Assembly (NCBI GenBank): GCA_902806205.1 | Contig: CADCVR010000024.1 | Span: 1 to 64,000, forward strand | DNA length: 64,000 nucleotides | Reading direction: 5' to 3' | DNA from: an uncultured Solirubrobacteraceae bacterium | GTDB lineage: Bacteria > Actinomycetota > Thermoleophilia > Solirubrobacterales > Solirubrobacteraceae | Part shown: one piece after another, positions 1 to 64,000 of the stretch | Layout: each line of letters begins with the position of its first letter | Numbering within the stretch: the stretch's first letter is position 1 | The notes under the pieces: generated by a model | The model's database searches: none | What the model was told of the DNA's origin: nothing | The model's input: only the letters and a program-made list of their open reading frames with translations | Program-made: the position numbers and the translations under genes

Positions 1-27
1 GGGGTGGGGGCGCGTCCCGGCCGCGGG

Positions 28-33
28 TAGGGT
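28..33 (+). promoter_or_regulatory. -10 box of thioesterase gene (leaderless)
   Basis: TAGGGT lies 6 nt before the ATG at position 40 and no Shine-Dalgarno sequence fits between them. Transcription would start at or next to the start codon. The -35 region is not evident. Confidence 0.5.
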
Positions 34-39
34 GCGGCG

Positions 40-414
40 ATGGCCTACGACGCCACCCTCGGGCTCGTCGTCGACGTGCTCGGGGACGAGCTTGCTCGCG
101 CCCACGTCCTCGTGGAGGACCGCCACAAGCAGCCGATGGGGCTCGTCCACGGCGGGCTGCTGGCCTCCGTCGCCGAGGCCCTCGGCGTCCGGGCGACCGC
201 CGCCGCGGTGGCCGCGGAGGGCGGGGCCGCGCGCGGCCTGTCGAGCCAGACGAGCTTCCTGCGGCCCCTGTTCGGCGGGACCCTGCGCGCGGAGGCCCGC
301 CGCCGGCACCGGGGGCGCACCACGTGGCTGTGGGAGGTGGACCTCGCCGGCGACGACGGGCGCCTGTGCGCGCTCGTGCGGGTCACCGTGGCGGTCGTGC
401 CCGCGCCCGGCTGA
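40..414 (+). CDS. PaaI-type hotdog-fold thioesterase
   Basis: This 124-aa protein is about one hotdog domain long. HGG at residues 37-39 followed by LLASVAEALG matches the hotdog central helix of acyl-CoA thioesterases of the PaaI/4HBT group. A later SSQTSFLRPLFGG segment and an AEARRRHRGR strand also fit the fold. It probably hydrolyses an acyl- or aryl-CoA thioester in the cytoplasm; the substrate cannot be told. In a men region it could be a DHNA-CoA thioesterase, but that is only a suggestion from position. The ATG at 40 is chosen because a -10 box sits 6 nt upstream. It ends 12 nt from the convergent dehydrogenase gene. Confidence 0.85.
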   Translation: MAYDATLGLVVDVLGDELARAHVLVEDRHKQPMGLVHGGLLASVAEALGVRATAAAVAAEGGAARGLSSQTSFLRPLFGGTLRAEARRRHRGRTTWLWEVDLAGDDGRLCALVRVTVAVVPAPG

Positions 415-426
415 GGCGGGCGGGGC

Positions 427-1311
427 TCAGGCCGGCCGGATGACGTTCTGCAGCGGCTCGCCGCGCAGGACCCGGCCCATCTGCTCGACGGCGAGGACGC
501 GCGCGCGCTCGTCGGCCTGGGCCGAGTCGCCGGCCTGGTGGCTCGTCAGGGCGAGCAGCCCCGGGGCCGCCCACAGCGGGTGGTCGTCGGGCAGCGGCTC
601 GGGGTCCACGACGTCCAGGACCGCGCGCAGCCGCCCGGATCGCAGCTCGGCCAGGAGGGCCGGGGTGTCGACCGAGGCGCCGCGGCCCGCGTTGACGAAC
701 AGCGCGCCGTCGCGCATCCGGCCCAGGAACGCGGCGTCGACCAGGCCCCGGGTGGCGTCGGTCAGCGGCGTCAGCAGGATCACGGTGTCCGCGCCGGACA
801 GGAGTTCGGGGAGCTCGTCCATCCCGTGGACCCCCTCGCGCGCGCGTCGCCCGACGCCCTGCACCGTGACGCCGAGCGCCTCGAGGAGCCGCCCCGTGGC
901 GCGGCCGATGGAGCCGTAGCCGACGATGACGGCGGTGCTTCCCGCGACGTCGTGCGGGGGCTCGTAGTTCCAGGAGCGCCTCTGGGCCGCCTCGAGCAGG
1001 CCGGTGGCCGCGCCGAGCACCGCGCCGACGACCCACTCGGCGACGGGGGCGTCGCGGGCGCCGCGGGCGTTGCACAGCGTGACGCCGGCGGGAATCCGGT
1101 CCTCGATCCACTCCGTCCCGGCCGACAGGACCTGCACCACGCGCAGGTCCGGCAGCCCGCCGAGATCCCTGTCCAGGCCCGAGTCGGGGACCAGGAACGC
1201 GACGCCGTCCAGGCCGTCCTCCGCCCGGCGCACCTCGACGCCGGCCGGCGCCAGGGCGCGCAAGCGCTCCCACTCGTCACGGGACACGGCGGCGATCACG
1301 TCCTCCACCAT
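427..1311 (-). CDS. D-2-hydroxyacid dehydrogenase family protein
   Basis: The 294-aa protein has the Rossmann motif GYGSIG (131-136), the NAGRG segment with catalytic Arg210, Glu238 in VVDPEPLP and His258 in SHQAG. These are the Arg, Glu and His of the D-isomer-specific 2-hydroxyacid dehydrogenases. It likely reduces a 2-keto acid or oxidises a D-2-hydroxy acid with NAD(P)H in the cytoplasm. It is shorter than phosphoglycerate dehydrogenases and lacks an ACT domain, so it is not serA. The substrate is unknown. Its ATG is 32 nt from the divergent GTG of the MFS-MenD fusion gene. Confidence 0.88.
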   Translation of the reverse strand: MVEDVIAAVSRDEWERLRALAPAGVEVRRAEDGLDGVAFLVPDSGLDRDLGGLPDLRVVQVLSAGTEWIEDRIPAGVTLCNARGARDAPVAEWVVGAVLGAATGLLEAAQRRSWNYEPPHDVAGSTAVIVGYGSIGRATGRLLEALGVTVQGVGRRAREGVHGMDELPELLSGADTVILLTPLTDATRGLVDAAFLGRMRDGALFVNAGRGASVDTPALLAELRSGRLRAVLDVVDPEPLPDDHPLWAAPGLLALTSHQAGDSAQADERARVLAVEQMGRVLRGEPLQNVIRPA

Positions 1312-1331
1312 GCCAGGCGGGCGCCCTGCTG

Positions 1332-1337
1332 TAGTGC
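1332..1337 (+). promoter_or_regulatory. -10-like box of MFS-MenD fusion gene
   Basis: TAGTGC lies 6 nt before the GTG at 1344 inside the 32-nt divergent gap. It departs from TANNNT at the last base, so support is modest. Confidence 0.35.
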
Positions 1338-1343
1338 CTGCCC

Positions 1344-3056
1344 GTGCGCGCCAGCTTCCGCGTCCTCGGCCGGCCGGCCTTCCGCAACCTGTGGCTCGCG
1401 CAGACCACGAGCGTCCTCGGCGACCGCCTGGTGCTCGTCGCCCTCGCCCTGTTCGTCACCGACCTCACGGGAAGCGCGAGCGACGTCGGTCTGGTGCTGG
1501 CCGCGGGGACCGTCCCGTTCGTCGCGTTCCTGCTCGTCGGCGGCGTGTGGGCCGACCGGCTGCCGCGGGCGCGGCTCATGGTCGGCACGGACCTCGTCCG
1601 GGCCGGGCTGCACGGGCTCCTGGCGGTCCTCATCTTCACCGAGACGGTGCAGGTCTGGCACCTGGTGGTCATCGAGGCGCTGTTCGGGACCGCCCAGGCG
1701 TTCTTCCGCCCCGCCTCGACGGGACTGCTGCCGCGCACCGTCCCGGCGGCGGAGATCCAGGAGGCGCACGCCCTCACGAACATGACCAACAACGTCGCCG
1801 AGCTCACGGGGCCCGCGCTGGCCACCGCGCTCGTGCTCGGCGTCGGGGCGGGGTGGGCGTTCGCCCTCGACGCCGTCACCTTCCTCGTCAGCGCGTGGTT
1901 CCTGCTCCGCGTGGACGTGGCGGACGCCCCGCCGACGGCCGCGGAGCGCTCCACCGTCCTCTCGGACCTCGCCGAGGGCTTCGGCCACGTGCGCTCGCGC
2001 CCGTGGGTGTGGGTCACCGTCGCGGTCTTCGCGCTCGCCGTGCCGCTCGGCTACGGGCCGCTGTTCGTCCTGGGCCCCGCCGTGGCGGGCGGCACGTACG
2101 ACTCCGCGGCGCTGTTCGGGATCGCCACCGCGCTGCTCGGCGCCGGCGCGCTCGCGGGCGCCACCCGTCCCGACGTCGTGCTCCGCGTCGGTGACCTGCC
2201 GACGGGCAAGCCCCTGCGCGAGTGGCTCGCCGGCGCGGACGCGATCCAGGTCGGCCTCGACCCCGAGGGCGCCTGGCAGGACCCCGCCGCCACGCTCGAC
2301 CTCTCGCTGCCCGCCGAGCCGGCCGGCGTGCTGGCGGAGCTGGCCGGGCGGCTCGCGCCCGGGCCCGCCGAGCCCCCGCCCTACCTCAGCGGCTGGCTGC
2401 GCGCCGACCAGCTCGCCGCGAGTGCCCTCGACACGACGCTCGGCGAGCAGCTCTCCGAGCCTCGCGTCGCCCGGGAGCTCGGCCTGGGCCTTCCCCCGGA
2501 GGCGACGCTCGTCGTCAGTGCCTCCATGCCGATCCGCGACGTCGAGACGTTCTTCCCCGCCCGGGAGAGCCCGCCGCGAGTGCTCTCCAACCGCGGGGCG
2601 AACGGCATCGACGGTGTCGTCTCGACGGCGTTCGGGGTCGCGGCCGGCTCCCCCGGCCCCGTCGTCGCGCTGATCGGCGACGTCGCCCTGGCCTACGACG
2701 TCGGCGCCCTGGTCAGCGCGCGACGCCTGCGGCTCGCGCTCACCCTCGTGCTGATCGACAACGAGGGCGGCGGCATCTTCGACTTCCTGCCCGTCGCCGA
2801 CACGCGGCCGCACGACACCTACGAAGTCCACGTCGCGACGCCGACCGGACTGGACTTCGCCGACGTCGCGGTCGCCTTCGGCCTGCGCTACCTGCCCGCC
2901 ACCTCCGTCCCGGAGTTCCGCCGCGCGCTCGACGCGGGCCTGGCGGACGACGGCGTCTGCCTCGTCCACGTGCACACCGACCGCGCGCACAACGTCCGCC
3001 TGCACCGCCGGGTGTGGAACGACGTCGAGCGCGCGCTCGCCGACGACCACCGGTGA
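1344..3056 (+). pseudogene. In-frame chimera: N-terminal MFS transporter fused to C-terminal MenD
   Basis: The 570-aa reading frame joins two unrelated proteins. Residues 1 to about 273 are the first two thirds of a major facilitator transporter, with the loop 2-3 motif GVWADRLPRAR. From about residue 276 (TRPDVVLRVGDLPTGKP) it is the second half of MenD, the thiamine-diphosphate SEPHCHC synthase of menaquinone synthesis. The MenD part keeps SNRGANGIDG, the cofactor motif near 444-446 (GDV) and NEGGGIF near 473. The whole MenD pyrimidine-binding domain, which carries the catalytic Glu, and the last MFS helices are missing. MenD activity is therefore not expected. A deletion of roughly 1.2 kb between adjacent MFS and menD genes, or a misassembly, would explain it. 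menF lies convergent downstream. Confidence 0.8.
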
Positions 3057-3096
3057 ACGCCGGATCGCGCCCGAGGGTGGACACCATCCGGCGTTC
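3055..3096. terminator. Bidirectional hairpin terminator between menD end and menF
   Basis: GAACGCCGGAT (3055-3065) is perfectly repeated as ATCCGGCGTTC (3086-3096), an 11-bp stem with a 20-nt loop. The stem overlaps the stop of the rightward gene and lies before the end of the leftward menF, so it can serve both. There is no strong U tract. Confidence 0.65.
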
Positions 3097-3125
3097 GCCC
3101 CGCGGTGCGCAGGGCATCCGTCGGG

Positions 3126-4583
3126 CTACAGCGCCAGCACCGGCAGGAGCGCCTGGAGCTTGGTCTCCGTCTCGGCCAGCTCGGCCGCCGGGTCGGAGTC
3201 GCGGACCACGCCGACCCCCGCGTAGCAGCGCGCCACCGGCCCCTGAAGCAGCGCGCAGCGCAGCGCCACGCAGAACTCGCCGTCCTCGTTGAGGTCCGTC
3301 CAGCCGACGGGGCCCGCGTACCAGCCGCGGTCGAGGCCCTCGAGCGCCGGAACGAGCGGGGCCGCCGCCGCCCACGGCTCGCCGCCCACAGCCGGGGTCG
3401 GGTGCAGGAGGCCCGCGAGCTCGACGGCCGCGACGTGCTCGACCAGTTGGGCGCGGATCGGCGTCGCGAGGTGCTGGATGTTCGCCATCCTGATCACCTG
3501 CGGCTCCTCGGCGGCCGTCACCCACAGCGCGACGCGCTCGAGTGCGCGCTCGATCCGGCGGGTCACGATCTCCTGTTCCCCGCGGTCCTTCTCCGAGCGC
3601 AACAGCTGCTCACCGAGGTAGTCGTCGACGGCGGGGTCGGCCGAGCGCCGGGCCGAGCCCGCCAGCGCCAGCGTGCCGGCGCGCAGGCCGTCGCGGCGGA
3701 CGAGCAGCTCGGGGCTGGCGCCCAGGAAGGTCGCGTCGCCGCGCCCGACGGCGAACACGTAACAGGAGGGGAACGCCTCGCGCAGCACGCCGAGCACCGC
3801 GCCCGCGTCGTGCGCGCGGCTGCGACCCGTATGGACTTGGACCTCGCGCGCGAGCACGACCTTCTCGAGCTCGCCGGCGCGGATGCGCTCGACCGCGCGG
3901 GCGACGGCGCCCTCGTAGTGCTCGGGCGGCATCGCGCTGACGACACGCGCGCGCCCCGCGGGGTCCGGGTCGAGGAGCGGCAGCCCTGCGAGGCGCAGCT
4001 CGTCGCAGCGCGCCTCCAGCCCCGCCAGCAACCTCTCGGGGGTGTCCCGGGGGCGCGCGAGCGCGTGGAGGGTCATGCGGACGTCGTCCCCGCGCCGCGC
4101 GATGGCGATCTCCGGGACGTGCAGCGAGGCCGGCGCGAAGCCGCTCCAGTGCGGGGCGTGCCCGCCCTCGGGCGCGAAGGCGAAGCCGCCGACCGCGATG
4201 GGGCCCGCGCCGCGCGGGCGCCCGCGATCGTCGTGCGCGTCGCAGCAGGCGTCGGACGCCAGGCGGCGCCAGCGCGCCGCACCCGTCCGGAAGCGATCAG
4301 GCCCCTGGCTCTCGAGTGCCTTCACGCACCCCAGCGTGGCCAGCGCGGAACGCTCGCGGTCCGGCTGCTCGAAGACGAACCACGGCTCGCCGGCGCGGCG
4401 GGAGGCCACGACGACGGCCGTCGGATCCGTGCGCGGGTCGAGCGCCACGGTGACCGCGGCGAGCGCTTCGCCGGCGCGCACCTGGCGTGCCCGCCGGACC
4501 GCGGCCTCGAGCTGCCGCTGCAGCCGCGCACGGTCGGCGGGCAGCAGCGAGAACGGGGGACGAGCGGCGGTCAGGGTCGGCAT
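3126..4583 (-). CDS. menF: Isochorismate synthase
   Basis: The 485-aa protein belongs to the chorismate-utilising family (MenF, EntC, TrpE). It isomerises chorismate to isochorismate, the first step of classical menaquinone synthesis. Conserved blocks are the KVVLAREV strand near 240, LGASPELLVRR, HPTPAVGGEPW near 394 and GWYAGPVGWTDLNEDGEF near 424, which carries acidic metal ligands. No glutamine-amidotransferase partner gene is adjacent, which argues against anthranilate synthase. The remains of menD are convergent on the other side of a shared terminator, supporting MenF over a siderophore enzyme. The ATG start is 13 nt after a TACCCT box on its strand. Confidence 0.88.
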   Translation of the reverse strand: MPTLTAARPPFSLLPADRARLQRQLEAAVRRARQVRAGEALAAVTVALDPRTDPTAVVVASRRAGEPWFVFEQPDRERSALATLGCVKALESQGPDRFRTGAARWRRLASDACCDAHDDRGRPRGAGPIAVGGFAFAPEGGHAPHWSGFAPASLHVPEIAIARRGDDVRMTLHALARPRDTPERLLAGLEARCDELRLAGLPLLDPDPAGRARVVSAMPPEHYEGAVARAVERIRAGELEKVVLAREVQVHTGRSRAHDAGAVLGVLREAFPSCYVFAVGRGDATFLGASPELLVRRDGLRAGTLALAGSARRSADPAVDDYLGEQLLRSEKDRGEQEIVTRRIERALERVALWVTAAEEPQVIRMANIQHLATPIRAQLVEHVAAVELAGLLHPTPAVGGEPWAAAAPLVPALEGLDRGWYAGPVGWTDLNEDGEFCVALRCALLQGPVARCYAGVGVVRDSDPAAELAETETKLQALLPVLAL

Positions 4584-4660
4584 GACGCTTCGGGTCAGGG
4601 TACGGCCCGGCCGGCGCCGACCTGCGCCCGGACCGTCGCCTGCGGCGAGGCGCGGCCAGG

Positions 4661-5218
4661 TCAGGTCTCGCCGCGGCCGCGGGAGATCGCGATCTCCCCC
4701 GTGCGCATCATCTCGATGAGTCCGAACGGGCGCACGTTGCGCTCGAAGGCCTCGATCTTGTCCACGGTGCCGGTGATCTCGACGACCAGCGAGCGCTTGG
4801 TCACGTCGATCACCTTCCCGCGGAAGATGTCGCAGAGCTGCATGACCTCGGCGCGCTGGTTCCCGTCGGCGGTGACCTTGAACATCGCAAGCTCGCGCGA
4901 CACCGCGTCGGCGGGCTCGAGGTCGCGGATCTTGAGCACGTTGACGAGCTTGTGAAGCTGCTTGGTCACCTGGTCGATCGGGTGGTTGGCCCCGTCGAGC
5001 GTGATCGTGATCCGCGAGATGTGATCGTCGTCGGTCGGCCCGACCGAGAGGGTGTCGATGTTGAAGCCGCGTCGCGCGAAGAGGCTCGTGATGCGCGTCA
5101 GGACACCCGGCTTGTTCTCCACGAGGATCGACAGGATGTGCTTGCGACCGCTGCGGACCGAACCGGCGGATTCGAGGTCTTCGAGGGACAGGACCTCCTT
5201 GACTCCCGGCTCACCCAT
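4661..5218 (-). CDS. ilvN: Acetolactate synthase small (regulatory) subunit
   Basis: This 185-aa protein starts its ACT domain at about residue 25 (HILSILVENKPGVLTRI), the valine-binding fold that gives feedback inhibition of acetolactate synthase. The second half, with LVVEITGTVDKIEAFE, is the C-terminal domain of IlvH/IlvN. It partners the IlvB large subunit in the first common step of valine, leucine and isoleucine synthesis. Its ATG lies 6 nt after the ilvB stop, so translation is probably coupled. No ilvC follows; the next leftward gene is menF, about 80 nt away. Confidence 0.95.
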   Translation of the reverse strand: MGEPGVKEVLSLEDLESAGSVRSGRKHILSILVENKPGVLTRITSLFARRGFNIDTLSVGPTDDDHISRITITLDGANHPIDQVTKQLHKLVNVLKIRDLEPADAVSRELAMFKVTADGNQRAEVMQLCDIFRGKVIDVTKRSLVVEITGTVDKIEAFERNVRPFGLIEMMRTGEIAISRGRGET

Positions 5219-5224
5219 GTCCGC

Positions 5225-6922
5225 TCACCCCACCATGTCGCGCGCGGCCTCGCCGGGCACGATCATCGGGTAGGTGTTCTCCTCGCGGGTGACGCGCACG
5301 TCGACCACGACGGGCCCGGGAGTCGCGATCGCCGCGCGGATGTCGTCCACGAGCGTGTCCTTGTTCGTCAGGCGCACTCCCGTGCAGCCGTAGGCCTCGG
5401 CGAGCTTGACGAAGTCGGGGAACCGGCCCATGTCGACGCTCGAGTAGCGCTTCTCCCAGAAGAGCTCCTGCCACTGGCGGACCATGCCGAGGTACCCGTT
5501 GTTGGCGATGATCACCTTCACGGGGATCGCCTCCTGCGCGCACGTGGCGAACTCCTGGGCGTTCATCTGGATCGAGCCGTCGCCGGTGAGGCAGACGACG
5601 GTCGCCTCCGGGCATCCGACGGCGGCGCCCATGGCGGCGGGCAGGCCGAAGCCCATCGTGCCCAGCCCGCCGGAGGAGATCCACTGGCGGGGACGCTTGT
5701 AGTGGTAGTACTGCGCCGCCCACATCTGGTGCTGGCCCACGTCGGTCGTGATGATCGCCTCGCCGCCCGTGGCCTCGTAGACGGCCTCGATCAGCCGCTG
5801 CGGCTTGATCTCGGTGTCCTCGCTCTCCTCGTATCCGAGCGGATGCTTCAGCTGCCAGCCCTCGATGCGCTGCCACCAGCCCGACAGGCGGCCCGGGTCG
5901 GCACCGAGCGCGTCGTACTCGGCCTTCAGCTTGACCAGGATGCCCTTCGCGTCGCCGACGATCGGGATGTGCGCCGGGACGTTCTTGGAGATCTCCGCCG
6001 GGTCGACGTCGATGTGGATGAACTTCGCGCGCGGGGCGAACTCGGAGAGCTTGCCGGTGATGCGGTCGTCGAAGCGGGCTCCGACGCAGCAGATGAGGTC
6101 GGCCTCGTCCATGGCGTAGTTCGCCGTGCGCGTGCCGTGCATCCCGAGCATCCCGAGCCATTGCGGGTCCGGCGCGGGGTAGGCGCCCAGGCCGTTGAGC
6201 GTCGTGGTCACCGGAAAGCGGTCGGCGCGGCAGAAGGCGGCGAGCTCGTCTCCCGCGTCGGCGAGGATCACGCCGCCGCCCGCGTAGATCACGGGCCGGC
6301 GTGCCGCCGCCAGGGCCTTGGCGGCCTGGCGGACCTGCTTGACGTTGCCCTCCGTCGTGGGCTGGTAGCCCGGCAGGCGGACGTCCGTGATCGGCACGTA
6401 GTCGATGTCGGCCTTCGAGAGGTCCGTCGGGATGTCGAGCACGACCGGGCCGGGGCGACCCGTGCGCGCGATGTGGAACGCCTCCTTGACCGCGCGCGGG
6501 ATCTCCGTGGGGTGCTGGATCATGATCGAGTGCTTGACGGCCGGCATGGTGATGCCGATCACGTCGGCCTCCTGGAAGCCGTCCGTGCCCAGCAGGTCCG
6601 TCCGCACCTGACCCGTGATGAAGACCACGGGAACCGAGTCCATCATCGCGTCCATGATCGGCGTCACGAGGTTCGTCGCGCCCGGGCCGCTCGTACCGAA
6701 CGCGACGCCGACCTTGCCCGTCGCCTTGGCGTAGCCCTCGGCCGCGTGACCGCCGCCGGCCTCGTGGCGCACGAGGATGTGGCGGATCCCGCCGTCGTAC
6801 AGCGCGTCGTAGGTGGGGATGTTCGCTCCGCCCGGAAGGCCGAATACGACGTCGACGCCCTCCGCCTTCAGGCACTCCATCACGGCATCGACTGCTCGCA
6901 CTCGCCCCTCGACCTCCTTCAC
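5225..6922 (-). CDS. ilvB: Acetolactate synthase large (catalytic) subunit
   Basis: The 565-aa protein is a thiamine-diphosphate enzyme that condenses two pyruvates to acetolactate, or pyruvate with 2-oxobutyrate. The catalytic Glu54 lies in RHEAGGGHAAEGYA. The cofactor motif GDGSIQMNAQEF is near 446 and NNGYLGMVRQW near 473, so both halves of the active site are present. The start is uncertain. The GTG at 6922 has no ribosome site, but AAGGAGG (6913-6919) lies inside the frame 11 nt before another in-frame GTG at 6901. That second start would give a family-like N-terminus (VRAVDAVMECLKAEG). A short upstream ORF ends 9 nt before 6922. Confidence 0.95.
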   Translation of the reverse strand: MKEVEGRVRAVDAVMECLKAEGVDVVFGLPGGANIPTYDALYDGGIRHILVRHEAGGGHAAEGYAKATGKVGVAFGTSGPGATNLVTPIMDAMMDSVPVVFITGQVRTDLLGTDGFQEADVIGITMPAVKHSIMIQHPTEIPRAVKEAFHIARTGRPGPVVLDIPTDLSKADIDYVPITDVRLPGYQPTTEGNVKQVRQAAKALAAARRPVIYAGGGVILADAGDELAAFCRADRFPVTTTLNGLGAYPAPDPQWLGMLGMHGTRTANYAMDEADLICCVGARFDDRITGKLSEFAPRAKFIHIDVDPAEISKNVPAHIPIVGDAKGILVKLKAEYDALGADPGRLSGWWQRIEGWQLKHPLGYEESEDTEIKPQRLIEAVYEATGGEAIITTDVGQHQMWAAQYYHYKRPRQWISSGGLGTMGFGLPAAMGAAVGCPEATVVCLTGDGSIQMNAQEFATCAQEAIPVKVIIANNGYLGMVRQWQELFWEKRYSSVDMGRFPDFVKLAEAYGCTGVRLTNKDTLVDDIRAAIATPGPVVVDVRVTREENTYPMIVPGEAARDMVG

Positions 6923-6931
6923 GCTGCTCGC

Positions 6932-6961
6932 CTACGGCTGCCTGCGGTCCTCCAGGCCCAT
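6932..6961 (-). CDS. Leaderless 9-codon upstream ORF of ilvBN
   Basis: ATG at 6961 opens a frame for MGLEDRRQP that stops with TAG 9 nt before the first candidate ilvB start. TACCAT lies 6 nt before the ATG, so the ilvBN mRNA would begin at this codon. The peptide has one Leu and no Val or Ile run, so it is not a classical branched-chain attenuator peptide. It could load ribosomes for ilvB or be incidental. Confidence 0.4.
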   Translation of the reverse strand: MGLEDRRQP

Positions 6962-6967
6962 GGGTCG

Positions 6968-6973
6968 ATGGTA
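6968..6973 (-). promoter_or_regulatory. -10 box of ilvBN transcript
   Basis: TACCAT on the minus strand ends 6 nt before the upstream-ORF ATG at 6961 and about 40 nt before the first candidate ilvB start codon. Confidence 0.45.
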
Positions 6974-6992
6974 GCTCAGGCCGGGACGAGGA

Positions 6993-7292
6993 TTACGTCG
7001 CGGGATGCGCCCTGCGCGCCGCGTCGGCGCTGGACTCGATCGCCAGCTCCGGGAAGTTGAGCTCCGTGCCGCAGCGGGTGCACAGCGCGTCGTAGATCAT
7101 GCAGAGGCGCCCGCACCCGGGGCACGGGCGCCGCAGCTCCTCGGTCTCGCGGCGGAAGAGCAGCACGCCGGCGAGTCCGAGGACGGGGAAGACCGCGCCG
7201 ATCAGACCCCACATCAACCACGACGTCCCCTTCGCGCGGGCCACCAGCGCCGTGACGACGCCGAAGGCCGAGCAGAGAGCGAGGTAGATCAC
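6993..7292 (-). CDS. Small membrane protein with C-terminal zinc ribbon
   Basis: The 99-aa protein has two hydrophobic segments (about residues 1-17 and 26-47) followed by CPGCG and CTRCG, a four-cysteine zinc-ribbon pattern near residues 57-75. The function is unknown; the layout suggests a membrane-anchored metal-binding domain facing the cytoplasm. The GTG start overlaps the stop of the preceding 60-aa membrane protein by 4 nt (GTGA), so the two are translated together. Confidence 0.7.
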   Translation of the reverse strand: MIYLALCSAFGVVTALVARAKGTSWLMWGLIGAVFPVLGLAGVLLFRRETEELRRPCPGCGRLCMIYDALCTRCGTELNFPELAIESSADAARRAHPAT

Positions 7293-7471
7293 GGTTCACG
7301 TGAGACGACGTACCACAACGCCGCCCCGCCCACGACCAGGATGATCAGCGTGAGGTAGAAGAGGCCGAAGAGGAAGCTGGTGATCAGCTCGAACACCAGG
7401 TACAAGACGACCAGGAGCCCGACGAGCCCGAGCAGACGCATGGGCAACGAGAAGCGGGACAAGTCGGGCAT
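7289..7471 (-). CDS. 60-aa membrane protein
   Basis: Nearly the whole protein is hydrophobic: two probable helices around residues 11-33 and 35-55 after a short N-terminal tail. I do not recognise a family. It is first in a two-gene unit with the zinc-ribbon membrane protein, with a 4-nt overlap. TACTAT lies 6 nt before its ATG, a clear leaderless arrangement that supports both gene and start. Confidence 0.65.
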   Translation of the reverse strand: MPDLSRFSLPMRLLGLVGLLVVLYLVFELITSFLFGLFYLTLIILVVGGAALWYVVSREP

Positions 7472-7477
7472 GTCCGG

Positions 7478-7483
7478 ATAGTA
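7478..7483 (-). promoter_or_regulatory. -10 box of 60-aa membrane protein gene
   Basis: TACTAT on the minus strand, 6 nt before the ATG at 7471; no ribosome site is present. One of the best matches to TANNNT in the window. Confidence 0.55.
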
Positions 7484-7520
7484 GCCAGGCGACTCGGGGC
7501 CCGGCTTCAGACCGTGGACG

Positions 7521-7730
7521 TCAGTCGTAGCTGCGCTTCAGATAGTCGTAGCGAGGCTGACCCTCCGCTCGGCGCGATTCGTCGAACTGCAGCCGGGCGA
7601 GTCGGTAGCGACGGACCTTCGTCTCGGTGCTCGGCGCGACGACACGCGACGCGGCGGCGAACAGCAGGAGGCGGTGGGGCTCGAGGATGGGCATGGCGAC
7701 ATCCTCCGCGAGACGGGCCTGGGTTTGCAC
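7521..7730 (-). CDS. Short hypothetical protein, or tail of an interrupted gene
   Basis: A GTG at 7730 opens a 69-aa frame ending in RYDYLKRSYD with protein-like composition (PILEPHRLLLFAAASR). No ribosome site or -10 box precedes the GTG. Coding-like sequence extends upstream in the same frame for 20 codons (from GEHKPGPTVEG) to the TAG at 7791-7793 that ends the previous gene. Either this is a separate small gene, or the two frames were one gene split by a nonsense codon. No family recognised. Confidence 0.45.
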   Translation of the reverse strand: MQTQARLAEDVAMPILEPHRLLLFAAASRVVAPSTETKVRRYRLARLQFDESRRAEGQPRYDYLKRSYD

Positions 7731-7790
7731 GTCGTTCTGGCCGAATGTCGCACCGAGGCCTTCGACCGTCGGTCCAGGCTTGTGCTCCCC

Positions 7791-8426
7791 CTACGAGCGC
7801 GCCACTGCCCCCGCCCGATCGAGTGCCGGGCGCATGACTCCCGGCAGCCGGCGGCGCACGCGCCAGCGGGCGCCGGAGAACGCGCAGTTGGCGAGCGTGG
7901 CGAATCCCGCCTCGTCGGAGCGCAGGGCGAGCAGGAGATGCGCGATGCGATCGCCCGAGGGCAGCTCCGGATCGGGCACCCGCACGCAGTAGCAGAGCAC
8001 ACGCTTGCCGTTCTTGCGCACGAGCAGCGCACCGGCGCTGCCGACGAGCCACACGCCGAGCGCTCCCCGCTCGAGCACGAGCCCCGTCTGACGATGCAGC
8101 TCGCGCGCCTCGTGGCCGATCAGATCGCCCAGCAGCCCGACCGAGACGCGTTCGGCCCGCGCGGTCGCCTCGAAGTGCGGCGGGCGGACGACATTCGCTC
8201 CCCGGGCCGCGTAGAGCTCCGGGATGATCCACGCGTGCGCGAAGCTCGCGAGCGTCACCGGGAAGGCGAGTGGCTCGGCGGCGACGAGGACGATGCCGGC
8301 GCCCGCGAACGGGACGACGTGAGCGACCGTGGTGACCGTCCACCCCAGGCCAAGCCGGCGCAGGCGCTGCTCGTCGACCCGCGGGCGCCAGTGGACGCTC
8401 GCGAGCTCGGGCAGGACGTCGGTCAC
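7791..8426 (-). CDS. Hypothetical protein with two membrane segments
   Basis: From the GTG at 8426 the frame gives 211 aa. Two hydrophobic stretches occur early (VVPFAGAGIVLVAA and FPVTLASFAHAWII), followed by a soluble part including VLERGALGVWLVGSAGALLV and a CYCVRVPDPELPSGDR segment. I do not recognise the family. The start is chosen because sequence upstream of VTDVLPELASVHWRP is Pro/Arg-rich and overlaps the neighbouring gene. It lies 29 nt after the preceding 74-aa gene, probably in one operon. It ends at TAG with coding-like sequence continuing in frame beyond. Confidence 0.6.
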   Translation of the reverse strand: MTDVLPELASVHWRPRVDEQRLRRLGLGWTVTTVAHVVPFAGAGIVLVAAEPLAFPVTLASFAHAWIIPELYAARGANVVRPPHFEATARAERVSVGLLGDLIGHEARELHRQTGLVLERGALGVWLVGSAGALLVRKNGKRVLCYCVRVPDPELPSGDRIAHLLLALRSDEAGFATLANCAFSGARWRVRRRLPGVMRPALDRAGAVARS

Positions 8427-8455
8427 CGGCTCGGGCGGCGGTGGCGGGGTGGGAT

Positions 8456-8680
8456 TCAGCCGCCGGCGATCGGCCGGCGCATGATCACGAGGCCGGCGTC
8501 GACCGGCAGCCGCTTGACCTGCTCGGCGTGTCCTTCGCCCGTGGTGACCATCCCGAAGGAGCCGCGGTCGAGCTCGATCTGGAAGGCGGTGACGGCAGCC
8601 TCGACGGCGGCGGGGTCGTCGGGGGTCCACTCGGCGAGGGTCGTATGCCCGGTGTGATCCATGCGGATGAGGCGCGACAT
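8456..8680 (-). CDS. 74-aa hypothetical protein
   Basis: The ATG at 8680 gives MSRLIRMDHTGHTTLAEW and ends RRPIAGG. It is a small soluble protein with an acidic middle and no recognised motif. TAGGAT lies 7 nt before the ATG and there is no ribosome site, a strong sign of a real leaderless start. It is first of a probable operon with the 211-aa membrane protein and is divergent from the TVP38-like gene. Confidence 0.65.
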   Translation of the reverse strand: MSRLIRMDHTGHTTLAEWTPDDPAAVEAAVTAFQIELDRGSFGMVTTGEGHAEQVKRLPVDAGLVIMRRPIAGG

Positions 8681-8687
8681 GACGCCG

Positions 8688-8693
8688 ATCCTA
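8688..8693 (-). promoter_or_regulatory. -10 box of 74-aa protein gene
   Basis: TAGGAT on the minus strand, 7 nt before the ATG at 8680. Confidence 0.55.
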
Positions 8694-8792
8694 CGCGTCG
8701 GCCCCGGGCGTGGCGAGGGTCCGATGACGCGGCGGCGCCAGGTCGGGATTCCCCGGGGTCCCTCCGACGCCGCCGCCACCGGGACCGACGCG

Positions 8793-8798
8793 TAGGCT
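8793..8798 (+). promoter_or_regulatory. -10 box of TVP38-like gene
   Basis: TAGGCT, 6 nt before the GTG at 8805, with no Shine-Dalgarno sequence between. Confidence 0.55.
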
Positions 8799-8804
8799 TC
8801 GCAC

Positions 8805-9527
8805 GTGCGCGGGTCGCCCTCCCTCAGCCCGTCGGGCGTCTCGCGCTGGAGCATCGGCGCGACGCTCGTGACCCTGGTGATCGCCGCCGTCGTCATCTGG
8901 CTCGTGGCTCCGCTGCGCGAGGTGGCCGGCCTCGCGCTGCGCGGCGACGCCTCAGGCCTGCGCGGTCAGCTGCGCGACCTCGACGCCTGGGGCGTCGCCG
9001 TGCTGCTCGCGGTGATGATCGCCCACGCGGTGATCTGGTACCCGGCGGAGATCCTCACGGCCGCCGCGGGGTTCGTCTACGGGTTCGCCCTCGCGCTGCC
9101 GATCGTCGTCGGCGGCTGGCTGCTCTCCGCCCTGGCCACCTACGCGATGGGGCGCTACGCGGGCCGTCCGCTGCTCCACCGCATAGCGGGCGAGCGGCGA
9201 TTCCGCGCAGCCCAACGGACGATCGACCGCGGCGGAGCGCCCGTGCTGCTCGCCGCGCGGCTCGTCCCCGTGATCCCCTTCAGCCTGACGGGCTACGTGG
9301 CGGGCGCCGCGCACGTGCCGCTGTGGCGGTTCTCCTGGACGACCGTCGCGGGCTTCCTGCCGATGACGCTCGTGGTGGTGTTCCTGGGCTCCCGCCTGGA
9401 GGAGCTGTCGCTCACCGACCCGTTGCTCTACCTCGCTCTCGCGCCGATCGGGCTGCTGGCGCTCGCCGCCCGGCCGGTCGCCCGGCGGATGCGCGCGCCG
9501 GCCGAGGACGAGCCCGTCGCCTCCTGA
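8805..9527 (+). CDS. TVP38/TMEM64 (DedA-like) membrane protein
   Basis: The 240-aa protein has about six hydrophobic segments. The central block, with AGFVYGFALALPIVVGGWLL, a conserved Gly-Arg pair (MGRYAGR) and RLVPVIPFSLTGYVAGAAHV, is the SNARE-associated/VTT domain of TVP38/TMEM64 proteins. Related proteins include DedA-family lipid transporters or scramblases, so a role in moving lipid carriers across the membrane is plausible but unproven. The GTG start has a -10 box 6 nt upstream. It is convergent with gatB. Confidence 0.85.
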   Translation: MRGSPSLSPSGVSRWSIGATLVTLVIAAVVIWLVAPLREVAGLALRGDASGLRGQLRDLDAWGVAVLLAVMIAHAVIWYPAEILTAAAGFVYGFALALPIVVGGWLLSALATYAMGRYAGRPLLHRIAGERRFRAAQRTIDRGGAPVLLAARLVPVIPFSLTGYVAGAAHVPLWRFSWTTVAGFLPMTLVVVFLGSRLEELSLTDPLLYLALAPIGLLALAARPVARRMRAPAEDEPVAS

Positions 9528-9580
9528 TCGCCCTGACTTCAGACGTCCCCCGGCAGCAGCCGGGCCCCTCCCCCGGCCCG

Positions 9581-11005
9581 TCACAGCCCGAGCTGCTCGC
9601 GGACGAGGCGGGTCACCTCCTTGCCGTCCGCGCGGCCCTTGGTCTCCTTCATCACCGCCCCGATGATCGCTCCCATCGGCTTCGGGTCACCGTTCTTGAT
9701 CCGCTCGGCGATCGCGGGCTGCGCCTCGAGCGCCGCCGCCACCACCGGCGCAAGCTCGTCGGCGCCCCCCATGGCCGCCAGGTTCTCGGTCTCGACGATC
9801 GCCGTCGGATCGCCGCCCTCGGCGACGAGCTTGTCGAGCACGGTCTTGGCCGCCGCCGCGGTGATCTTCTTCTGGGTCACGAGCGTCACCAGGACGCCGA
9901 GCGCGGCGGGGCGCACGTTCGAGGTGGCGGGGTCGGCGTCGGCGCCCAGCCGCTGGACGAGCTCGTTCGTCGTCCAGTTGGCCAGCGGGACGGGCTCGGC
10001 GCCGGTGGCAAGCGCCTCCTCGTAGTAGTCGCCGAGCTCCGCGCGCCAGGCCAGGAGCCTGGCGGTGTCCGGATGCAGCCCGAGCTCCTGCTCGAAGCGC
10101 CCGGCGCGGGCAGCGGGCAGCTCGGGGAGCGCCGCCCGCGCGCGCTCGAGCATCTCGGCGGTGATGCTCACCGGCGTGAGGTCGGGCTCGGGGAAGTAGC
10201 GGTAGTCGTGCGCCTCCTCCTTGGAGCGCATCGAGGTCAGCCGCTCGGTGCGCGGGTCGAAGTGCAGCGTCTCCTGCACCACGGGCTGCCCGGCGCGCAG
10301 CAGACCCTCCTGCCGGGCGACCTCGGCGCGGATTCCGCGCTCGATGAAGCGGAAGGAGTTCATGTTCTTGAGCTCGGTCTTGACCCCGAGCTGCGCCTGC
10401 CCTGAGGGCCGGATGGAGATGTTCGCGTCGCAGCGCAGCGAGCCCTCCTCCATGTTCACGTCCGAGACGCCGATGCGGCGCATCGTGGTCCGCAGCAGCC
10501 GCAGGAAGTCGCCCGCCTGCTCGGCCGAGGTGATGTCGGGTTCGGTGACGATCTCGCACAGCGGGGTGCCGCCGCGGTTGAAGTCGACCACCGAGTTCGC
10601 CGAGCTGAGGATGCGCCCGCCGCCACCCCCCGAGTGGATCGTCTTGGCCGCGTCCTCCTCGAGGTGGACGCGATGGATGCGCACGCCGCCGAGCTCACCG
10701 CCCGAGCAGAGCGGTTCCTCGTTCTGGCTGATCTGATAACCCTTGGGCGAGTCGGGATAGAAGTACTGCTTGCGGTCGAATTTCGACAAGGGGTTCAGAT
10801 CGCACCCCAGCGCCAGGCCGATCAGCAACCCGAAGTGGATCGCCTCCGCGTTGGCGACCGGAAGCGCACCGGGCAGCGCGAGGCAGACCGGGCAGGTCCG
10901 CGTGTTGGGCTCCTCACCGAAGCCGAGCGCGCACGAGCAGAACATCTTCGTCCGGGTCTGGAGCTGGACGTGGATCTCCAGGCCGATGGTCGTCTCGTAC
11001 TTCAC
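9581..11005 (-). CDS. gatB: Aspartyl/glutamyl-tRNA amidotransferase subunit B
   Basis: The 474-aa protein begins [15 protein letters not shown] and contains [13 protein letters not shown] with CPVCLALPG, the cysteine zinc site of GatB. It also has [12 protein letters not shown] and a C-terminal YqeY-like tail ([19 protein letters not shown]). GatB activates mischarged Glu-tRNAGln or Asp-tRNAAsn for amidation using ammonia made by GatA. The GTG start overlaps the gatA stop by 4 nt (GTGA), fixing the start and showing coupling. It is last of gatC-gatA-gatB. Confidence 0.96.
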
Positions 11006-12423
11006 GCCCTCACCGCCGCTCCGTCGAAGCCGAACGCAGCTTCGAGCGCGTGGGCGGCGTCGAGCAACCGGTTCTCGCTGAACGCCGGTCCCGCGAGCTG
11101 CAAGCCCACCGGAAGCCCGTCGCTCAGTCCGCACGGCAGCGAGATCGCCGGGACACCGGCCAGCGACATGGGGACGGTGAAGTAGTCGTTCAGGTACATG
11201 GCGAGGGGGTCGCCGGTCAGCGCCCCGAGCTCGAAGGCGACCCCGGGGCTGGTGGGCGTGACGAGGAAGTCGACTCGCTCGAAGGCGCGGGCGAAGTCCT
11301 CGGCGATCAGCGTACGAACCTTCTGCGCGCTGGCGTAGTAGGCGTCGTAGAAGCCCGAGCTCAGCACGTAGGTTCCGAGCATCACGCGCCGCTTGACCTC
11401 GGGTCCGAAGCCGTCGTGGCGGGTCTGGGTGTACATCGCGGTCAGGTCGTCGGCCGGCGTGCGCAGGCCGTAGCGGACGCCGTCGAAGCGCGAGAGGTTG
11501 CTCGAGCACTCCGCCGGAGCGAGGACGTAGTACGCGCTCAGGCCGTAGTCGGCGTGCGGCAGCGCGACGCGTTCGACGGTGGCACCGAGCGCCTCGGCCT
11601 GAGCGAGCGCCGCCTCGAAGGCGGCCATGACGCCGGGCTCGACGCCCTCGCCGGTGAGGTCCTCGGGGACACCGAGGCGGAGCCCGGCCAGGTCCTGCGC
11701 GGAGGGCAGCACGAGCTCCTCGGGGTGGGCGACGGACGTCGCGTCGCGGGGATCCCTGCCCGCCATGTGACGGTAGAGCAGCGCCGCGTCGGTGACGTCG
11801 CGGGCGAGCGGCCCCGCCTGGTCGAGGCTCGAGGCGAACGCGATCATCCCGTAGCGCGAGACGCTCCCGTACGTCGGCTTGAGTCCCACGATGCCGCAGA
11901 GCGCGGCGGGCTGGCGGATCGAGCCGCCGGTGTCGGTTCCGAGCGCCCAGGGCGCGAGCCCCGCCGCCACGGCCGCGGCACTGCCACCGCTCGAGCCGCC
12001 GGGCACGCGGGTGCGGTCCCACGGGTTGAGCACCGGCCCGTAGGCCGAGTTCTCGTTGGAGGATCCCATCGCGAACTCGTCCTGGTTCGTCTTGCCGAGC
12101 AGCACCGTCCCCGCGGCGGTGAGCTGCTCGACGACGGTCGCGGTGTAGGGCGGCCGGTAGCCCTCGAGGATCTTCGACCCGGCCTGCGACGGGACTCCCT
12201 CGGTGCAGAAGAGGTCCTTGACCGCGAGGGGGACCCCGCCGAGCTCGCCGCTGACCGGCGCGGCGCGCGCTCCTCCCTCCTCGGAGATCCACACGTAGGC
12301 GTTGAGCTCGTCGGCAGCCGAGCGGGCACGGTAGGCCGCGAAGTACTCCGCCCGGTCGAGCTCGCCGGCGGAGATGGCGTCCGCGGCCGCCTTTGCCGAG
12401 AGGGCGATCAGCTCGGCGGTCAT
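11002..12423 (-). CDS. gatA: Aspartyl/glutamyl-tRNA amidotransferase subunit A
   Basis: The 473-aa protein is an amidase-signature enzyme. The catalytic Lys is in [14 protein letters not shown]; the Ser-cisSer-Lys nucleophile region is [16 protein letters not shown] followed by [16 protein letters not shown]. It releases ammonia from glutamine and channels it to GatB for correction of mischarged tRNAs. Its ATG overlaps the gatC stop by 4 nt and its stop overlaps the gatB start by 4 nt. Length is normal for the family. Confidence 0.96.
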
Positions 12424-12704
12424 GCCTGCGGGCTCGGGACGCGGAAGCCGCCGTCGGCGACGTCGGGCGCGGGGGCCAGCGCGACGTCTCGGGGCAGCGA
12501 CCGGTGCGGCTCGTCGGGGCGCAGCGCGACGTCCACCGCGACGACGTGCGACGTGGGCTCGACCTGCGCCAGGTCGAGCTCGCCGATCTTCTCGATGTGC
12601 CCGAGCACCTTCGAGAGCTCCTCGCTCATCCGCTCGGTCTCCTCCTCGGTGAGCTCGAGGCGGGCCAGGCGGGCAACGTGCAGGACCTGTTCACGGTCGA
12701 TCAT
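12420..12704 (-). CDS. gatC: Aspartyl/glutamyl-tRNA amidotransferase subunit C
   Basis: The 94-aa protein starts [20 protein letters not shown] and has the acidic, Pro-rich C-terminal belt typical of GatC, the small subunit that clasps GatA and GatB. An upstream GTG at 12713 would add three residues. The ATG at 12704 is preferred because it gives the family N-terminus and lies 9 nt after a TAGGAT box at 12714-12719. The palindromic repeat element begins one base beyond that box, so the promoter -35 region must lie within the element. Confidence 0.93.
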
Positions 12705-12713
12705 CCCCCGCAC

Positions 12714-12719
12714 ATCCTA
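12714..12719 (-). promoter_or_regulatory. -10 box of gatCAB, touching the repeat element
   Basis: TAGGAT on the minus strand is 9 nt before the gatC ATG at 12704. A GGAACT sequence, 16 nt further upstream, lies inside the terminal inverted repeat of the adjacent element and may act as the -35; that is a guess from spacing. Confidence 0.45.
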
Positions 12720-12720
12720 A

Positions 12721-12883
12721 GTGCTCCGATTCGTAAGTTCCGTCGCAGGATCCGGGATGCATTCGTCGCGCCGTGGCGTTCGGCGACGCCCCTGCTCGTA
12801 CTGGGCGTACTTGCGGGGCCGTCGCCGGGCGGCACGGCCCGGCGAGGCGCCCGGATGCTGCCATGAACTTCGGATCGGAGCAC
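12721..12883. repeat. Palindromic intergenic element, copy 1 (163 bp)
   Basis: Imperfect terminal inverted repeats of about 33 bp begin with GTGCTCCGAT and end with ATCGGAGCAC. They continue through AAGTTC and ATCCGGG. A second, shorter copy lies inverted at 62254-62345. Copy 1 has about 71 bp of extra central sequence. It contains no credible gene, so it resembles a BIME- or MITE-like element. No clear target duplication is visible. It sits directly upstream of the gatCAB promoter. Confidence 0.8.
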
Positions 12884-12913
12884 TTTTAAGGGTCGTTCCG
12901 GGTCGGCCGGTGC

Positions 12914-13393
12914 TCAGGCCTCGGCGGGCGGAGCCGGGCGCCGCGGGAGATCGGGGGCCGCGGAGTACGGCGCGTCCGTGCGCTCGTCGGCCATCGCGAT
13001 CCAGCCCCCGACGGGGATCAGCACCATGAAGAGCAGGCCGAGGTAGGCGCCGCCGAGCGAGTCGTCGAGGAAGAGGACGCGGAGTGCCAGCACGAGGGTC
13101 ACGACGACCCCGGCGCCCGTGGTCAGCACCGCGGCGCCGATGGTGATCGCGGCCGGGCGCTTGCCTGCCGTTGCCGAGACGAGGGCGAGCGCGAGGGCGA
13201 TCGTGATGAGGACGAGCGCGAGCATCACGACGCCGAGGCTGCTCCAGCCCGACTGGGTGCCGGCGCCGGCGACGCGCGTGGCGGCCCGGCCGGCGCCGGA
13301 GTCCCGGTTCCAGTCGAAGAAGAGCGTCACGAGGAGCGCGAGGGCGGCGGCGCCACTGAGCAGCTCACCGAGGCGCAGGCGCGCGAGGTCCAT
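12914..13393 (-). CDS. Four-helix membrane protein of unknown function
   Basis: The 159-aa protein has four probable membrane helices (about residues 10-26, 51-73, 80-104 and 113-133) and a Pro/Ala-rich cytoplasmic tail. The loop after helix 1 holds FDWNRDSGAGRAATR. I do not recognise a family. TAGGTT 7 nt before the ATG supports the start and suggests a leaderless mRNA. It lies between folD (upstream on the same strand) and the repeat element before gatCAB. Confidence 0.65.
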   Translation of the reverse strand: MDLARLRLGELLSGAAALALLVTLFFDWNRDSGAGRAATRVAGAGTQSGWSSLGVVMLALVLITIALALALVSATAGKRPAAITIGAAVLTTGAGVVVTLVLALRVLFLDDSLGGAYLGLLFMVLIPVGGWIAMADERTDAPYSAAPDLPRRPAPPAEA

Positions 13394-13400
13394 GGCGGCA

Positions 13401-13406
13401 AACCTA
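13401..13406 (-). promoter_or_regulatory. -10 box of four-helix protein gene
   Basis: TAGGTT on the minus strand, 7 nt before the ATG at 13393. It overlaps the last codon of folD by a few bases. Confidence 0.5.
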
Positions 13407-14315
13407 CCGGGCGGTCGGGCCGGCGCCCGGACCGGACGGGACGGATGCCCCTCCCCGTCCGGCCGCGGCGAGCGACATCTCGGACGCCCGCAGGGTGTTG
13501 CGCAGCAGGCAGGCGACCGTCATCGGTCCGACGCCACCGGGGACCGGCGTGATCGCGCGAGCGACCTCGCTCGCGGCGGCGAAGTCGACGTCGCCGGTCA
13601 GCCCGCTCTCCAGGCGGTTCATCCCGACGTCGATGACCACCGCGCCGGGCTTGATCCACGTGCCCTGCACGAGGTGCGGCACCCCGACCGCCGCGACGAG
13701 CACGTCGGCGCGGCGGCAGCTCGCCGCGAGGTCGGCGGTGCGCGAGTGACAGATCGTGACGGTCGCGTTCGCGGCGAGGAGCAGCTGGCTCATCGGCTTG
13801 CCGAAGAGGTTCGAGCGGCCGACGACGACGGCCTCGGCGCCCTCGAGCTCGACTTCCTGCTCGGCGAGCAGCAGCATCACCCCCGTCGGCGTGCACGGGC
13901 GCAGGCCGGGCAGGCCGAGCGCCAGGCGCCCCGCCGAGGCGACGGTCAGGCCGTCGACGTCCTTGTCGGCGGCGATGCGATCGGTCAGCTCGAGTCCGTC
14001 GAGATGTGCGGGCACCGGGAGCTGGCAGAGGATCCCGCTGACGTCCGGGTCGGCGTTGAGGTCGTCGAGCAGCGCGAGCACCTTCCCGCGCCCGACGTCG
14101 GCGGCCAGGCGATGGTCGAAGCCGCGGATGCCCACCTCGGTGCAGGCGCGCTGCTTGCCCGCGACGTAGACCTGCGAGCCGGCGTCGTCGCCGATCAGGA
14201 CCGTCGCCAGGCCCGGCGGACGGCCGTGCGCGGCTGCGAACGCCGCGACGTCCGCGGTGAGCTGTGCCCGCAGGGAGGCCGCGCTCGCCCTGCCGTCGAT
14301 GACCGCCGCGGCCAT
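13404..14315 (-). CDS. folD: Methylenetetrahydrofolate dehydrogenase/cyclohydrolase
   Basis: The 303-aa protein is FolD, which interconverts 5,10-methylene- and 10-formyl-tetrahydrofolate. Visible marks are YVAGKQRACTEVGI with the catalytic Lys, GILCQLPVPAHLD, DKDVDGLT, VVGRSNLFGKPM (NADP binding) and ITPVPGGVGPMTVACLL. The ATG at 14315 is used because it gives the family N-terminus (MAAAVIDGRASAASL). It overlaps the preceding stop by one base (TGATG). The C-terminal 20 or so residues are Gly/Ala/Pro-rich and beyond the usual end. Confidence 0.95.
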   Translation of the reverse strand: MAAAVIDGRASAASLRAQLTADVAAFAAAHGRPPGLATVLIGDDAGSQVYVAGKQRACTEVGIRGFDHRLAADVGRGKVLALLDDLNADPDVSGILCQLPVPAHLDGLELTDRIAADKDVDGLTVASAGRLALGLPGLRPCTPTGVMLLLAEQEVELEGAEAVVVGRSNLFGKPMSQLLLAANATVTICHSRTADLAASCRRADVLVAAVGVPHLVQGTWIKPGAVVIDVGMNRLESGLTGDVDFAAASEVARAITPVPGGVGPMTVACLLRNTLRASEMSLAAAGRGGASVPSGPGAGPTAR

Positions 14316-14680
14316 CAGACCTTGCGCATCCTCATCCTCGCGATGATCGTGCCGCCCTGTCCGAGGCTCAGGCGGCAGCGATCGACCGGTCCCACCTCCT
14401 CGGGAAGGGTGAGCGTCCGGGTTCTCGCGCTCGGCCACAGGACGGTGATCCTGTCGCCGCGGCCGTAGTTCCCGGTGCCGCACTGCAGGCCGACCGACCG
14501 CCGCGCCGACCGCCGCGCGTTCGTGGCGCTCAGGGTGATCCGGATCACCGTGGGCTGAAGCGTGATGCGGGCGCGGCCGTCTCGATCCTTGCCGACGTAC
14601 GTCGCGGCGGACGCCGACGCGGCGCCGGTCATCCCGGCGAGGGACACCACGGCGAGCGCGAGCGGCAGACGGATGCGCAT
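14315..14680 (-). CDS. Secreted hypothetical protein
   Basis: The 121-aa protein starts MRIRLPLALAVVSLAGMTGAASASAA, a typical Sec signal peptide with an AXA-type cleavage site near residue 25. The mature part is basic, with one internal Cys pair (LQCGTG and DRCRL) that may form a disulfide. No family recognised. TACTCT lies 6 nt before the ATG. Its stop overlaps the folD start by one base, so folD may depend on it for translation coupling. Confidence 0.65.
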   Translation of the reverse strand: MRIRLPLALAVVSLAGMTGAASASAATYVGKDRDGRARITLQPTVIRITLSATNARRSARRSVGLQCGTGNYGRGDRITVLWPSARTRTLTLPEEVGPVDRCRLSLGQGGTIIARMRMRKV

Positions 14681-14686
14681 GGCGCG

Positions 14687-14692
14687 AGAGTA
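14687..14692 (-). promoter_or_regulatory. -10 box of secreted protein gene
   Basis: TACTCT on the minus strand, 6 nt before the ATG at 14680; probably drives folD as well. Confidence 0.5.
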
Positions 14693-14803
14693 GAGGGGTC
14701 GGGTCCGATGCGCCGGCGGCATTCCTCGGAGCCCCTCCTAGATGAGTGATTCCGCGGATCCGGTGCCGCCCGCTCGACGTTTCGGCTGGCACCTGACACC
14801 ACC

Positions 14804-14843
14804 CGATCCCTTGCCGATCCGTACAGGATCGGCTGCGGGATCG
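14804..14843. terminator. Two-tier hairpin between pcrA and secreted-protein gene
   Basis: An inner 8-bp stem (GCCGATCC at 14813-14820 with GGATCGGC at 14826-14833, loop GTACA) is enclosed by an outer 7-bp stem (CGATCCC at 14804-14810 with GGGATCG at 14837-14843). It lies 63 nt beyond the pcrA stop. No U tract is present, so it could instead be a protein-binding palindrome. Confidence 0.5.
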
Positions 14844-14905
14844 TGCGGCGTCAGCCATCCACCCGAACCGCCGATCGACGGGACCACCTCGTTCAAATCA
14901 ATCAT

Positions 14906-17164
14906 CTAGCGCTTGGTGATCGGCGCGTACTCCGCCATGAGCTTGCGCTCCGAGCCGTCCGAGGCGAAGCGGACCACGACGATGCCGCCCGGCTCGACCG
15001 ACGTCACGACGCCGGAGCCGAAGGCGGCGTGGAGCACGTCGTCGCCGGTGCGGAAGCTCAGGTCGCCGCCGCCGCCGGAGGGCGCCGCGCCCCAGGCGCT
15101 CGAACCGCCCGCGGGCGCGCTCCAGGACGTCGCGCGGCCGCGCGCCGGTGCGCCGGCGAGGACGCCCCCGGCCGGGCCCCAGGTCATCGCACCGGACTCC
15201 TTGCGGTCGACCAGGTGACTCGGCAGCTCGCCGAGGAAGCGGCTGGGCAGCCCGTAGTTCGGTGCCGAGCCGAAGACGGAGCGACGCCGCGCGTGGGTGA
15301 GGTAGAGGTCGCGCATCGCTCGGGTGATGCCGACGTACATGAGCCTGCGCTCCTCTTCCAGCGTGCCCTCGTCGATCGAGCGTGAGTGCGGGAAGACCCC
15401 CTCCTCACAGCCCAGGATGAAGACGATGGGGTACTCGAGGCCCTTGGCGTTGTGCAGCGTCATGAGCGTCACGAGGCCCGTGTCGTCCTGGCGGGTGTCG
15501 GCGTCGGCGACGAGCGCGATGCCCTGCAGGAACACGTCGAGGGTGTCGTTGTCCGCGTCGGCCGCCGCGTCGAACTCGCGCGCGACCTCGATGAGCTCCT
15601 GGAGGTTCTCCGTGCGGCCCTGCGCCTCGATCGTGCGCTCCGCCTCCAGCCAGTCGAGGTACCCGGACTCGGTGAGCACCGCCTCGAGCAGGTCGCCGAC
15701 CGGTACGCCCTCCTCCATCCGGGCGCGCAGCTCGATCATCGTCCCCATGAAGCGCGTCAGCGAACGCACGGCCGCGGTTCCCAGGCCGGGGACCGACGCG
15801 GGGTCGGCCGCCGCCTCCCAGATCGAGATGTCCATCGTGTCCGCGTGCGAGATGACGCGCGACAGCGACGTCTGGCCGATCCCGCGGCGCGGCGAGTTGG
15901 CGATGCGGGTGAAGGCGATGACGTCCTGCGGGTTGCCGAGCACCGTCAGGTAGGCGACGGCGTCCTTGATCTCCGCGCGCTCGTAGAACTTCGTGCCGCC
16001 CACGACCTGGTAGCTGACGTCGCGCCGCACGAGCGTGTCCTCGAGCACCCGGGACTGCGCGTTGGTCCGGTAGAAGCAGGCGATCTCCGAGCGGCTGACC
16101 CCTTCGTCGACCAGCCGCTCGATCTCTCCCACCACGTACCGCGCCTCGGCGTGCTCGTCCTCGAGCTCGCGCACCTTGACGAGCTCTCCGGCGCCGAGAT
16201 CGGTCCACAGGTCCTTGTCCATCTGGTCGCGGTTGTGCGCGATGACGCCGTTGGCCGCGTCGAGGATGTTCTGCGTCGAGCGGTAGTTCTGCTCGAGCTT
16301 GACGACCGTGGCGTCGCTGAACTCGTCGGCGAAGTCGAGGATGTTGCGGACGTCGGCTCCGCGGAAGGAGTAGATCGACTGCGCGTCGTCGCCGACCACC
16401 GCGAGGTTCCGGTGACCGCCGTCCCCGCCGGCCAGGAGCTGGAGCATGCGGTACTGCGCGTGGTTGGTGTCCTGGTACTCGTCGACGAGGACGTGGCGGA
16501 ACGTCGCGGCGTAGCGGGCGAGGACCTCCGGGAAGAGCTCGAGGACGTTGACCGTGCGGACGAGCAGGTCGTCGAAGTCCATCGCGTTCATGCGATGCAG
16601 CTCGCGCTCGTACAGCGCGAAGACGTCGGCGACGGTCTGCTCGAAGTACCCCCCGACGAGCTGGCGGTAGGCCTCCGCGTCGCGCAGCTGGTTCTTCGCG
16701 TCGGAGATCTGGTGGCCGATCGCTCCCGGGGTGAAGCGCTTGGGGTCGAAGCCGAGGTCGTCGATCGACCTCTTGATCAGACGCCGCGAGTCGGGCTGGT
16801 CGTAGATCGTGAACTGGCGCGTGTACCCGAGCCGCGGCGCCTCGGAGCGCAGGATCCGGGCGCAGGCGGAGTGGAAGGTCATCACCCACATCGCGCGGGT
16901 GGAGTGGCCGAGCAGCCGCTCGACGCGCCCGCGCATCTCCTGCGCGGCCTTGTTCGTGAAGGTGATGGCGAGGATCTCGTTCGTCCGCGCCCGGCCCGTG
17001 TGGACGAGGTGGGCGACGCGGTGGGTGAGCACGCGCGTCTTGCCCGAGCCGGCGCCCGCGAGGATGAGCAGCGGCCCGTCGCCGTGCACCACCGCTTCGC
17101 GCTGCGGCTCGTTGAGTCCTTCGAGCAGCTGCTCGATGCGGTCCTGGGCGAAGCTGTCCGGCAT
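14906..17164 (-). CDS. pcrA: ATP-dependent DNA helicase PcrA/UvrD
   Basis: The 752-aa superfamily 1A helicase has Walker A GAGSGKT (37-43), DEYQDT (near 226), GDDAQSIYSFRG (near 258) and later TLHNAKGLEYPIVF and YVGITRAM. It unwinds DNA 3' to 5' in repair and in clearing recombination intermediates. The C-terminus keeps a Tudor-like fold (AAFGSGVVTSVEPGGIVVVRF), which in PcrA contacts RNA polymerase. The ATG at 17164 gives the family N-terminus; TATCCT is 9 nt upstream. It is divergent from a secreted-protein gene. Confidence 0.95.
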   Translation of the reverse strand: MPDSFAQDRIEQLLEGLNEPQREAVVHGDGPLLILAGAGSGKTRVLTHRVAHLVHTGRARTNEILAITFTNKAAQEMRGRVERLLGHSTRAMWVMTFHSACARILRSEAPRLGYTRQFTIYDQPDSRRLIKRSIDDLGFDPKRFTPGAIGHQISDAKNQLRDAEAYRQLVGGYFEQTVADVFALYERELHRMNAMDFDDLLVRTVNVLELFPEVLARYAATFRHVLVDEYQDTNHAQYRMLQLLAGGDGGHRNLAVVGDDAQSIYSFRGADVRNILDFADEFSDATVVKLEQNYRSTQNILDAANGVIAHNRDQMDKDLWTDLGAGELVKVRELEDEHAEARYVVGEIERLVDEGVSRSEIACFYRTNAQSRVLEDTLVRRDVSYQVVGGTKFYERAEIKDAVAYLTVLGNPQDVIAFTRIANSPRRGIGQTSLSRVISHADTMDISIWEAAADPASVPGLGTAAVRSLTRFMGTMIELRARMEEGVPVGDLLEAVLTESGYLDWLEAERTIEAQGRTENLQELIEVAREFDAAADADNDTLDVFLQGIALVADADTRQDDTGLVTLMTLHNAKGLEYPIVFILGCEEGVFPHSRSIDEGTLEEERRLMYVGITRAMRDLYLTHARRRSVFGSAPNYGLPSRFLGELPSHLVDRKESGAMTWGPAGGVLAGAPARGRATSWSAPAGGSSAWGAAPSGGGGDLSFRTGDDVLHAAFGSGVVTSVEPGGIVVVRFASDGSERKLMAEYAPITKR

Positions 17165-17221
17165 CCCCGCCTGAGGATAGGTGCGCCGGCGGCGCCTTCC
17201 GCGCCGCCGGCCGGCCCGCGG

Positions 17222-17227
17222 TAGGAT
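17222..17227 (+). promoter_or_regulatory. -10 box of secreted 222-aa protein gene
   Basis: TAGGAT, 10 nt before the ATG at 17238; it would give a leader of only a few bases. Confidence 0.45.
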
Positions 17228-17237
17228 GCGGCGTCTC

Positions 17238-17906
17238 ATGCGTCGGATCGTGCTCGCGACCGTGGTGCTGTTCGGAGTCAGCTCCGCCCCGGCCGCCGCG
17301 TCGTGCTTCCCGTCGTCGACCCAGAGCACGTTCGACCGCAACCCGGCGGTGGTCATCGCCACGGTGTTCGAGCAGCGCGAGGCCTCCATCGCGATCGCAG
17401 TCGAGCGGTCGCTGAAGGGCGGCGTGCCGACCGGCCGCATGGACCTGGCGAACCCCTTGACGTCCATCCGGCTCGACGTGCCGGTCGGGACGCGCCTCGG
17501 CCTCGGACTCAGGACGCTCCCGCAGGGTGGTTACGAGACCAACGACTGCAACCGCGCCGACCCCGATGCGCTCGCCCTGGCCGCCGGGCCGCGCCCGGCC
17601 TACGTCGTCGGCGGCCGCAGGGCGCTGCTCCTGCTCGACCGCCGCGGCCGCGAACAGCGGCGGATCAACGTTCCCGGCCTCGTCAGCGCGGTGTCCCGCG
17701 GCCTGCAGCCCGGCGTCGTGGCGCTGCGCACCGCTGCCGGTGTGGCCTACCGTGACGTGTTCAGCGCTGAGCCGTTCTTCGGGCCGCCCACGCCCTTCCG
17801 CGCGTCGCGCGCGTTCTCGATCAAGGGGCGGAGGCTGCTGCGCAACGGGCGCCGGGTCGCCACGCTGCCGGCTGGCCGCTGGACGAGCGCCACCTCGCTG
17901 AGGTGA
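17238..17906 (+). CDS. Secreted hypothetical protein
   Basis: The 222-aa protein begins MRRIVLATVVLFGVSSAPAAASC, a signal peptide with likely cleavage before the Cys-containing mature end. Another Cys in ETNDCNRADPDALAL could pair with it. The middle (YVVGGRRALLLLDRRGREQRRI and VSAVSRGLQPG) looks like beta-propeller-type repeats but is too short to assign. An alternative ATG at 17226 overlaps the -10 box and is less likely. No family recognised. Confidence 0.6.
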   Translation: MRRIVLATVVLFGVSSAPAAASCFPSSTQSTFDRNPAVVIATVFEQREASIAIAVERSLKGGVPTGRMDLANPLTSIRLDVPVGTRLGLGLRTLPQGGYETNDCNRADPDALALAAGPRPAYVVGGRRALLLLDRRGREQRRINVPGLVSAVSRGLQPGVVALRTAAGVAYRDVFSAEPFFGPPTPFRASRAFSIKGRRLLRNGRRVATLPAGRWTSATSLR

Positions 17907-17948
17907 CCAGCACGGGAGGGCACGGCCGGTAGACGGCTCGCGGCGGCG

Positions 17949-17954
17949 TAGCCT
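17949..17954 (+). promoter_or_regulatory. -10 box of queuosine-salvage gene
   Basis: TAGCCT, 7 nt before the GTG at 17962, no ribosome site. Confidence 0.5.
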
Positions 17955-17961
17955 GGGGCCG

Positions 17962-18867
17962 GTGTCCGCCGCCGGCCTGCCCGACGAGGTTCGCGCCCAC
18001 GCGGCCGCGATCGCCGCCGGGGCGCGCGCGGTGCGCATCGATCGTGACCGGCTCCAGGCGCTGAGCTGGCCCGGCGACGCACCGCCGCCCGCGCTGGATC
18101 GCGATCGCCACTACCTCGAGGGCAGCGAGGACGACGTCGCGACGTACCTGATGACCGTCGACGCGGTCAACTTCGGCTCGGGCTGGTTCCCGATGCTCGC
18201 CAAGCGCCGCGGCAACGATGGCCACCCGGTCTCGGGCTATTTCACGATCGCGTGGGCGCTCGCCGATCGCTTCCGCGCGCACGGCCCGTGGACCAACGCG
18301 CAGCTGCGCGCGATGCGGACGGAGGAGATCGCCGCGACGCTCGGCCAGCGCGCCGACCACGAGCTCATGGCGCTCTACGCCCAGGCGCTGCGCTCGCTCG
18401 GCTGCTTCCTGGGGGAGCGCACGACGCTCGACGTCGTCCGGGAGGCCGGTGGGAGCGCTGCCGCCCTGGCGGGCACGGTCGCCGGCGGGATGGCGCTGTG
18501 GGCCGATCGCGGCTTCTACAAGCGCGCGCAGCTTCTGGCCTCCGACCTGGCGCTCGCGGGGGTCGCGACGTTCGGTGACCTCGGGCGGCTGACGATCTTC
18601 GCCGACAACCTCGTCCCCCACGTCCTGCGCTGCGACGGCGTGCTCGTCTACGACCCGCTGCTCGCCGCGCGCGTCGACCGGGGCGCGTTGCTCACCGCCG
18701 GACCGTGGGAGCGCGAGATCCGCGGCTGCGCGGTCCATGCCTGCGCGATGCTCGCCCCGCGGCTCGGCCTGACCGAGCACGCGCTCGATCACCTGCTCTG
18801 GAGCCGCGGGCAGGCCCCGGAGTACAAGGCACGCCCGCGGCACCGGTGCCGCACCGTCTACTACTGA
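17962..18867 (+). CDS. Queuosine salvage protein (QNG1/DUF2419 family)
   Basis: The 301-aa protein matches the queuosine salvage family, whose members release queuine from queuosine 5'-monophosphate. Recognisable blocks are DAVNFGSGWFPML (near 68-80), HPVSGYFTIAWAL, FYKRAQLLASDLAL, LTIFADNLVPHVLR and the C-terminal LWSRGQAPEYKARPRHRCRTVYY, split here by no gap. I infer a nucleotide N-glycosylase that feeds queuine to tRNA. The gene overlaps the next one by one base (TGATG). The substrate is inferred from family alone. Confidence 0.82.
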   Translation: MSAAGLPDEVRAHAAAIAAGARAVRIDRDRLQALSWPGDAPPPALDRDRHYLEGSEDDVATYLMTVDAVNFGSGWFPMLAKRRGNDGHPVSGYFTIAWALADRFRAHGPWTNAQLRAMRTEEIAATLGQRADHELMALYAQALRSLGCFLGERTTLDVVREAGGSAAALAGTVAGGMALWADRGFYKRAQLLASDLALAGVATFGDLGRLTIFADNLVPHVLRCDGVLVYDPLLAARVDRGALLTAGPWEREIRGCAVHACAMLAPRLGLTEHALDHLLWSRGQAPEYKARPRHRCRTVYY

Positions 18868-19340
18868 TGGTCTGCCTGCGAACGGTGGACGCCGCCGTGC
18901 GTCAGCAGGTCCTCGGCCTGGCGCCCGCGCCGCGGCAGGCGCGGTTCTCCGGGGTGGCGGCCGACACGCTCCCGGCGGCCGAGCGCCACCACACCCGTCA
19001 GGCGGTCGCGGTCCTCCGCGACGAGCAGCCCGTGGGCTTCCTCGCGCTCGACCACGCCGACCCGATCTGCCGGTACACCGTGCCCGAGCCGTCGGTCGCC
19101 CTGCGCGCGTTCTTCGTCGACGCGGGCGTTCAGCGGCAAGGCATCGCGACCGCGGCCCTGCGCGCGCTTCCGGCGTTCGTCACCCGCCAGCACCCTCAGG
19201 CGCAGTGTGTGGTGCTGACGGTCAACTTCGTCAACCCCGTCGCGGTGCGGCTCTACCGGCGCGCGGGCTTCGTCGACACCGGCCGGATGCACCTCGGGGG
19301 CGCCTTCGGGCCGCAGCACGTCCTCGTGCTGCCGCTCTAG
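18867..19340 (+). CDS. GNAT-family N-acetyltransferase
   Basis: The 157-aa protein has the GNAT acetyl-CoA binding signature GVQRQGIATAALRAL (about residues 86-100), the ALRAFFVDAGV strand before it, and VNPVAVRLYRRAGFVDTG in the last third. The substrate amine is unknown. Its ATG overlaps the stop of the queuosine-salvage gene, so the two are co-translated; that pairing hints at, but does not prove, a shared role. Confidence 0.85.
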   Translation: MVCLRTVDAAVRQQVLGLAPAPRQARFSGVAADTLPAAERHHTRQAVAVLRDEQPVGFLALDHADPICRYTVPEPSVALRAFFVDAGVQRQGIATAALRALPAFVTRQHPQAQCVVLTVNFVNPVAVRLYRRAGFVDTGRMHLGGAFGPQHVLVLPL

Positions 19341-19345
19341 AAGCC

Positions 19346-20089
19346 CTACCCGCCGGCGGGGTGCTGCCCGCGCACCGGGTGCAGCGGTCGGACCTGCGCC
19401 GAAGGCTCGAGATCCTCAGCGGCGCCCGGGTCGGCGAGACGGCGCTCGAGCGCACCCAGGCGGGCGGAGAGGTCGCGGATCGCGTTGGCGACGGGGTCCG
19501 GGAGGTGGATCCAGTCGGCGTCGGGACCCTCGGATCGCTTGCCCTCGACACGGACCGGGTGGCCGGGGTTGCCGACGACGGTCGTGTTCGGCGGCACGTC
19601 GGTGATCACGACGGTGTTCGCGCCGATCTTCGCGCCGTGACCGACGGTGATCGGGCCGAGCAGCTTCGCACCCGAGCCGATCGTCACGTTGTCCTCGACG
19701 GTCGGGTGGCGCTTGCCCGTGGCGAAGCCGTTGCCGCCGAGCGTGACGCCCTGGTAGACCGTGACGTCGACGCCGATCTCCGCGGTCTCGCCGATGACGA
19801 CGCCCATGCCGTGATCGATGAACAGGCCATCGGCGATGGCGGCCGCCGGGTGGATCTCGATCCCCGTGATCGACCGGGTGGTCGCTGAGATGGCGCGCGG
19901 CAGCACGGGAACGTGCGCGCGGTGCAGCGTGGCGGCGACCCGGTGAGCCAGCAGGGCCTGGACACCGGGCCAGGCCGCGAGCACCTCGAGCGAGGAGACC
20001 CCGCGCGCGGCGGGGTCGCGGTCGTGCACCGCGGTGACGTCGCGACGGACTTCGCGCGCGACGCGCGACAGCGTTCCGAGCCCGAGCAT
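19346..20089 (-). CDS. cysE: Serine O-acetyltransferase
   Basis: The 247-aa protein has left-handed beta-helix hexapeptide repeats: IHPAAAIADGLFIDHGMGVVIGE, then VTLGG, VTIGSGAKLLGPITVGHGAKIGA, each read in separate turns. The DHGMG segment holds the catalytic Asp-His, and KRHPTVEDN is the substrate loop. It acetylates L-serine with acetyl-CoA, the first step of cysteine synthesis; cysK is about 8 kb away. The last 50 residues extend past the core and are Pro/Ala-rich. Its ATG is only 23 nt from the divergent hydrolase ATG. Confidence 0.93.
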   Translation of the reverse strand: MLGLGTLSRVAREVRRDVTAVHDRDPAARGVSSLEVLAAWPGVQALLAHRVAATLHRAHVPVLPRAISATTRSITGIEIHPAAAIADGLFIDHGMGVVIGETAEIGVDVTVYQGVTLGGNGFATGKRHPTVEDNVTIGSGAKLLGPITVGHGAKIGANTVVITDVPPNTTVVGNPGHPVRVEGKRSEGPDADWIHLPDPVANAIRDLSARLGALERRLADPGAAEDLEPSAQVRPLHPVRGQHPAGG

Positions 20090-20112
20090 CCGCTGTGTAC
20101 CGTAGCGGCCGC
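20090..20112. promoter_or_regulatory. Symmetric bidirectional promoter, cysE / hydrolase
   Basis: The 23-nt gap between divergent ATGs holds TACCGT (20098-20103, plus) and TACGGT (20099-20104, minus), two -10 boxes on opposite strands offset by one base. Each is exactly 9 nt from its start codon. Both transcripts would have leaders of only about 2-3 nt, and the two polymerases would compete for the same DNA. Confidence 0.5.
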
Positions 20113-20700
20113 ATGGATCCGCGACGCGTGCTCATCCTGCACGGCTGGCAGGGTTCCGAGCCCGGCCACTGGCAGCGCTGGCTGGAGGACGAGCTGCGGA
20201 GCGCCGGTCAGCACGTGCACTTCCCCGATCTCCCGGAGTGCGACGTTCCGTGCCCCGACGAGTGGGGTGCCGCGCTGCACGCGGGGCTCGGGGCGCTGGC
20301 GTCATCTCCGGGCGACGGGGAGCGCGTCGTCTGCGCGCACTCGCTCGGGTGCGTCACCTGGTTCCGGGAGGCCGGCCGCATCGCGCCCGCGCTCCGGGTG
20401 GATCGCGTGGCGCTCGTCGCGCCGCCCTGCCCGGGCGCGAAGGTCACCGAGCTCACGCGCTTCTACCCCACTCGGGCCGAATGCGACGCGGTGCGCGCGG
20501 CCGCGGGCCACACGCGCCTGGTGTGCGCCGACGACGATCCGTACTGCCCCGGCCGCGGCGCGATGGAGCACTGGGCCGAGCCGCTCGAGCTGATCGCCGA
20601 CCTGCTGCCGGGGCAGGGGCACTTCAACGTCGAGGCGGGCTACGGCCCGTGGCCGGCGATGCGCGACTGGGTGCTCGGCCTGGTGCCTGCGCTGGCCTGA
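20113..20700 (+). CDS. RBBP9/YdeN-family alpha/beta hydrolase
   Basis: The 195-aa protein starts MDPRRVLILHGWQGSEPGHW, the typical RBBP9/YdeN N-terminus. The nucleophile elbow is AHSLGC, the acid lies in CADDDPYCP and the base in GQGHFN, giving a Ser-Asp-His triad. It is a small serine hydrolase; substrate unknown. The ATG at 20113 is preferred over an upstream in-frame start that would run into the cysE start. It is divergent from cysE through a 23-nt shared promoter. Confidence 0.85.
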   Translation: MDPRRVLILHGWQGSEPGHWQRWLEDELRSAGQHVHFPDLPECDVPCPDEWGAALHAGLGALASSPGDGERVVCAHSLGCVTWFREAGRIAPALRVDRVALVAPPCPGAKVTELTRFYPTRAECDAVRAAAGHTRLVCADDDPYCPGRGAMEHWAEPLELIADLLPGQGHFNVEAGYGPWPAMRDWVLGLVPALA

Positions 20701-20870
20701 TCTGGACGGCGTGTTGTCAGGTGGGCGTGCGTGGTCGCCTCGGGCAGGTCGCCGCGCGTCCCGCGCCCGGACGCCGGTGAGTCGACCGTCAAACGGCAGC
20801 CGGCGAGGTGAGCGTCGGTGCGACGGCGATGGCCATGCCGCGACCCCACCCCGCGAGCGGTCGTCCATCC

Positions 20871-21737
20871 TCAGCCCACGGGCGCGTGCTCCCGGTCGGG
20901 AGCCGCGACCGCCGCCTCGGACGCGGGCGGGGCGTCGCCGGGCCGGGCCGGCTCGGGCTCCGACCGCGCGTAGAGGTACCAGTAGAAGCCGCCGACGAAG
21001 ATCCCCGCGCCGACGAGGTTCCCGGAGAACGCCAGCGCCCAGTTGCCGAGGACATCGCCCCAGCCGATTCCGGGCACGCCCGCGAAGATCGCGGCGGGCA
21101 GGAAGAACATGTTCGCGACGACGTGGTCGAAGCCCATCGCGACGAACGCGGTGATCGGAAAGACGATCGCCAGGACATTGCCCGCGATGTCCTCGGCGCC
21201 GAGCGCCATCCACACCGCCAGGCAGACGAGCCAGTTGCAGCCGATCGCGCGCAGGAAGACCTGGAGGTCGGTCTCGGTCAGCGCCTTGGTGGTGGCGATC
21301 TCTCCGAGCCGCGCAAGGTCGACCGGCTTGGTCACGACCCCCGTCTTGACCGCGAGGACGTAGGCGACGAACAGCGCGCCGAGGAGGTTGCCGATCAGCA
21401 CCAGGCCGAGGTTGCGGCTCAGGCCGGCCAGCGACGCCCTGTCGCCGAGTGCCGCGAGCGGGATAAGCGCCATGTTGCCCGTCACAGTTCGGAGCCCGCG
21501 ACGAGGACGAGGACGAGACCGAGCGAGAAGACCGCCACGCTGGCGAGCGTGATCATGCCGCCCCAGATCTCCGGGTCCATCCCGGCGGAGACGATGATCG
21601 CCAGCAACCCGCCGAAGGCGATGTAGGCGCCGCCGAGGAAGCCGGCGACGATCAGCTTGTCCCACGACGTGTGGGCCTTCCTCGCGCCGACGTCGATGCC
21701 GGCGTTTGGCGATCTCGGGAGGGGACTTGTCGGGCAC
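20871..21737 (-). pseudogene. Formate/nitrite transporter with two compensating frameshifts
   Basis: From the GTG at 21737 (AGGAG 6 nt upstream) the frame reads VPDKSPPEIAK, then about 75 residues of Arg-rich nonsense, then a normal FNT C-terminus from VTGNMALIPLAA onward. Read one frame over, the nonsense segment (about 21485-21712) gives the missing FNT start: AHTSWDKLIVAGFLGGAYIA, then WGGMITLASVAVFSLGLVLV and VAGSEL. So one indel near 21710 shifts out of frame, and a missing G near 21485 restores it. As written, the first two helices are lost. The gene is last in the formate dehydrogenase operon and would import formate. It may be a consensus error. Confidence 0.8.
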
Positions 21738-21753
21738 GAGGGGCTCCTGCGGG

Positions 21754-23004
21754 TCAGGGGTGGGTGACGACGACGGGCCGCGGCTCGGCGCCGGTCGCGC
21801 GGCCGTGTGCCGTCCTCGCGACGGCTTCGTCGTCATGGGCGGATCCCGGGCCGGAGCGGACCCAGGCGCAGCGGAAGCAGAGCGCGGCGGCGAGGTAGCA
21901 GAGGCTTGCGACGTGGTGGGTCCAGGGACCGCCGCGACGACGGGCGACGCGAAGGACCATGCCGGTGCGCGCAAGCCACTTGGCGGTGCGAAACAGCGTG
22001 CCCGTCGTGCCTTCCTCCAGCGCCTCGGCGAGGGGGCCGAGGCGGTGCTCGTTGAGCGCCGACAGCAGCAGCTCGGCGGTCATCGCCCCGCTCTCGACCC
22101 GGCCGAGCGCCGCCCGCGTCGGGTGGCCCTCGGGCATCCCGGTGGCCACGAGCACCAACCGCGTGGTCGTCGCGCCGGTCAACGTCGCGGTCGCGACGAA
22201 GATCGGCCCGAGGAAGAGGCGCGAACGGGCCCAGACGGGGACGGCCGTCGCCGCCAGCAGCACGCCGGTGTAGGAGCCGAGGTAGCCGCCCACGACGGCG
22301 TTGGCTCCGCCGATCGCCTTCGCCGCACGCGGACGGCCCAGCAGGTCCGCCCCGACCGCCGCGGACCCGAGGCCCCCGAACACGGTCAGGCACCAGGCGC
22401 CCGTGGACATGGGCGAGCGCGGCTTGAAGATGCGCAGCATGTTGGCGAAGCGCTCGGGGCGCCCGAGGTCCATGACCAGCAGCGGCGGGGACGGCAACAG
22501 CGCCGCGACCGCGACCGTGCGCGCCACCCGCGCGGAGCGCTCGTCGCCCGCGAGGTCGCAGGCCAGGGCGACGAACGACGCTCCGGCCGCCATCCCGCCG
22601 AACCAGAAGTACAGCGGCACCTCCCAGGTCCAGACGGGCGCCTTCATCGCCGGGCCCTGCACCTCGCACGGCACGTCGTCGCCGCGCCCGCGGCGGTTGG
22701 CCTCCTCCACGTAGCCCGCGGGGGGATCGGCGGCCGACGCGTATCCCGACCCGGCGCCGTAGAGGTAGGACCATCTCGAGTCCTCCCAGCGGCGTCGGTG
22801 CAGTCCGACCGGGGCGCCGGGACTCGCACGCCGCCAGTCGGCGGCGCCGCCTCCGGTCCCGACGGCGGGCGTCGTGTCGCGGCTTCCGGCCGCCGCCTCC
22901 GCCGAGCGACGCGCCTGCGCGGCGCGCGAGGCCAGGGCGCGCGCTTCCGCGAGAACCTTGTGGCCGGGGGACAGCTTCGCGTCCCGGTGCCCGCCGGCAG
23001 TCAC
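21754..23004 (-). CDS. NrfD/PsrC-type membrane anchor of formate dehydrogenase
   Basis: The 416-aa protein has a polar N-terminal region of about 120 residues and then NrfD-type helices, beginning APVWTWEVPLYFWFGGMAAG and including DLGRPERFANMLRIFKPRSP, a hallmark of this quinone-reactive family. It should pass electrons from FdhB to menaquinone in the membrane. The GTG start overlaps the fdhB stop by 4 nt. The long N-terminal extension, containing many Ala and Arg, is unusual and probably cytoplasmic. Confidence 0.88.
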   Translation of the reverse strand: MTAGGHRDAKLSPGHKVLAEARALASRAAQARRSAEAAAGSRDTTPAVGTGGGAADWRRASPGAPVGLHRRRWEDSRWSYLYGAGSGYASAADPPAGYVEEANRRGRGDDVPCEVQGPAMKAPVWTWEVPLYFWFGGMAAGASFVALACDLAGDERSARVARTVAVAALLPSPPLLVMDLGRPERFANMLRIFKPRSPMSTGAWCLTVFGGLGSAAVGADLLGRPRAAKAIGGANAVVGGYLGSYTGVLLAATAVPVWARSRLFLGPIFVATATLTGATTTRLVLVATGMPEGHPTRAALGRVESGAMTAELLLSALNEHRLGPLAEALEEGTTGTLFRTAKWLARTGMVLRVARRRGGPWTHHVASLCYLAAALCFRCAWVRSGPGSAHDDEAVARTAHGRATGAEPRPVVVTHP

Positions 23005-24236
23005 GCGCGCGCTCCCGCGTCGCGGCCGTCCGGGTCGTCACGGGCCCCGCCCGCGTCCCCGGCGGTCTCGCCGCCGGACGCTGCTGCTCGGGCGCGGCGG
23101 CGACGCACTCCCCGCACGACCTCCGGCACCAGCGACAGCACCGCGACCGTCGCCAGTGCCACGCCACGATCGGTTCCGCTCGAGCGCGGCGCCAGGAAGG
23201 CCGCCGCCACGCCGGCCGCGGCGCCCAAGCCCGCGCCCATCGCCGCCAGCGTGGCGGGCACGACGTTCTGCTGGATCGGCGAGTCGGCGTGCGCCGGCAG
23301 CCCGTAGCGCTCCGGCGGCTCGGTGAGAAGGAAGAACGCGCCGAGGCCACCGGCGATCTGCTCCTCCGGGGCGTCCCCGGCGCCGTAGAGGTACGCCCCG
23401 CCCAGGCCCCGGTCGTGGAGGGTGGCCACGCGCCGCCGCGCGACGTCGACGAGCTCCTCGTAGGGCCCGAACTGGATCGAGTCGGTCGGACAGGACTTCG
23501 CGCAGGCGGGCTCCAGGCCGTCCTGGAGGCGGTCGTAGCAGAGGGTGCACTTGGCGGCGCGGCCGTCGAGCCGGTCGCGGTCGACGACCCCGAACGGGCA
23601 GGACGGGATGCAGTAGCCGCAGCCGTTGCAGACGTCGGGCTGGAGCACGACCGTGTCGAACTCCGTGCGGATGAGCGCGCCGGTGGGGCAGGCGTCCATG
23701 CAGCCGGCGTTGGTGCAGTGCTTGCAGACGTCGGACATGAAGATCCAACGGTCCATGTCGGCGATGGCGGCCGCGACGTCAACCTCACCAGGGTGGACGG
23801 GATCGGCGTCCGCCCGCGGGGCGGGGGCGCCGTTGGCGCTTGCCTGCGCCCAGGCGACGAGATCCGGAAGCTCCTCCTCGGTAACGCCGGAGCCGGCGTC
23901 GGCGAGCTCGGCGGCGGCCGGGACGCGCGGAATCGCGCCGCCCTCGCCGCGCGCAAGCGCCGCGGCGGCCTCGGCGCGCTGCAGCTCCGACGGCGCGAGC
24001 TCCTCGACGAAGCGCACGTGCCGCCAGGTGGTCGCGCCCAGTGAGCCCGTGTGGTCGTAGGAGCCGCCCTTGCGGAGGCTGGAGCCGTCGGCGGGCAGGT
24101 CGTTCCACTGCTTGCAGGCGACTTCGCAGGCCTTGCAGCCGATGCACACCGTCGTGTCGGTGAAGAACCCCATGCGCTCGGCGCCGGCGTCGCGAATCGA
24201 GCGCTCGCTGCGCGGGGCGCGGGGAACGGTGCTCAT
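23001..24236 (-). CDS. fdhB: Formate dehydrogenase iron-sulfur (beta) subunit
   Basis: The 411-aa ferredoxin-like subunit has four cysteine groups: C31-IGC-KAC-EVAC, a second with CKHC and CMDACP near 175, CNGCGYCIPSCP near 205 and CTLCYDRL with CAKSCP near 235. These ligate about four [4Fe-4S] clusters. Two hydrophobic stretches near the C-terminus (VVPATLAAMGAGLGAA and RGVALATVAVLSLVPEVV) may anchor it. It relays electrons from FdhA to the NrfD protein. The gene overlaps both neighbours by 4 nt. Confidence 0.92.
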   Translation of the reverse strand: MSTVPRAPRSERSIRDAGAERMGFFTDTTVCIGCKACEVACKQWNDLPADGSSLRKGGSYDHTGSLGATTWRHVRFVEELAPSELQRAEAAAALARGEGGAIPRVPAAAELADAGSGVTEEELPDLVAWAQASANGAPAPRADADPVHPGEVDVAAAIADMDRWIFMSDVCKHCTNAGCMDACPTGALIRTEFDTVVLQPDVCNGCGYCIPSCPFGVVDRDRLDGRAAKCTLCYDRLQDGLEPACAKSCPTDSIQFGPYEELVDVARRRVATLHDRGLGGAYLYGAGDAPEEQIAGGLGAFFLLTEPPERYGLPAHADSPIQQNVVPATLAAMGAGLGAAAGVAAAFLAPRSSGTDRGVALATVAVLSLVPEVVRGVRRRRARAAASGGETAGDAGGARDDPDGRDAGARA

Positions 24237-27200
24237 GCCTGGCTCCCGCCGAGCTTCGGCTGTTCCGCCGGGTGGTTGTGGTCGACCGTCGAGGACCCGT
24301 GCGGCGCGGAGAAGATGCTGGACGTCGCGGGCGAGGACCGGCGCCCGGCGCGCACCTCGCAGGTCAGAGCCTTCGTCGTCTCGATCGTGGTGTTGGGATC
24401 ACCCGAGAGGTGCAGGATGTCGTTGGCGCTGTCGCCCGTGCTCGACTCGCCGTTGTAGCCCCAATGCCACGGCAGGGCGACCTGGTGCACCGTGCGGCCG
24501 GCGATCCTCAGGGGCCGGATGCGCTCGGTGACCTTCGCGCGCGCCTCGATCTCCCCGCGCTCGGTGCGCACCACGAGCCACCCGCCGTCCTCGATGCCGC
24601 GCTTGGCCGCGAGCATGGGGTCGATCTCGGCGAACATCTCGGGCTGCAGCTCCGACAGCCAGGGCAGGTTCCGGCTCATGGCGCCGGCCGTGTGGTGCTC
24701 GGTCAGGCGGAAGGTCGTCAGGACGTGCGGATAGCGACCGTCGTCGCTGGGGTTGATCGGGTTGTCGTCGCGGTCCCAGCGGATGGCGACGGGGTTGTCG
24801 CGCACGTCGGGGTACAGCAGGTTGTCCACGGGCGATTCGACGGGCTCGTAGTGGGTGGGCAGCGGCCCGTCCAGCAGGCCGCTCGGCGAGTACAACCAGG
24901 CGCGCCCGTCGCCCATCATGATGAAGGGCTCGTCGCCGCCGATCGCGTCCATGCCCTTGCCGCCGTCCTCGGGCGCGCGGTAGCCCGGGCTCTTGTCCAC
25001 GGGGAAGTCCGGGACGTCGTAGCCGGCCCAGCGTCCCTTGTCCTCGTCCCACCAGACGTACTTCTTGCGCTCGCTCCAGGGCTTGCCCTCCGGGTCGGCC
25101 GACGCGCGGTTGTACAGCATGCGGCGGTTGGCCGGCCAGGCCCACGCCCACTCGGGGGAGACGTCGCCGCCGTCGGGATCGTGGACGTCGCCGGGGGTCC
25201 GGCGGCGGGCCTGGTTGACGCCGTCGGCGAAGATGCCCGAATAGATCCAGCAGCCGCACGCGGTCGAGCCGTCGGCCTCGAGCTGCGCGAAGCCGGGCAC
25301 GGGCGCCCCCGTCGCCACGTCGTAGCCGTTGATCTCGCGCAGGACGTCCTCGGCGTGCGGCTCGCAGTGAGAGCCGTGCTCCTCGTAGTCCCACTTGAGG
25401 TGGACGATGGGCCAGTCCCTCGGCTCGGCGGAGCCCGCGTAGTGGGCCATCACCCGCTTGGTCAGGTGGTGCTGGAACCACAGCTCGCTGCGGGCGTCAC
25501 CGGGCGGCTCGAGCGCCTTGTCGCGCCACTGCACCAGCCGCTGGGTATTCGTGAAGGTGCCCTCCTTCTCGATGTGGGTGGCGGCCGGCATGAGGAACAC
25601 CTCGGTCTGGATGTCCTCGGGCCGGACCTCGCCGCTGGCGACCTCGGGCGAGTCCTTCCAGAAGGTCGCGGTCTCGATCTCGGCGAGATCGCGGACGACG
25701 AGCCACCTCATCCCGCGCAGCGCCCGGCGCATCATGCCGCCGTTCTGCGATCCGATCGCCGGGTTCTGGCCCATCACGAACAGCCCGTCGAGGCCGCCGT
25801 CGACGGCGCGCATCATCGTCGGGTAGTGCGCGTGGTTGCCGGTGATCTTCGGGATGTGCCCGAAGCCGAAGTCGTTCTCCGGGGTGGCGGCGTCGCCGAA
25901 CCAGGCCTTCAGCAGCGAGACGATGTACTCGTCGAAGTGCGACCACCAGCCGCGGTCGGCCCCGCCCGAGCCGACGTAGCTCTCGAGCGTCACGCCGTCC
26001 GCGTGGGCCCGGGGCATGTGCAGGTAGCCCGGCAGGAGGTCGTACAGGGTCGGGATGTCGCTCGAGCCCTGGATCGACGCGTGGCCGCGCAGGGCCATGA
26101 TCCCGCCGCCCGGGCGGCCGATGTTCCCGAGCAGCAGCTGCAGGATCGCCGAGCTGCGGATGATCTGCACGCCCACGGAGTGCTGGGTCCAGCCCACCGC
26201 GTAGCAGAGGGCCGTCGTGCGATCGCGACCTGAGTTCTCCACCAGGGCGCGGGCGACCTCGTCGAACTGCTGCGGGGAGATGCCGCAGATCTCCTGCACC
26301 ATCTCGGGCGTGTAGCGCGAGAAGTGCCGGCGCAGGATCTGAAGGACGCAGCGGGGGTCCTGCAGCGTCTCGTCGCGCCGGATCGCGCCTTCGAGCATCC
26401 CGGCGCCCGTCTGCTCCTCGAAGCCCTGACTCGAGTGCTCGCGCGTGCCGGCCGCCGATGCCATCTCGCCGCCCTCGTACATCCACGACGACCGGTCGTA
26501 GGTTCCCGTCTCGGGATCGAAGCCGGAGAACAGGCCGCCCAGGTCCTCGGTGTCCTGGAACTTCTCGGAGATGATCGTCGAGGCGTTGGTGTAGCGCAGG
26601 ACGTACTCCTCGAAGTAGCCCTCGGTCTCCAGGACGTGGTGGATCAGCCCGCCGAGGAACGCGATGTCGGTCCCCGCCCGGATCGCGACGTGCCGGTCGG
26701 CCAGGGCGCTGGTGCGCGAGTACCGCGGGTCGACGTGGATGATCTTCGCCCCGCGCTCCTTGGCCTTCATGACCCAGCGGAAGCCGACGGGATGCGCCTC
26801 GGCCATGGAGGAGCCCTGGATGAGGATGCAGTCGGCGTTCTGCAGGTCCTGCTGGAAGGAGGTGGCGCCTCCGCGGCCGAACGAGGTCCCCAGACCGGGG
26901 ACGGTGCTGGAGTGTCATATGCGGGCCTGGTTCTCGATCTGCACCGCGCCCATCGCGGTGAAGGACTTCTTGATGAGGTAGTTCTCCTCGTTGTCGAGCG
27001 TCGCCCCGCCGAGGTGTGCGAAGCCGAGGGTGCGATCCACCCGTCTGCCCTCGTCGTCGACGTCCTGCCAGCCCGCCTCGCGGGCGGCGATCGTGCGCTC
27101 GGCGATCATGTCCATCGCCTGCTCGAGCTCGAGCTCCTCCCACTCCGTGCCGCCCGGCCGGCGGTACTTGACCTGAGTCAGGCGGCCGGGCTGCTGGACG

Positions 27201-27481
27201 AGCTGCCGCGACGCCGAGCCCTTCGGGCAGAGCGTGCCCTGGTTGATCGGCGAGTTCGGGTTGCCCTCGATGTCGACCAGGGTGCCGTCGCGGGTGTAGA
27301 CGACCTGGCCGCAGCCCACCGCGCAGTACGGGCAGACCGACTCGGTCGCCCTGAGACCCGCGATCCGCGCCCCCGCCTGCTCCGTGCGCTTCGAGGCGGC
27401 GGCGGGCCCCATGCCCCAGTCCGCGGCGCGGCCGACGAGCGGGAGCTCGCGCAGGCGCTGGAAGGACTTGGGGCGGCCCAT
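24233..27481 (-). CDS. fdhA: Formate dehydrogenase alpha subunit, selenocysteine-containing
   Basis: This is one 1082-aa molybdopterin enzyme read through an in-frame TGA at 26915-26917, giving Sec189. The sequence around it, VQIENQARI-Sec-HSSTVPGLG, matches the selenocysteine site of FDH-N-type enzymes. Both sides stay in frame with no other stop for 3.2 kb, and a SECIS hairpin follows the TGA. Near the N-terminus CPYCAVGC and a later CPKG bind a [4Fe-4S] cluster. No twin-arginine motif is seen, so the subunit probably faces the cytoplasm. It oxidises formate to CO2. Gene callers will split it at the TGA. Confidence 0.95.
26886..26917 (-). promoter_or_regulatory. Bacterial SECIS element with UGA codon of fdhA
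   Basis: Twelve nt after the TGA (26915-26917) a 6-bp stem GTCCCC / GGGGAC (26897-26902 with 26886-26891) closes a GGTCT loop. A GGU-containing apical loop on a short stem at this distance is what SelB recognises in E. coli fdhF and fdnG mRNAs. Confidence 0.85.
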
Positions 27482-27505
27482 CGCGGGTCCGCGTGCCCGG
27501 AGCGC

Positions 27506-28429
<924 letters not shown>

Positions 28430-28436
28430 TACCTCT

Positions 28437-28442
28437 AGCGTA
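28437..28442 (-). promoter_or_regulatory. -10 box of cysK
   Basis: TACGCT on the minus strand, 7 nt before the ATG at 28429. Confidence 0.5.
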
Positions 28443-28569
28443 TCGTCACGTCCCCCCGGACAAGACGCAGCCGTTTGGTTCTGTGCCCGCGCTCTGGGGC
28501 CTGGATGCGTGACGGTGATCTCCGCGACGAGAGGGTCCGTCGACCGCAGAGCTCCCGGGTGGGAATGGG

Positions 28570-28809
28570 CTAAGGCGTGTCCTTACTCGGCTTCGCCGGA
28601 AGACCCTTCGGACCGTGATGCGCGTCGGTGGAGTGTTTCTCGCGCTCGAGCTCGCGGGTGATGCGCGCCCACTTGGAAGCCGAGCTCAGCCAACCCATCA
28701 GCCCACTGTCGCCGTCGGTCCTCATGCCGTGGTGTTCGCAGAACGGAGATCCCGGAAGCGCGTAGGCCTCACAAGAAGGCCCTTCGCAGCTTCGTCTGCT
28801 CACGGCCAT
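28570..28809 (-). CDS. Small Cys/His-rich protein in the decayed island
   Basis: The 79-aa protein starts MAVSRRSCEGPSCEAYAL and holds CEGPSC followed by PFCEHHG, a possible four-ligand zinc site at residues 8-29. The rest is charged and soluble. AAGGGA lies 6 nt before the ATG, a good ribosome site. No family recognised. It is the first gene met after the core gene cysK when entering the gene-poor region. Confidence 0.5.
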   Translation of the reverse strand: MAVSRRSCEGPSCEAYALPGSPFCEHHGMRTDGDSGLMGWLSSASKWARITRELEREKHSTDAHHGPKGLPAKPSKDTP

Positions 28810-29494
28810 CAGACGTCCCTTCGTGGCCAAGTGGGTGTCTGCAGCCGTCCGGCTCCAGGTCGTCGAGCTCGCTGGCCCAGGCTGGCGACCTGTTCGCGGT
28901 TTTCGGCAATCACCAGGGCGTCCGTAGCAACGGCGATGGGGGTACCATGGATCCCCCTTGGATCTGAGGCGCCGAAGGCAGGCGACGACCATAAGCCCCC
29001 GTTGTGCCTGGCGCAAGGAATCGCGGCACGCGGGCAGCGAAGCTCCAAGGCGGTCCGCGCCCCGCTCTCCGCCTAGGAGGAACGCGAGATAGACGCCGTT
29101 TCCGAGCCTTGCGCCTAGATGGTCCACATGCGTAATTCGACAGGCGAGGCCTACGTTTTGGGGCCGATGGTCTAGTCGGCTTGACGCGAGACCGAGCCTT
29201 CCTGCCCTTGCGGCGCGTCCAAAGGCGGTGCTGGTGAGGGTTGTAGCGGCGGCGCGTGGCGGGCTTCTGATTCTCCATCGCGTGCGCCCACCGGTGCACG
29301 GTCTCGTACTGCCACGCCGCCTGCGTCCACCGTGGCGATCGTCAGCTTGAGGCGGTGAATCAGCTCCTCGGCGCGCCCACTGGCCGATCTTCTGTCCCGA
29401 GACGCCTGCGAGCGCCCCGCTTCCCAGGCGAGGTAGTGACCGCGCGGTGGCATCTGGGTGACGGTGCCCACGGTCTGAGCGTAGTTCGTTCGAG
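28810..29494. other. Gene-poor stretch of the decayed island
   Basis: About 685 nt in which I see no convincing gene. A minus-strand frame at about 29172-29453 (MPPRGHYLAWEAGRSQ onward) is open, but its downstream half is low-complexity and it has no start signals. No tRNA or rRNA is visible. Confidence 0.5.
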
Positions 29495-29958
29495 TCACCC
29501 GCACTCCTGCCCAGCGACCGATGCCGTCCCGGCGTCGAGCCCGGCCATGTAGGCCTCCTGCAGCGTTGCGTCGGCGGCCTCGTCGCCGGGGAACAGGTGC
29601 CCGTAGTTGTCGAACGTGACCGCGATCGACGAGTGCCCCATGTAGCGGCTGAGACGCTCCAGCGGAACGCCCGCGGCGGCCATGAGCGACGCGTACAGGT
29701 GCCGGCAGACGTGCGAGGTAACGCGCTCGACGCCCGCGGCCTTCCACGCGGCACCGGCGCGCTCTTGCAGCTTGCCGCTGCCGAGCGGCCGTCGGCCGTC
29801 CTGACCGGGATGAGGCCGTCGCGCCGACCGGAGGCCATGCGGTATGCCCGCAGCTCGGCGGCGAGCGTGGGACTCATCGGGACGTCGCGCTCCTGCCGGC
29901 CCTTCGTCGGCTTGAACTTCCGAATCGGCGGGCGCGGTAGGACGGTCCGCAAGGGCAC
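29495..29958 (-). pseudogene. Tyrosine recombinase (integrase) relic
   Basis: The C-terminal half of a phage-type integrase survives in two frames. The 5' part reads IRKFKPTKGRQERDVPMSP up to VRTADGR. A one-base deletion near 29785-29795 then shifts the frame. The rest reads ERAGAAWKAAGVERVTSHVCRHLYASL (in pieces), YMGHSSIAVTFDNYGHLFPGD. The HVCRH box holds the catalytic His and Arg, and Tyr in FDNYGH is the nucleophile. The N-terminal DNA-binding domain is missing. It is a dead integrase marking an old insertion. Confidence 0.75.
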
Positions 29959-30120
29959 CGCGCCTCCTTCAGCGCGATGCAGTCCCTCCGTGACGGACAG
30001 TGATCCCCGCGGCCATCAGCCTTCGTCCTCGTCCGGCCAGCCGAGCGCATCGAGGACCGCGAGGGACTCGAGCACGAGCCCCCGGATCGTCGCGGCGTCA
30101 GACGGAAGGATGCGCTGTGG

Positions 30121-30249
30121 TCACGAGGAGATGGTCGCGAGCTCGTCGAGCTGGTCGGCCAGGTTGCGGAGATCGGTCGCGGCCGGCTTCATCGCCTCGC
30201 AGAAGAGGTACTGGAACTGCGCCTGGTCGAGCGTGATGGTCGTGCTCAT
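30121..30249 (-). CDS. 42-aa protein of unknown function
   Basis: ATG at 30249 opens a small frame, MSTTITLDQAQFQYLFCEA to LADQLDELATISS. It is acidic and probably helical. It lies downstream of the 107-aa gene on the same strand (61-nt gap). Typical of accessory genes near integrases. No family recognised. Confidence 0.4.
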   Translation of the reverse strand: MSTTITLDQAQFQYLFCEAMKPAATDLRNLADQLDELATISS

Positions 30250-30310
30250 GCCGACACCCCTACGAGGCTCTCGGCCTGGTCGCGTAGCGCGATCACCGCG
30301 CGATGCCAGG

Positions 30311-30634
30311 TCAACAGGCAATGAACGCGTCGGCATCCTCGAGCGACTGCGGGAGCGGCACGCCGTCGTTGCCGGTCTTCCACTCGACATACGACGCAGC
30401 GAGCATCCGCGCGGACTGCACCGCCACCGTGGAGCCGTAGTTGACGTCGTGGTAAGCGGCAAGACCGGCCTCGAGGTGCTCGATGACCTCGCGTCTGGCG
30501 TCCTGGTCCGGGTCTTTGACGCGGGCGAGGTTGTCGCTGGCAAACTCGAGCTCGCGGCGAGCGGCGCCCTGCAGGCAAACCAGGACGTCTTCGGGGACCT
30601 TGATCTGTCGTCCGGGATCAGCAACGGTGCTCAT
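30311..30634 (-). CDS. 107-aa hypothetical protein in the decayed island
   Basis: The protein starts MSTVADPGRQIKVPEDVLVCL and is mostly helical and charged, with QGAARRELEFASDNLARVKD and VQSARMLAASYVEWKTGND. No domain recognised. A GGGAG sequence about 9 nt before the ATG is a fair ribosome site. It precedes a 42-aa gene. Both are intact while neighbours are broken, which suggests a short surviving accessory unit. Confidence 0.5.
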   Translation of the reverse strand: MSTVADPGRQIKVPEDVLVCLQGAARRELEFASDNLARVKDPDQDARREVIEHLEAGLAAYHDVNYGSTVAVQSARMLAASYVEWKTGNDGVPLPQSLEDADAFIAC

Positions 30635-30839
30635 GGTGGTGCGCTCCCTTGGGCTGGAGGCGCCGAAGGGCGAGGGGGGCGGCGAGGGCGGGAAGCCGAC
30701 GGGTTGAGTAGCGTCCCGGACGCGCCGACAGTCTCCGCTGTCAGGGCCAACGGGGCCCGGGGTGCTTCAACAGTCGCGGGTCCCACTTGATTGGTCGGCG
30801 CCACCTTACGCCTCCCGGACAGGTCCATGGCAAGGTCGG

Positions 30840-30845
30840 TAGCGT
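30840..30845 (+). promoter_or_regulatory. -10 box of broken HTH gene
   Basis: TAGCGT, 8 nt before the ATG at 30854. Confidence 0.4.
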
Positions 30846-30853
30846 CGGAAGCC

Positions 30854-31059
30854 ATGACGCTCCACGAGGCGATGCAGACGGTGCTCTCCGGTCGGCGCGG
30901 TGAGTGGATGGCGCTTCAAGCCTCGCGCGCGAGATCGACAGTCGCGAGCTCTACATCCGCCCGAAGTACGGGCAATCGCCTCGGTCGCATGGCTCGTCGT
31001 TCGAGACCAAGCTGCGACGCTTCTGCGACGGCCAGAAGTTCCGCTACGTCTTCTTCTGA
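30854..31059 (+). pseudogene. Small winged-helix (HARE-HTH-like) gene with one-base deletion
   Basis: The frame from ATG 30854 reads MTLHEAMQTVLSGRRGEWMAL and then becomes nonsense. Restoring one base near 30918 continues as SSLAREIDSRELYIRPKYG and ends KLRRFCDGQKFRYVFF at the TGA of 31057-31059. The joined product of about 68 residues has the layout of small helix-turn-helix proteins of the HARE-HTH type. It is inactive as written, unless the missing base is a sequencing error. Confidence 0.6.
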
Positions 31060-31283
31060 CGCATCGGGCGCCTAGGTCCCCGCGCAAGCGCCTCACAAAA
31101 CGTCGGCGGCACCTGCTCTACGCAAAAGGAGCGGCTCATTCGAGGCAGGAAGCGGCAGTGTGCTTTCAGGGAAAGGAGCAGTCAGGTGGTCAGGCAGCGA
31201 AGCCGAGCACAACCAGGTGGTAACTCCTGCGCGCGCCGACGGAGCGTCATCCGGGAGGCGCTGCCGTCAATGCTCGACCGCGA
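31060..31283. other. Non-coding stretch in the decayed island
   Basis: I see no gene or structured RNA here; short open frames on both strands lack start signals and protein-like composition. Confidence 0.4.
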
Positions 31284-31577
31284 TTATGCGCTCGCCGGCT
31301 CGGGATCAGGACGCACGACCACTGTGTCGGCGACGGGAACGATCTCGTCAGCAGGCAAATCGGCCCGCTTTGCGTGCTCGCGGATCGCCTCAGGACTACT
31401 CGCCTGATAGATGCAGACTGTGCCCACGGGCCCCGCGCCCTCGTCGAGTACGTAGCTACGAATCCACCGGATGTCATCGGACATCTCGTCGCCGACCTGC
31501 TTTGACCGCCCGGCAGCCTCCTCGAGTTCTCCTCCTGAGCTCCACCCGTTGCGTCGAAGAATCACGTAGGTTTGCAC
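31284..31577 (-). CDS. DUF4242-type small protein
   Basis: From the GTG at 31577 the protein is 97 aa and starts VQTYVILRRNGWSSGGELEEAA. The pattern of an N-terminal beta strand, a helix, then DIRWIRSYVLDEGAGPVGTVCIYQASSPEAIREHA matches the DUF4242 family (ferredoxin-like fold; a Streptomyces member binds nickel). The start is fixed by AGGAG 8 nt upstream. It is one of the few intact genes in the island. Confidence 0.7.
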   Translation of the reverse strand: MQTYVILRRNGWSSGGELEEAAGRSKQVGDEMSDDIRWIRSYVLDEGAGPVGTVCIYQASSPEAIREHAKRADLPADEIVPVADTVVVRPDPEPASA

Positions 31578-31753
31578 TGGTTCAGCTCCTGTTCGTCGGT
31601 GCAGCGACACTACTCCAGCCCAACCGAGCGGTCAACCGTGCGGCGCGCGTCCCGTGACCCGGAAATCGCCTCGCCTGCGCTGTACGCGCTGCTGAGTTCA
31701 AGTGAAACCAGCAGCTCTCGACGTCAGGCCACGCTACGAGCGATCATCCGCCG

Positions 31754-32174
31754 ATGCACCGAGCCGCCCAACCGCTCGCCTACTACTTCGATAATGATCG
31801 ACTCGCCCGTGGCTGGTCCTATCCCGTCAAACGGTCGCGGCTCGATGGCGCACTCGCCGAGGCGGGTTCCTCGAACGTCGCCGCCGTTTTCTACTCGCTG
31901 GTAATGACTCCGCTGAGCGAGCGCGGAACCCGCCCGCTCACGGTCCAGTACGGAGGCGAGGTCGTGCCCTCGACGCACCCCGGCGACGTCTCGATCTACG
32001 TCTGGTCGGTGCGATCCGAACAGCGCGCGACGATCGCTGACGGTTTGGCCAAAGGCGCTGGGCGATGTTGCTCGGTGGAACGTGGCGACAAAGCAGCGCG
32101 AACCTCCGTGGCGGACCCAAAGTCACAGTCTTTACGTGGCCGTCATAGACGGCCAAGCGACTGCACCAAACTAG
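31754..32174 (+). pseudogene. Hypothetical gene broken by a one-base insertion
   Basis: The frame from ATG 31754 is protein-like (MHRAAQPLAYYFDNDRLARG, later VSIYVWSVRSEQRATIADGLAK) until about 32054. Skipping one G there continues as ALGDVARWNVATKQREPPWR and ends VAVIDGQATAPN at the TAG of 32172-32174. The restored protein would be about 140 aa. No family recognised. In the unshifted frame it runs on to 32275 as nonsense. Confidence 0.5.
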
Positions 32175-32271
32175 ATACGGGCGCGCAGGCACCAAGAACA
32201 ACAGGGCGTCAACGGGCAACCCTCGACCTCCCCCATTTCACCCGCCCGCGGGTGTCCGAAGGACAGGAAAG

Positions 32272-32664
32272 TTAGATGTAGTACATCGCCACGCCGGCCT
32301 CGCGCCGCTCGCGCTCGACCACGTCGGCGATCGTGGTGCGGGCGAGGATCGAGCGGGCGGCCGCCGCCGCGTCGGCGAAGATCCCGTCGGCGTCGCGACC
32401 GAGCGGGCCGTCGAGGAGCTCGACGACCTCCAGGACGGTGATCTCGGCGGGCGGGCGGGCGAACGAGTAGCCCCCTTTGACTCCGCGCTGGGACTTCAGC
32501 ACGCCGGTCCGGCGCAGGGTCGCGAAGAGCTGCTCGAGGAACTGGACGGGAACGTCGCGGCGGCGGGCGAGTTCCCCGATCGGTACGGGTCCGGCGCCGC
32601 CGCTGCGGGCGAGCTCCGTCAGGGCCTTCAGGGCGTAGGGGCTCTTCGTCGTGATCGAGATCAT
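32272..32664 (-). CDS. Rrf2-family transcriptional regulator
   Basis: The 130-aa protein starts MISITTKSPYALKALTELAR, the winged-helix N-terminus of Rrf2 proteins, and has VPVQFLEQLFATLRRTGVLKSQRGVKGGY for recognition helix and wing (in pieces). It has no cysteines, so unlike IscR or NsrR it cannot hold an iron-sulfur cluster; a CymR-like metabolite or protein sensor is more likely. It is divergent from VanZ with only 22 nt between starts, so it may control that gene. Confidence 0.82.
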   Translation of the reverse strand: MISITTKSPYALKALTELARSGGAGPVPIGELARRRDVPVQFLEQLFATLRRTGVLKSQRGVKGGYSFARPPAEITVLEVVELLDGPLGRDADGIFADAAAAARSILARTTIADVVERERREAGVAMYYI

Positions 32665-32686
32665 CGGGCTAGCTTCCGTCCAGCCT

Positions 32687-33049
32687 ATGGTTTCCGTCGG
32701 TCGCTTCGCTCCTCCGCTCGCGCTGATGGGCATCATCTTCGTCGTCTCGGCGCAGTCGACGCTGCCGTCGGTCGACTCCGCGCTCGACGTCGTGCTGAAG
32801 AAGGCGGCCCACATGGCGGAGTTCGGTGTCCTGTGGGCGCTGTGGCTGCGGGCGCTCGCCGGTCCGCGTCACACCGCGGCGCTGTGGGCGCTGGCGATCA
32901 CCCTGGCCTACGCGGTCTCCGACGAGCTCCACCAGTCGTGGGTGAGCGGCCGCACCTCGTCGCCCTTCGACGTCGCGATCGACGCCGCGGGGATCGGGGT
33001 GGCGGTGCTCGTATGGCGGCTCAGAGCCAGCCGCGCTCGGAGGCCATGA
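32687..33049 (+). CDS. VanZ-family membrane protein
   Basis: The 120-aa protein has four hydrophobic segments. LKKAAHMAEFGVLWALWLRAL and YAVSDELHQSWVSGRTSSPFD, with the conserved His-Glu-Phe and Asp-Glu-His-Gln groups, are VanZ hallmarks. The family includes a teicoplanin-resistance accessory, but most members have unknown roles in the envelope. The ATG at 32687 is 11 nt after a TAGCTT box. Its 3' end overlaps the convergent HDOD gene by 29 nt. Confidence 0.85.
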   Translation: MVSVGRFAPPLALMGIIFVVSAQSTLPSVDSALDVVLKKAAHMAEFGVLWALWLRALAGPRHTAALWALAITLAYAVSDELHQSWVSGRTSSPFDVAIDAAGIGVAVLVWRLRASRARRP

Positions 33050-34100
33050 GCACCGCTTGAGCGCGGTCGACGGCGCCGAGCTTCCCGTAGATGTTGTGGA
33101 GGTGGGTGCGCACGGTGGAGGTGCTCAGCGACAGCTCCAGCGCGATCTGCTTGTAGACCTTCCCCTCCGCGAGACGCTTCAGGACCTCCACCTCACGCGT
33201 CGAGAGAGGGCACGGGTCGACGTGGCGGGCGCGACCCTGCGTGGGGTACGGCAGGTCGTACATGACCGTCCGCAGCTCGGTCGGCCCGAGGCCGATGACC
33301 CGTGCGGTCTTCAGCAGCTCCGTCGGGGAGACCGGGCCGCCCTGGGCGTAGTGGGCGAGCATGTCGGCCAGGCGGACCAGGGCGGCTTCGTCCGTGGCGT
33401 CGTCGGCATGGTGACGTTCGATGACTGAGGCGATGCCCTTCGGCAGGCCCCAGCGGCGCGCCAGCACGCCGCCGACGAGGGCGTGGTCGACCCCGAGCTC
33501 ACGGCGCTCGCGGTGGATGCGCTCCTCGGGTGTGCGCGCGGTCGCGTGAACCTGCTGGGGGTAGCCCGGATAGGCGTGCACGAGCACCAGCTTGCCGATG
33601 TCGTGCAGCAGCGCGGTGACCATGATGCGGTCACGGTGCGGGTAGCCGATCTCGGTCGCCAGGCGGTCCGCGGCGCGCTGCGTCGCGATCGCGTGGAGAC
33701 GGAAGCGCTCGGGTGCGGCGTCCCAGACCGCGGAGCGCTCGAAGAAGTCGAAGGTGCGCGCGCGGGTCGCGAGCGACTGGACGGCATCGGGCGAGAGCAC
33801 CTCGACTGCCTGGACGACGGACTCGACGCGCCCGCGCGTCTTGCCGTCCACCTGGTTGGCCAGGCGCAGCACGGAGATGACCAGCGCCACGTCGGACTCC
33901 ACCGCGTTGACGACGTCGCTCGTGGAGGGTTGCTCCGCGGAGACCAGGCGCAGGAGCCGGTTGCGCGACTCGGCCAGCGCGGGGAACGCCTCCAGCGCCT
34001 CGAACGCCGCAGTCAGGCGCCGTCCGTGGCCCTCGTTGTGGCTGCGCTGCGCGTCGGCGGTGGTGGTCGTGGGCGGGCTTACGGCGGGGGCGGTGCTCAT
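33021..34100 (-). CDS. HDOD-domain protein with C-terminal LuxR-type HTH
   Basis: The 359-aa protein has an HDOD domain at about 30-240 (FPALAESRNRLLRLV; the HD site is TALLHDIGKLVLVH; ERHH later). A GerE/LuxR DNA-binding domain ends the protein (LSTREVEVLKRLAEGKVYKQIA and TVRTHLHNIYGKLG). A phosphohydrolase-like sensing domain on a LuxR HTH suggests a regulator responding to a nucleotide or protein signal. The HDOD fold is usually catalytically dead, but HD is present here. AGGAG lies 10 nt before the ATG. Confidence 0.85.
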   Translation of the reverse strand: MSTAPAVSPPTTTTADAQRSHNEGHGRRLTAAFEALEAFPALAESRNRLLRLVSAEQPSTSDVVNAVESDVALVISVLRLANQVDGKTRGRVESVVQAVEVLSPDAVQSLATRARTFDFFERSAVWDAAPERFRLHAIATQRAADRLATEIGYPHRDRIMVTALLHDIGKLVLVHAYPGYPQQVHATARTPEERIHRERRELGVDHALVGGVLARRWGLPKGIASVIERHHADDATDEAALVRLADMLAHYAQGGPVSPTELLKTARVIGLGPTELRTVMYDLPYPTQGRARHVDPCPLSTREVEVLKRLAEGKVYKQIALELSLSTSTVRTHLHNIYGKLGAVDRAQAVLMASERGWL

Positions 34101-34182
34101 GGTCTGGCGTCTCCTGGACGGGGGGTCGCGGATCTATCGGCAGCCGTGGACGAATGATTGAGCCCTGGAGAAAACTTTTGCG

Positions 34183-35532
34183 TCAAGCCGGAGCGCGAAG
34201 GGCGACGTCGATCCGGGACAGCGCCTCCTCGCGACCGAGGACGGCCAGCGATTCGAAGAGCCCCGGCGAGGCCGCCGTGCCGGCCACGGCGACCCGCACG
34301 GGCTGGAAGACGTCCTTGGCCTTCGTCCCGCGCGCGGCGACCACGTCGCGCAGCGCGGCGTCGATCGCCTCGACGGTGAACGGCTCCACGTCTGCGAGGG
34401 CGGCCCGGGCGTCGGTGAGCGCCTCGCGGTGCTCGGCGGCGGCCAGCCACTTCTTCCGCGCCTTCGGATCGTCGACGGGTCCGTCGTACAGGAAGCCGGC
34501 CAGGGGCCAGAAGTCGGCGAGCGTCTGGATCTTCTCCGCGGAGATCTCCACCCCCGGGCGCAGGCCGTCGCGACCGGTGAAGCGCTCGAGCTCGGCGGTC
34601 AGCTCGTCGAGCGACAGCTCGCGCAGGTAGCGGCCGTTCATCCAGCGCAGCTTCGGCTCGTCGAAGCGGGCAGGGTTCCTCGAGACGCGGCTCAGTTCGA
34701 AGCGCTCGATCAGGTCATCGGTCGCGATCAGCGTCTCGGCGTCCGTGTCGCCCCAGCCGAGCAGCGCGATGTAGTTGCGGATCGCGGCCGGCAGGTAGCC
34801 CGCCGCACGCAGCTCCTGCACGCTGGCGGCACCGTGGCGCTTGGAGAGCTTCTTGCCGTCGTGGCCGTGCAGCAGCGGGAGATGCGCGAACGCGGGCGGC
34901 TCGGCGCCGAGCGCCGCGTAGACCAGGAGCTGCTTCGGCGTGTTGGAGAGATGGTCCTCGCCCCGGATGACGTGGGTGATGGCGGCGTCGTGATCATCGA
35001 CGGCGACCGCGAAGTTGTAGAGCGCCGTGCCGTCGGCGCGCGCGACGACCGGCTCGTCGAGATGCTCTGGCCGGAACGTGGTGTCGCCCCGGACGAGGTC
35101 GTGGACGACCAGCTCGTGCTCCGGGACGCGCAGGCGCACCGCGCCCTCGCCGTCGGCGCTCGGCTCGCCGCGATAGCCGACGGCGTCGCCGTGCTCGCGC
35201 TTGTAGACCTTGACGTCCTCCGCGGTCGCAGCGGTGCGGTAGGCCAGGCCCCGCGCGAGGAGGTCGTCGAGGACCTGCCGGTGACGACCGGAGCGCTCGA
35301 CCTGCGAGATCGGCCCCTCGTCCCAGTCGATCCCCAGCCACTGCAGCGCGTCGAGGATCTGCTCGACGTTCTCCGGAGTGGAGCGCTCGCGATCCGTGTC
35401 CTCGATGCGCAGCACCATGCTGCCGCCCGCCTTCCGGGCGACGAGCCAGTTGTACAGCGCGGCGCGCGCGCCACCGATGTGCAGCGCCCCCGTGGGACTG
35501 GGAGCGAAGCGGACGCGCGGCGGGGCGGACAT
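34183..35532 (-). CDS. gltX: Glutamyl-tRNA synthetase
   Basis: The 449-aa class I synthetase has the HIGH-type motif PSPTGALHIGG (11-21) and the KMSKS-type KKLSKRHG near 230. LRIEDTDRERSTPE is the Glu-binding signature of GltX. With GatCAB in the same window it probably is non-discriminating, charging tRNAGln with Glu for later amidation; that is inference. TAAAGT lies 8 nt before the ATG. It is divergent from nfo. Confidence 0.96.
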   Translation of the reverse strand: MSAPPRVRFAPSPTGALHIGGARAALYNWLVARKAGGSMVLRIEDTDRERSTPENVEQILDALQWLGIDWDEGPISQVERSGRHRQVLDDLLARGLAYRTAATAEDVKVYKREHGDAVGYRGEPSADGEGAVRLRVPEHELVVHDLVRGDTTFRPEHLDEPVVARADGTALYNFAVAVDDHDAAITHVIRGEDHLSNTPKQLLVYAALGAEPPAFAHLPLLHGHDGKKLSKRHGAASVQELRAAGYLPAAIRNYIALLGWGDTDAETLIATDDLIERFELSRVSRNPARFDEPKLRWMNGRYLRELSLDELTAELERFTGRDGLRPGVEISAEKIQTLADFWPLAGFLYDGPVDDPKARKKWLAAAEHREALTDARAALADVEPFTVEAIDAALRDVVAARGTKAKDVFQPVRVAVAGTAASPGLFESLAVLGREEALSRIDVALRAPA

Positions 35533-35540
35533 TGCGGTTG

Positions 35541-35546
35541 ACTTTA
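35541..35546 (-). promoter_or_regulatory. -10 box of gltX
   Basis: TAAAGT on the minus strand, 8 nt before the ATG at 35532. Confidence 0.45.
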
Positions 35547-35582
35547 GGCAATGCCCCGCCGCGATCGTCCTGTGCTCCGAAC

Positions 35583-36440
35583 GTGCTGATCGGCGCCCAC
35601 GTCTCCCCCGCCGGCGGGCCCGCCAAGGCCGTCGAGCGCGGCACGCAGCGCGCGGCGAGATCCGTCCAGATCTTCAACCAGAACCCGCGGGCGTGGAAGC
35701 CGACCGAGTACGGCGAAGCGGCCGTGGAGGCTTACCACGAGGCGCTGGCGGGATCCGGGATCGACGCGCTGCTCATCCACGCCGTCTACCTCCTCAACGC
35801 GGCCTCCGAGGACCCCGAGATCCGCGCCAAGACCCTCACCTCGCTGATCGCCTCGCTGCGCGCCGGCGACCTCCTCGGCGCCCAGGCCGTCGTGCTGCAC
35901 CCGGGATCGGCGCTGAAGGGTGACGTCGGTGCGGCGATCGCACGTGCGGGTGAGGTCATCACCGAGGCGCTGGCCGAGAGCGACGCCTGCCCACTGCATC
36001 TGGAGAACACCGCGGGCTCCGGCGGGACGCTGGGACGGTCCTTCGACGAGCTCGCAGCGCTGCTCGAGGCAGCCGGGGGCCACGAGCGGCTCGGCGTCTG
36101 CCTGGACTCCTGTCACCTCTACGCGAGCGGGTTCGACATCCGCACCGCCGAGGGCCTCACCGCCACCCTGGACGAGCATGACCGAATGTGCGGCGCCGAG
36201 CGCCTGGGCTCTCTGCATCTCAACGACTCGAAGGTCGCACTGGGATCCAACGTCGATCGCCACGCGCTGGTCGGGAAAGGCGAGCTCGGCGAGGACGGCT
36301 GCGCGGTCTTCCTCTCCGAGCCGCGCTTCGACGGGCTCCCGTGCGTCCTGGAGACGCTCAGCGATCCGAAGAACCCCGGCCCCGAGGACGTCCGGGCCTG
36401 CGAGGCGCTGCGCGAGCGGGGGCTGGCCGCTCGGGGCTGA
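35583..36440 (+). CDS. nfo: Deoxyribonuclease IV (endonuclease IV)
   Basis: The 285-aa protein is a TIM-barrel AP endonuclease. Metal ligands appear in LIGAHVSPAGG, VLHPGSALKGD, LHLENTAGSGG, LGVCLDSCHLYASG, LGSLHLNDSK and NVDRHALVGKGELG. It cuts DNA 5' of abasic sites in base-excision repair, using three zinc ions. The GTG at 35583 is chosen because LIGAHVS follows at once; the sequence upstream in frame is unlike the family. No clear ribosome site is seen. Confidence 0.93.
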   Translation: MLIGAHVSPAGGPAKAVERGTQRAARSVQIFNQNPRAWKPTEYGEAAVEAYHEALAGSGIDALLIHAVYLLNAASEDPEIRAKTLTSLIASLRAGDLLGAQAVVLHPGSALKGDVGAAIARAGEVITEALAESDACPLHLENTAGSGGTLGRSFDELAALLEAAGGHERLGVCLDSCHLYASGFDIRTAEGLTATLDEHDRMCGAERLGSLHLNDSKVALGSNVDRHALVGKGELGEDGCAVFLSEPRFDGLPCVLETLSDPKNPGPEDVRACEALRERGLAARG

Positions 36441-36556
36441 GAGGCGCCCGTGCCGCGCCGCTTTCGTCGGAGAAGGTGCACTCTCGTCGAGCGGACGCCT
36501 CCCCTTGGGATCGGCGCGGAGGTGGCAGGCGGTTCCCCCAGTGTTCTTTCGCTGAC

Positions 36557-36587
36557 GCCGCCCGCGTCACGTCGCGGCGCGGGCGGC
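36557..36587. terminator. Hairpin terminator between nfo and LuxR gene
   Basis: GCCGCCCGCG (36557-36566) and CGCGGGCGGC (36578-36587) form a perfect 10-bp stem with an 11-nt loop. It starts at the stop codon of the leftward LuxR gene and lies 117 nt past nfo, so it may end both. No U tract. Confidence 0.6.
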
Positions 36588-37732
36588 TACGAGACGGTGG
36601 CCAACGGGCCGCCACGCAGCGGCCGCCCGTCGAGCACGCGCTGCTCGTTGTCGCGCAGCCTCGGCTCGTAGTGCGAGAAGAAGACTCTGCCGACGAGGTC
36701 GCGGCGGCTGCGCACGCCGGTCTTCTCGAAGATGTTCTTGAGGTGCTCCTGCACGGTGTGGGGCGAGATGACGAGGCACTCGGCGATCGCGCCGGTCGGC
36801 GCTCCCTGGAGCACGAGCCGCGTGACCTCCTGCTCGCGCTCGGTCAGCCCGTACGCGGCCATCAGCAGCGGCGTGATCCGCGCCGGATGTGCGGGCTCGA
36901 CGATCACGGCGACGCGCTTGGCGCCGCCGCCCACGAGCGACGCGCCGTGCAGCACCACCCACGTTCCGGAGTCCGTGAGGACCCGCGCGAGCGCGACGTC
37001 GCCGGGTGCGTCGAGCCCGGCCGCGCTGCGCAGCGCCTGCTTGGCCACCGACGCAACCGCGGCCGGCAGCCGCCCGCCGTACCGCCCTCCCGGGAGGTCG
37101 TCGAGCCAGCGCTCGGTGCCCGGCGTCGCGGACTCGACCTCGAGGTCCTCGGTGAGCACGAGCAGACCGGGCGCGTCGGGCCGGTCCGGATCACGGGCTT
37201 CGCCGATCAGCAGCGCGCGCCGCACGCCCTCGCCGACGATCGGCGCCGCCGCCCGCAGGAACTCGATCTCGTCCCGGGTGAAGTGCTCCTCGCCGGGCTC
37301 GCGGTAGAGCCCGAGGCTGCCCCAGGCCTCGCCGGCGCGGTTGCGCAGCGCCACCAGCAGCTCCTGATCGCCGCCGAGGCTCATGTTCGCCTGCCAGCGC
37401 GGGCTGTGGCTCGGATCGCCGCCCGCGGCCTCGTAGATGGACGAGACGCCCGTCTCCGAGCGGGCCACGGAGGCCATGTCGTGCACGTCGCCGCCGACCT
37501 CGTACTCCTCGCGCAGCCACTGCTCCGGCAGCTCGTATGACATCGCCGGGTTGAAGTGGCTCGTCATCAGCAGCGAGCCGGGATCCAGCGTGAAGCAGCA
37601 CGGTCCCCCCGCGTTCGGGACCAGCGGCGCGAGGATCCCCGCGACCTCCTGCCACAGCGTCACGGCGTCGTGCCCGCGCGCGGACACCTCGGAGATCTGC
37701 GCCAGCCCCCGCTCCATGCCAAAGGCTCCCAT
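36587..37732 (-). CDS. LuxR-family regulator with GAF-like sensor region
   Basis: The 381-aa protein ends in a LuxR HTH ([21 protein letters not shown] and [16 protein letters not shown], in pieces, near 295-350). The first 190 residues have a GAF-like layout ([20 protein letters not shown] and [20 protein letters not shown]), and a PAS-like middle follows. It is a one-component regulator of unknown ligand. TAGCAT lies 6 nt before the ATG. It is divergent from the SnoaL-like/cupin pair, which it may regulate. Confidence 0.82.
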
Positions 37733-37738
37733 GGGCGG

Positions 37739-37744
37739 ATGCTA
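37739..37744 (-). promoter_or_regulatory. -10 box of LuxR-family gene
   Basis: TAGCAT on the minus strand, 6 nt before the ATG at 37732. Confidence 0.5.
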
Positions 37745-37820
37745 ACGCCGCCCACCGGCCACCGGAAATACCAGGAATGTGGGAGAGACAGCCGGCGCGC
37801 GCCGGTCTTCAATCCATCCT

Positions 37821-38141
37821 GTGAGGACGGGAGCCCGCAGCCCGGAGGAGCTCGAGACGCTGCTCGAGGACGCGTTCGTGATCCGCGATGGCGCCGCGGT
37901 CGCTGCGCTGTTCGAGCCCGACGCGGTGATCGCCGACGGGTCCACCTCGGCGCGCGGCGAGAGCGTCGAACGGTTCGTGGCGCGCCGGTGGGCGCTCGAC
38001 CTCACCTATCTCGGTAACCCCCGGCGCGTGGTGCAGGCGCGCGACACGGCCCTGATCGTCGCCGACGGCGCGGTCAGCGTCGTGCACCGCGCCTGCGACG
38101 CGCGCTGGCGCTACGCGATCACCCTGCTCCACGACCCCTAG
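37821..38141 (+). CDS. SnoaL-like (NTF2-fold) small protein
   Basis: From the GTG at 37821 the protein is 106 aa. LETLLEDAFVIRDGAAVAALFEPDAVIADG is the usual opening of SnoaL/NTF2-like domains (in pieces), followed by beta strands VVQARDTALIVADGAVSVVH. The fold binds small molecules; function unknown. The stop TAG forms part of the TAGGAGG ribosome site of the cupin gene 12 nt later, so the two are an operon. Confidence 0.65.
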   Translation: MRTGARSPEELETLLEDAFVIRDGAAVAALFEPDAVIADGSTSARGESVERFVARRWALDLTYLGNPRRVVQARDTALIVADGAVSVVHRACDARWRYAITLLHDP

Positions 38142-38153
38142 GAGGAACCAGCC

Positions 38154-38615
38154 ATGACCGACACATCCACGTCCACCAACCTCGGCGACGCGCGCTGGTG
38201 GCTCGGCGGCCTCGCGGTGATCAAGGCCACGGCGGCGAGCACCGGCGGACAGCTCACGATCATCGACAGCACCGACCCGCCGGGCGCGGAGGCGCCGCTG
38301 CACGTCCACCACAACGAGGACGAGGGCTTCTTCGTGCTCGAGGGCAGCGTGACCATCTACGTCGGCGACGAGCGCGTCGACGCGCGCGCCGGCGACTTCG
38401 CGTGGGGCCCGCGCGACGTCCCGCACCGCTTCACGGTCGGCCCCGACGGCTGCCGGATGCTGATGGTCTGCACGCCCGGAGGGTTCGAGAAGCTCGTGCG
38501 GGAGATGAGCGAGCCGGCCGGCAGCCTCACGCTTCCGCCGCCGTCCGACGAGGAGCCGGACTGGGAGCACGTCGCGAACGTGGCCGCCGCGAACGGATGC
38601 GAGCTGTTGGCCTGA
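38154..38615 (+). CDS. Cupin-domain protein
   Basis: The 153-aa protein has cupin motif 1, PLHVHHNEDEGFFVLEGSV (about 48-66), and motif 2, ARAGDFAWGPRDVPHRF (about 78-95). The His-His-Glu-His metal site is complete, so it is probably a metal-binding quercetinase-like cupin. Substrate unknown. AGGAGG lies 8 nt before the ATG, the strongest ribosome site in the region. It follows the SnoaL-like gene in one operon. Confidence 0.85.
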   Translation: MTDTSTSTNLGDARWWLGGLAVIKATAASTGGQLTIIDSTDPPGAEAPLHVHHNEDEGFFVLEGSVTIYVGDERVDARAGDFAWGPRDVPHRFTVGPDGCRMLMVCTPGGFEKLVREMSEPAGSLTLPPPSDEEPDWEHVANVAAANGCELLA

Positions 38616-38780
38616 CGGCCCGCCACAGATGTGCGCGGGCCGGAGCGGCACGAGCGCCGGCAGCGCCAGGGACCTTGACTCGTCACGTTGCGTACGTTCG
38701 CGGCGTCACCACTTCCAATTCCCGCACGCCCGCGGCTACCGGGTGCACCCTGTAATCGGACCCGAAGGATCCGGATCAAC

Positions 38781-39425
38781 ATGAACAGCTCCGTGATGAA
38801 TCGGTCGCTCGACGCGACTCCAGAAGGCGCCGAGGGCTCCGCGCGGCGGGCCGCAGCGGGCGCCCTGATGACGGGCGGCGTGCTCTGGGTGGCCGCCGCG
38901 CTGATCGGCGGAGAAGACGGTACCCCGCGGTTCTACGCCGCCGAGGTGGTCTGGTTGGTCGCGCAGGTTGCGCTGCTTGCCGGCACGGTCTTGCTCTGGC
39001 AGGCGCGGCCGCATGGCCAGCGCCGGCTGGGCGATGCGGGGTTTGCTCTGGCCACCACGGGGCGGGTGGGTTTCGTGGCCGCGGAGGCGGTCGCCCTGGC
39101 GTCGGGGGAGACCGCGGAGGAACTGCTCCCCGTGGCCGCCCTGCTGACCGCTGTGGGGATGGTGCTCGCCGGCGTCGCCGTGGTGCGCGAGCGCCGCTGG
39201 ACGATGTGGGCGAGGTTCGCGCCGCTCGCCGTTGGTGTGTTCCCGTTCCTGGCGATGTTCCCATTCGCCGCGTCGGATGCCGACGGCCCGCCCGTGGTCT
39301 CGATGGTCGTCTGGGGCCTGGTGTTCGTCGCGCTGGGGGTGGCGGCGCGCGAGCAGGGCGGCCGGATCGCCCGCGCTCGGTCCAGCCGCGACCGCCGCCC
39401 CGACGAGGACGAGGGACGCCCGTGA
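38781..39425 (+). CDS. Membrane protein with about six helices
   Basis: The 214-aa protein starts MNSSVMNRSLDATPEGAEG and has about six hydrophobic stretches (starting near 29, 57, 82, 107, 134 and 160), with a basic, acidic-tailed C-terminus. No family recognised. An AAGGA sequence about 11 nt before the ATG is a weak ribosome site. The stop overlaps a possible GTG start of a 48-aa frame by 4 nt. Confidence 0.65.
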   Translation: MNSSVMNRSLDATPEGAEGSARRAAAGALMTGGVLWVAAALIGGEDGTPRFYAAEVVWLVAQVALLAGTVLLWQARPHGQRRLGDAGFALATTGRVGFVAAEAVALASGETAEELLPVAALLTAVGMVLAGVAVVRERRWTMWARFAPLAVGVFPFLAMFPFAASDADGPPVVSMVVWGLVFVALGVAAREQGGRIARARSSRDRRPDEDEGRP

Positions 39426-39568
39426 CCCTCGATCCGCCCCGCGAGATCAAGAACAGCTCGATCCGGTCCGAAGGACATCAAGGAACAACAGGTGCGCAGC
39501 GGAGCGTGCGCGATGGCTCGGTACTCGCGCGGGACTTCAGTCGGGGTCAGCTTCCGGCCTGCGCGTAG
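39422..39568 (+). CDS. Possible 48-aa translationally coupled ORF
   Basis: GTG at 39422 overlaps the preceding stop (GTGA) and opens VTLDPPREIKNSSIRSEG to FSRGQLPACA. The overlap and sensible N-terminus suggest the true start of a gene that has lost its 3' part, but the frame is short and may be chance. Confidence 0.25.
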   Translation: MTLDPPREIKNSSIRSEGHQGTTGAQRSVRDGSVLARDFSRGQLPACA

Positions 39569-40261
39569 GGACCCGCAGCGGCGAACCCTTCCAAGAGGGC
39601 TACTGCACTGCTCGCGCCGGATCCGGTCGACACTCGACTAGCGTCACCATCGGTCAGGAACGTGCAGGTGCCGGTGACTCGGCTGTCGCTCGCGGGCGAG
39701 GCGCTCGCAGTGCCGCTGCCGCTTTCGTCGTGGAAGCGAGCAGCCGCCGTCCATCAAGCTACGGCACGCGACCGCAGCCGATCTCCAGCTCACAGCGTCA
39801 AGAACCGGAGCTATGCCTTCAACCTCTGGCTCAAGCGGCGTGAGCAGCTCTGAGAACAGCGGGGTCGTGGGCGCGGTCTCGACGCAAGCGTTGATCCTAA
39901 GGCGCCTGAGCGGCTCGCTCTCATCGGCCGAAAGGAAACGTCTGCACTGTCTTGCTGGAGGATGACGTCTACGTCCGCTTCAGCAGCGTCGCACGCCGCA
40001 AGGCGCTCGCTGGCAACACAAATCGCCGTCGAAGTCGCGGTCGCCGTTGAAGCCCGATGCTTGAGCCCCCCGGACGGCCAAGGGACGGAGCAGGCGACGC
40101 AAGCGATCTGAGCCGGGCTTTTTCGGCGACGGTTTTCGATCCTTCCGTGCTGGGGCGGGAAGCGCGGCGCCCAGCGTTGCCCTGATGCACTGGCGCTCAC
40201 GCATCGCGGCTGGAAGACTGAGCACATGCGCCGCCTCCGCAAGCGCCACCGCAAGCGCTGA
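39569..40261. other. Intergenic stretch without a supported gene
   Basis: About 690 nt with short open frames only. At the right end an ATG at 40226 gives MRRLRKRHRKR and stops at TGA 40259-40261, in frame with the following MFS transporter, so it may be the original start of that gene. Confidence 0.45.
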
Positions 40262-41434
40262 CCGAGCGACGCTCCGCTCGCCCCCCGGCTGTACGCCTAT
40301 GCGTTCCTGGGCGACTTCGTCCTGCTCTATCCCGTCTACGCGCTGCTGTTCGCAGACGCGGGATTGTCGACGGCCGAGATCTCGTCGCTGTTCGCGATCT
40401 GGTCGCTCACCGGGTTTGTGCTGGAGGTGCCGTCGGGGGTCTGGGCCGACGCCGTCTCGCGGCGCCTGCTGCTGACGATCGCTCCGCTGCTGGGCGGCGC
40501 GGGCTTCGCCGCGTGGGTCCTCGCGCCGTCGTACCCGGTGTTCGCGCTCGGCTTCGTGTTGTGGGGCGCCCAAGGCGCGCTTCGGTCCGGCTCGCTCGAG
40601 GCGCTCGTCTATGAGGAGCTCGACCGGGCGGGCGCCGCGTCGCGGTACGCCCATCTCATCGGCCGCGCGACGGCGCTCGGCACGATCGCGAGCAGCGCCG
40701 CCACAGGCCTGGCCGCGCCGGTCCTCTCGGCCGGTGGTTTCGAGGCGGTCGGCGCGGCGAGCGCGCTGGCCTGCCTTGCGGCGGCCACCGTCGCCCTGAC
40801 GTTCCCCGAGCACCGCGACCGGCGCAATTCCGACGGCGACCAGAGGCTGCGCGCTTACGGCGCGATCCTGCGCGCCGGCCTACGCGACGTGCGTCGCTCG
40901 CCCGCCCTGCGAGGGGCACTGCTGCTGGCGCCCCCCGTAGCAGCGGTCTGGGGCTCGCTCGACGAGTACCTGCCGCTCTTGGCCCTGGAGACGGGCGTCC
41001 GGCCGCAGACGGTGCCGCTGCTTGTCCTGCTCGTCTACGTTTCGATGGCGCTGGGCGGGGCGCTCGCCGACCGAGCGACCACGCTGTCGGGCCGCGGCAT
41101 CGCACTTGTGCTGGTCGGCGCCGCCGCGGCGCTCGCCCTCGGCGCGCTCTCGCGAACGCCGACCGGCTTCGGCCTCATCGCTGTCGCCTTCTGCGCGTTC
41201 CAGGCGCTGACCGTCGCCATCGATGCGCGCCTGCAGAACGCGATCCAGGGCGGTTCCCGATCGACCGTCACCTCGATCGCCAGCCTGCTCACCGAGGTCC
41301 TCGTCGTCGCGGTCTTCGCCGCGTATGCGGCCGGCTCGATGCTCGCCGACCACGCGACGCTGTTCGTGGCGTTCGCCGCGGTCTACGTCGCCGTCGCCGT
41401 CGCCACCCCTCGCCTCGTCGACCGGCACGCCTAG
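40262..41434 (+). CDS. MFS transporter without a normal start
   Basis: Protein-like sequence begins right after the TGA at 40259-40261: PRLYAYAFLGDFVLLYPVYA and then SLFAIWSLTGFVLEVPSGVWADAVSRR, the MFS loop 2-3 motif. Twelve helices fit the 390 or so codons. No ATG or GTG occurs in frame until a TTG at 40364, which would lose helix 1. Either a CTG (40289) is used, or the ATG at 40226 was the start and the TGA is a nonsense mutation. The substrate is unknown; drug efflux is the usual guess. The 5' bound is the end of the stop codon, not a proven start. Confidence 0.6.
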   Translation, partial: PSDAPLAPRLYAYAFLGDFVLLYPVYALLFADAGLSTAEISSLFAIWSLTGFVLEVPSGVWADAVSRRLLLTIAPLLGGAGFAAWVLAPSYPVFALGFVLWGAQGALRSGSLEALVYEELDRAGAASRYAHLIGRATALGTIASSAATGLAAPVLSAGGFEAVGAASALACLAAATVALTFPEHRDRRNSDGDQRLRAYGAILRAGLRDVRRSPALRGALLLAPPVAAVWGSLDEYLPLLALETGVRPQTVPLLVLLVYVSMALGGALADRATTLSGRGIALVLVGAAAALALGALSRTPTGFGLIAVAFCAFQALTVAIDARLQNAIQGGSRSTVTSIASLLTEVLVVAVFAAYAAGSMLADHATLFVAFAAVYVAVAVATPRLVDRHA

Positions 41435-41617
41435 CGCCGATCTCAGCTCCTCGCGAATAGTCCGGAAGTCGCCGCTGCCCCTCCGGAAGATGAGGAGTAC
41501 CGGATCGCCGTGACGCGCCGCCGCGGCGCCCGATCGCGGGCAGGGGCGGTAGTGCGGCGCTCCGGATGCGGGCATTCTCCGCCGTATCTTGTCGCGACGA
41601 CGCATGCAGGAGATCCC

Positions 41618-42634
41618 ATGACGAACCGCGCCGCTGTGCTCGTGGGGCCCGGTCAGATCGTGATCGAGCAGCGCCCGGTCCCGACGCCGGCGCCGCGCGA
41701 GGTGCTCGTGGAGGTCACGTCGGTCGGCGTCTGCGGCTCGGACGTGCACTGGTATGCGCACGGTCGCATCGGCGACCTCGTGGTGCGGTCGCCGCTCGTG
41801 CTAGGGCACGAGTGCGCGGGTCGGGTGGCTGCCGTCGGTCGCCACGTCACCAAGCACGCGATCGGTGATCGCGTGTGCCTCGAGCCGGGCGTACCGTGTG
41901 GGCGATGTCGTGAGTGCCGGTCCGGCCGCTACAACCTCTGCGTCGACGTCGCGTTCTTTGCCACGCCACCCGTCGACGGCGCCTTCGCCGACTTCGTGAC
42001 GATCCACGAGGACTTCGCTTGGGCGCTGCCCGACGGCATGTCCGACGACGTGGGGGCACTCATGGAGCCGCTGTCTGTCGGCATCTGGGCGTGCCGTAAG
42101 GCGAGCATCACCGCGGGCGACCGCGTGCTCGTCACCGGAGCCGGCCCGATCGGGCTTCTCACGATGCAGGTCGCCAAGGCGTTCGGCGCCACCCACGTAG
42201 CCGTCTCTGATGTCAACGCGCACCGGCTCTCGGTGGCGCAGCGCATGGGAGCCACCCGCGTTCTGCGCGCTGGGCACGACGCGCCCGGTGAGGTCGACGC
42301 GCTGATCGAGTGCTCCGGGCACCCTGCCGCCCTGGTCGCGGGCATCCGGGCGCTGCGGCCCGCCGGAACAGCGGTGCTGGTCGGGATGGGCCCCGAGCCG
42401 ACGGCCGAGATCCCGCTCTCCCTGATCCAGCACCGCGAGCTGTGGGTGACCGGCACCTTTCGCTACGCGAACACGTACCCAGCAGCGATCGAACTGGCCG
42501 CCACCGGCCGCGTCGACGTCGCAGCCCTCATCACCGGCCACTACGACCTCGACGACACCGAGACCGCCCTGCTTGCAAGCCACGACGACACTGCGACCAT
42601 CAAGCTCATGGTGCATCCCCGCACGACCGCCTGA
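41618..42634 (+). CDS. Zinc-dependent sorbitol/polyol dehydrogenase family protein
   Basis: The 338-aa medium-chain dehydrogenase has the catalytic zinc site C-G-S-D (VGVCGSDVHWYAHG), GHECAGRV and a downstream EP pair, the structural zinc cysteines in PCGRCRECRSGRYNLC, and the NAD motif GAGPIGLLTMQ. SDVHWY and MEPLSVGIWACR match sorbitol, xylitol or threonine dehydrogenase-type members. It oxidises a polyol in the cytoplasm. The ATG at 41618 has AGGAG 5 nt upstream. Confidence 0.88.
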   Translation: MTNRAAVLVGPGQIVIEQRPVPTPAPREVLVEVTSVGVCGSDVHWYAHGRIGDLVVRSPLVLGHECAGRVAAVGRHVTKHAIGDRVCLEPGVPCGRCRECRSGRYNLCVDVAFFATPPVDGAFADFVTIHEDFAWALPDGMSDDVGALMEPLSVGIWACRKASITAGDRVLVTGAGPIGLLTMQVAKAFGATHVAVSDVNAHRLSVAQRMGATRVLRAGHDAPGEVDALIECSGHPAALVAGIRALRPAGTAVLVGMGPEPTAEIPLSLIQHRELWVTGTFRYANTYPAAIELAATGRVDVAALITGHYDLDDTETALLASHDDTATIKLMVHPRTTA

Positions 42635-42693
42635 ACGCTGCTTCGCAGGACGCATCAGGCGAGATGATGCGCCGCGGACATGCGCTCGAACCG

Positions 42694-42699
42694 TACGCT
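42694..42699 (+). promoter_or_regulatory. -10 box of broken GNAT gene
   Basis: TACGCT, 6 nt before the GTG at 42706. Confidence 0.4.
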
Positions 42700-42705
42700 G
42701 CGCAT

Positions 42706-43075
42706 GTGTGTCAGCTGTCCTTGCGTCCGCTGCGCCTCAGCGACGAGGCAGATGCCCGGGTCGCTCAGGCAGAGCTCGCTGGAGAGGGATTCGACTTCCT
42801 GTTGGACGTGCGGGCCGGCGAGCCCTGGGCGACCTATGTCCGCCGCCTTGACGGATTTCGTCGCGGAGGTTGACGTTCCGCCGAATCGGGTGCCCGCGAC
42901 CTTCTTGGTCGCCGCAGTCGACGGGACGCTCGTGGGTCGTGTCTCGATCCGCCACGAACTCGACGATTTCCTCGCCAACTTCGGCGGGCACATCGGGCTA
43001 CGGCGTTCGCCCGCGTCGGCGCAGCGTGAGCGCCGCGGTCGCCGCAGCCGCGGCGGATACCGCCGATCCTGGCAA
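42706..43075 (+). pseudogene. GNAT acetyltransferase with two frameshifts
   Basis: The first frame reads VCQLSLRPLRLSDEADARV to WATYVRRL. An extra T near 42852 shifts it; the next frame reads TDFVAEVDVPPNRVPATFLV, then AAVDGTLVGRVSIRHELDDF and FGGHIG. A second shift near 42998 gives GYGVRP, the start of the acetyl-CoA loop, after which homology fades. Typical GNAT order, but the C-terminal third is lost. Transferred or recently decayed; not functional as written. Confidence 0.65.
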
Positions 43076-43270
43076 TGACGTCGTCCTCGAGGCCATGCAG
43101 CGAGCCGAGGGCGGCTTGGTTCATGTGCCGAGCGGGTTCCGTCGAGACCGTTCGTGCTGTCGGCCTCGTCGCCGGGCTTCGCGCCACCACGGCCATCGCA
43201 GATGAGTGGACGGCGTTCGCGACTGCGACGCGGGCGCGCCAGCCCGTGACGGCGGGACCACTCGGCGATT
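43076..43270. other. Short stretch with no gene seen
   Basis: Sequence between the GNAT relic and the dnaE stop. It may hold further remains of the GNAT gene but nothing I can align. Confidence 0.4.
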
Positions 43271-46200
43271 TCAGGCCATCTGCGGCTCCGAGGGCGCCGC
43301 GACGGCGGGCCGCTCGGCCAGCTCGTCGTCCGGGCCTGCGGTGGGGCGCGAGGCAGCCGGCCCGAGGATGCCGTCGAGCTCGACCCTGAGATCCGGGGTC
43401 GGCTTCACCTTGAACTCCGGACCGAACAGCAGGCAGCGCGGACCGTCGGAGGTGTCGAGCTTGAGTACGACCTCCGCGGCGCCCGGGTGCTGGAGGAAGA
43501 GGAGCTTGAGGTCGTCTATCACCGACGCGGGCAGACGCCTGGCGTCGGCGCGCAACCGCAGTGCGTCCGGCGCCGGGGGAGCCTTGGCCGCCGCCTCGCG
43601 GGCGCGCAGGACCTCGGCCTCGGTCGGCGCGAACGGGTCGACCTGCTGAGCGACGACGACCGTGCCCTTGTCGCCGTGGTCGACCTTGCCGCGCACGAGC
43701 AGCACGTCGTCGACCTGCGGCTCGAACTCCGCGAGGGTCTTGGCGAAGATCAGCACCTCGACAGAGCCCTCGAGGTCGTCGAGGGTCGCGAACATCATCG
43801 GGTCGCCGGACTTCGTGCGGATCTTCTTGGCCTGGGTGACGATTCCGCCGACGGTCGCCCAGTCGCCGCTCTGGCGCTCCACGAGCTGCTCCAGGCGGCA
43901 GTCGACCTTGGCGTAAAGTGCATCGCGGAGTTCTTTGAGCGGGTGGGCCGAGAGGAACAGGCCGATGGCCTCCTTCTCGATGGCCAGCAACTCACCCTGC
44001 TCGAACTCCTCGGCTCCGATCGGCGGGTAGGAGGGCACGAAGGCATCAGCTGCTCCCCCTCCCCCGCCGGATCGGTTCCCATCCGCCCCGTCGAACACGT
44101 CGAAGATCGAGCCCTGGCCGATCTGAGCGTCCTGCTGGGTCTTCTGCCCGGAGGCCTGCGCCTGCTCCAGGACGGCGAGCATCCCCTTGCGGGAGTCGCC
44201 CGTGGAAGAGAAGGCGCCGCACTTGACGAGCGCCTCGATCGCCTTCTTGTTCACGCAGCGCGGGTCCACGCGCGCGCAGAAGTCCCACAGCGAGCTGAAC
44301 GGGCCGCCGTCCTCCCGCGCCTCCTTGATCGCCTCCACGGCGGCGTATCCGACGCCCTTGACGGCGTCGAGGCCGAAGCGGATGTCGCCGTCGACGACGA
44401 CGAACTCGTGGTCGGAGAGGTTCACGTCCGGGGGCAGGACCCCGATTCCCATCTCCTCGCACTTCGCGGCGAAGAAGGGAACCTTGTCCTTGGTGTCCAT
44501 CACCGAGGAGATCAGCGCGGCCATGTACTCCGCGCAGTGGTTGGCCTTCAGCCAGGCCGTTCGGTAGGAGATCAGCGCATAACACGCGGCGTGACTCTTG
44601 TTGAAGGAATAGTCAGCACTCTTCTGGTTGGTCTCCCACAGCCAGTCGACGACCGCGCGGGCGGTGCCCGAGCGCTCGCAGCCAGCGCGGAACTCGGGCT
44701 CGAGCTTGGCCATCGCCTCGCGGTTCTTCTTGCCGATCGCCTTGCGCAGGTCGTCGGCCGTCGCCCCCGAGAAGCCGGCAAGCGCCTTGGAGATCTGCAT
44801 GGCCTGCTCCTGGTAGAGGATCACGCCGTAGGTGCCGCCGATGATCGACTCCAGGCGCTCGTCGTGGATCTCGACGTGGTCGGGGTTCCGCTTGCCCCGC
44901 GCGTAGGTGGCGATCTGGTCCATCGCTCCCGGGCGGTAGAGCGCCACGAGCGCGACGAGGTCGTCGAACTCCGTCGGCTTGACCTGCCGCAGGGCCCCCT
45001 GCATCCCCTCCGACTCGAACTGGAAGACCCCGACGGAGTCACCGTCGGCGAGCATCTCGTACGTGCTCGCGTCGTCCATGGGAAGCGTGTCCATGTCCGG
45101 CCGCCGGCCCCGGGAGCGCTCGATGATGTCCAGCGCGGCCTCGATCACGTCGAGGTTGCGCAGTCCGAGGAAATCCATCTTCAGCAGGCCGAGCATCTCG
45201 ATCGGCTTCATCGAGTACTGCGTGACCATCTTGTAGACCTTGTTGCCCTCGGCGTCGAGCGAGCGGGCGTCGGCCAGCTGCAGCGGCACGACGTCGGTCA
45301 GCGGCACGCCCGCGATGACGACCGCCGCCGCGTGGATCGAGTTGTTGCGCACGATGCCCTCCAGGCCGCACGCGACATCGATGATCTGCTTGGCCGTGGG
45401 GTCGGCGTCGTACTCCTTGCGCAGATCAGCCCCGTCCTTGAGACAGTCGTCGAAGGTGGGCGAGCGCCCCTGCTCCGGGTCCGGGATGAGCTTGGCCAGG
45501 CGGTCGCCGACGCCGTAGTCGTGGCCGAGCACGCGCGCCGCGTCCTTGGTCGCTGCGCGCGGCAGCATCTTCCCGAAGGTGATGATCTGGGCGACCGACT
45601 CGCGACCGTACTTCTCGACGACGTACTGCATCACCCGCTCGCGGCCCTTGACGGAGAAGTCGATGTCGATGTCGGGCATCGACACACGCTCGGGGTTCAG
45701 GAAGCGCTCGAAGAGCAGGCCGTGCTGCAGCGGGTCGAGGTCGGTGATGCGCAGCGCGTAGGCCACGAGCGAGCCGGCGGCCGAGCCGCGGCCCGGCCCC
45801 ACGGCGATGCCGTTGTCCTTGGCCCACTTCACGAAGTCCCAGACGATCAGGAAGTACGCGTCGAAGCCCATGCTGGCGATGACGCCGAGCTCCAGCTCCA
45901 TCCGCTCGACCGCGGCGGCGGGGATCGGATCGCCGAAGCGGCGGCGCAGGCCCTCGAGCACGCGGTCGCGCAGGAACGCGCTCTCGTCCTGGCCCTCGGG
46001 CAGGAAGCGCGGGATGAGCTGCTTGTCGAGCTCGATGTCGAGCTCGCAGCGCTCGGCGATCTCCACCGTGGAGGCCAGCGCCTCCGGCCATTCGGCGAAG
46101 TCCTCGGCCATCTCCTCGTTGCTCTTGAGGAAGAACTCGTTCGTGTCGAACGACATGCTGGGTGCCGCCAGCGTGCTCTTGGTCTGCACGCAGAGGAGCG

Positions 46201-46861
46201 CGGCGTGGTGGTGGTAGTCCTCGCGGCCGAGGTAGTGGACGTCGCCCGTGCCGACGAGCGGCCGGCCGACCTCGCGGGCGATCCTGACGATCGCCGCGTT
46301 GGCCTTGTCCTGCTCGACGATCCCGTTCTTCTGGACCTCGAGGTACACGTTGTCGGCGCCGAACACCTGCATGAGCTCGTCGACGTGGGCGCGCGCCTCG
46401 CCGGGCCGGTCGTCGACGAGCCGCTGGCAGAAGCGCGAGGCCAGGCAGCCCGTGAGGGCGATGATGCCCTTCGCGTGCCCGGCGAGCTGCGCCAGGTCGA
46501 GGCTCGGCTTGCCGCGTTGGAGGCCCTCGAGGAAGCCCTTGCTCGAGAGCTTCACGAGGTTGGCGAAGCCCTCGTCGGAGGCGGCCAGGAGCGTCAGGTG
46601 GTTGCGCTCGACCCTGCCCGGCCCGCGGTCGGCGTGGTCGTCGACGAAGTAGATCTCGCAGCCCGAGACGGGCTTGATGCCGTGCTCACGGCAGGCCAGG
46701 AAGTGCTCGACCGCGCCGTTCATCACCCCGTGGTCGGTCAGGCCGAGGGCGGGCTGGCCGAGGGCGGCGGCCCGCCGGGCGAGGGCGTCGATCTTGGCGG
46801 CCCCGTCGAGGAGCGAGTACTCCGAGTGGACGTGCAGGTGGGCGCAGGCGGGAGCAGTCAC
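43271..46861 (-). CDS. dnaE: DNA polymerase III alpha subunit
   Basis: The 1196-aa protein starts VTAPACAHLHVHSEYSLLDG, whose His residues open the PHP domain. GRGSAAGSL and PDIDIDFS near 397 carry the catalytic Asp residues of a family C polymerase. LAGFSGATADDLRKAIGKK is the helix-hairpin-helix-proximal region, and the tail holds an OB fold (WATVGGIVTQAKKIRTKSGDPM). It is the replicative polymerase. The length is normal for DnaE1. The GTG at 46861 has TACCAT 9 nt upstream. A longer in-frame start exists but lacks family sequence. Confidence 0.97.
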   Translation of the reverse strand: MTAPACAHLHVHSEYSLLDGAAKIDALARRAAALGQPALGLTDHGVMNGAVEHFLACREHGIKPVSGCEIYFVDDHADRGPGRVERNHLTLLAASDEGFANLVKLSSKGFLEGLQRGKPSLDLAQLAGHAKGIIALTGCLASRFCQRLVDDRPGEARAHVDELMQVFGADNVYLEVQKNGIVEQDKANAAIVRIAREVGRPLVGTGDVHYLGREDYHHHAALLCVQTKSTLAAPSMSFDTNEFFLKSNEEMAEDFAEWPEALASTVEIAERCELDIELDKQLIPRFLPEGQDESAFLRDRVLEGLRRRFGDPIPAAAVERMELELGVIASMGFDAYFLIVWDFVKWAKDNGIAVGPGRGSAAGSLVAYALRITDLDPLQHGLLFERFLNPERVSMPDIDIDFSVKGRERVMQYVVEKYGRESVAQIITFGKMLPRAATKDAARVLGHDYGVGDRLAKLIPDPEQGRSPTFDDCLKDGADLRKEYDADPTAKQIIDVACGLEGIVRNNSIHAAAVVIAGVPLTDVVPLQLADARSLDAEGNKVYKMVTQYSMKPIEMLGLLKMDFLGLRNLDVIEAALDIIERSRGRRPDMDTLPMDDASTYEMLADGDSVGVFQFESEGMQGALRQVKPTEFDDLVALVALYRPGAMDQIATYARGKRNPDHVEIHDERLESIIGGTYGVILYQEQAMQISKALAGFSGATADDLRKAIGKKNREAMAKLEPEFRAGCERSGTARAVVDWLWETNQKSADYSFNKSHAACYALISYRTAWLKANHCAEYMAALISSVMDTKDKVPFFAAKCEEMGIGVLPPDVNLSDHEFVVVDGDIRFGLDAVKGVGYAAVEAIKEAREDGGPFSSLWDFCARVDPRCVNKKAIEALVKCGAFSSTGDSRKGMLAVLEQAQASGQKTQQDAQIGQGSIFDVFDGADGNRSGGGGGAADAFVPSYPPIGAEEFEQGELLAIEKEAIGLFLSAHPLKELRDALYAKVDCRLEQLVERQSGDWATVGGIVTQAKKIRTKSGDPMMFATLDDLEGSVEVLIFAKTLAEFEPQVDDVLLVRGKVDHGDKGTVVVAQQVDPFAPTEAEVLRAREAAAKAPPAPDALRLRADARRLPASVIDDLKLLFLQHPGAAEVVLKLDTSDGPRCLLFGPEFKVKPTPDLRVELDGILGPAASRPTAGPDDELAERPAVAAPSEPQMA

Positions 46862-46870
46862 GACCCGGGC

Positions 46871-46876
46871 ATGGTA
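46871..46876 (-). promoter_or_regulatory. -10 box of dnaE
   Basis: TACCAT on the minus strand, 9 nt before the GTG at 46861. Confidence 0.45.
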
Positions 46877-46981
46877 GGTGGCCGGGCGGACGCGATCGGG
46901 GTGCGGAGGATGGCTTCCCTGCAAGGTGGGCGAAGCGGCGCGTGCTGCGTGGCTCGCCTGGACGCGGGACCCGCGCGCCGC

Positions 46982-49252
46982 TCAGCCCGGAGGGCCCTGT
47001 ACGCCGCGCAGCCAGCCCTGCAACTTCGCCACGGCGCCCGCATCGCCGTCGGGCGAGACCGGCGCGGTGCCCCCGAGGACGCCGAGCAGCTCGTCTGCGT
47101 CCACGGTCACCGTGGCATCGGCCGGGAGGAGGTCGGGCGCCTCGGGAATCGCCGTGAGGCTCCCGTCGGGCTCCGCGCGGACCAATGTCCGCGTACGGGT
47201 GCCGCCGGCGCCGCGGACGGTGTAGGCGACGCTGAAGTCGGCTCCGGCGACCGTCTCGGCGGGGACGCCGAGGCACAGCAGCGCAAGCAGGTCGCCCGGG
47301 CGCGGCCGGGCACCGGCGGCTTGCAGCTCCGCGAGGCCGACCGGGGCCCGCAGCGCCCGCAGCAGCCGCCGCAGACGGCGGCGGCGACCCCGGACGGTCA
47401 CGCCGATCAAGCGACGCGGTGCCGCCCCGGTCGCCAGCGGCGAGAGCGCCTCGACGGAGCCCTCCAGGCAGAAGTCGACGTCGTGGTCGTTCCGGGCACC
47501 CGTAGGCACGACGCGCACGTCCCCGTGCCGTCCGACTCGCACGAGATGACGCCCCGTGACCGGCAGCACGACCGCGTAGGCGACCTCCTTCTCGACTCGG
47601 TCACCCTGGACGGCCAAGGCCGCGAGGAACAGGCCCTCGGCGGTCGCCGCGTCGACGCCGGCGAGGCGCGCGAGGGCGGGGGCGAACCACTCCTGCGTCG
47701 TGGGGGCCCGGGGAGCTACGGCGGGGATCACGCCGCCTCGCGTCGCGGGCCCCGCGGCGCCGGCGGCCTGCGGCGCGCCCGCGTGCCGTGCGTCCTCAGC
47801 CACCCCGGAGGCCGCGGCGTCGCCGGCCTCCTCGCCCGCGGCGCGCAGGCGAGCCGCCGCGCGGGTGAGGTCGACGACGACGGCAGGCGGCTCGGCCTCG
47901 CCGACGGGCTCACCGGGTCGGGGCCGCCAGAGCGCCGGGTGGTCGGCGGACGGGACGCGCGGTCCGGCCCTCAACGCGTCGTAGATGGGATTGGCGTCGT
48001 CCGCGGCACGGAGGCCGCCGAGCTCGGGGGTCAGCGCCTCGAGCGCGGCGGAGGCGCGCTGCTCTGCTGCCGCACGCTCGGCCCTCTCCCGGGCGAGCTC
48101 CTCCTCGAGGGCGTCCCTGGCGGCTTCGGCGCTTCGCAGCCCGGCGCGCGTGGCGACCAGCTCGTCGTCGTCGCCGGCGGCCGGGGCCTGCGGGGCCGCG
48201 GTCTCGAGCGCCGCACGACGCGCCCGCTCGACCGCTGCGCGCTCGTCGGCTTCGGCCAGCGCGGCCTCGGCGGCGGCCAGCCGCGCGCTGAGCTGCGCGG
48301 CGTCGGCGATGCGTGCGTCCGCCTCGGCCGTGCGGGCATCCCGCTCGGCATCCACCTCGCGCTCGACGGCCTCACGTGCGCCCCGCTCGGCGGCAACCCG
48401 GCGATCGAGCTGCGAGACGGCAGCCCCGAGCTGGGCGCGCAGCGCTTCCACCGTGCGTTGCAGCTCGGACACCCGGGCCTCCGAGGTCCTGTGACCCCGC
48501 TCGGCGGCGGCGCGCAGGATCACTTCGGTGCTCGCGAGCTCGGCGGCGAACCGCGCCCGTTCTGTCTGCGTCAGCGCCTCGAGGCTCGCGCGCCGTTCGC
48601 GCTCGAGCCCGAGCTCGACCTCCAGGGCGTCGGCTCGGGCGCGGACGGCCGCGACCGCCGTTGCCTGCGAGTCGGCCGCGGAGCGGCGCTTCCTCACCTC
48701 GAGCGTCTCGAGTGCACCACGCAGCTGCTTGATCTCCGCGACCGCTCCCGTCACTGCGGCCGACGCATCGTCGCTCAGGGCTGCTGCGCGCAGCTGCACC
48801 GCCTGCAGCGCCCGGTGCAGCTCGGCGATCTGGGCGCTGACGGCGCGGTGCCCGGCGCTGCGGCGGTGGAGCTCGTGCTCGAGCAGCGCCAGCTCGGCGG
48901 CGGCGCGGGCACGCTCGGACGTGAGCGCCCGGGCGAGCTCCGTCGCGCGCTCCTCGGCCGCGCGGAGGTCGGCACGCAGCCCGACGACCTCCACCTCGAG
49001 GGCGCGCGGGGCGCCGCCCGCGTCCCCCTCGAGCTCCACGCGCCTGCGCTGCTCGGCGAACTCACGTTGCAGCGTGGCGGTCAGGTCGCGTTCGGCGCGC
49101 TCGAGGGCGCCGGCGAGCAGTTCACGCTCGCGCTGGGCGGCGACCAGGCCTCCTTCGGCCTCGGCTCGGCGTGCGCGGCGCTCCACGAGCACCTCCGAGT
49201 CGACCACGCGGCCGCTTCCGGGGTCCAGCGGGGAGTCGGACGAGATGACCAA
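46982..49252 (-). CDS. Long coiled-coil protein with SCP2-like C-terminal region
   Basis: The 756-aa protein is Ala/Arg/Glu-rich heptad sequence over about residues 20-420 (for example AERDLTATLQREFAEQRRRV and ADERAAVERARRAALETAA). After a Pro-rich linker it has about 230 residues in two similar alpha/beta units. DVDFCLEGSVEALSPLATG and, at the end, ATVTVDADELLGVLGG with GDAGAVAKLQGWL resemble SCP2-type sterol-carrier domains. Role unknown; it could be a scaffold with a lipid-binding tail. The start is a TTG with TAGGAT 7 nt upstream, so the first residues are set by the promoter. It lies upstream of dnaE on the same strand. Confidence 0.7.
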   Translation of the reverse strand: MVISSDSPLDPGSGRVVDSEVLVERRARRAEAEGGLVAAQRERELLAGALERAERDLTATLQREFAEQRRRVELEGDAGGAPRALEVEVVGLRADLRAAEERATELARALTSERARAAAELALLEHELHRRSAGHRAVSAQIAELHRALQAVQLRAAALSDDASAAVTGAVAEIKQLRGALETLEVRKRRSAADSQATAVAAVRARADALEVELGLERERRASLEALTQTERARFAAELASTEVILRAAAERGHRTSEARVSELQRTVEALRAQLGAAVSQLDRRVAAERGAREAVEREVDAERDARTAEADARIADAAQLSARLAAAEAALAEADERAAVERARRAALETAAPQAPAAGDDDELVATRAGLRSAEAARDALEEELARERAERAAAEQRASAALEALTPELGGLRAADDANPIYDALRAGPRVPSADHPALWRPRPGEPVGEAEPPAVVVDLTRAAARLRAAGEEAGDAAASGVAEDARHAGAPQAAGAAGPATRGGVIPAVAPRAPTTQEWFAPALARLAGVDAATAEGLFLAALAVQGDRVEKEVAYAVVLPVTGRHLVRVGRHGDVRVVPTGARNDHDVDFCLEGSVEALSPLATGAAPRRLIGVTVRGRRRRLRRLLRALRAPVGLAELQAAGARPRPGDLLALLCLGVPAETVAGADFSVAYTVRGAGGTRTRTLVRAEPDGSLTAIPEAPDLLPADATVTVDADELLGVLGGTAPVSPDGDAGAVAKLQGWLRGVQGPPG

Positions 49253-49259
49253 GGCGGAG

Positions 49260-49265
49260 ATCCTA
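49260..49265 (-). promoter_or_regulatory. -10 box of coiled-coil gene (leaderless TTG)
   Basis: TAGGAT on the minus strand, 7 nt before the TTG at 49252, the clearest case of a non-ATG leaderless start here. Confidence 0.5.
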
Positions 49266-49328
49266 TGTCTGGGGGCGGACGTGCGGCGGGCTCAAGGATC
49301 GCAGAAGAACGACGCAACCGAGAGGTTC

Positions 49329-50609
49329 TCAGGCGCCTGGGCCGTCGCGATCGCGCAGCTGGTGTGCGAGGCGCGACTGCAGCGACCACAGCTCGATGAA
49401 GCCCGGCGACGCCTGCTGGCTGAACAGGCCGCCCGAGGTCTCGAACGTGGCGAGCTGCATGTCGTAGACCGCGTTGGGCGACTCGCGGGTGACGACGCGC
49501 GCGTGGCCCTTGAAGAGCTTGATGCCGATCGTCCCGGTCACCTGGCGGTTGACCTCGTTCATGTAGGCGTCGAGGTCGCTGCGCAGCGGCTCCCACCACA
49601 GGCCCGCGTAGACCAGGTAGGCCCACTTGCGGTCCAGCTCGCCCTTGAACTGGTTCTGGTGGATGGTGCCGACGAGCCGCTCGAGCTCGGCGTGGGCGGA
49701 GAGGATGAGCGTCGCCGCCGGCACCTCGTAGATGTCGCGCACCTTCAGCCCGACGATCCTGTCCTCGATGTGATCGACGATCCCCACGCCGTGCTTGATG
49801 CCGAGGTCCTGACAGCGCGTGATGAGCTCCACCAGGCCGAGCTCCTCGCCGTCGATGGCGGTGGGTAGCCCCTGCACGAAGGAGATCGCGACGGTCTCGG
49901 GCTCGTCGGGTGCCTGTTCCGGGCGCGTGACGAGCTGGAAGACGTCGTCGTCGGGCGCGTGGCCGAGATCCTCGATCCACTTGCCTTCCGAGGAGCGACC
50001 CCAGAGGTTGTCATCGATCGAATAGGGAGTCGTCTCCGCTCCGCCCTTGATCGGTATGCCGTGCTCGCGCGCGTAGGCGATCTCCTCCTCGCGGCCCATC
50101 TGCCAGCCGCGCACGGGCGCGATGACCTTCAGCGAAGGTGCGAGCGTCGCGACCGTCGCCTCGATACGCACCTGGTCGTTGCCCTTGCCCGTGCACCCGT
50201 GGGCGACCGTGTCGCAGCCGTGCCGCAGCGCGTACTCCACCGCGAGCTTCGCGATCAACGGACGGCCGAGCGCGGTGAACAACGGGTAGGCCAGCCCGTA
50301 GATGGCGTTGGCCTTGATCGCCGGGAGGATGAAGTCGGTCGCGAACTCCTCGCGCGCGTCGACGACCTCCGCCGCGACGGCGCCGAGCTGCAGCGCCTTG
50401 CCCCTGACGACGTCGTAGTCCTCGCCGGGCTGGCCGAGGTTGACCGTGAGCGCGACGACCTCCGCGTCGTACTCGTCCTGGATCCACTTGAGCATCACGC
50501 TCGTGTCCAGGCCGCCCGAGTAGAGCAGGAGGACCCGCGAGACCTCGCCCTTCTCGGCCAGGTAGCTCGCGGTGCGGGTGTGCGGCGTGCGGGAGGTCTC
50601 GATCGGCAT
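49329..50609 (-). CDS. argG: Argininosuccinate synthase
   Basis: The 426-aa protein has the PP-loop LLLYSGGLDTSVML (residues 27-40), HGCTGKGNDQVRIEA and YSIDDNLWGRSSEGKW. It joins citrulline and aspartate with ATP in the second-last step of arginine synthesis. The N-terminal 22 residues are an extension before the usual start (EVSRVLLLYSGG). TATCCT lies 8 nt before the ATG. It is apart from argCJBD (about 1 kb); argF and argH are not in the window. Confidence 0.96.
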   Translation of the reverse strand: MPIETSRTPHTRTASYLAEKGEVSRVLLLYSGGLDTSVMLKWIQDEYDAEVVALTVNLGQPGEDYDVVRGKALQLGAVAAEVVDAREEFATDFILPAIKANAIYGLAYPLFTALGRPLIAKLAVEYALRHGCDTVAHGCTGKGNDQVRIEATVATLAPSLKVIAPVRGWQMGREEEIAYAREHGIPIKGGAETTPYSIDDNLWGRSSEGKWIEDLGHAPDDDVFQLVTRPEQAPDEPETVAISFVQGLPTAIDGEELGLVELITRCQDLGIKHGVGIVDHIEDRIVGLKVRDIYEVPAATLILSAHAELERLVGTIHQNQFKGELDRKWAYLVYAGLWWEPLRSDLDAYMNEVNRQVTGTIGIKLFKGHARVVTRESPNAVYDMQLATFETSGGLFSQQASPGFIELWSLQSRLAHQLRDRDGPGA

Positions 50610-50617
50610 CGTCGGGC

Positions 50618-50623
50618 AGGATA
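50618..50623 (-). promoter_or_regulatory. -10 box of argG
   Basis: TATCCT on the minus strand, 8 nt before the ATG at 50609. Confidence 0.45.
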
Positions 50624-50689
50624 TGACGGCGCGGCTGATGACCTGGTGGCTGGGGGGCGGCCGGCCGTGCCGCCCTCCGAAGCGGATGC

Positions 50690-50977
50690 CTATTTGACGA
50701 AGTTGTGCACCTCGAAGATCTGCGGCTGCCCGGGGTAGTCGAGCTCCTGTAGCACGGGGCCGATCACCTCCCCGAAGCGCTCGAAGGCCTCCTCGGATTC
50801 CCAGACATCGATGACACGCCAGCCGGCGGCGGTGGGACCCGCCGTATGGGCCAGGATCCCCTCAACGGGCCAGTCGCCCAGCGAATTGAGGCCGTGCCCG
50901 TCGGTGAGACGGGCACCTACCTGCTCGTACTGCTCCTGCGTGACGCCTGGACTGTCATGGACCATCACGATCGGCAC
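50690..50977 (-). CDS. Small monooxygenase-like (ferredoxin-fold) protein
   Basis: The 95-aa protein has the beta-alpha-beta order of ABM-type small enzymes: VPIVMVHDSPGVTQEQYEQV, then HTAGPTAAGWRVIDVWESEE and AFERFGEVIGPVLQE. Members degrade or sense quinones and aromatics. GAGGAGG lies 5 nt before the GTG start. It is divergent from a MarR regulator across an 83-nt gap, a classical regulator/target pair. Its real substrate cannot be read from sequence. Confidence 0.72.
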   Translation of the reverse strand: MPIVMVHDSPGVTQEQYEQVGARLTDGHGLNSLGDWPVEGILAHTAGPTAAGWRVIDVWESEEAFERFGEVIGPVLQELDYPGQPQIFEVHNFVK

Positions 50978-51012
50978 GATGCCTCCTCTGGCTCGCGGGT
51001 TGGCATGCTTTC

Positions 51013-51043
51013 CTCAGGCCACGATAATATAAGGCTACCTGAG
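51013..51043. promoter_or_regulatory. Inverted repeat in MarR/monooxygenase promoter
   Basis: CTCAGG (51013-51018) and CCTGAG (51038-51043) are inverted around an A/T-rich centre (GATAATATAAGG), the only A/T-rich spot nearby. It lies between the divergent genes and is a candidate MarR operator overlapping both promoters. The half-sites are short, so this is tentative. Confidence 0.4.
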
Positions 51044-51060
51044 TAAGTGGGTCAAGCCCG

Positions 51061-51531
51061 ATGCCCGATTCTTTGTCGCCCCGACCGACCAACGCCCTGC
51101 TGCGGACCGCCTACAACGTGGTCTCAGCGCGCATCTTCGCCGGGGTCAAGGCCGGGGAAGACTTCGATGACCTGCGCCCAGCTCACGGCAACGCGATGGA
51201 GCAGCTCGAGCTCGAGGACGGGCTCCGCTTGACCGCGATGGCCGCCCGCGCCGGCATCACGGTGCAGTCGATGGGCGAGCTCGTCGACGACCTCGAGGCC
51301 AAGGGCTACCTCGAGCGTCGGCCCGATCCCGAAGACCGGCGCGCCAAGCGCATCCACCTCACCCAGCGAGGACGAAAGAACGCGCGCATCGCACAGCAGG
51401 CGACCGCCGACGTCGAGGACCACCTGGCAGAACTCCTCGGGCAGCAGCACTACCAGCAACTACGACGATCCCTCCAGCAGATCGTCGCGCGCGACCCCCA
51501 CGGCGGCGAGCAGCGCGACGCGGCGGAGTGA
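51061..51531 (+). CDS. MarR-family transcriptional regulator
   Basis: The 156-aa protein has a winged helix at about 45-110: LRLTAMAARAGITVQSMGEL (recognition helix), VDDLEAKGYLERRPDPEDRR (wing) and IHLTQRGR. The region after it is the helical dimer interface. It probably represses itself and the divergent monooxygenase-like gene, with release by an aromatic ligand. ATG start without a ribosome site. Confidence 0.88.
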   Translation: MPDSLSPRPTNALLRTAYNVVSARIFAGVKAGEDFDDLRPAHGNAMEQLELEDGLRLTAMAARAGITVQSMGELVDDLEAKGYLERRPDPEDRRAKRIHLTQRGRKNARIAQQATADVEDHLAELLGQQHYQQLRRSLQQIVARDPHGGEQRDAAE

Positions 51532-51539
51532 TGCCTGGA

Positions 51540-51559
51540 ACGAGCCTCGAAGGGCTCGT
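51540..51559. terminator. Hairpin after MarR gene
   Basis: ACGAGCC (51540-51546) pairs with GGCTCGT (51553-51559) around a 6-nt loop. It lies 8 nt after the MarR stop and about 80 nt beyond the convergent argD stop. Confidence 0.55.
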
Positions 51560-51636
51560 GTACGCGACGGAGAACTTCGGCTTCGTGGACTTCACAGGTC
51601 AGCCGGAGCGCTCGAGCCCGCGCGGGCGGTTGGGCA

Positions 51637-52785
51637 TCAAGGAGAGAGCAGGCGACGCAGCCGCGTGAGCGCCTCGTCCAGCTCCGCGTCGCTGATCACG
51701 AGCGGCGGCAGCAGGCGCACCGTGGCGGGCCCCGTCGCGTTGAGCACGAGGCGCTCCTCGAGCAGCGCGCGGCGGACGAGCTCGGGCGCCCCGCCCGCCG
51801 TCAGGTCGCAGGCGGTCATCAGCCCGGCGCCGCGCACCTCGCCGACGCCCGGCAGCGCGGCAAGCTCCGCACGCAGCCGCTCGCCGAGCTCGCGCACGCG
51901 CGCCAGGAGGCGCGGGTCGGTCACGACGTCGAGCACCGCGTGCGCAGCAGCAGCGATCACCGGCCCGCCCGGGAAGGTGGAGCCGTGGTCGCCGGGTGCG
52001 AAGACCCCGGCGTACTCCGGCCCGGCGATCAGCGCGCCGACCGGGAGCCCGCCCCCGAGGCCCTTCGCGGTCGTCAACAGGTCCGGGACGACCGACGACT
52101 GCTCGAAGTGCCACAGGCTGCCGGTGCGCCCCAGGCCGCACTGCACCTCGTCGAAGATCAGCGCGGCGCCATGCGCGTCGCAGGCCTCGCGCGCCGCCGC
52201 GAGCACCGCGTCGTCCAGCGGCCACACGCCGCTCTCGCCCTGAACGGGCTCGAGGATCAGCGCCGCGGTCCGGTCGTCGACCGCCGCGCGGACGGCGGCG
52301 GCGGTCGCCTCGCAGGCGCGGAAACCCGGCACGAGCGGCGCGAACGGCGCCTGCTTGGCCTCCTGCGGCGTCGCGCTCAGCGCCCCGTAGGTACGCCCGT
52401 GGAACGCGCGGTGCAGCGAGACGACGTCGCCGCCCTGCTTGGCCTTGCGCGCGCACTTGAGCGCCGCCTCGACGGCCTCGGCGCCCGAGTTGGTGAAGAA
52501 GACCTTCGTCCCGTCGCCCAGGGAGGTGCGCGCGAGGCGCTCCGCGAGCGCCACCATCGGCGCGGTGTAGAAGAGGTTGCCGACGTGGATCAGCCGGGCG
52601 GCCTGCTCCTGGATCGCGGCGACGACCGCGGGGTGGCAGTGGCCGACGTTCGAGACGCCGAGGCCCGCGAGGAAGTCGAGGTACTCGTGGCCGTCGGCGT
52701 CCCACAGCCGCGTCCCCAGACCCCGGGCGAACTCCACGGGGAACCGGCCGTAGTTCGCGGTGAGGTGCTCGTCGGAGATCGTCAC
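51637..52785 (-). CDS. argD: Acetylornithine aminotransferase
   Basis: The 382-aa class III PLP aminotransferase has VFFTNSGAEAVEAALKCARK (cofactor phosphate loop), ALILEPVQGESGVWP, LIFDEVQCGLGRTG and Lys near 240 in TTAKGLGGGLPVGAL. It converts N-acetylglutamate semialdehyde to N-acetylornithine. The GTG start overlaps the argB stop by 4 nt. It ends the argCJBD run; no argF follows, and a MarR gene is convergent. Confidence 0.95.
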   Translation of the reverse strand: MTISDEHLTANYGRFPVEFARGLGTRLWDADGHEYLDFLAGLGVSNVGHCHPAVVAAIQEQAARLIHVGNLFYTAPMVALAERLARTSLGDGTKVFFTNSGAEAVEAALKCARKAKQGGDVVSLHRAFHGRTYGALSATPQEAKQAPFAPLVPGFRACEATAAAVRAAVDDRTAALILEPVQGESGVWPLDDAVLAAAREACDAHGAALIFDEVQCGLGRTGSLWHFEQSSVVPDLLTTAKGLGGGLPVGALIAGPEYAGVFAPGDHGSTFPGGPVIAAAAHAVLDVVTDPRLLARVRELGERLRAELAALPGVGEVRGAGLMTACDLTAGGAPELVRRALLEERLVLNATGPATVRLLPPLVISDAELDEALTRLRRLLSP

Positions 52786-53645
52786 GACGCGGCCCGGATC
52801 TTCGTCCCGACGCCCGCGTCGGTGAACAGCTCGAGCAGCAGGGAGTGCGGGACACGGCCGTCGACGATGTGGGCGAACGTCACGCCACCGTGGATCGCGT
52901 CGACGCAGGCCTGCAACTTCGGGCGCATCCCGCCGTGGATGTGCTCGAGCGCGAGCTCGACCTCGTCGGTCGGCGCCTGGGCGATGACGGAATCCGGGTC
53001 GGCCGGGTCGCGCATCCAGCCTTCCACGTCGGTGAGGAACATGACCTTGTAGGCGCCCATCGCGCGCGCGACCGCGGCGGCCGCCTCGTCGGCGTTGACG
53101 TTGTACGAGTTGCCCTCGCGGTCTGCCCCCACCGACGCGATCACCGGGATGTAATCCTGCGCGATGTGGTTGAGCACGTCCACGTCGACGCGGTCGATCC
53201 GCCCCACGAAGCCGATGTCCTCCCCGGTCGGGGCCAGCTGACGCGAGACGCGGAACAGGTTCCCGTCGTCGCCGCTGAGACCCACCGCCGCCTGCCCGTG
53301 GCGCCCGAGGCGCTGTACGATGTCCGTGTTGACCTTGCCGACGAGGACCATCTTGGCCACCTCGACGGTCTGCGGGTCGGACACGCGCAGCCCCCCGACG
53401 AACTTCACGGGCAGCCCGAGGCGCTCCATGTACCCCGTGATCTCCGGGCCGCCGCCGTGCACCACGACCGGATTGAGCCCGACGTACTTCATCAGCACGA
53501 CGTCCCGGGCGAAGTCCTCGCGCAGCGCCGGGTCGACCATCGCGGCCCCGCCGTACTTGACCACGACCGTCTTGCCCTGGAACTCGCGGATGTAGGGCAG
53601 CGCTTCCAGCAGCGTCCCGAGGTCACGCGCCGGCCGCAGCGTCAT
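52782..53645 (-). CDS. argB: Acetylglutamate kinase
   Basis: The 287-aa amino-acid kinase has TVVVKYGGAAMVDPALR (phosphate loop, residues 25-41), PVVVHGGGPEITGYMERLGL and a C-terminal EHIHGGMRPKLQACVDAIHG. It phosphorylates N-acetylglutamate and is often the arginine-feedback step; the N-terminal helix (ARDLGTLLEALPYIREF) is of the type that forms the arginine-sensitive hexamer. Overlaps of 4 nt with argJ and argD tie the operon. Confidence 0.95.
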   Translation of the reverse strand: MTLRPARDLGTLLEALPYIREFQGKTVVVKYGGAAMVDPALREDFARDVVLMKYVGLNPVVVHGGGPEITGYMERLGLPVKFVGGLRVSDPQTVEVAKMVLVGKVNTDIVQRLGRHGQAAVGLSGDDGNLFRVSRQLAPTGEDIGFVGRIDRVDVDVLNHIAQDYIPVIASVGADREGNSYNVNADEAAAAVARAMGAYKVMFLTDVEGWMRDPADPDSVIAQAPTDEVELALEHIHGGMRPKLQACVDAIHGGVTFAHIVDGRVPHSLLLELFTDAGVGTKIRAAS

Positions 53646-54880
53646 GTCGTGTACTCCGCGTTGACGGTGATGTACTCGTGGCCGAGATCGGAGAAGAAGA
53701 CCTCGGTCTCCGCGCCGTCGCCGGCCAGCCCGATCGAGTACTCGACCTCGTTTGCGGCCACGCGCCGTGCGAGCTCGGCGCTGTCGTGCGCGAGGCCCTG
53801 CCCCCCCGCGGCGACCTGCATCCCCTCGATCGCGATGTCGTAGACGAGCGGTGAGGAGTTCGGCAGTGCCATGCCGATCGACTGCGCGATGCGCCCCCAG
53901 TTCGGGTCGCCGCCGTAGAGCGCGGTCTTGACCAGCGGGGAGTTCGCGACGGCCCGGGCCACGCGCTCGACGCCCTGCTGGTCGCCCCCGCGAACGCCGA
54001 CGCGGCCGATCCGCCTCGCTCCCTCGCCGTCCTTGACGATCAGCAGAGCGAGCTGGCGCAGGAGCGCGTCGAGCGCCTGGCCGAAGGCGAGCTCGTCGGC
54101 GGACTCGGGCGCCACCGCCACCCCCGAGGCGCCGCCGGCCTGCAGGATCACCGTGTCGTTCGTGGAGAGCTGCCCGTCGACGGAGATGCGGTCGAACGAG
54201 CGCTTGACGCACACGCCGAGCAGCAGCTCGGCCGTTGCGGCCTCCAGCGCCGCGTCGGTCTGCACGAAGCAGAGCATCGTCGCGAAGGCGGGCTGGATCA
54301 TGCCGGCGCCCTTGGCCTGGGCGCTGAGGCGCACGGGGCCACCGGAGAGCTGGAGCTCGAGCGTCACGCGCTTCTCGAACTTGTCCGTGGTCATGATCGC
54401 GGCGCAGAAGTCCGCGTCGTCGCCGGCGAGCTTGGACGACGCCGCGTGGAGCCCGGAGACGACCTTGCGCCCGTCGAGCTGCACCCCGATCACGCCGGTG
54501 GAGCAGACCGCCACCCGGTCGGGCTCCGTCCGCCCGGCCATGGCGGCGGCCCCCTGCATCCGCGCGGCCTCGTCGAGCCCGCGGTTGCCCGTCGCGGCGT
54601 TCGCGGTCCCGGAGTTCGCGGCCACGACGCGGATCGCGTCCAGCCGCGCGCGCTGCTGGGTGACGAGCACCGGCGCGGCCAGCACCCCGGAGCGGGTGAA
54701 GCGCGCGGCGCTCACGGTCGCGGGCTCGTCGCTCACGAGCAGCCCGAGGTCGAGGCCACCGTCGGCCTTGAGCCCGCACGCGACGCCCGCGGCGCGGAAG
54801 CCCTGCGGCAGCCCGCCGCCGGCGATCTCCGTGAGCCCGTCGGGCACGTCGACCCAGCGGGAGGCGAAGAACGGGCTCAC
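53642..54880 (-). CDS. argJ: Bifunctional ornithine acetyltransferase / N-acetylglutamate synthase
   Basis: The 412-aa protein is ArgJ, which recycles the acetyl group from N-acetylornithine to glutamate. Self-cleavage should occur before Thr201 in PAFATMLCF. STGVIGVQL (near 127) forms the oxyanion hole. The N-terminus (GGGLPQGFRAAGVACGLK) is the family start. Whether it is mono- or bifunctional cannot be told; no argA is in view. GTG start overlaps the argC stop by 4 nt. Confidence 0.95.
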   Translation of the reverse strand: MSPFFASRWVDVPDGLTEIAGGGLPQGFRAAGVACGLKADGGLDLGLLVSDEPATVSAARFTRSGVLAAPVLVTQQRARLDAIRVVAANSGTANAATGNRGLDEAARMQGAAAMAGRTEPDRVAVCSTGVIGVQLDGRKVVSGLHAASSKLAGDDADFCAAIMTTDKFEKRVTLELQLSGGPVRLSAQAKGAGMIQPAFATMLCFVQTDAALEAATAELLLGVCVKRSFDRISVDGQLSTNDTVILQAGGASGVAVAPESADELAFGQALDALLRQLALLIVKDGEGARRIGRVGVRGGDQQGVERVARAVANSPLVKTALYGGDPNWGRIAQSIGMALPNSSPLVYDIAIEGMQVAAGGQGLAHDSAELARRVAANEVEYSIGLAGDGAETEVFFSDLGHEYITVNAEYTT

Positions 54881-55872
54881 GCCCCGACCCCCTCCCCCTC
54901 GGGCAGTCCGAGCATCAGGTTGACGTTCTGCACGGCCTGCGACGAGGTGCCCTTCCAGAGGTTGTCGAGCGCGGCGAAGACGAGCGTCCGGCCCGTCCGC
55001 GGGTCCTCGGCGACGTGCAGCGCGCAGTGGTTCGTCTCGCGCACGTCGCGGACCCCGGGCGGGCCGGCGACGAGCTCGACGAACGGCTCACCGGCGTAGG
55101 CGGACGCCAGCAGCTCCCGGGCCGAGGGCGCCCCGTCGGCCATCCGCACGTAGCACGACAGCAGCTCTCCCTGGTCGAGCGGCAGCAGGTGCGGCGTGAA
55201 TGAGACCGCCAGCCCCGCGGGCCCGCCCGCGGCCTCGAGCTCCTGCTCGATCTCCGGCGTGTGGCGGTGGCCGGCGACCTTGTAGGCCTTGACGTTCCCG
55301 TCGACGGTGACGAAGTGCGTCGCGTCGGTCGCCGCCCGGCCCGCGCCGCTCACGCCCGTCTTCGCGTCGATGACCACATCGGTCAGGTACGGCGCCAGCG
55401 GGGCCAGCGCGAGGACCGCCGCGGTCGGGAAGCAGCCGGGGTTCGCGACGAGCTCGGCCTCGCGCAGCTGGTCCCGGTAGCGCTCGGGCAGCCCGTAGAC
55501 CGCGCCGGACAGCAGCGCGGGCGCGGTGTGCTCGACGTACCAGTCCTCGTAGGTCTCCACGGAGCGCAGGCGGAAGTCCGCGCTGAGGTCGATGACCTTG
55601 ACCCCCCGCGCCCGCAGCGCCGCGACGGCGGGGGCGGCGGCGCCGTGCGGGTAGGCGACGATCGCGACGTCGACCTCGCCGTGCCTGCCGTCCACGTCGA
55701 GCTCCTCGAGCACCATGTCGACGCGGTGGTGGGGGTAGAGCGCCCGCAGGGGCTTGCCGGCGTCCGAGCGTGACGTGACCGCCGCGAGCTCCAGGCGCGG
55801 GTGGCCCATGACCAGCCGAGCTGCCAGCGCGCCGGCGTAGCCCGAGGCGCCGGCGACCAGGACGCTAGCCAC
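54877..55872 (-). CDS. argC: N-acetyl-gamma-glutamyl-phosphate reductase
   Basis: The 331-aa protein has the NADP motif VLVAGASGYAGALAARL at the N-terminus and catalytic Cys147 in ELVANPGCFPTAAVLAL. HRHTPEIEQEL and DNLWKGTSSQAVQN are other family blocks. It reduces N-acetylglutamyl phosphate to the semialdehyde. The GTG at 55872 is chosen because it gives the standard start; it overlaps the pheT stop by 8 nt, so the arg genes are read from the pheST transcript or an internal promoter. A GTG at 55881 is an alternative. Confidence 0.94.
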   Translation of the reverse strand: MASVLVAGASGYAGALAARLVMGHPRLELAAVTSRSDAGKPLRALYPHHRVDMVLEELDVDGRHGEVDVAIVAYPHGAAAPAVAALRARGVKVIDLSADFRLRSVETYEDWYVEHTAPALLSGAVYGLPERYRDQLREAELVANPGCFPTAAVLALAPLAPYLTDVVIDAKTGVSGAGRAATDATHFVTVDGNVKAYKVAGHRHTPEIEQELEAAGGPAGLAVSFTPHLLPLDQGELLSCYVRMADGAPSARELLASAYAGEPFVELVAGPPGVRDVRETNHCALHVAEDPRTGRTLVFAALDNLWKGTSSQAVQNVNLMLGLPEGEGVGA

Positions 55873-58309
55873 GCAGCTCACCGCCGAGCTCCTCGGCCAG
55901 CCGGCGCACGATCTCCTCGCGTGCCGGGGCCACGTCGGCGTCGGTGAGCGTCCTGTCGTGGGCACGGAACTCGAGATGCAGCGCCAGCGAGCGCTTGCCC
56001 GTGCCGAGCTGCTCCCCGCGGTAGACGTCGAAGACCGACGCGTCGACGAGGCGGTCGCCGCCCGCGCCGCGGACGACCTCGAGCACCCGCGCGGCCGGGA
56101 CGGCCTCGTCGAGCACCACCGCCAGGTCGAGCCGCAGGGCCGGGAACGACGTGAGGTCCGCGTGAGTCGTCAGTACCGGCGCGGCGGCGAGCAGCTGACC
56201 GAGATCCACGGCGAAGATCGCGGCGGTGTACGGGAGGTCCCACGCTCCGGAGACCTCGGGGTGCACCTCGCCGAGGAAGCCGACCCGCGCGCCGTCGACG
56301 GACACCGCCGCACTGCGCCCGGGATGCAGGAACGGCCAGGCGCCCTCGGCCGGAGCGAAGCTCGCGACGACCCGGAGCGTGGCGAGCACATGCTCGAGAA
56401 CACCCTTGATCGCGAAGAAGTCCGCCGGGGCGGGCTCGCCGGAGCGCCAGTCGCGCGGCGCGACCGGACCGTGCAGCAGCGCCGCCAGGGCATGGTGCTC
56501 CCGAGCCGGCTCGCGGTCGTGTCCGGGCGCCTCCGGCGCCGGCAGACGGTAGACCGCGGCGCTCTCGAACAGCGAGACGTCCGGGGTGCCGTGGGCGACC
56601 TGATAGGCGGCCACGTCGAGCAGCGATCCGGTGATGGTGGGACGCAGGACGGACTGCGCCTCGCTCATCGGGTTGATCAGCGCGATCACCTGCGCATGGC
56701 GATCGCCCTCGGGTAGGCGGAGCTTGGCAAGCGTGTCGCGCGAGGTGAACGACCAGCCCGCGATCTCGCTCAGGCCCAGGCCGACGAGCGCGTCCTCCGC
56801 CCGGCGGCGCCCGCGCTGGTCCGCGGTCAGCCGTGCGGCGGCCTTCGTGCGGTTCCGCGGGAGGGTCGCAGGGAGCGTGTCGAGCGCGGAGAGCCGTGCG
56901 ACCTCCTCGATGACGTCGGCCTCGCGGGTCACGTCGTTGCGGCGGAACGACGGGACGCTGACGTCCAGCCCGTCCTCGGTGTCGGCCACGCCGAAGCCGA
57001 GCGCCTCGAGCACGCGCCGGGACTCCTGACGGCAGACGGGCGCGCCGAGCAGCCGCTCCACGCGCGCGTCGCGCAGCCGGATGACGTTCGGCGGCGCGCC
57101 CGGCCCTCCGACATCGATGGTCCCCGGGACGAGTGTCCCCCCCGTCAGCTCGAGCAGGAGCCGCGTGGCCACGGCGAGCGCCTCGAGCGTCTGCTCCGGC
57201 GCCAGCCCCTTCTCGTACCGCGCGCCGGCCTCGGAGCGCAAGTTGAGCCTGGCCATCGTGCGGTTGATGTTCGGCCCGTTCCAGTTGGCGACCTCGAGGA
57301 GGATCCGGGTGGTCTCCGGCCCCACCTCCGAGCGCTGACCGCCCATCACGCCGCCGAGCGAGGTCGGGCCGTCGGCGTCCTCGATCAGGACGACGTCGTC
57401 GTCGAGGTCGCGCTCGAGGCCGTCGAGCGTCGTCAGCGTCTCTCCGGCGCGCGCACGACGCACGGTGAGCCTGCCCCCCGCGACGCGGTCGAGGTCGAAC
57501 GCGTGCAGCGGCTGGCCGGTGAGCAGCATCACGTAGTTCGTGACGTCGACGACGTTGTTGATCGGCCGCTGGCCGGCCGCGAGGAGCCGCGCCTTCATCC
57601 AGAGCGGCGACGGGCCGATCGTCACGCCCTCGAAGGCGCGCGCGGTGAAGCGCGGGCAGAGGTCGGGGTCCTCGACGACGACCTCCGCGACGGCCGGATC
57701 CAGCGGTGCCGGCGAGCCCGGGTCGCTCGCCCACGGCGGCGGCCCGAGCGGCGCGCCCGTGGCCGCGTGGACCTCGCGCGCAACCCCGTAGAGCCCGAGG
57801 CAGTCCGGGCGGTTCGGGGTGATCTCGAGCTCGAGAACCTCGTCGGAGATCGGCAGCACCTCGGCGAGCGGCGTGCCGGCCGCCGGCGCGTCGTCGAGGA
57901 CCATGATGCCCGCGTGCTCCGCGCCCAGCCCGAGCTCGTCCTCGGCGCAGATCATTCCCGCGGAGACGACCCCCCGCAGCCTGGCGGCCTTGAGCGTCGT
58001 CCCGTCGGGCATCACCGAGCCGGGCCTGGCGACCGCGACGGTCTGGCCGGCCGCGACGTTCGGCGCGCCGCAGACGATCAGCGACGGCTCGCCGTCCCCC
58101 ACCTCGACCGTGCAGACCCGCAGCCGGTCGGCGTCCGGATGCGGCTCGGCGCTGAGCACCCTGCCGACCACGAAGTGCTCGACCGCGTCGACGCCGTGGT
58201 GGTGGATCCGGTCGACCTCGGTGCCGGTCATCGCCAGCCGCGTGGCCAGCTCGCGGAGCTCGAGGCCGGGTGCGACGTAGTCGTGGAGCCAGGAGAGCGG
58301 GATCCTCAT
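55865..58309 (-). CDS. pheT: Phenylalanyl-tRNA synthetase beta subunit
   Basis: The 814-aa subunit begins MRIPLSWLHDYVAPGLELREL. It contains the tRNA-binding EMAP-like domain (VVGRVLSAEPHPDADRLRVC, residues about 47-66), the B3/B4 editing domain (PDLCPRFTARAFEGV and NVVDVTNYVML), B5 and the C-terminal FDX-ACB anticodon domain (DLTSFPALRLDLAVVLDE). It pairs with PheS as an alpha2-beta2 enzyme. The ATG overlaps the pheS stop by 4 nt. Confidence 0.96.
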   Translation of the reverse strand: MRIPLSWLHDYVAPGLELRELATRLAMTGTEVDRIHHHGVDAVEHFVVGRVLSAEPHPDADRLRVCTVEVGDGEPSLIVCGAPNVAAGQTVAVARPGSVMPDGTTLKAARLRGVVSAGMICAEDELGLGAEHAGIMVLDDAPAAGTPLAEVLPISDEVLELEITPNRPDCLGLYGVAREVHAATGAPLGPPPWASDPGSPAPLDPAVAEVVVEDPDLCPRFTARAFEGVTIGPSPLWMKARLLAAGQRPINNVVDVTNYVMLLTGQPLHAFDLDRVAGGRLTVRRARAGETLTTLDGLERDLDDDVVLIEDADGPTSLGGVMGGQRSEVGPETTRILLEVANWNGPNINRTMARLNLRSEAGARYEKGLAPEQTLEALAVATRLLLELTGGTLVPGTIDVGGPGAPPNVIRLRDARVERLLGAPVCRQESRRVLEALGFGVADTEDGLDVSVPSFRRNDVTREADVIEEVARLSALDTLPATLPRNRTKAAARLTADQRGRRRAEDALVGLGLSEIAGWSFTSRDTLAKLRLPEGDRHAQVIALINPMSEAQSVLRPTITGSLLDVAAYQVAHGTPDVSLFESAAVYRLPAPEAPGHDREPAREHHALAALLHGPVAPRDWRSGEPAPADFFAIKGVLEHVLATLRVVASFAPAEGAWPFLHPGRSAAVSVDGARVGFLGEVHPEVSGAWDLPYTAAIFAVDLGQLLAAAPVLTTHADLTSFPALRLDLAVVLDEAVPAARVLEVVRGAGGDRLVDASVFDVYRGEQLGTGKRSLALHLEFRAHDRTLTDADVAPAREEIVRRLAEELGGELRG

Positions 58310-59373
58310 CCGAACTGCCCCAGGAAGCGCGGGTCGTTGTCGTAGAGCTGCCGCAGGTCCGGGAAGCCGTGCTTGAGCATCGCGATCCGCTCGATTCCCA
58401 GCCCGAACGCGAAGCCCTGCCAGCGCTCGGGGTCGTAGTCGTGGGCCTCGATGCCCGCGAGGACGTTCGGGTCGACCATCCCCGAGCCGAGGATCTCCAG
58501 CCAGCCCGTGCCCTTGCAGAGGTTGCAGCGGGGGTGGGCGGGGTCGGATCGCAGTACGCCCGTCCCGTCGCACTGAAAGCACGAGACGTCGACCTCGACG
58601 GACGGCTCGGTGAACGGGAAGAAGTGCGGGCGCAGGCGCACGTCGCGCTCAGGGCCGAAGATCGCGCGGGCGAACGCGAGCAGCACGCCCTTGAGGTCGG
58701 CGAGGGTGACGTCCTGATCGATCCACAGCCCCTCGACCTGGTGGAACTGGGGCGTATGGGTCGCGTCGGAGTCCGGCCGGTAGACGCGGCCGGGGACGAT
58801 GATGGCGATCGGCGGCGGCTGGAGCTCCATGGAGCGCACCTGCATCGGCGAGGTGTGCGTCCGCAGGACCACCGCGTCGGAGACGTAGAACGTGTCGCGC
58901 AGCGAGCGCGCCGGGTGCGCGGGGTCGTGGTTGAGCTTGTCGAAGTTGTTGGCGACCGTCTCGACCTCGGGCCCCTCGACGACCCGGAAGCCGAGGCCGA
59001 GGAAGACGTCCTCGATCTCGCGGCGGGTCGCGGTCAGCACGTGCAGCCGGCCGACGGCCCGCCTGGGCGAGCCCGGCAGCGTGACGTCGACGCGGTCGGC
59101 CAGCAGCCGCGCGTCGAGCTCGGAGCGCCGCAGCCCGCCGAGGCGCGCTTCGAGCAGCGCCTCGATGCCCTGCCGCGCCTGGTTGGCGGCCTTGCCGACC
59201 GCTGCGCGCTGCGCCGGCTCGAGTTGGGCGACGCCGCGCAGGAGGTTCGGCAGCTCCGCCTTGCGGCCGAGGAAGCGCAGCCGCAGCTCCTCGAGAACGG
59301 CGGTGTCGCCGGCGGCGCCGACGGCCTGCTCGGCCTCGGCCCGCAGCTCGTCGATGCGCTCAAGCACGTCCAT
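58306..59373 (-). CDS. pheS: Phenylalanyl-tRNA synthetase alpha subunit
   Basis: The 355-aa catalytic subunit has an N-terminal coiled arm and class II motifs: motif 1 near LHVLTATRREIEDVFLGLGF, motif 2 as RVYRPDSDATHTPQFHQVEG and motif 3 as GLGIERIAMLKHGF. FQCDGTGV with CNLCKG forms a cysteine insertion seen in some bacterial PheS. It charges tRNAPhe. The start region overlaps the end of the upstream rRNA methyltransferase gene by 14 nt, so translation is likely coupled. Confidence 0.96.
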   Translation of the reverse strand: MDVLERIDELRAEAEQAVGAAGDTAVLEELRLRFLGRKAELPNLLRGVAQLEPAQRAAVGKAANQARQGIEALLEARLGGLRRSELDARLLADRVDVTLPGSPRRAVGRLHVLTATRREIEDVFLGLGFRVVEGPEVETVANNFDKLNHDPAHPARSLRDTFYVSDAVVLRTHTSPMQVRSMELQPPPIAIIVPGRVYRPDSDATHTPQFHQVEGLWIDQDVTLADLKGVLLAFARAIFGPERDVRLRPHFFPFTEPSVEVDVSCFQCDGTGVLRSDPAHPRCNLCKGTGWLEILGSGMVDPNVLAGIEAHDYDPERWQGFAFGLGIERIAMLKHGFPDLRQLYDNDPRFLGQFG

Positions 59374-60079
59374 CAGCGCTCAAGCTATCGGTCGTCGGCG
59401 AGCAGGCGACAGCATGGACGCCGCGCGTCCACTCGTACAGGGCGACGGTCGCCGCCATCGCCGCGTTGAGCGACTCCGTCGCGATATCGATGTGGGTCAC
59501 GGTCGTGCAGCGCTCCAGGAGTTCCACGGGCAGCCCGGCGCGCTCGGCGCCGACGACGAGCGTTCCCGCGGGCTCTTCGGGGCCCTGCAGCAGGTCGCCG
59601 CGCCGGGCGACCAGCGCGACGCGTGGCACCGGGCACTCCTCGAGCTCCGCACGGACCACCGGCACGGAGAAGACGGCTCCCATCGACGCACGGACGGCCT
59701 TGCCGCCGTAGGGATCCGCGCACCCCGGGCCCAGCACGACAGAGCCCGCGCCGAAGGCCAGCGCGCTGCGCAGGATCGTCCCGACGTTGCCGGGGTCGCC
59801 CACCCCGTGGAGGTAGAGCGCGAGCGGCCCGCGCGGCGCCTCGGCCCAGCGCTGCTCGTAGACCGCGAGCACCCGCGTCCCCGAGCCGAGCGCGGAGATC
59901 CCGTCGAGCAGCGCCGGCTCGACGTCGACGCCGGCCCGGAGACGGTGGACCGGCCGCCAACCCGCGGCATCCGCGGCAGCGATGAGATCCTCCCCCTCGG
60001 CCACGAAGCGGCCACCCTCCCGCCTGCGCTGGAGGCGCTTGATCTCCTTGAGGAGCGGGTTCTGGGCGGAGGTGATCAC
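59360..60079 (-). CDS. TrmH/SpoU-family RNA methyltransferase
   Basis: The 239-aa protein begins VITSAQNPLLKEIKRLQRRR, the substrate-binding opening of SpoU rRNA methyltransferases. The knotted SAM domain has LHGVGDPGNVGTILRSALAF (motif 1), LVVGAERAGLP (motif 2) and HIDIATESLNAAMAATVALY (motif 3). It likely 2'-O-methylates a ribose in 23S rRNA or tRNA. GTG at 60079 is chosen for the family start. It sits between rplT and pheS, a placement seen in many bacteria. Confidence 0.9.
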   Translation of the reverse strand: MITSAQNPLLKEIKRLQRRREGGRFVAEGEDLIAAADAAGWRPVHRLRAGVDVEPALLDGISALGSGTRVLAVYEQRWAEAPRGPLALYLHGVGDPGNVGTILRSALAFGAGSVVLGPGCADPYGGKAVRASMGAVFSVPVVRAELEECPVPRVALVARRGDLLQGPEEPAGTLVVGAERAGLPVELLERCTTVTHIDIATESLNAAMAATVALYEWTRGVHAVACSPTTDSLSADGRA

Positions 60080-60086
60080 TGGGTCG

Positions 60087-60148
60087 GGTCCTGTTGAAAA
60101 CACGACGGGCGCCGGTCCTGCTGAAAGAGGAGCGACGCCCGGGTCCTG
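60087..60148. repeat. Imperfect 27-28-nt repeat between rplT and methyltransferase
   Basis: GGTCCTG recurs at 60087, 60114 and 60142; the first two copies continue with TTGAAAA and CTGAAAG. Two and a half degenerate units fill the gap between the rplT stop and the methyltransferase start. Confidence 0.3.
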
Positions 60149-60165
60149 CGGTGGTGTGAGGGGAA

Positions 60166-60543
60166 CTACGCGGCGACGGGCTCCTTGTTGTCGATGGCCT
60201 CTCGCGAGACCTCCACGAATCGGGAGAACGTCTCGGCGTCGCGCACGGCGATGTCGGCGAGCACCTTGCGATCGAGCTCGACCCCGGCCAGCTTGAGGCC
60301 GTGCATGAACTGGCCGTAGGGCATGCCGTTCAGGCGCGCTGCGGCGTTGATGCGCGTGATCCACAGCTTGCGGAAGTCCCGCTTGCGGTTGCGGCGGTCG
60401 CGGTAGGCGTAGGAGTCCGCCTTGAGCAGGGCCTCCTTCGCGCGCTTGTAGTTCGAGTTGGCCTGGCCGCGGAAGCCCTTGGTCTGATGCAGGACCGAGC
60501 GGCGCTTCTTCTTCGCGTGGACGCTGCGCTTGACGCGGGTCAC
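60166..60543 (-). CDS. rplT: 50S ribosomal protein L20
   Basis: The 125-aa basic protein, starting [20 protein letters not shown], is L20. [20 protein letters not shown] is the rRNA-binding middle and [20 protein letters not shown] the C-terminal globular part. The GTG start overlaps rpmI by 4 nt. In many bacteria L20 represses this operon by binding its leader; I see no obvious leader structure to prove that here. Confidence 0.97.
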
Positions 60544-60743
60544 CTGCTCTTGGCTCCCAGGAGCTTCTTGACGCGCTTTGCGTCCTGATCGGCGAGGACG
60601 AGGTCGTTGCCCAGGTAGCGCTTCTTCTTGGCCGACTTCTTCTCGAGGATGTGGCTGGTCTTGGCGTGTCGCGCCTTGACCTTGCCGCTCGCGGTCAGCT
60701 CGAAGCGCTTCTTGGCACCCGAATGGGTCTTCATCTTGGGCAT
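60540..60743 (-). CDS. rpmI: 50S ribosomal protein L35
   Basis: The 67-aa protein, starting [20 protein letters not shown], is a standard L35 (usual length 64-68). It lies between infC and rplT with a 4-nt overlap to rplT, the classical infC-rpmI-rplT order. Confidence 0.97.
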
Positions 60744-60801
60744 GAGCGACCGGGGATGGTAGCCGTTCCCCGGCCCGGACGCCCTGGCGGGCTCGCCGGC
60801 G

Positions 60802-61722
60802 CTAGGAGCCGGCCGGAGTCCTGTCGGCAGCCGGCTGCTTGGCCGCGGGGCTCTCCGGAGGCGGCGGGAGAGAGCCGAGCGGCTCGTCCTCGGCGCCGAC
60901 GATGTTGCCGTCGTCGGTGACGACGACGTTCTCCTTCTCCGCGTCGGATTGGATCGTGCGCTCGGGCCTGACCGTGCCGTCCGTGGCGTCCTCGCCGAGC
61001 ACCGCTGACTCGTCCCCGGGCGCGGCGTCGGTGCCCGCGGGGGCGCTCGCGTCGACCGCCGGGGCCGTCGAGTCGGGGACGGCCTCGGCCGACGGCAGCT
61101 GGTCGTCGCGGTCCTCGAGCGCGTCGAGGTCGACTCCGTCGTTGGTATGGCCGTCGTTCAGCGCGTCGGCGAGCACCGCCTTGGACGGGGAGAGCAGCAT
61201 GGTCATGTTGCGCCCGTCCTGGATGGGGCGCTGGTCGATCTGGCACAGCTCGGCGAGGTCCTCCGCGAGGCGGTCGAGGATCATCACGCCGCGCTCCGGG
61301 TGGGTCACCTCGCGGCCCCGGAACATGATCGTGATCTTGACCTTGTCCTTGTGGCGCAGGAAGCGCTCGACGTGGCCCTTCTTCGTCGCGTAGTCGTGGT
61401 CGGCGATCTTGGGCCGGAACTTGATCTCGCGGACGACGATCTGCTGCTGGTGCTTCTTGGCCTGCTTGACCTTCTGAGCCTGCTCGTACTTGTACTTGGA
61501 GTAGTCCAGGACGCGGCAGACGGGAGGCTTGGCCTCCGGCGCGACCTCGACGAGGTCGAGGTCCCTGCCCTGGGCGTACCGCAGTGCCTCGTCGGTGCGC
61601 ATCACGCCGACCTGGTTGCCGTTCTCGTCGATCAGCCGGACCTCCGGAACGCGTATGCGCTCGTTGATCCGGGTCGTGTCCCGCTCGGGGGGACGCCGGT
61701 CGAACCTTCTCGGGACCGGCAC
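60802..61722 (-). CDS. infC: Translation initiation factor IF-3 with long acidic tail
   Basis: The 306-aa protein begins [15 protein letters not shown] and is IF3 from about residue 17 ([20 protein letters not shown]) to about 190 ([14 protein letters not shown]). A tail of about 115 residues follows, rich in Asp, Glu, Ala and Pro (for example [20 protein letters not shown]). Standard IF3 is 170-180 aa. The tail has no recognised fold and is probably disordered. The factor binds 30S subunits and checks the start codon, which matters in a genome with many leaderless mRNAs. GTG start; a TAGACT box lies 63 nt upstream. Confidence 0.94.
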
Positions 61723-61785
61723 TATCGGTGGGTGGATCGCGGCAGGGCGGCGGCGACCTCAGGGTCAAGTGGTGTCAACGCGGAA

Positions 61786-61791
61786 CAGTCT
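61786..61791 (-). promoter_or_regulatory. -10 box candidate of infC operon
   Basis: TAGACT on the minus strand lies 63 nt before the infC GTG, leaving room for a leader, unlike most promoters in this window. Confidence 0.35.
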
Positions 61792-61846
61792 AGCCGCGAT
61801 GCACGGTCCGGGGGGAAACGGTCAGCGAGCGGACGCATCAGCGACG

Positions 61847-61900
61847 CCACCGGACCTTCACGGGCGCACGACCCCACCGGACCTTCACGGGCGCACGACC
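61847..61900. repeat. Exact tandem duplication of 27 bp
   Basis: The unit starting CCACCGGACCTTCACGGGC (61847-61873) is repeated without change at 61874-61900. It overlaps the 3' end of the lipoprotein relic. Confidence 0.85.
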
Positions 61901-62245
61901 GTGAGCTGGAATGCAGCGAACGCCGCCGAGCCACGTTCACCGCCGCTGACGACCAGCCAGGCCCGCGCACCCGATTCGGTTCCAACGGCTTCGGATCGGC
62001 GAAGAACGTCGTGGCCTTCACGCCGACCACGACCGCGAGGGTGGCCTCGGACCCCGTGCCGGCCCGCACCGTGCCGACGACGACGAACGCAGCGGTGCGG
62101 GCGTCGCGGTCCGGCGGGCCGGCGCGCCCACTGCGTCACCGCGGAAGAGGCGCAGACGGTAGGAGTCGCTGCTGGGCGCCACGCGGATCTGCCTCGCGTT
62201 CGTCGTCGCTCCCGCCGCAGGCCGGTAGGAAGCAGAGAGCTTCAT
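61885..62245 (-). pseudogene. Lipoprotein relic with several frameshifts
   Basis: Pieces in three frames line up as one decayed gene. An ATG at 62245 starts MKLSA; a lipobox reads FLPACGGSDDERE; then ARQIRVAPSSDSYRLRLFRG; then TAAFVVVGTVRAGTGSEATL with AVVVGVKATTFFADPKPLEP; and last AWLVVSGGERGSAAFAAFQL ending TVVRP at TGA 61885-61887. The order suggests an exported lipoprotein with a beta-rich domain of about 110 residues. The gene lies immediately downstream (on its strand) of repeat copy 2. Confidence 0.5.
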
Positions 62246-62253
62246 AAGGCTTG

Positions 62254-62345
62254 GTGCTCCGATCCGAAGTTCCATGGCAGCATCCGGGCGCCTCGCCGGG
62301 CCGATCCATCCCGGACCCTGCGACGGAACTTGCGAATCGGAGCAC
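62254..62345. repeat. Palindromic intergenic element, copy 2 (92 bp)
   Basis: Same element as at 12721-12883, in inverted orientation. It starts GTGCTCCGATCCGAAGTTCC and ends GCGAATCGGAGCAC. It lacks about 71 bp of the centre; the shared arms differ at only a few bases. It starts 4 nt from the thrS stop and runs to 8 nt before the lipoprotein-relic ATG. Confidence 0.8.
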
Positions 62346-62349
62346 TTAT

Positions 62350-64000
62350 TTAGCGCACGCGCGCCGTCACGTCGGCGCTGAGGCGTCGCGCGCAGTCGGC
62401 GACCGCCTCGGTGCCCTCGTCGCCCCCGCGGTGCCGGCGCACGGCGACGGTGCCGTCCTCGGACTCGCGGTCGCCCACCACCAGCATGTAGGGAACCTTG
62501 CGCAGCTCGGCGTCGCGGATCTTGCGCCCGACGGACTCCGTGCGCTCGTCGGCCTCCGCGCGCAGCCCGGCCGCGCGAAGCTGCTCGACGACCGCGCGCG
62601 CCGCCTCGGCGTGGCGGTCGGCGATGGGAAGCACGATGGCCTGCACGGGGCTCAGCCACAGGGGCAACTCGCCCGCGGTGTCCTCGATGAGGATCCCGAT
62701 GAAGCGCTCGTAGGAGCCCATGAGCGCGCGATGGATCATCACGGGGCGGTGCTCGGCGTTGTCGGCGCCGATGTAGCTCAAGGCGAAGCGCTCTGGCATG
62801 GAGTAGTCGAGCTGCACGGTGCCGAGCTGCCAGGAGCGCCCGAGTGAGTCCGCGTAGTGCAGGTCGATCTTGGGCCCGTAGAAGACGCCGTCGCCCGCGT
62901 TGACGGTGTAGGCGATGCCGTGGCGGTCGAGGGCCGCGGCCAGCGCACCCTCCGCCCGGTCCCAGAGCTCGTCGGAGCCCAGGCGGTTCTCCGGGCGGGT
63001 GGAGAGCTTCGCCTCGATCGCCGCGAAGCCGAAGACGGCGTAGGTGGCGAAGGCGAACTCGAGGGCGGCCGCGACCTCGTCCTCGATCTGCTCCTCCGTG
63101 CAGAAGACGTGAGCGTCGTCCTGGGTGAAGTGCCGCACGCGCAGCAGCCCGTGCAGGGCGCCGGAGAGCTCGTTGCGGTGCAGCAGCCCGGGCTCGGAGT
63201 ACCGCACGGGCAGGTCGCGGTAGGACCACTGCTGACTCTTGAACAAGTGCGCGTGACCGGGGCAGTTCATGGGCTTGATGCCCATCTCGGCGCCCTCGGT
63301 CTCGGTCAGGAACATGTTCTCGCGGTACTTGCCCCAGTGGCCCGAGGTCTTCCACAGCTCGCTGTCGTAGAGCTGCGGGGTCTTGACCTCCTGATAACCC
63401 CGCGGCCCGCCCATCTCGCGCGAGAGCTTGACGAGCTCGTTGAAGATGGTGGTGCCCCGCGGCAGCCAGAACGCCGAGCCCTGCGCGACGTCGGAGAACG
63501 TGAACAGGCCGAGCTGAGGACCGAGGCGGCGGTGATCGCGCGCCTTGGCCTGCTCGAGGCGCTCGAGGTGCTCGGCCAGGGCGTCCTGGGAGAAGAACGC
63601 GGTGCCGTAGACGCGGGTGAGCATGGTGCGGCTCGCGTCGCCCCGCCAGTAGGCGCCGGCCACCGACTGCAGCTTGAAGGCCTTGATGCGCTTGGTCGAC
63701 GGCGCGTGCGGCCCGCGGCAGAGGTCGGTGAACGGACCGTTGGTGTAGAGCGAGACGGTGTCGATGCCCTGTGTGGCCACGAGGTCGTCGATCAGCTCGA
63801 CCTTGTAGTCCTGGCCCTCGGCGAGGTAGCGCTCACGGGCCTCGGCGACGGGGACGTCCTCGCGGACGAAGGGCTCGTCGGCCTGGATGTGCTGCTTCAT
63901 CTGCTGCTCGATGCGCTCGAAGTCGGCCTGGGTGAGGCTCGTGCCTTCGGGCAGCTCGACGTCGTAGTAGAAGCCGTTCTCGACCGGGGGACCGATCGAG
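62350..64000 (-). CDS. thrS: Threonyl-tRNA synthetase (5' end outside the window)
   Basis: At least 550 codons are present and the frame is open to the window edge, where it reads IGPPVENGFYYDVELPEG. The class II core has RGTTIFNELVKLSREMGG (motif 1 region), KPMNCPGHAHLFKSQQWSYR with the zinc Cys, and RNELSGALHGLLRVRHFTQDD (motif 2), each in pieces. The second zinc ligands are in HRPVMIHRALMGS. LPIADRHAEAARAVVEQLRA starts the anticodon domain. The N-terminal TGS domain is cut off. The stop is followed at once by repeat copy 2. Confidence 0.97.
   Translation of the reverse strand, partial: SIGPPVENGFYYDVELPEGTSLTQADFERIEQQMKQHIQADEPFVREDVPVAEARERYLAEGQDYKVELIDDLVATQGIDTVSLYTNGPFTDLCRGPHAPSTKRIKAFKLQSVAGAYWRGDASRTMLTRVYGTAFFSQDALAEHLERLEQAKARDHRRLGPQLGLFTFSDVAQGSAFWLPRGTTIFNELVKLSREMGGPRGYQEVKTPQLYDSELWKTSGHWGKYRENMFLTETEGAEMGIKPMNCPGHAHLFKSQQWSYRDLPVRYSEPGLLHRNELSGALHGLLRVRHFTQDDAHVFCTEEQIEDEVAAALEFAFATYAVFGFAAIEAKLSTRPENRLGSDELWDRAEGALAAALDRHGIAYTVNAGDGVFYGPKIDLHYADSLGRSWQLGTVQLDYSMPERFALSYIGADNAEHRPVMIHRALMGSYERFIGILIEDTAGELPLWLSPVQAIVLPIADRHAEAARAVVEQLRAAGLRAEADERTESVGRKIRDAELRKVPYMLVVGDRESEDGTVAVRRHRGGDEGTEAVADCARRLSADVTARVR

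What the first reader, a model, noticed from the sequence alone, without database searches (positions are those of the whole stretch)
1344..3056. Half an MFS transporter fused in frame to half of MenD
The reading frame switches from MFS (loop motif GVWADRLPRAR) to MenD (SNRGANGIDG, NEGGGIF) at about nt 2160-2170 without a stop. MenD lacks its pyrimidine domain and catalytic Glu, so menaquinone synthesis at this step would fail unless another menD exists. The neighbouring menF is intact. The seam lies in GC-rich repetitive sequence (GCGCTCGCGGGCGCC), which suits either a real deletion or an assembly collapse. If real, it implies loss of menaquinone synthesis or replacement by another enzyme.
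Basis: partly seen in the sequence, partly recalled or inferred. Interest (0 to 1): 0.72.

Follow-up and report, generated by a model that had tools for sequence, protein, structure and literature searches.

The report
Assembly misjoin faking an MFS–MenD fusion
The apparent half-transporter, half-vitamin-K-enzyme gene is almost certainly an assembly error 2.2 kb from the end of a contig: the missing front of menD is at the end of another contig of the same genome, so menaquinone synthesis is probably normal.

Summary
The ORF at 1344-3056 is in the sequence as described: an MFS N-half (to about residue 273) runs in frame into MenD (from about model position 262). It is very probably an assembly chimera, not a gene. 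The seam lies 2.16 kb from the start of contig C24 in a 108-contig draft genome. The menD N-terminus (TIGR00173 positions 3-125) runs off the end of contig C105 of the same genome, behind menB, menC and menH. In relative G003 one contig reads ilvB-ilvN-menF-menD-menH-menC-menB-ilvC-serA; C24 and C105 carry the two halves of that order, with a gap inside menD. In all five fragmented genomes of the genus in which menD was found, contig ends interrupt it, and residues 238-252 are always missing; that stretch is about 86% GC in P. antarcticus, a likely short-read drop-out. None of 60 relatives has the fusion. The three left-hand genes have no close relative in the genus, and one duplicates a native-looking copy, so the 2.16-kb piece is foreign or misplaced. 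Loss of menaquinone synthesis is not supported. Read mapping would settle it; no reads are held here.

The parts
1..2148 (.). left-hand segment of contig C24 that does not belong next to menD (thioesterase-like gene, D-2-hydroxyacid dehydrogenase, MFS N-half)
   Evidence: no high-identity match in genus, order or class sample; none of its genes lies beside menD in relatives
40..414 (+). thioesterase-like ORF, second copy in the genome
   Evidence: 57% aa identity to the copy on G000:C12, which itself is 86% to G002 and 78% to G005; the name 'thioesterase' is read from the sequence, no family search was run on it
427..1311 (-). D-2-hydroxyacid dehydrogenase (PF02826)
   Evidence: best relative 59% (other genus), 50% in the genus
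1344..2163 (+). MFS transporter N-terminal half, cut at the seam
   Evidence: TIGR00900/PF05977; about 58% to MFS proteins in other genera; C-half not found in the genome
2149..2163 (.). seam GCGCTCGCGGGCGCC (ALAGA), fits both MFS and MenD
   Evidence: alignment; the G005 contig ends at the same codons
2149..3056 (+). MenD C-terminal half (about residue 284 to end, P. antarcticus numbering)
   Evidence: 87% to G005 MenD; TIGR00173 and TPP_enzyme_C
3126..4583 (-). menF, isochorismate synthase, intact native neighbour of menD
   Evidence: TIGR00543 above cut-off; synteny

Best explanation
The fusion ORF is a false join made during assembly. In the real chromosome menD is whole and lies between menH/menC and menF. 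Short reads fail in the about 86% GC centre of menD, so the assembly breaks there. The 5' part ends contig C105. The 3' part begins the native portion of contig C24, to which the assembler attached an unrelated, equally GC-rich 2.15-kb piece (foreign or misplaced) through a roughly 15-bp GC-rich stretch that fits both genes. The join falls in frame by chance (one in three; stops are rare at 77% GC). Shown: the two halves on two contigs, conserved synteny, recurrent breaks, the GC peak in relatives. Inferred: coverage drop-out as the cause, and the origin of the left piece.
For: The seam is 2.16 kb from the start of C24. MenD N-term (TIGR00173 3-125, E 3e-58) runs off the end of C105. One contig of G003 carries ilvB-ilvN-menF-menD-menH-menC-menB-ilvC-serA in one run; C24 and C105 hold the complementary halves. 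G007, a complete genome, also has intact menD next to menH and menC. menD is cut by contig ends in all five fragmented genus members in which it was found (G000, G001, G002, G005, G006); P. antarcticus residues 238-252 are missing in all, while menF is essentially whole in G000, G002, G005 and G006. G005's contig ends at the same spot as the seam. The missing stretch is about 86% GC in P. antarcticus, and 120-bp windows reach 0.85-0.87 in two intact menD genes against 0.775 overall. No fusion in 60 relatives. The left segment's genes have no close genus relatives and its thioesterase duplicates a native copy.
Against: No reads or coverage are available, so the join itself is not directly disproved. 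The MFS C-half and the middle of menD (about 150 codons) are missing from the assembly, so the pieces cannot be rejoined end to end. A real rearrangement with an uncollected reciprocal product, or a minority strain, is not formally excluded.
Confidence: 0.96

Rival explanations
1. A real rearrangement broke menD and joined its 3' half to an MFS gene in this strain; menaquinone synthesis is lost or rescued by another enzyme.
For: Continuous in-frame ORF; no intact menD in the assembly.
Against: Both halves of menD sit at or near contig ends, and relatives with finished or long contigs show that these halves belong together. The same gene is broken in four other draft genomes of the genus. menB, menC, menH and menF are kept. 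No MqnC above cut-off; the only hit is CofGH.
Confidence: 0.03
2. A functional MFS-MenD fusion protein of a new kind.
For: Open frame of 570 aa only.
Against: It has half of a 12-helix transporter and half of MenD, without the PYR domain that carries the catalytic Glu (established knowledge of MenD); it is absent from 60 relatives and sits near a contig end.
Confidence: 0.005
3. A sub-variant of the best explanation: misjoin, but the left 2.15 kb is a native accessory piece of the same genome instead of foreign DNA.
For: Other Solirubrobacterales have each gene singly; GC is similar.
Against: All three genes lack close genus relatives and the thioesterase is a second, divergent copy; the MFS C-half was not found in the assembly.
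Confidence: 0.35

Closest known systems
MenD (SEPHCHC synthase, TIGR00173)
   Same: The 3' part is a normal MenD C-half, 87% to a genus relative.
   Different: Only the C-half is here; the N-half is on another contig.
MFS antiporters (TIGR00900, PF05977)
   Same: Residues 13-273 match the N-half of the family.
   Different: The C-terminal half is missing.
Chimeric contigs of draft genomes
   Same: Join near a contig end, at a short GC-rich stretch that fits both sides, with the true partner at another contig's end.
   Different: Nothing unusual, except that it happens to stay in frame.

Membership tests
MenD (TIGR00173) | full-length match above the curated cut-off (244.2 bits) | tested here: not met
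   128.7 bits, model positions 263-434 only
MenD (TIGR00173) | N-terminal PYR domain with catalytic Glu | tested here: not met
   absent from the ORF; the N-term is on C105:40630-41010
MFS transporter (TIGR00900) | match over both halves, above cut-off 319.6 bits | tested here: not met
   188.8 bits, positions 1-263 of 364
Assembly chimera | seam close to a contig end | tested here: met
   2.16 kb from the start of C24
Assembly chimera | missing partner of one half at another contig's end | tested here: met
   menD N-term at the end of C105
Assembly chimera | conserved gene order in relatives joins the two contigs | tested here: met
   G003 single contig; G007 for menC-menH-menD
Assembly chimera | coverage drop or discordant read pairs at the seam | not testable with these tools
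   no reads held

The most novel reading that the evidence does not exclude
A genuine rearrangement in this lineage destroyed menD while the rest of the menaquinone genes remain, implying a new replacement enzyme for the SEPHCHC synthase step.
Probability: 0.02. Interest if true: 0.55.

Novelty: not a real feature. Interest (0 to 1): 0.05.

Why it matters
It guards against a false claim of lost menaquinone synthesis. It also shows that the GC-rich centre of menD is a recurrent break point in draft genomes of this genus, so 'menD absent or truncated' calls there should not be trusted without read evidence.

Tried and rejected
Looking for the MFS C-half in the own genome gave nothing (no positive control was run, and the query came from another family of the order). 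Looking for the source of the left 2.16 kb by DNA in 232 genomes of the order and 399 of the class found no near-identical match. Base composition does not separate the left piece from the right. A thioesterase tree does not place the window copy (long branch), but identities show it is not the genus ortholog. Futalosine pathway: the MqnC hit was rejected as the CofGH FO synthase; MqnA, B and D were not searched. Paper searches: nothing on Paraconexibacter quinones; general papers on GC bias exist (e.g. PMC7016772, PMC13245658; only the starts of the abstracts were seen).

Full report
Observation. The window is the first 64,000 bases of contig C24 (79,753 bp) of a draft genome of 108 contigs and 3.38 Mb, 97% complete. 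The ORF 1344-3056 (+) encodes 570 aa. Residues 13-273 match MFS antiporters, and from about residue 262 the protein matches MenD model positions 263-434 and then the TPP-enzyme C-terminal domain. The two homologies overlap at ALAGA, nt 2149-2163.

Where the rest of menD is. A MenD profile search of the same genome finds the MenD N-terminus (positions 3-125, E 3e-58) at C105:40642-41010, that is, up to the last base of that 41,010-bp contig. Upstream of it on C105 lie menB, menC and, divergently, menH. Relative to the 579-aa MenD of G007, C105 stops at residue 133 and C24 resumes at about residue 284-290; some 150 codons are in neither.

Gene order in relatives. It has menC-menH-menD intact, with an unrelated insertion before menF. 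In G003 one contig carries ilvB, ilvN, menF, menD, menH, menC, menB, ilvC and serA in that order. C24 carries ilvB-ilvN-menF-menD(C) and C105 carries menD(N)-menH-menC-menB-ilvC-serA. The two contigs are therefore neighbours, joined inside menD, and the MFS gene has no place there. More distant relatives (G019, G011, Solirubrobacter) agree for menF-menD or menH-menD.

Why it breaks there. menD is interrupted by contig ends in every fragmented genome of the genus in which it was found: G001 (N-half to residue 224, C-half from 380), G002 (237, 396), G006 (234, 253), G005 (C-half from 284 only) and the present genome (133, about 287). Residues 238-252 are absent from all five. In P. antarcticus the stretch around them is about 86% GC, and 120-bp windows of the two intact genes peak at 0.85-0.87 against 0.775 for the gene. 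Poor short-read coverage of such DNA is general knowledge; papers on GC bias were found but only the starts of their abstracts were seen. menF, next door, is essentially whole in G000, G002, G005 and G006. G005's contig ends at the same place as the seam, at the ALA codons, which suggests that the misjoin was made at the natural end of the menD contig.

The left-hand piece. Nucleotides 1 to about 2150 hold a thioesterase-like gene, a hydroxyacid dehydrogenase and the MFS half. The menD and menF parts are 87% identical to G005, but the dehydrogenase reaches only 50% in the genus (59% outside), the MFS part 47% in the genus (58% outside), and the thioesterase about 61% in the genus, while a second thioesterase copy on C12 is 86% and 78% identical to genus members and is evidently the native one. 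No genome of the order or of a class sample carries the piece at high identity, and the MFS C-half was not found in this genome. The piece is thus more likely foreign than native, but this is not settled.

Function. menB, menC, menH, menF and both ends of menD are present. The one MqnC-like hit is the CofGH FO synthase. The simplest reading is an ordinary, intact menaquinone pathway with an unassembled stretch in menD. None of 60 relatives shows an MFS-MenD fusion.

Verdict. Assembly artefact, confidence 0.96. What remains untested is direct read evidence.

Noticed in passing
L009:2730-4059 (G007:C1, between menD and menF): A radical-SAM-like protein (PYRGCSHACTYC) appears to be interrupted by an intein-like stretch (GPDTPVLMADGRHRRIADLRAGDRIYGTERRG) in Paraconexibacter antarcticus; it lies between menD and menF there.
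   Followed up: no
G001:C118/C171, G002:C455/C45, G006:C50/C240, G005:C496 (L113-L119): menD is broken by contig ends at its very GC-rich centre in all short-contig genomes of the genus in which it was found, a systematic assembly gap.
   Followed up: yes
L102:6872-7651 (-) and 7613-8011 (+): Open frames of menH and menD overlap divergently at their 5' ends; the true menH start is probably further in.
   Followed up: no
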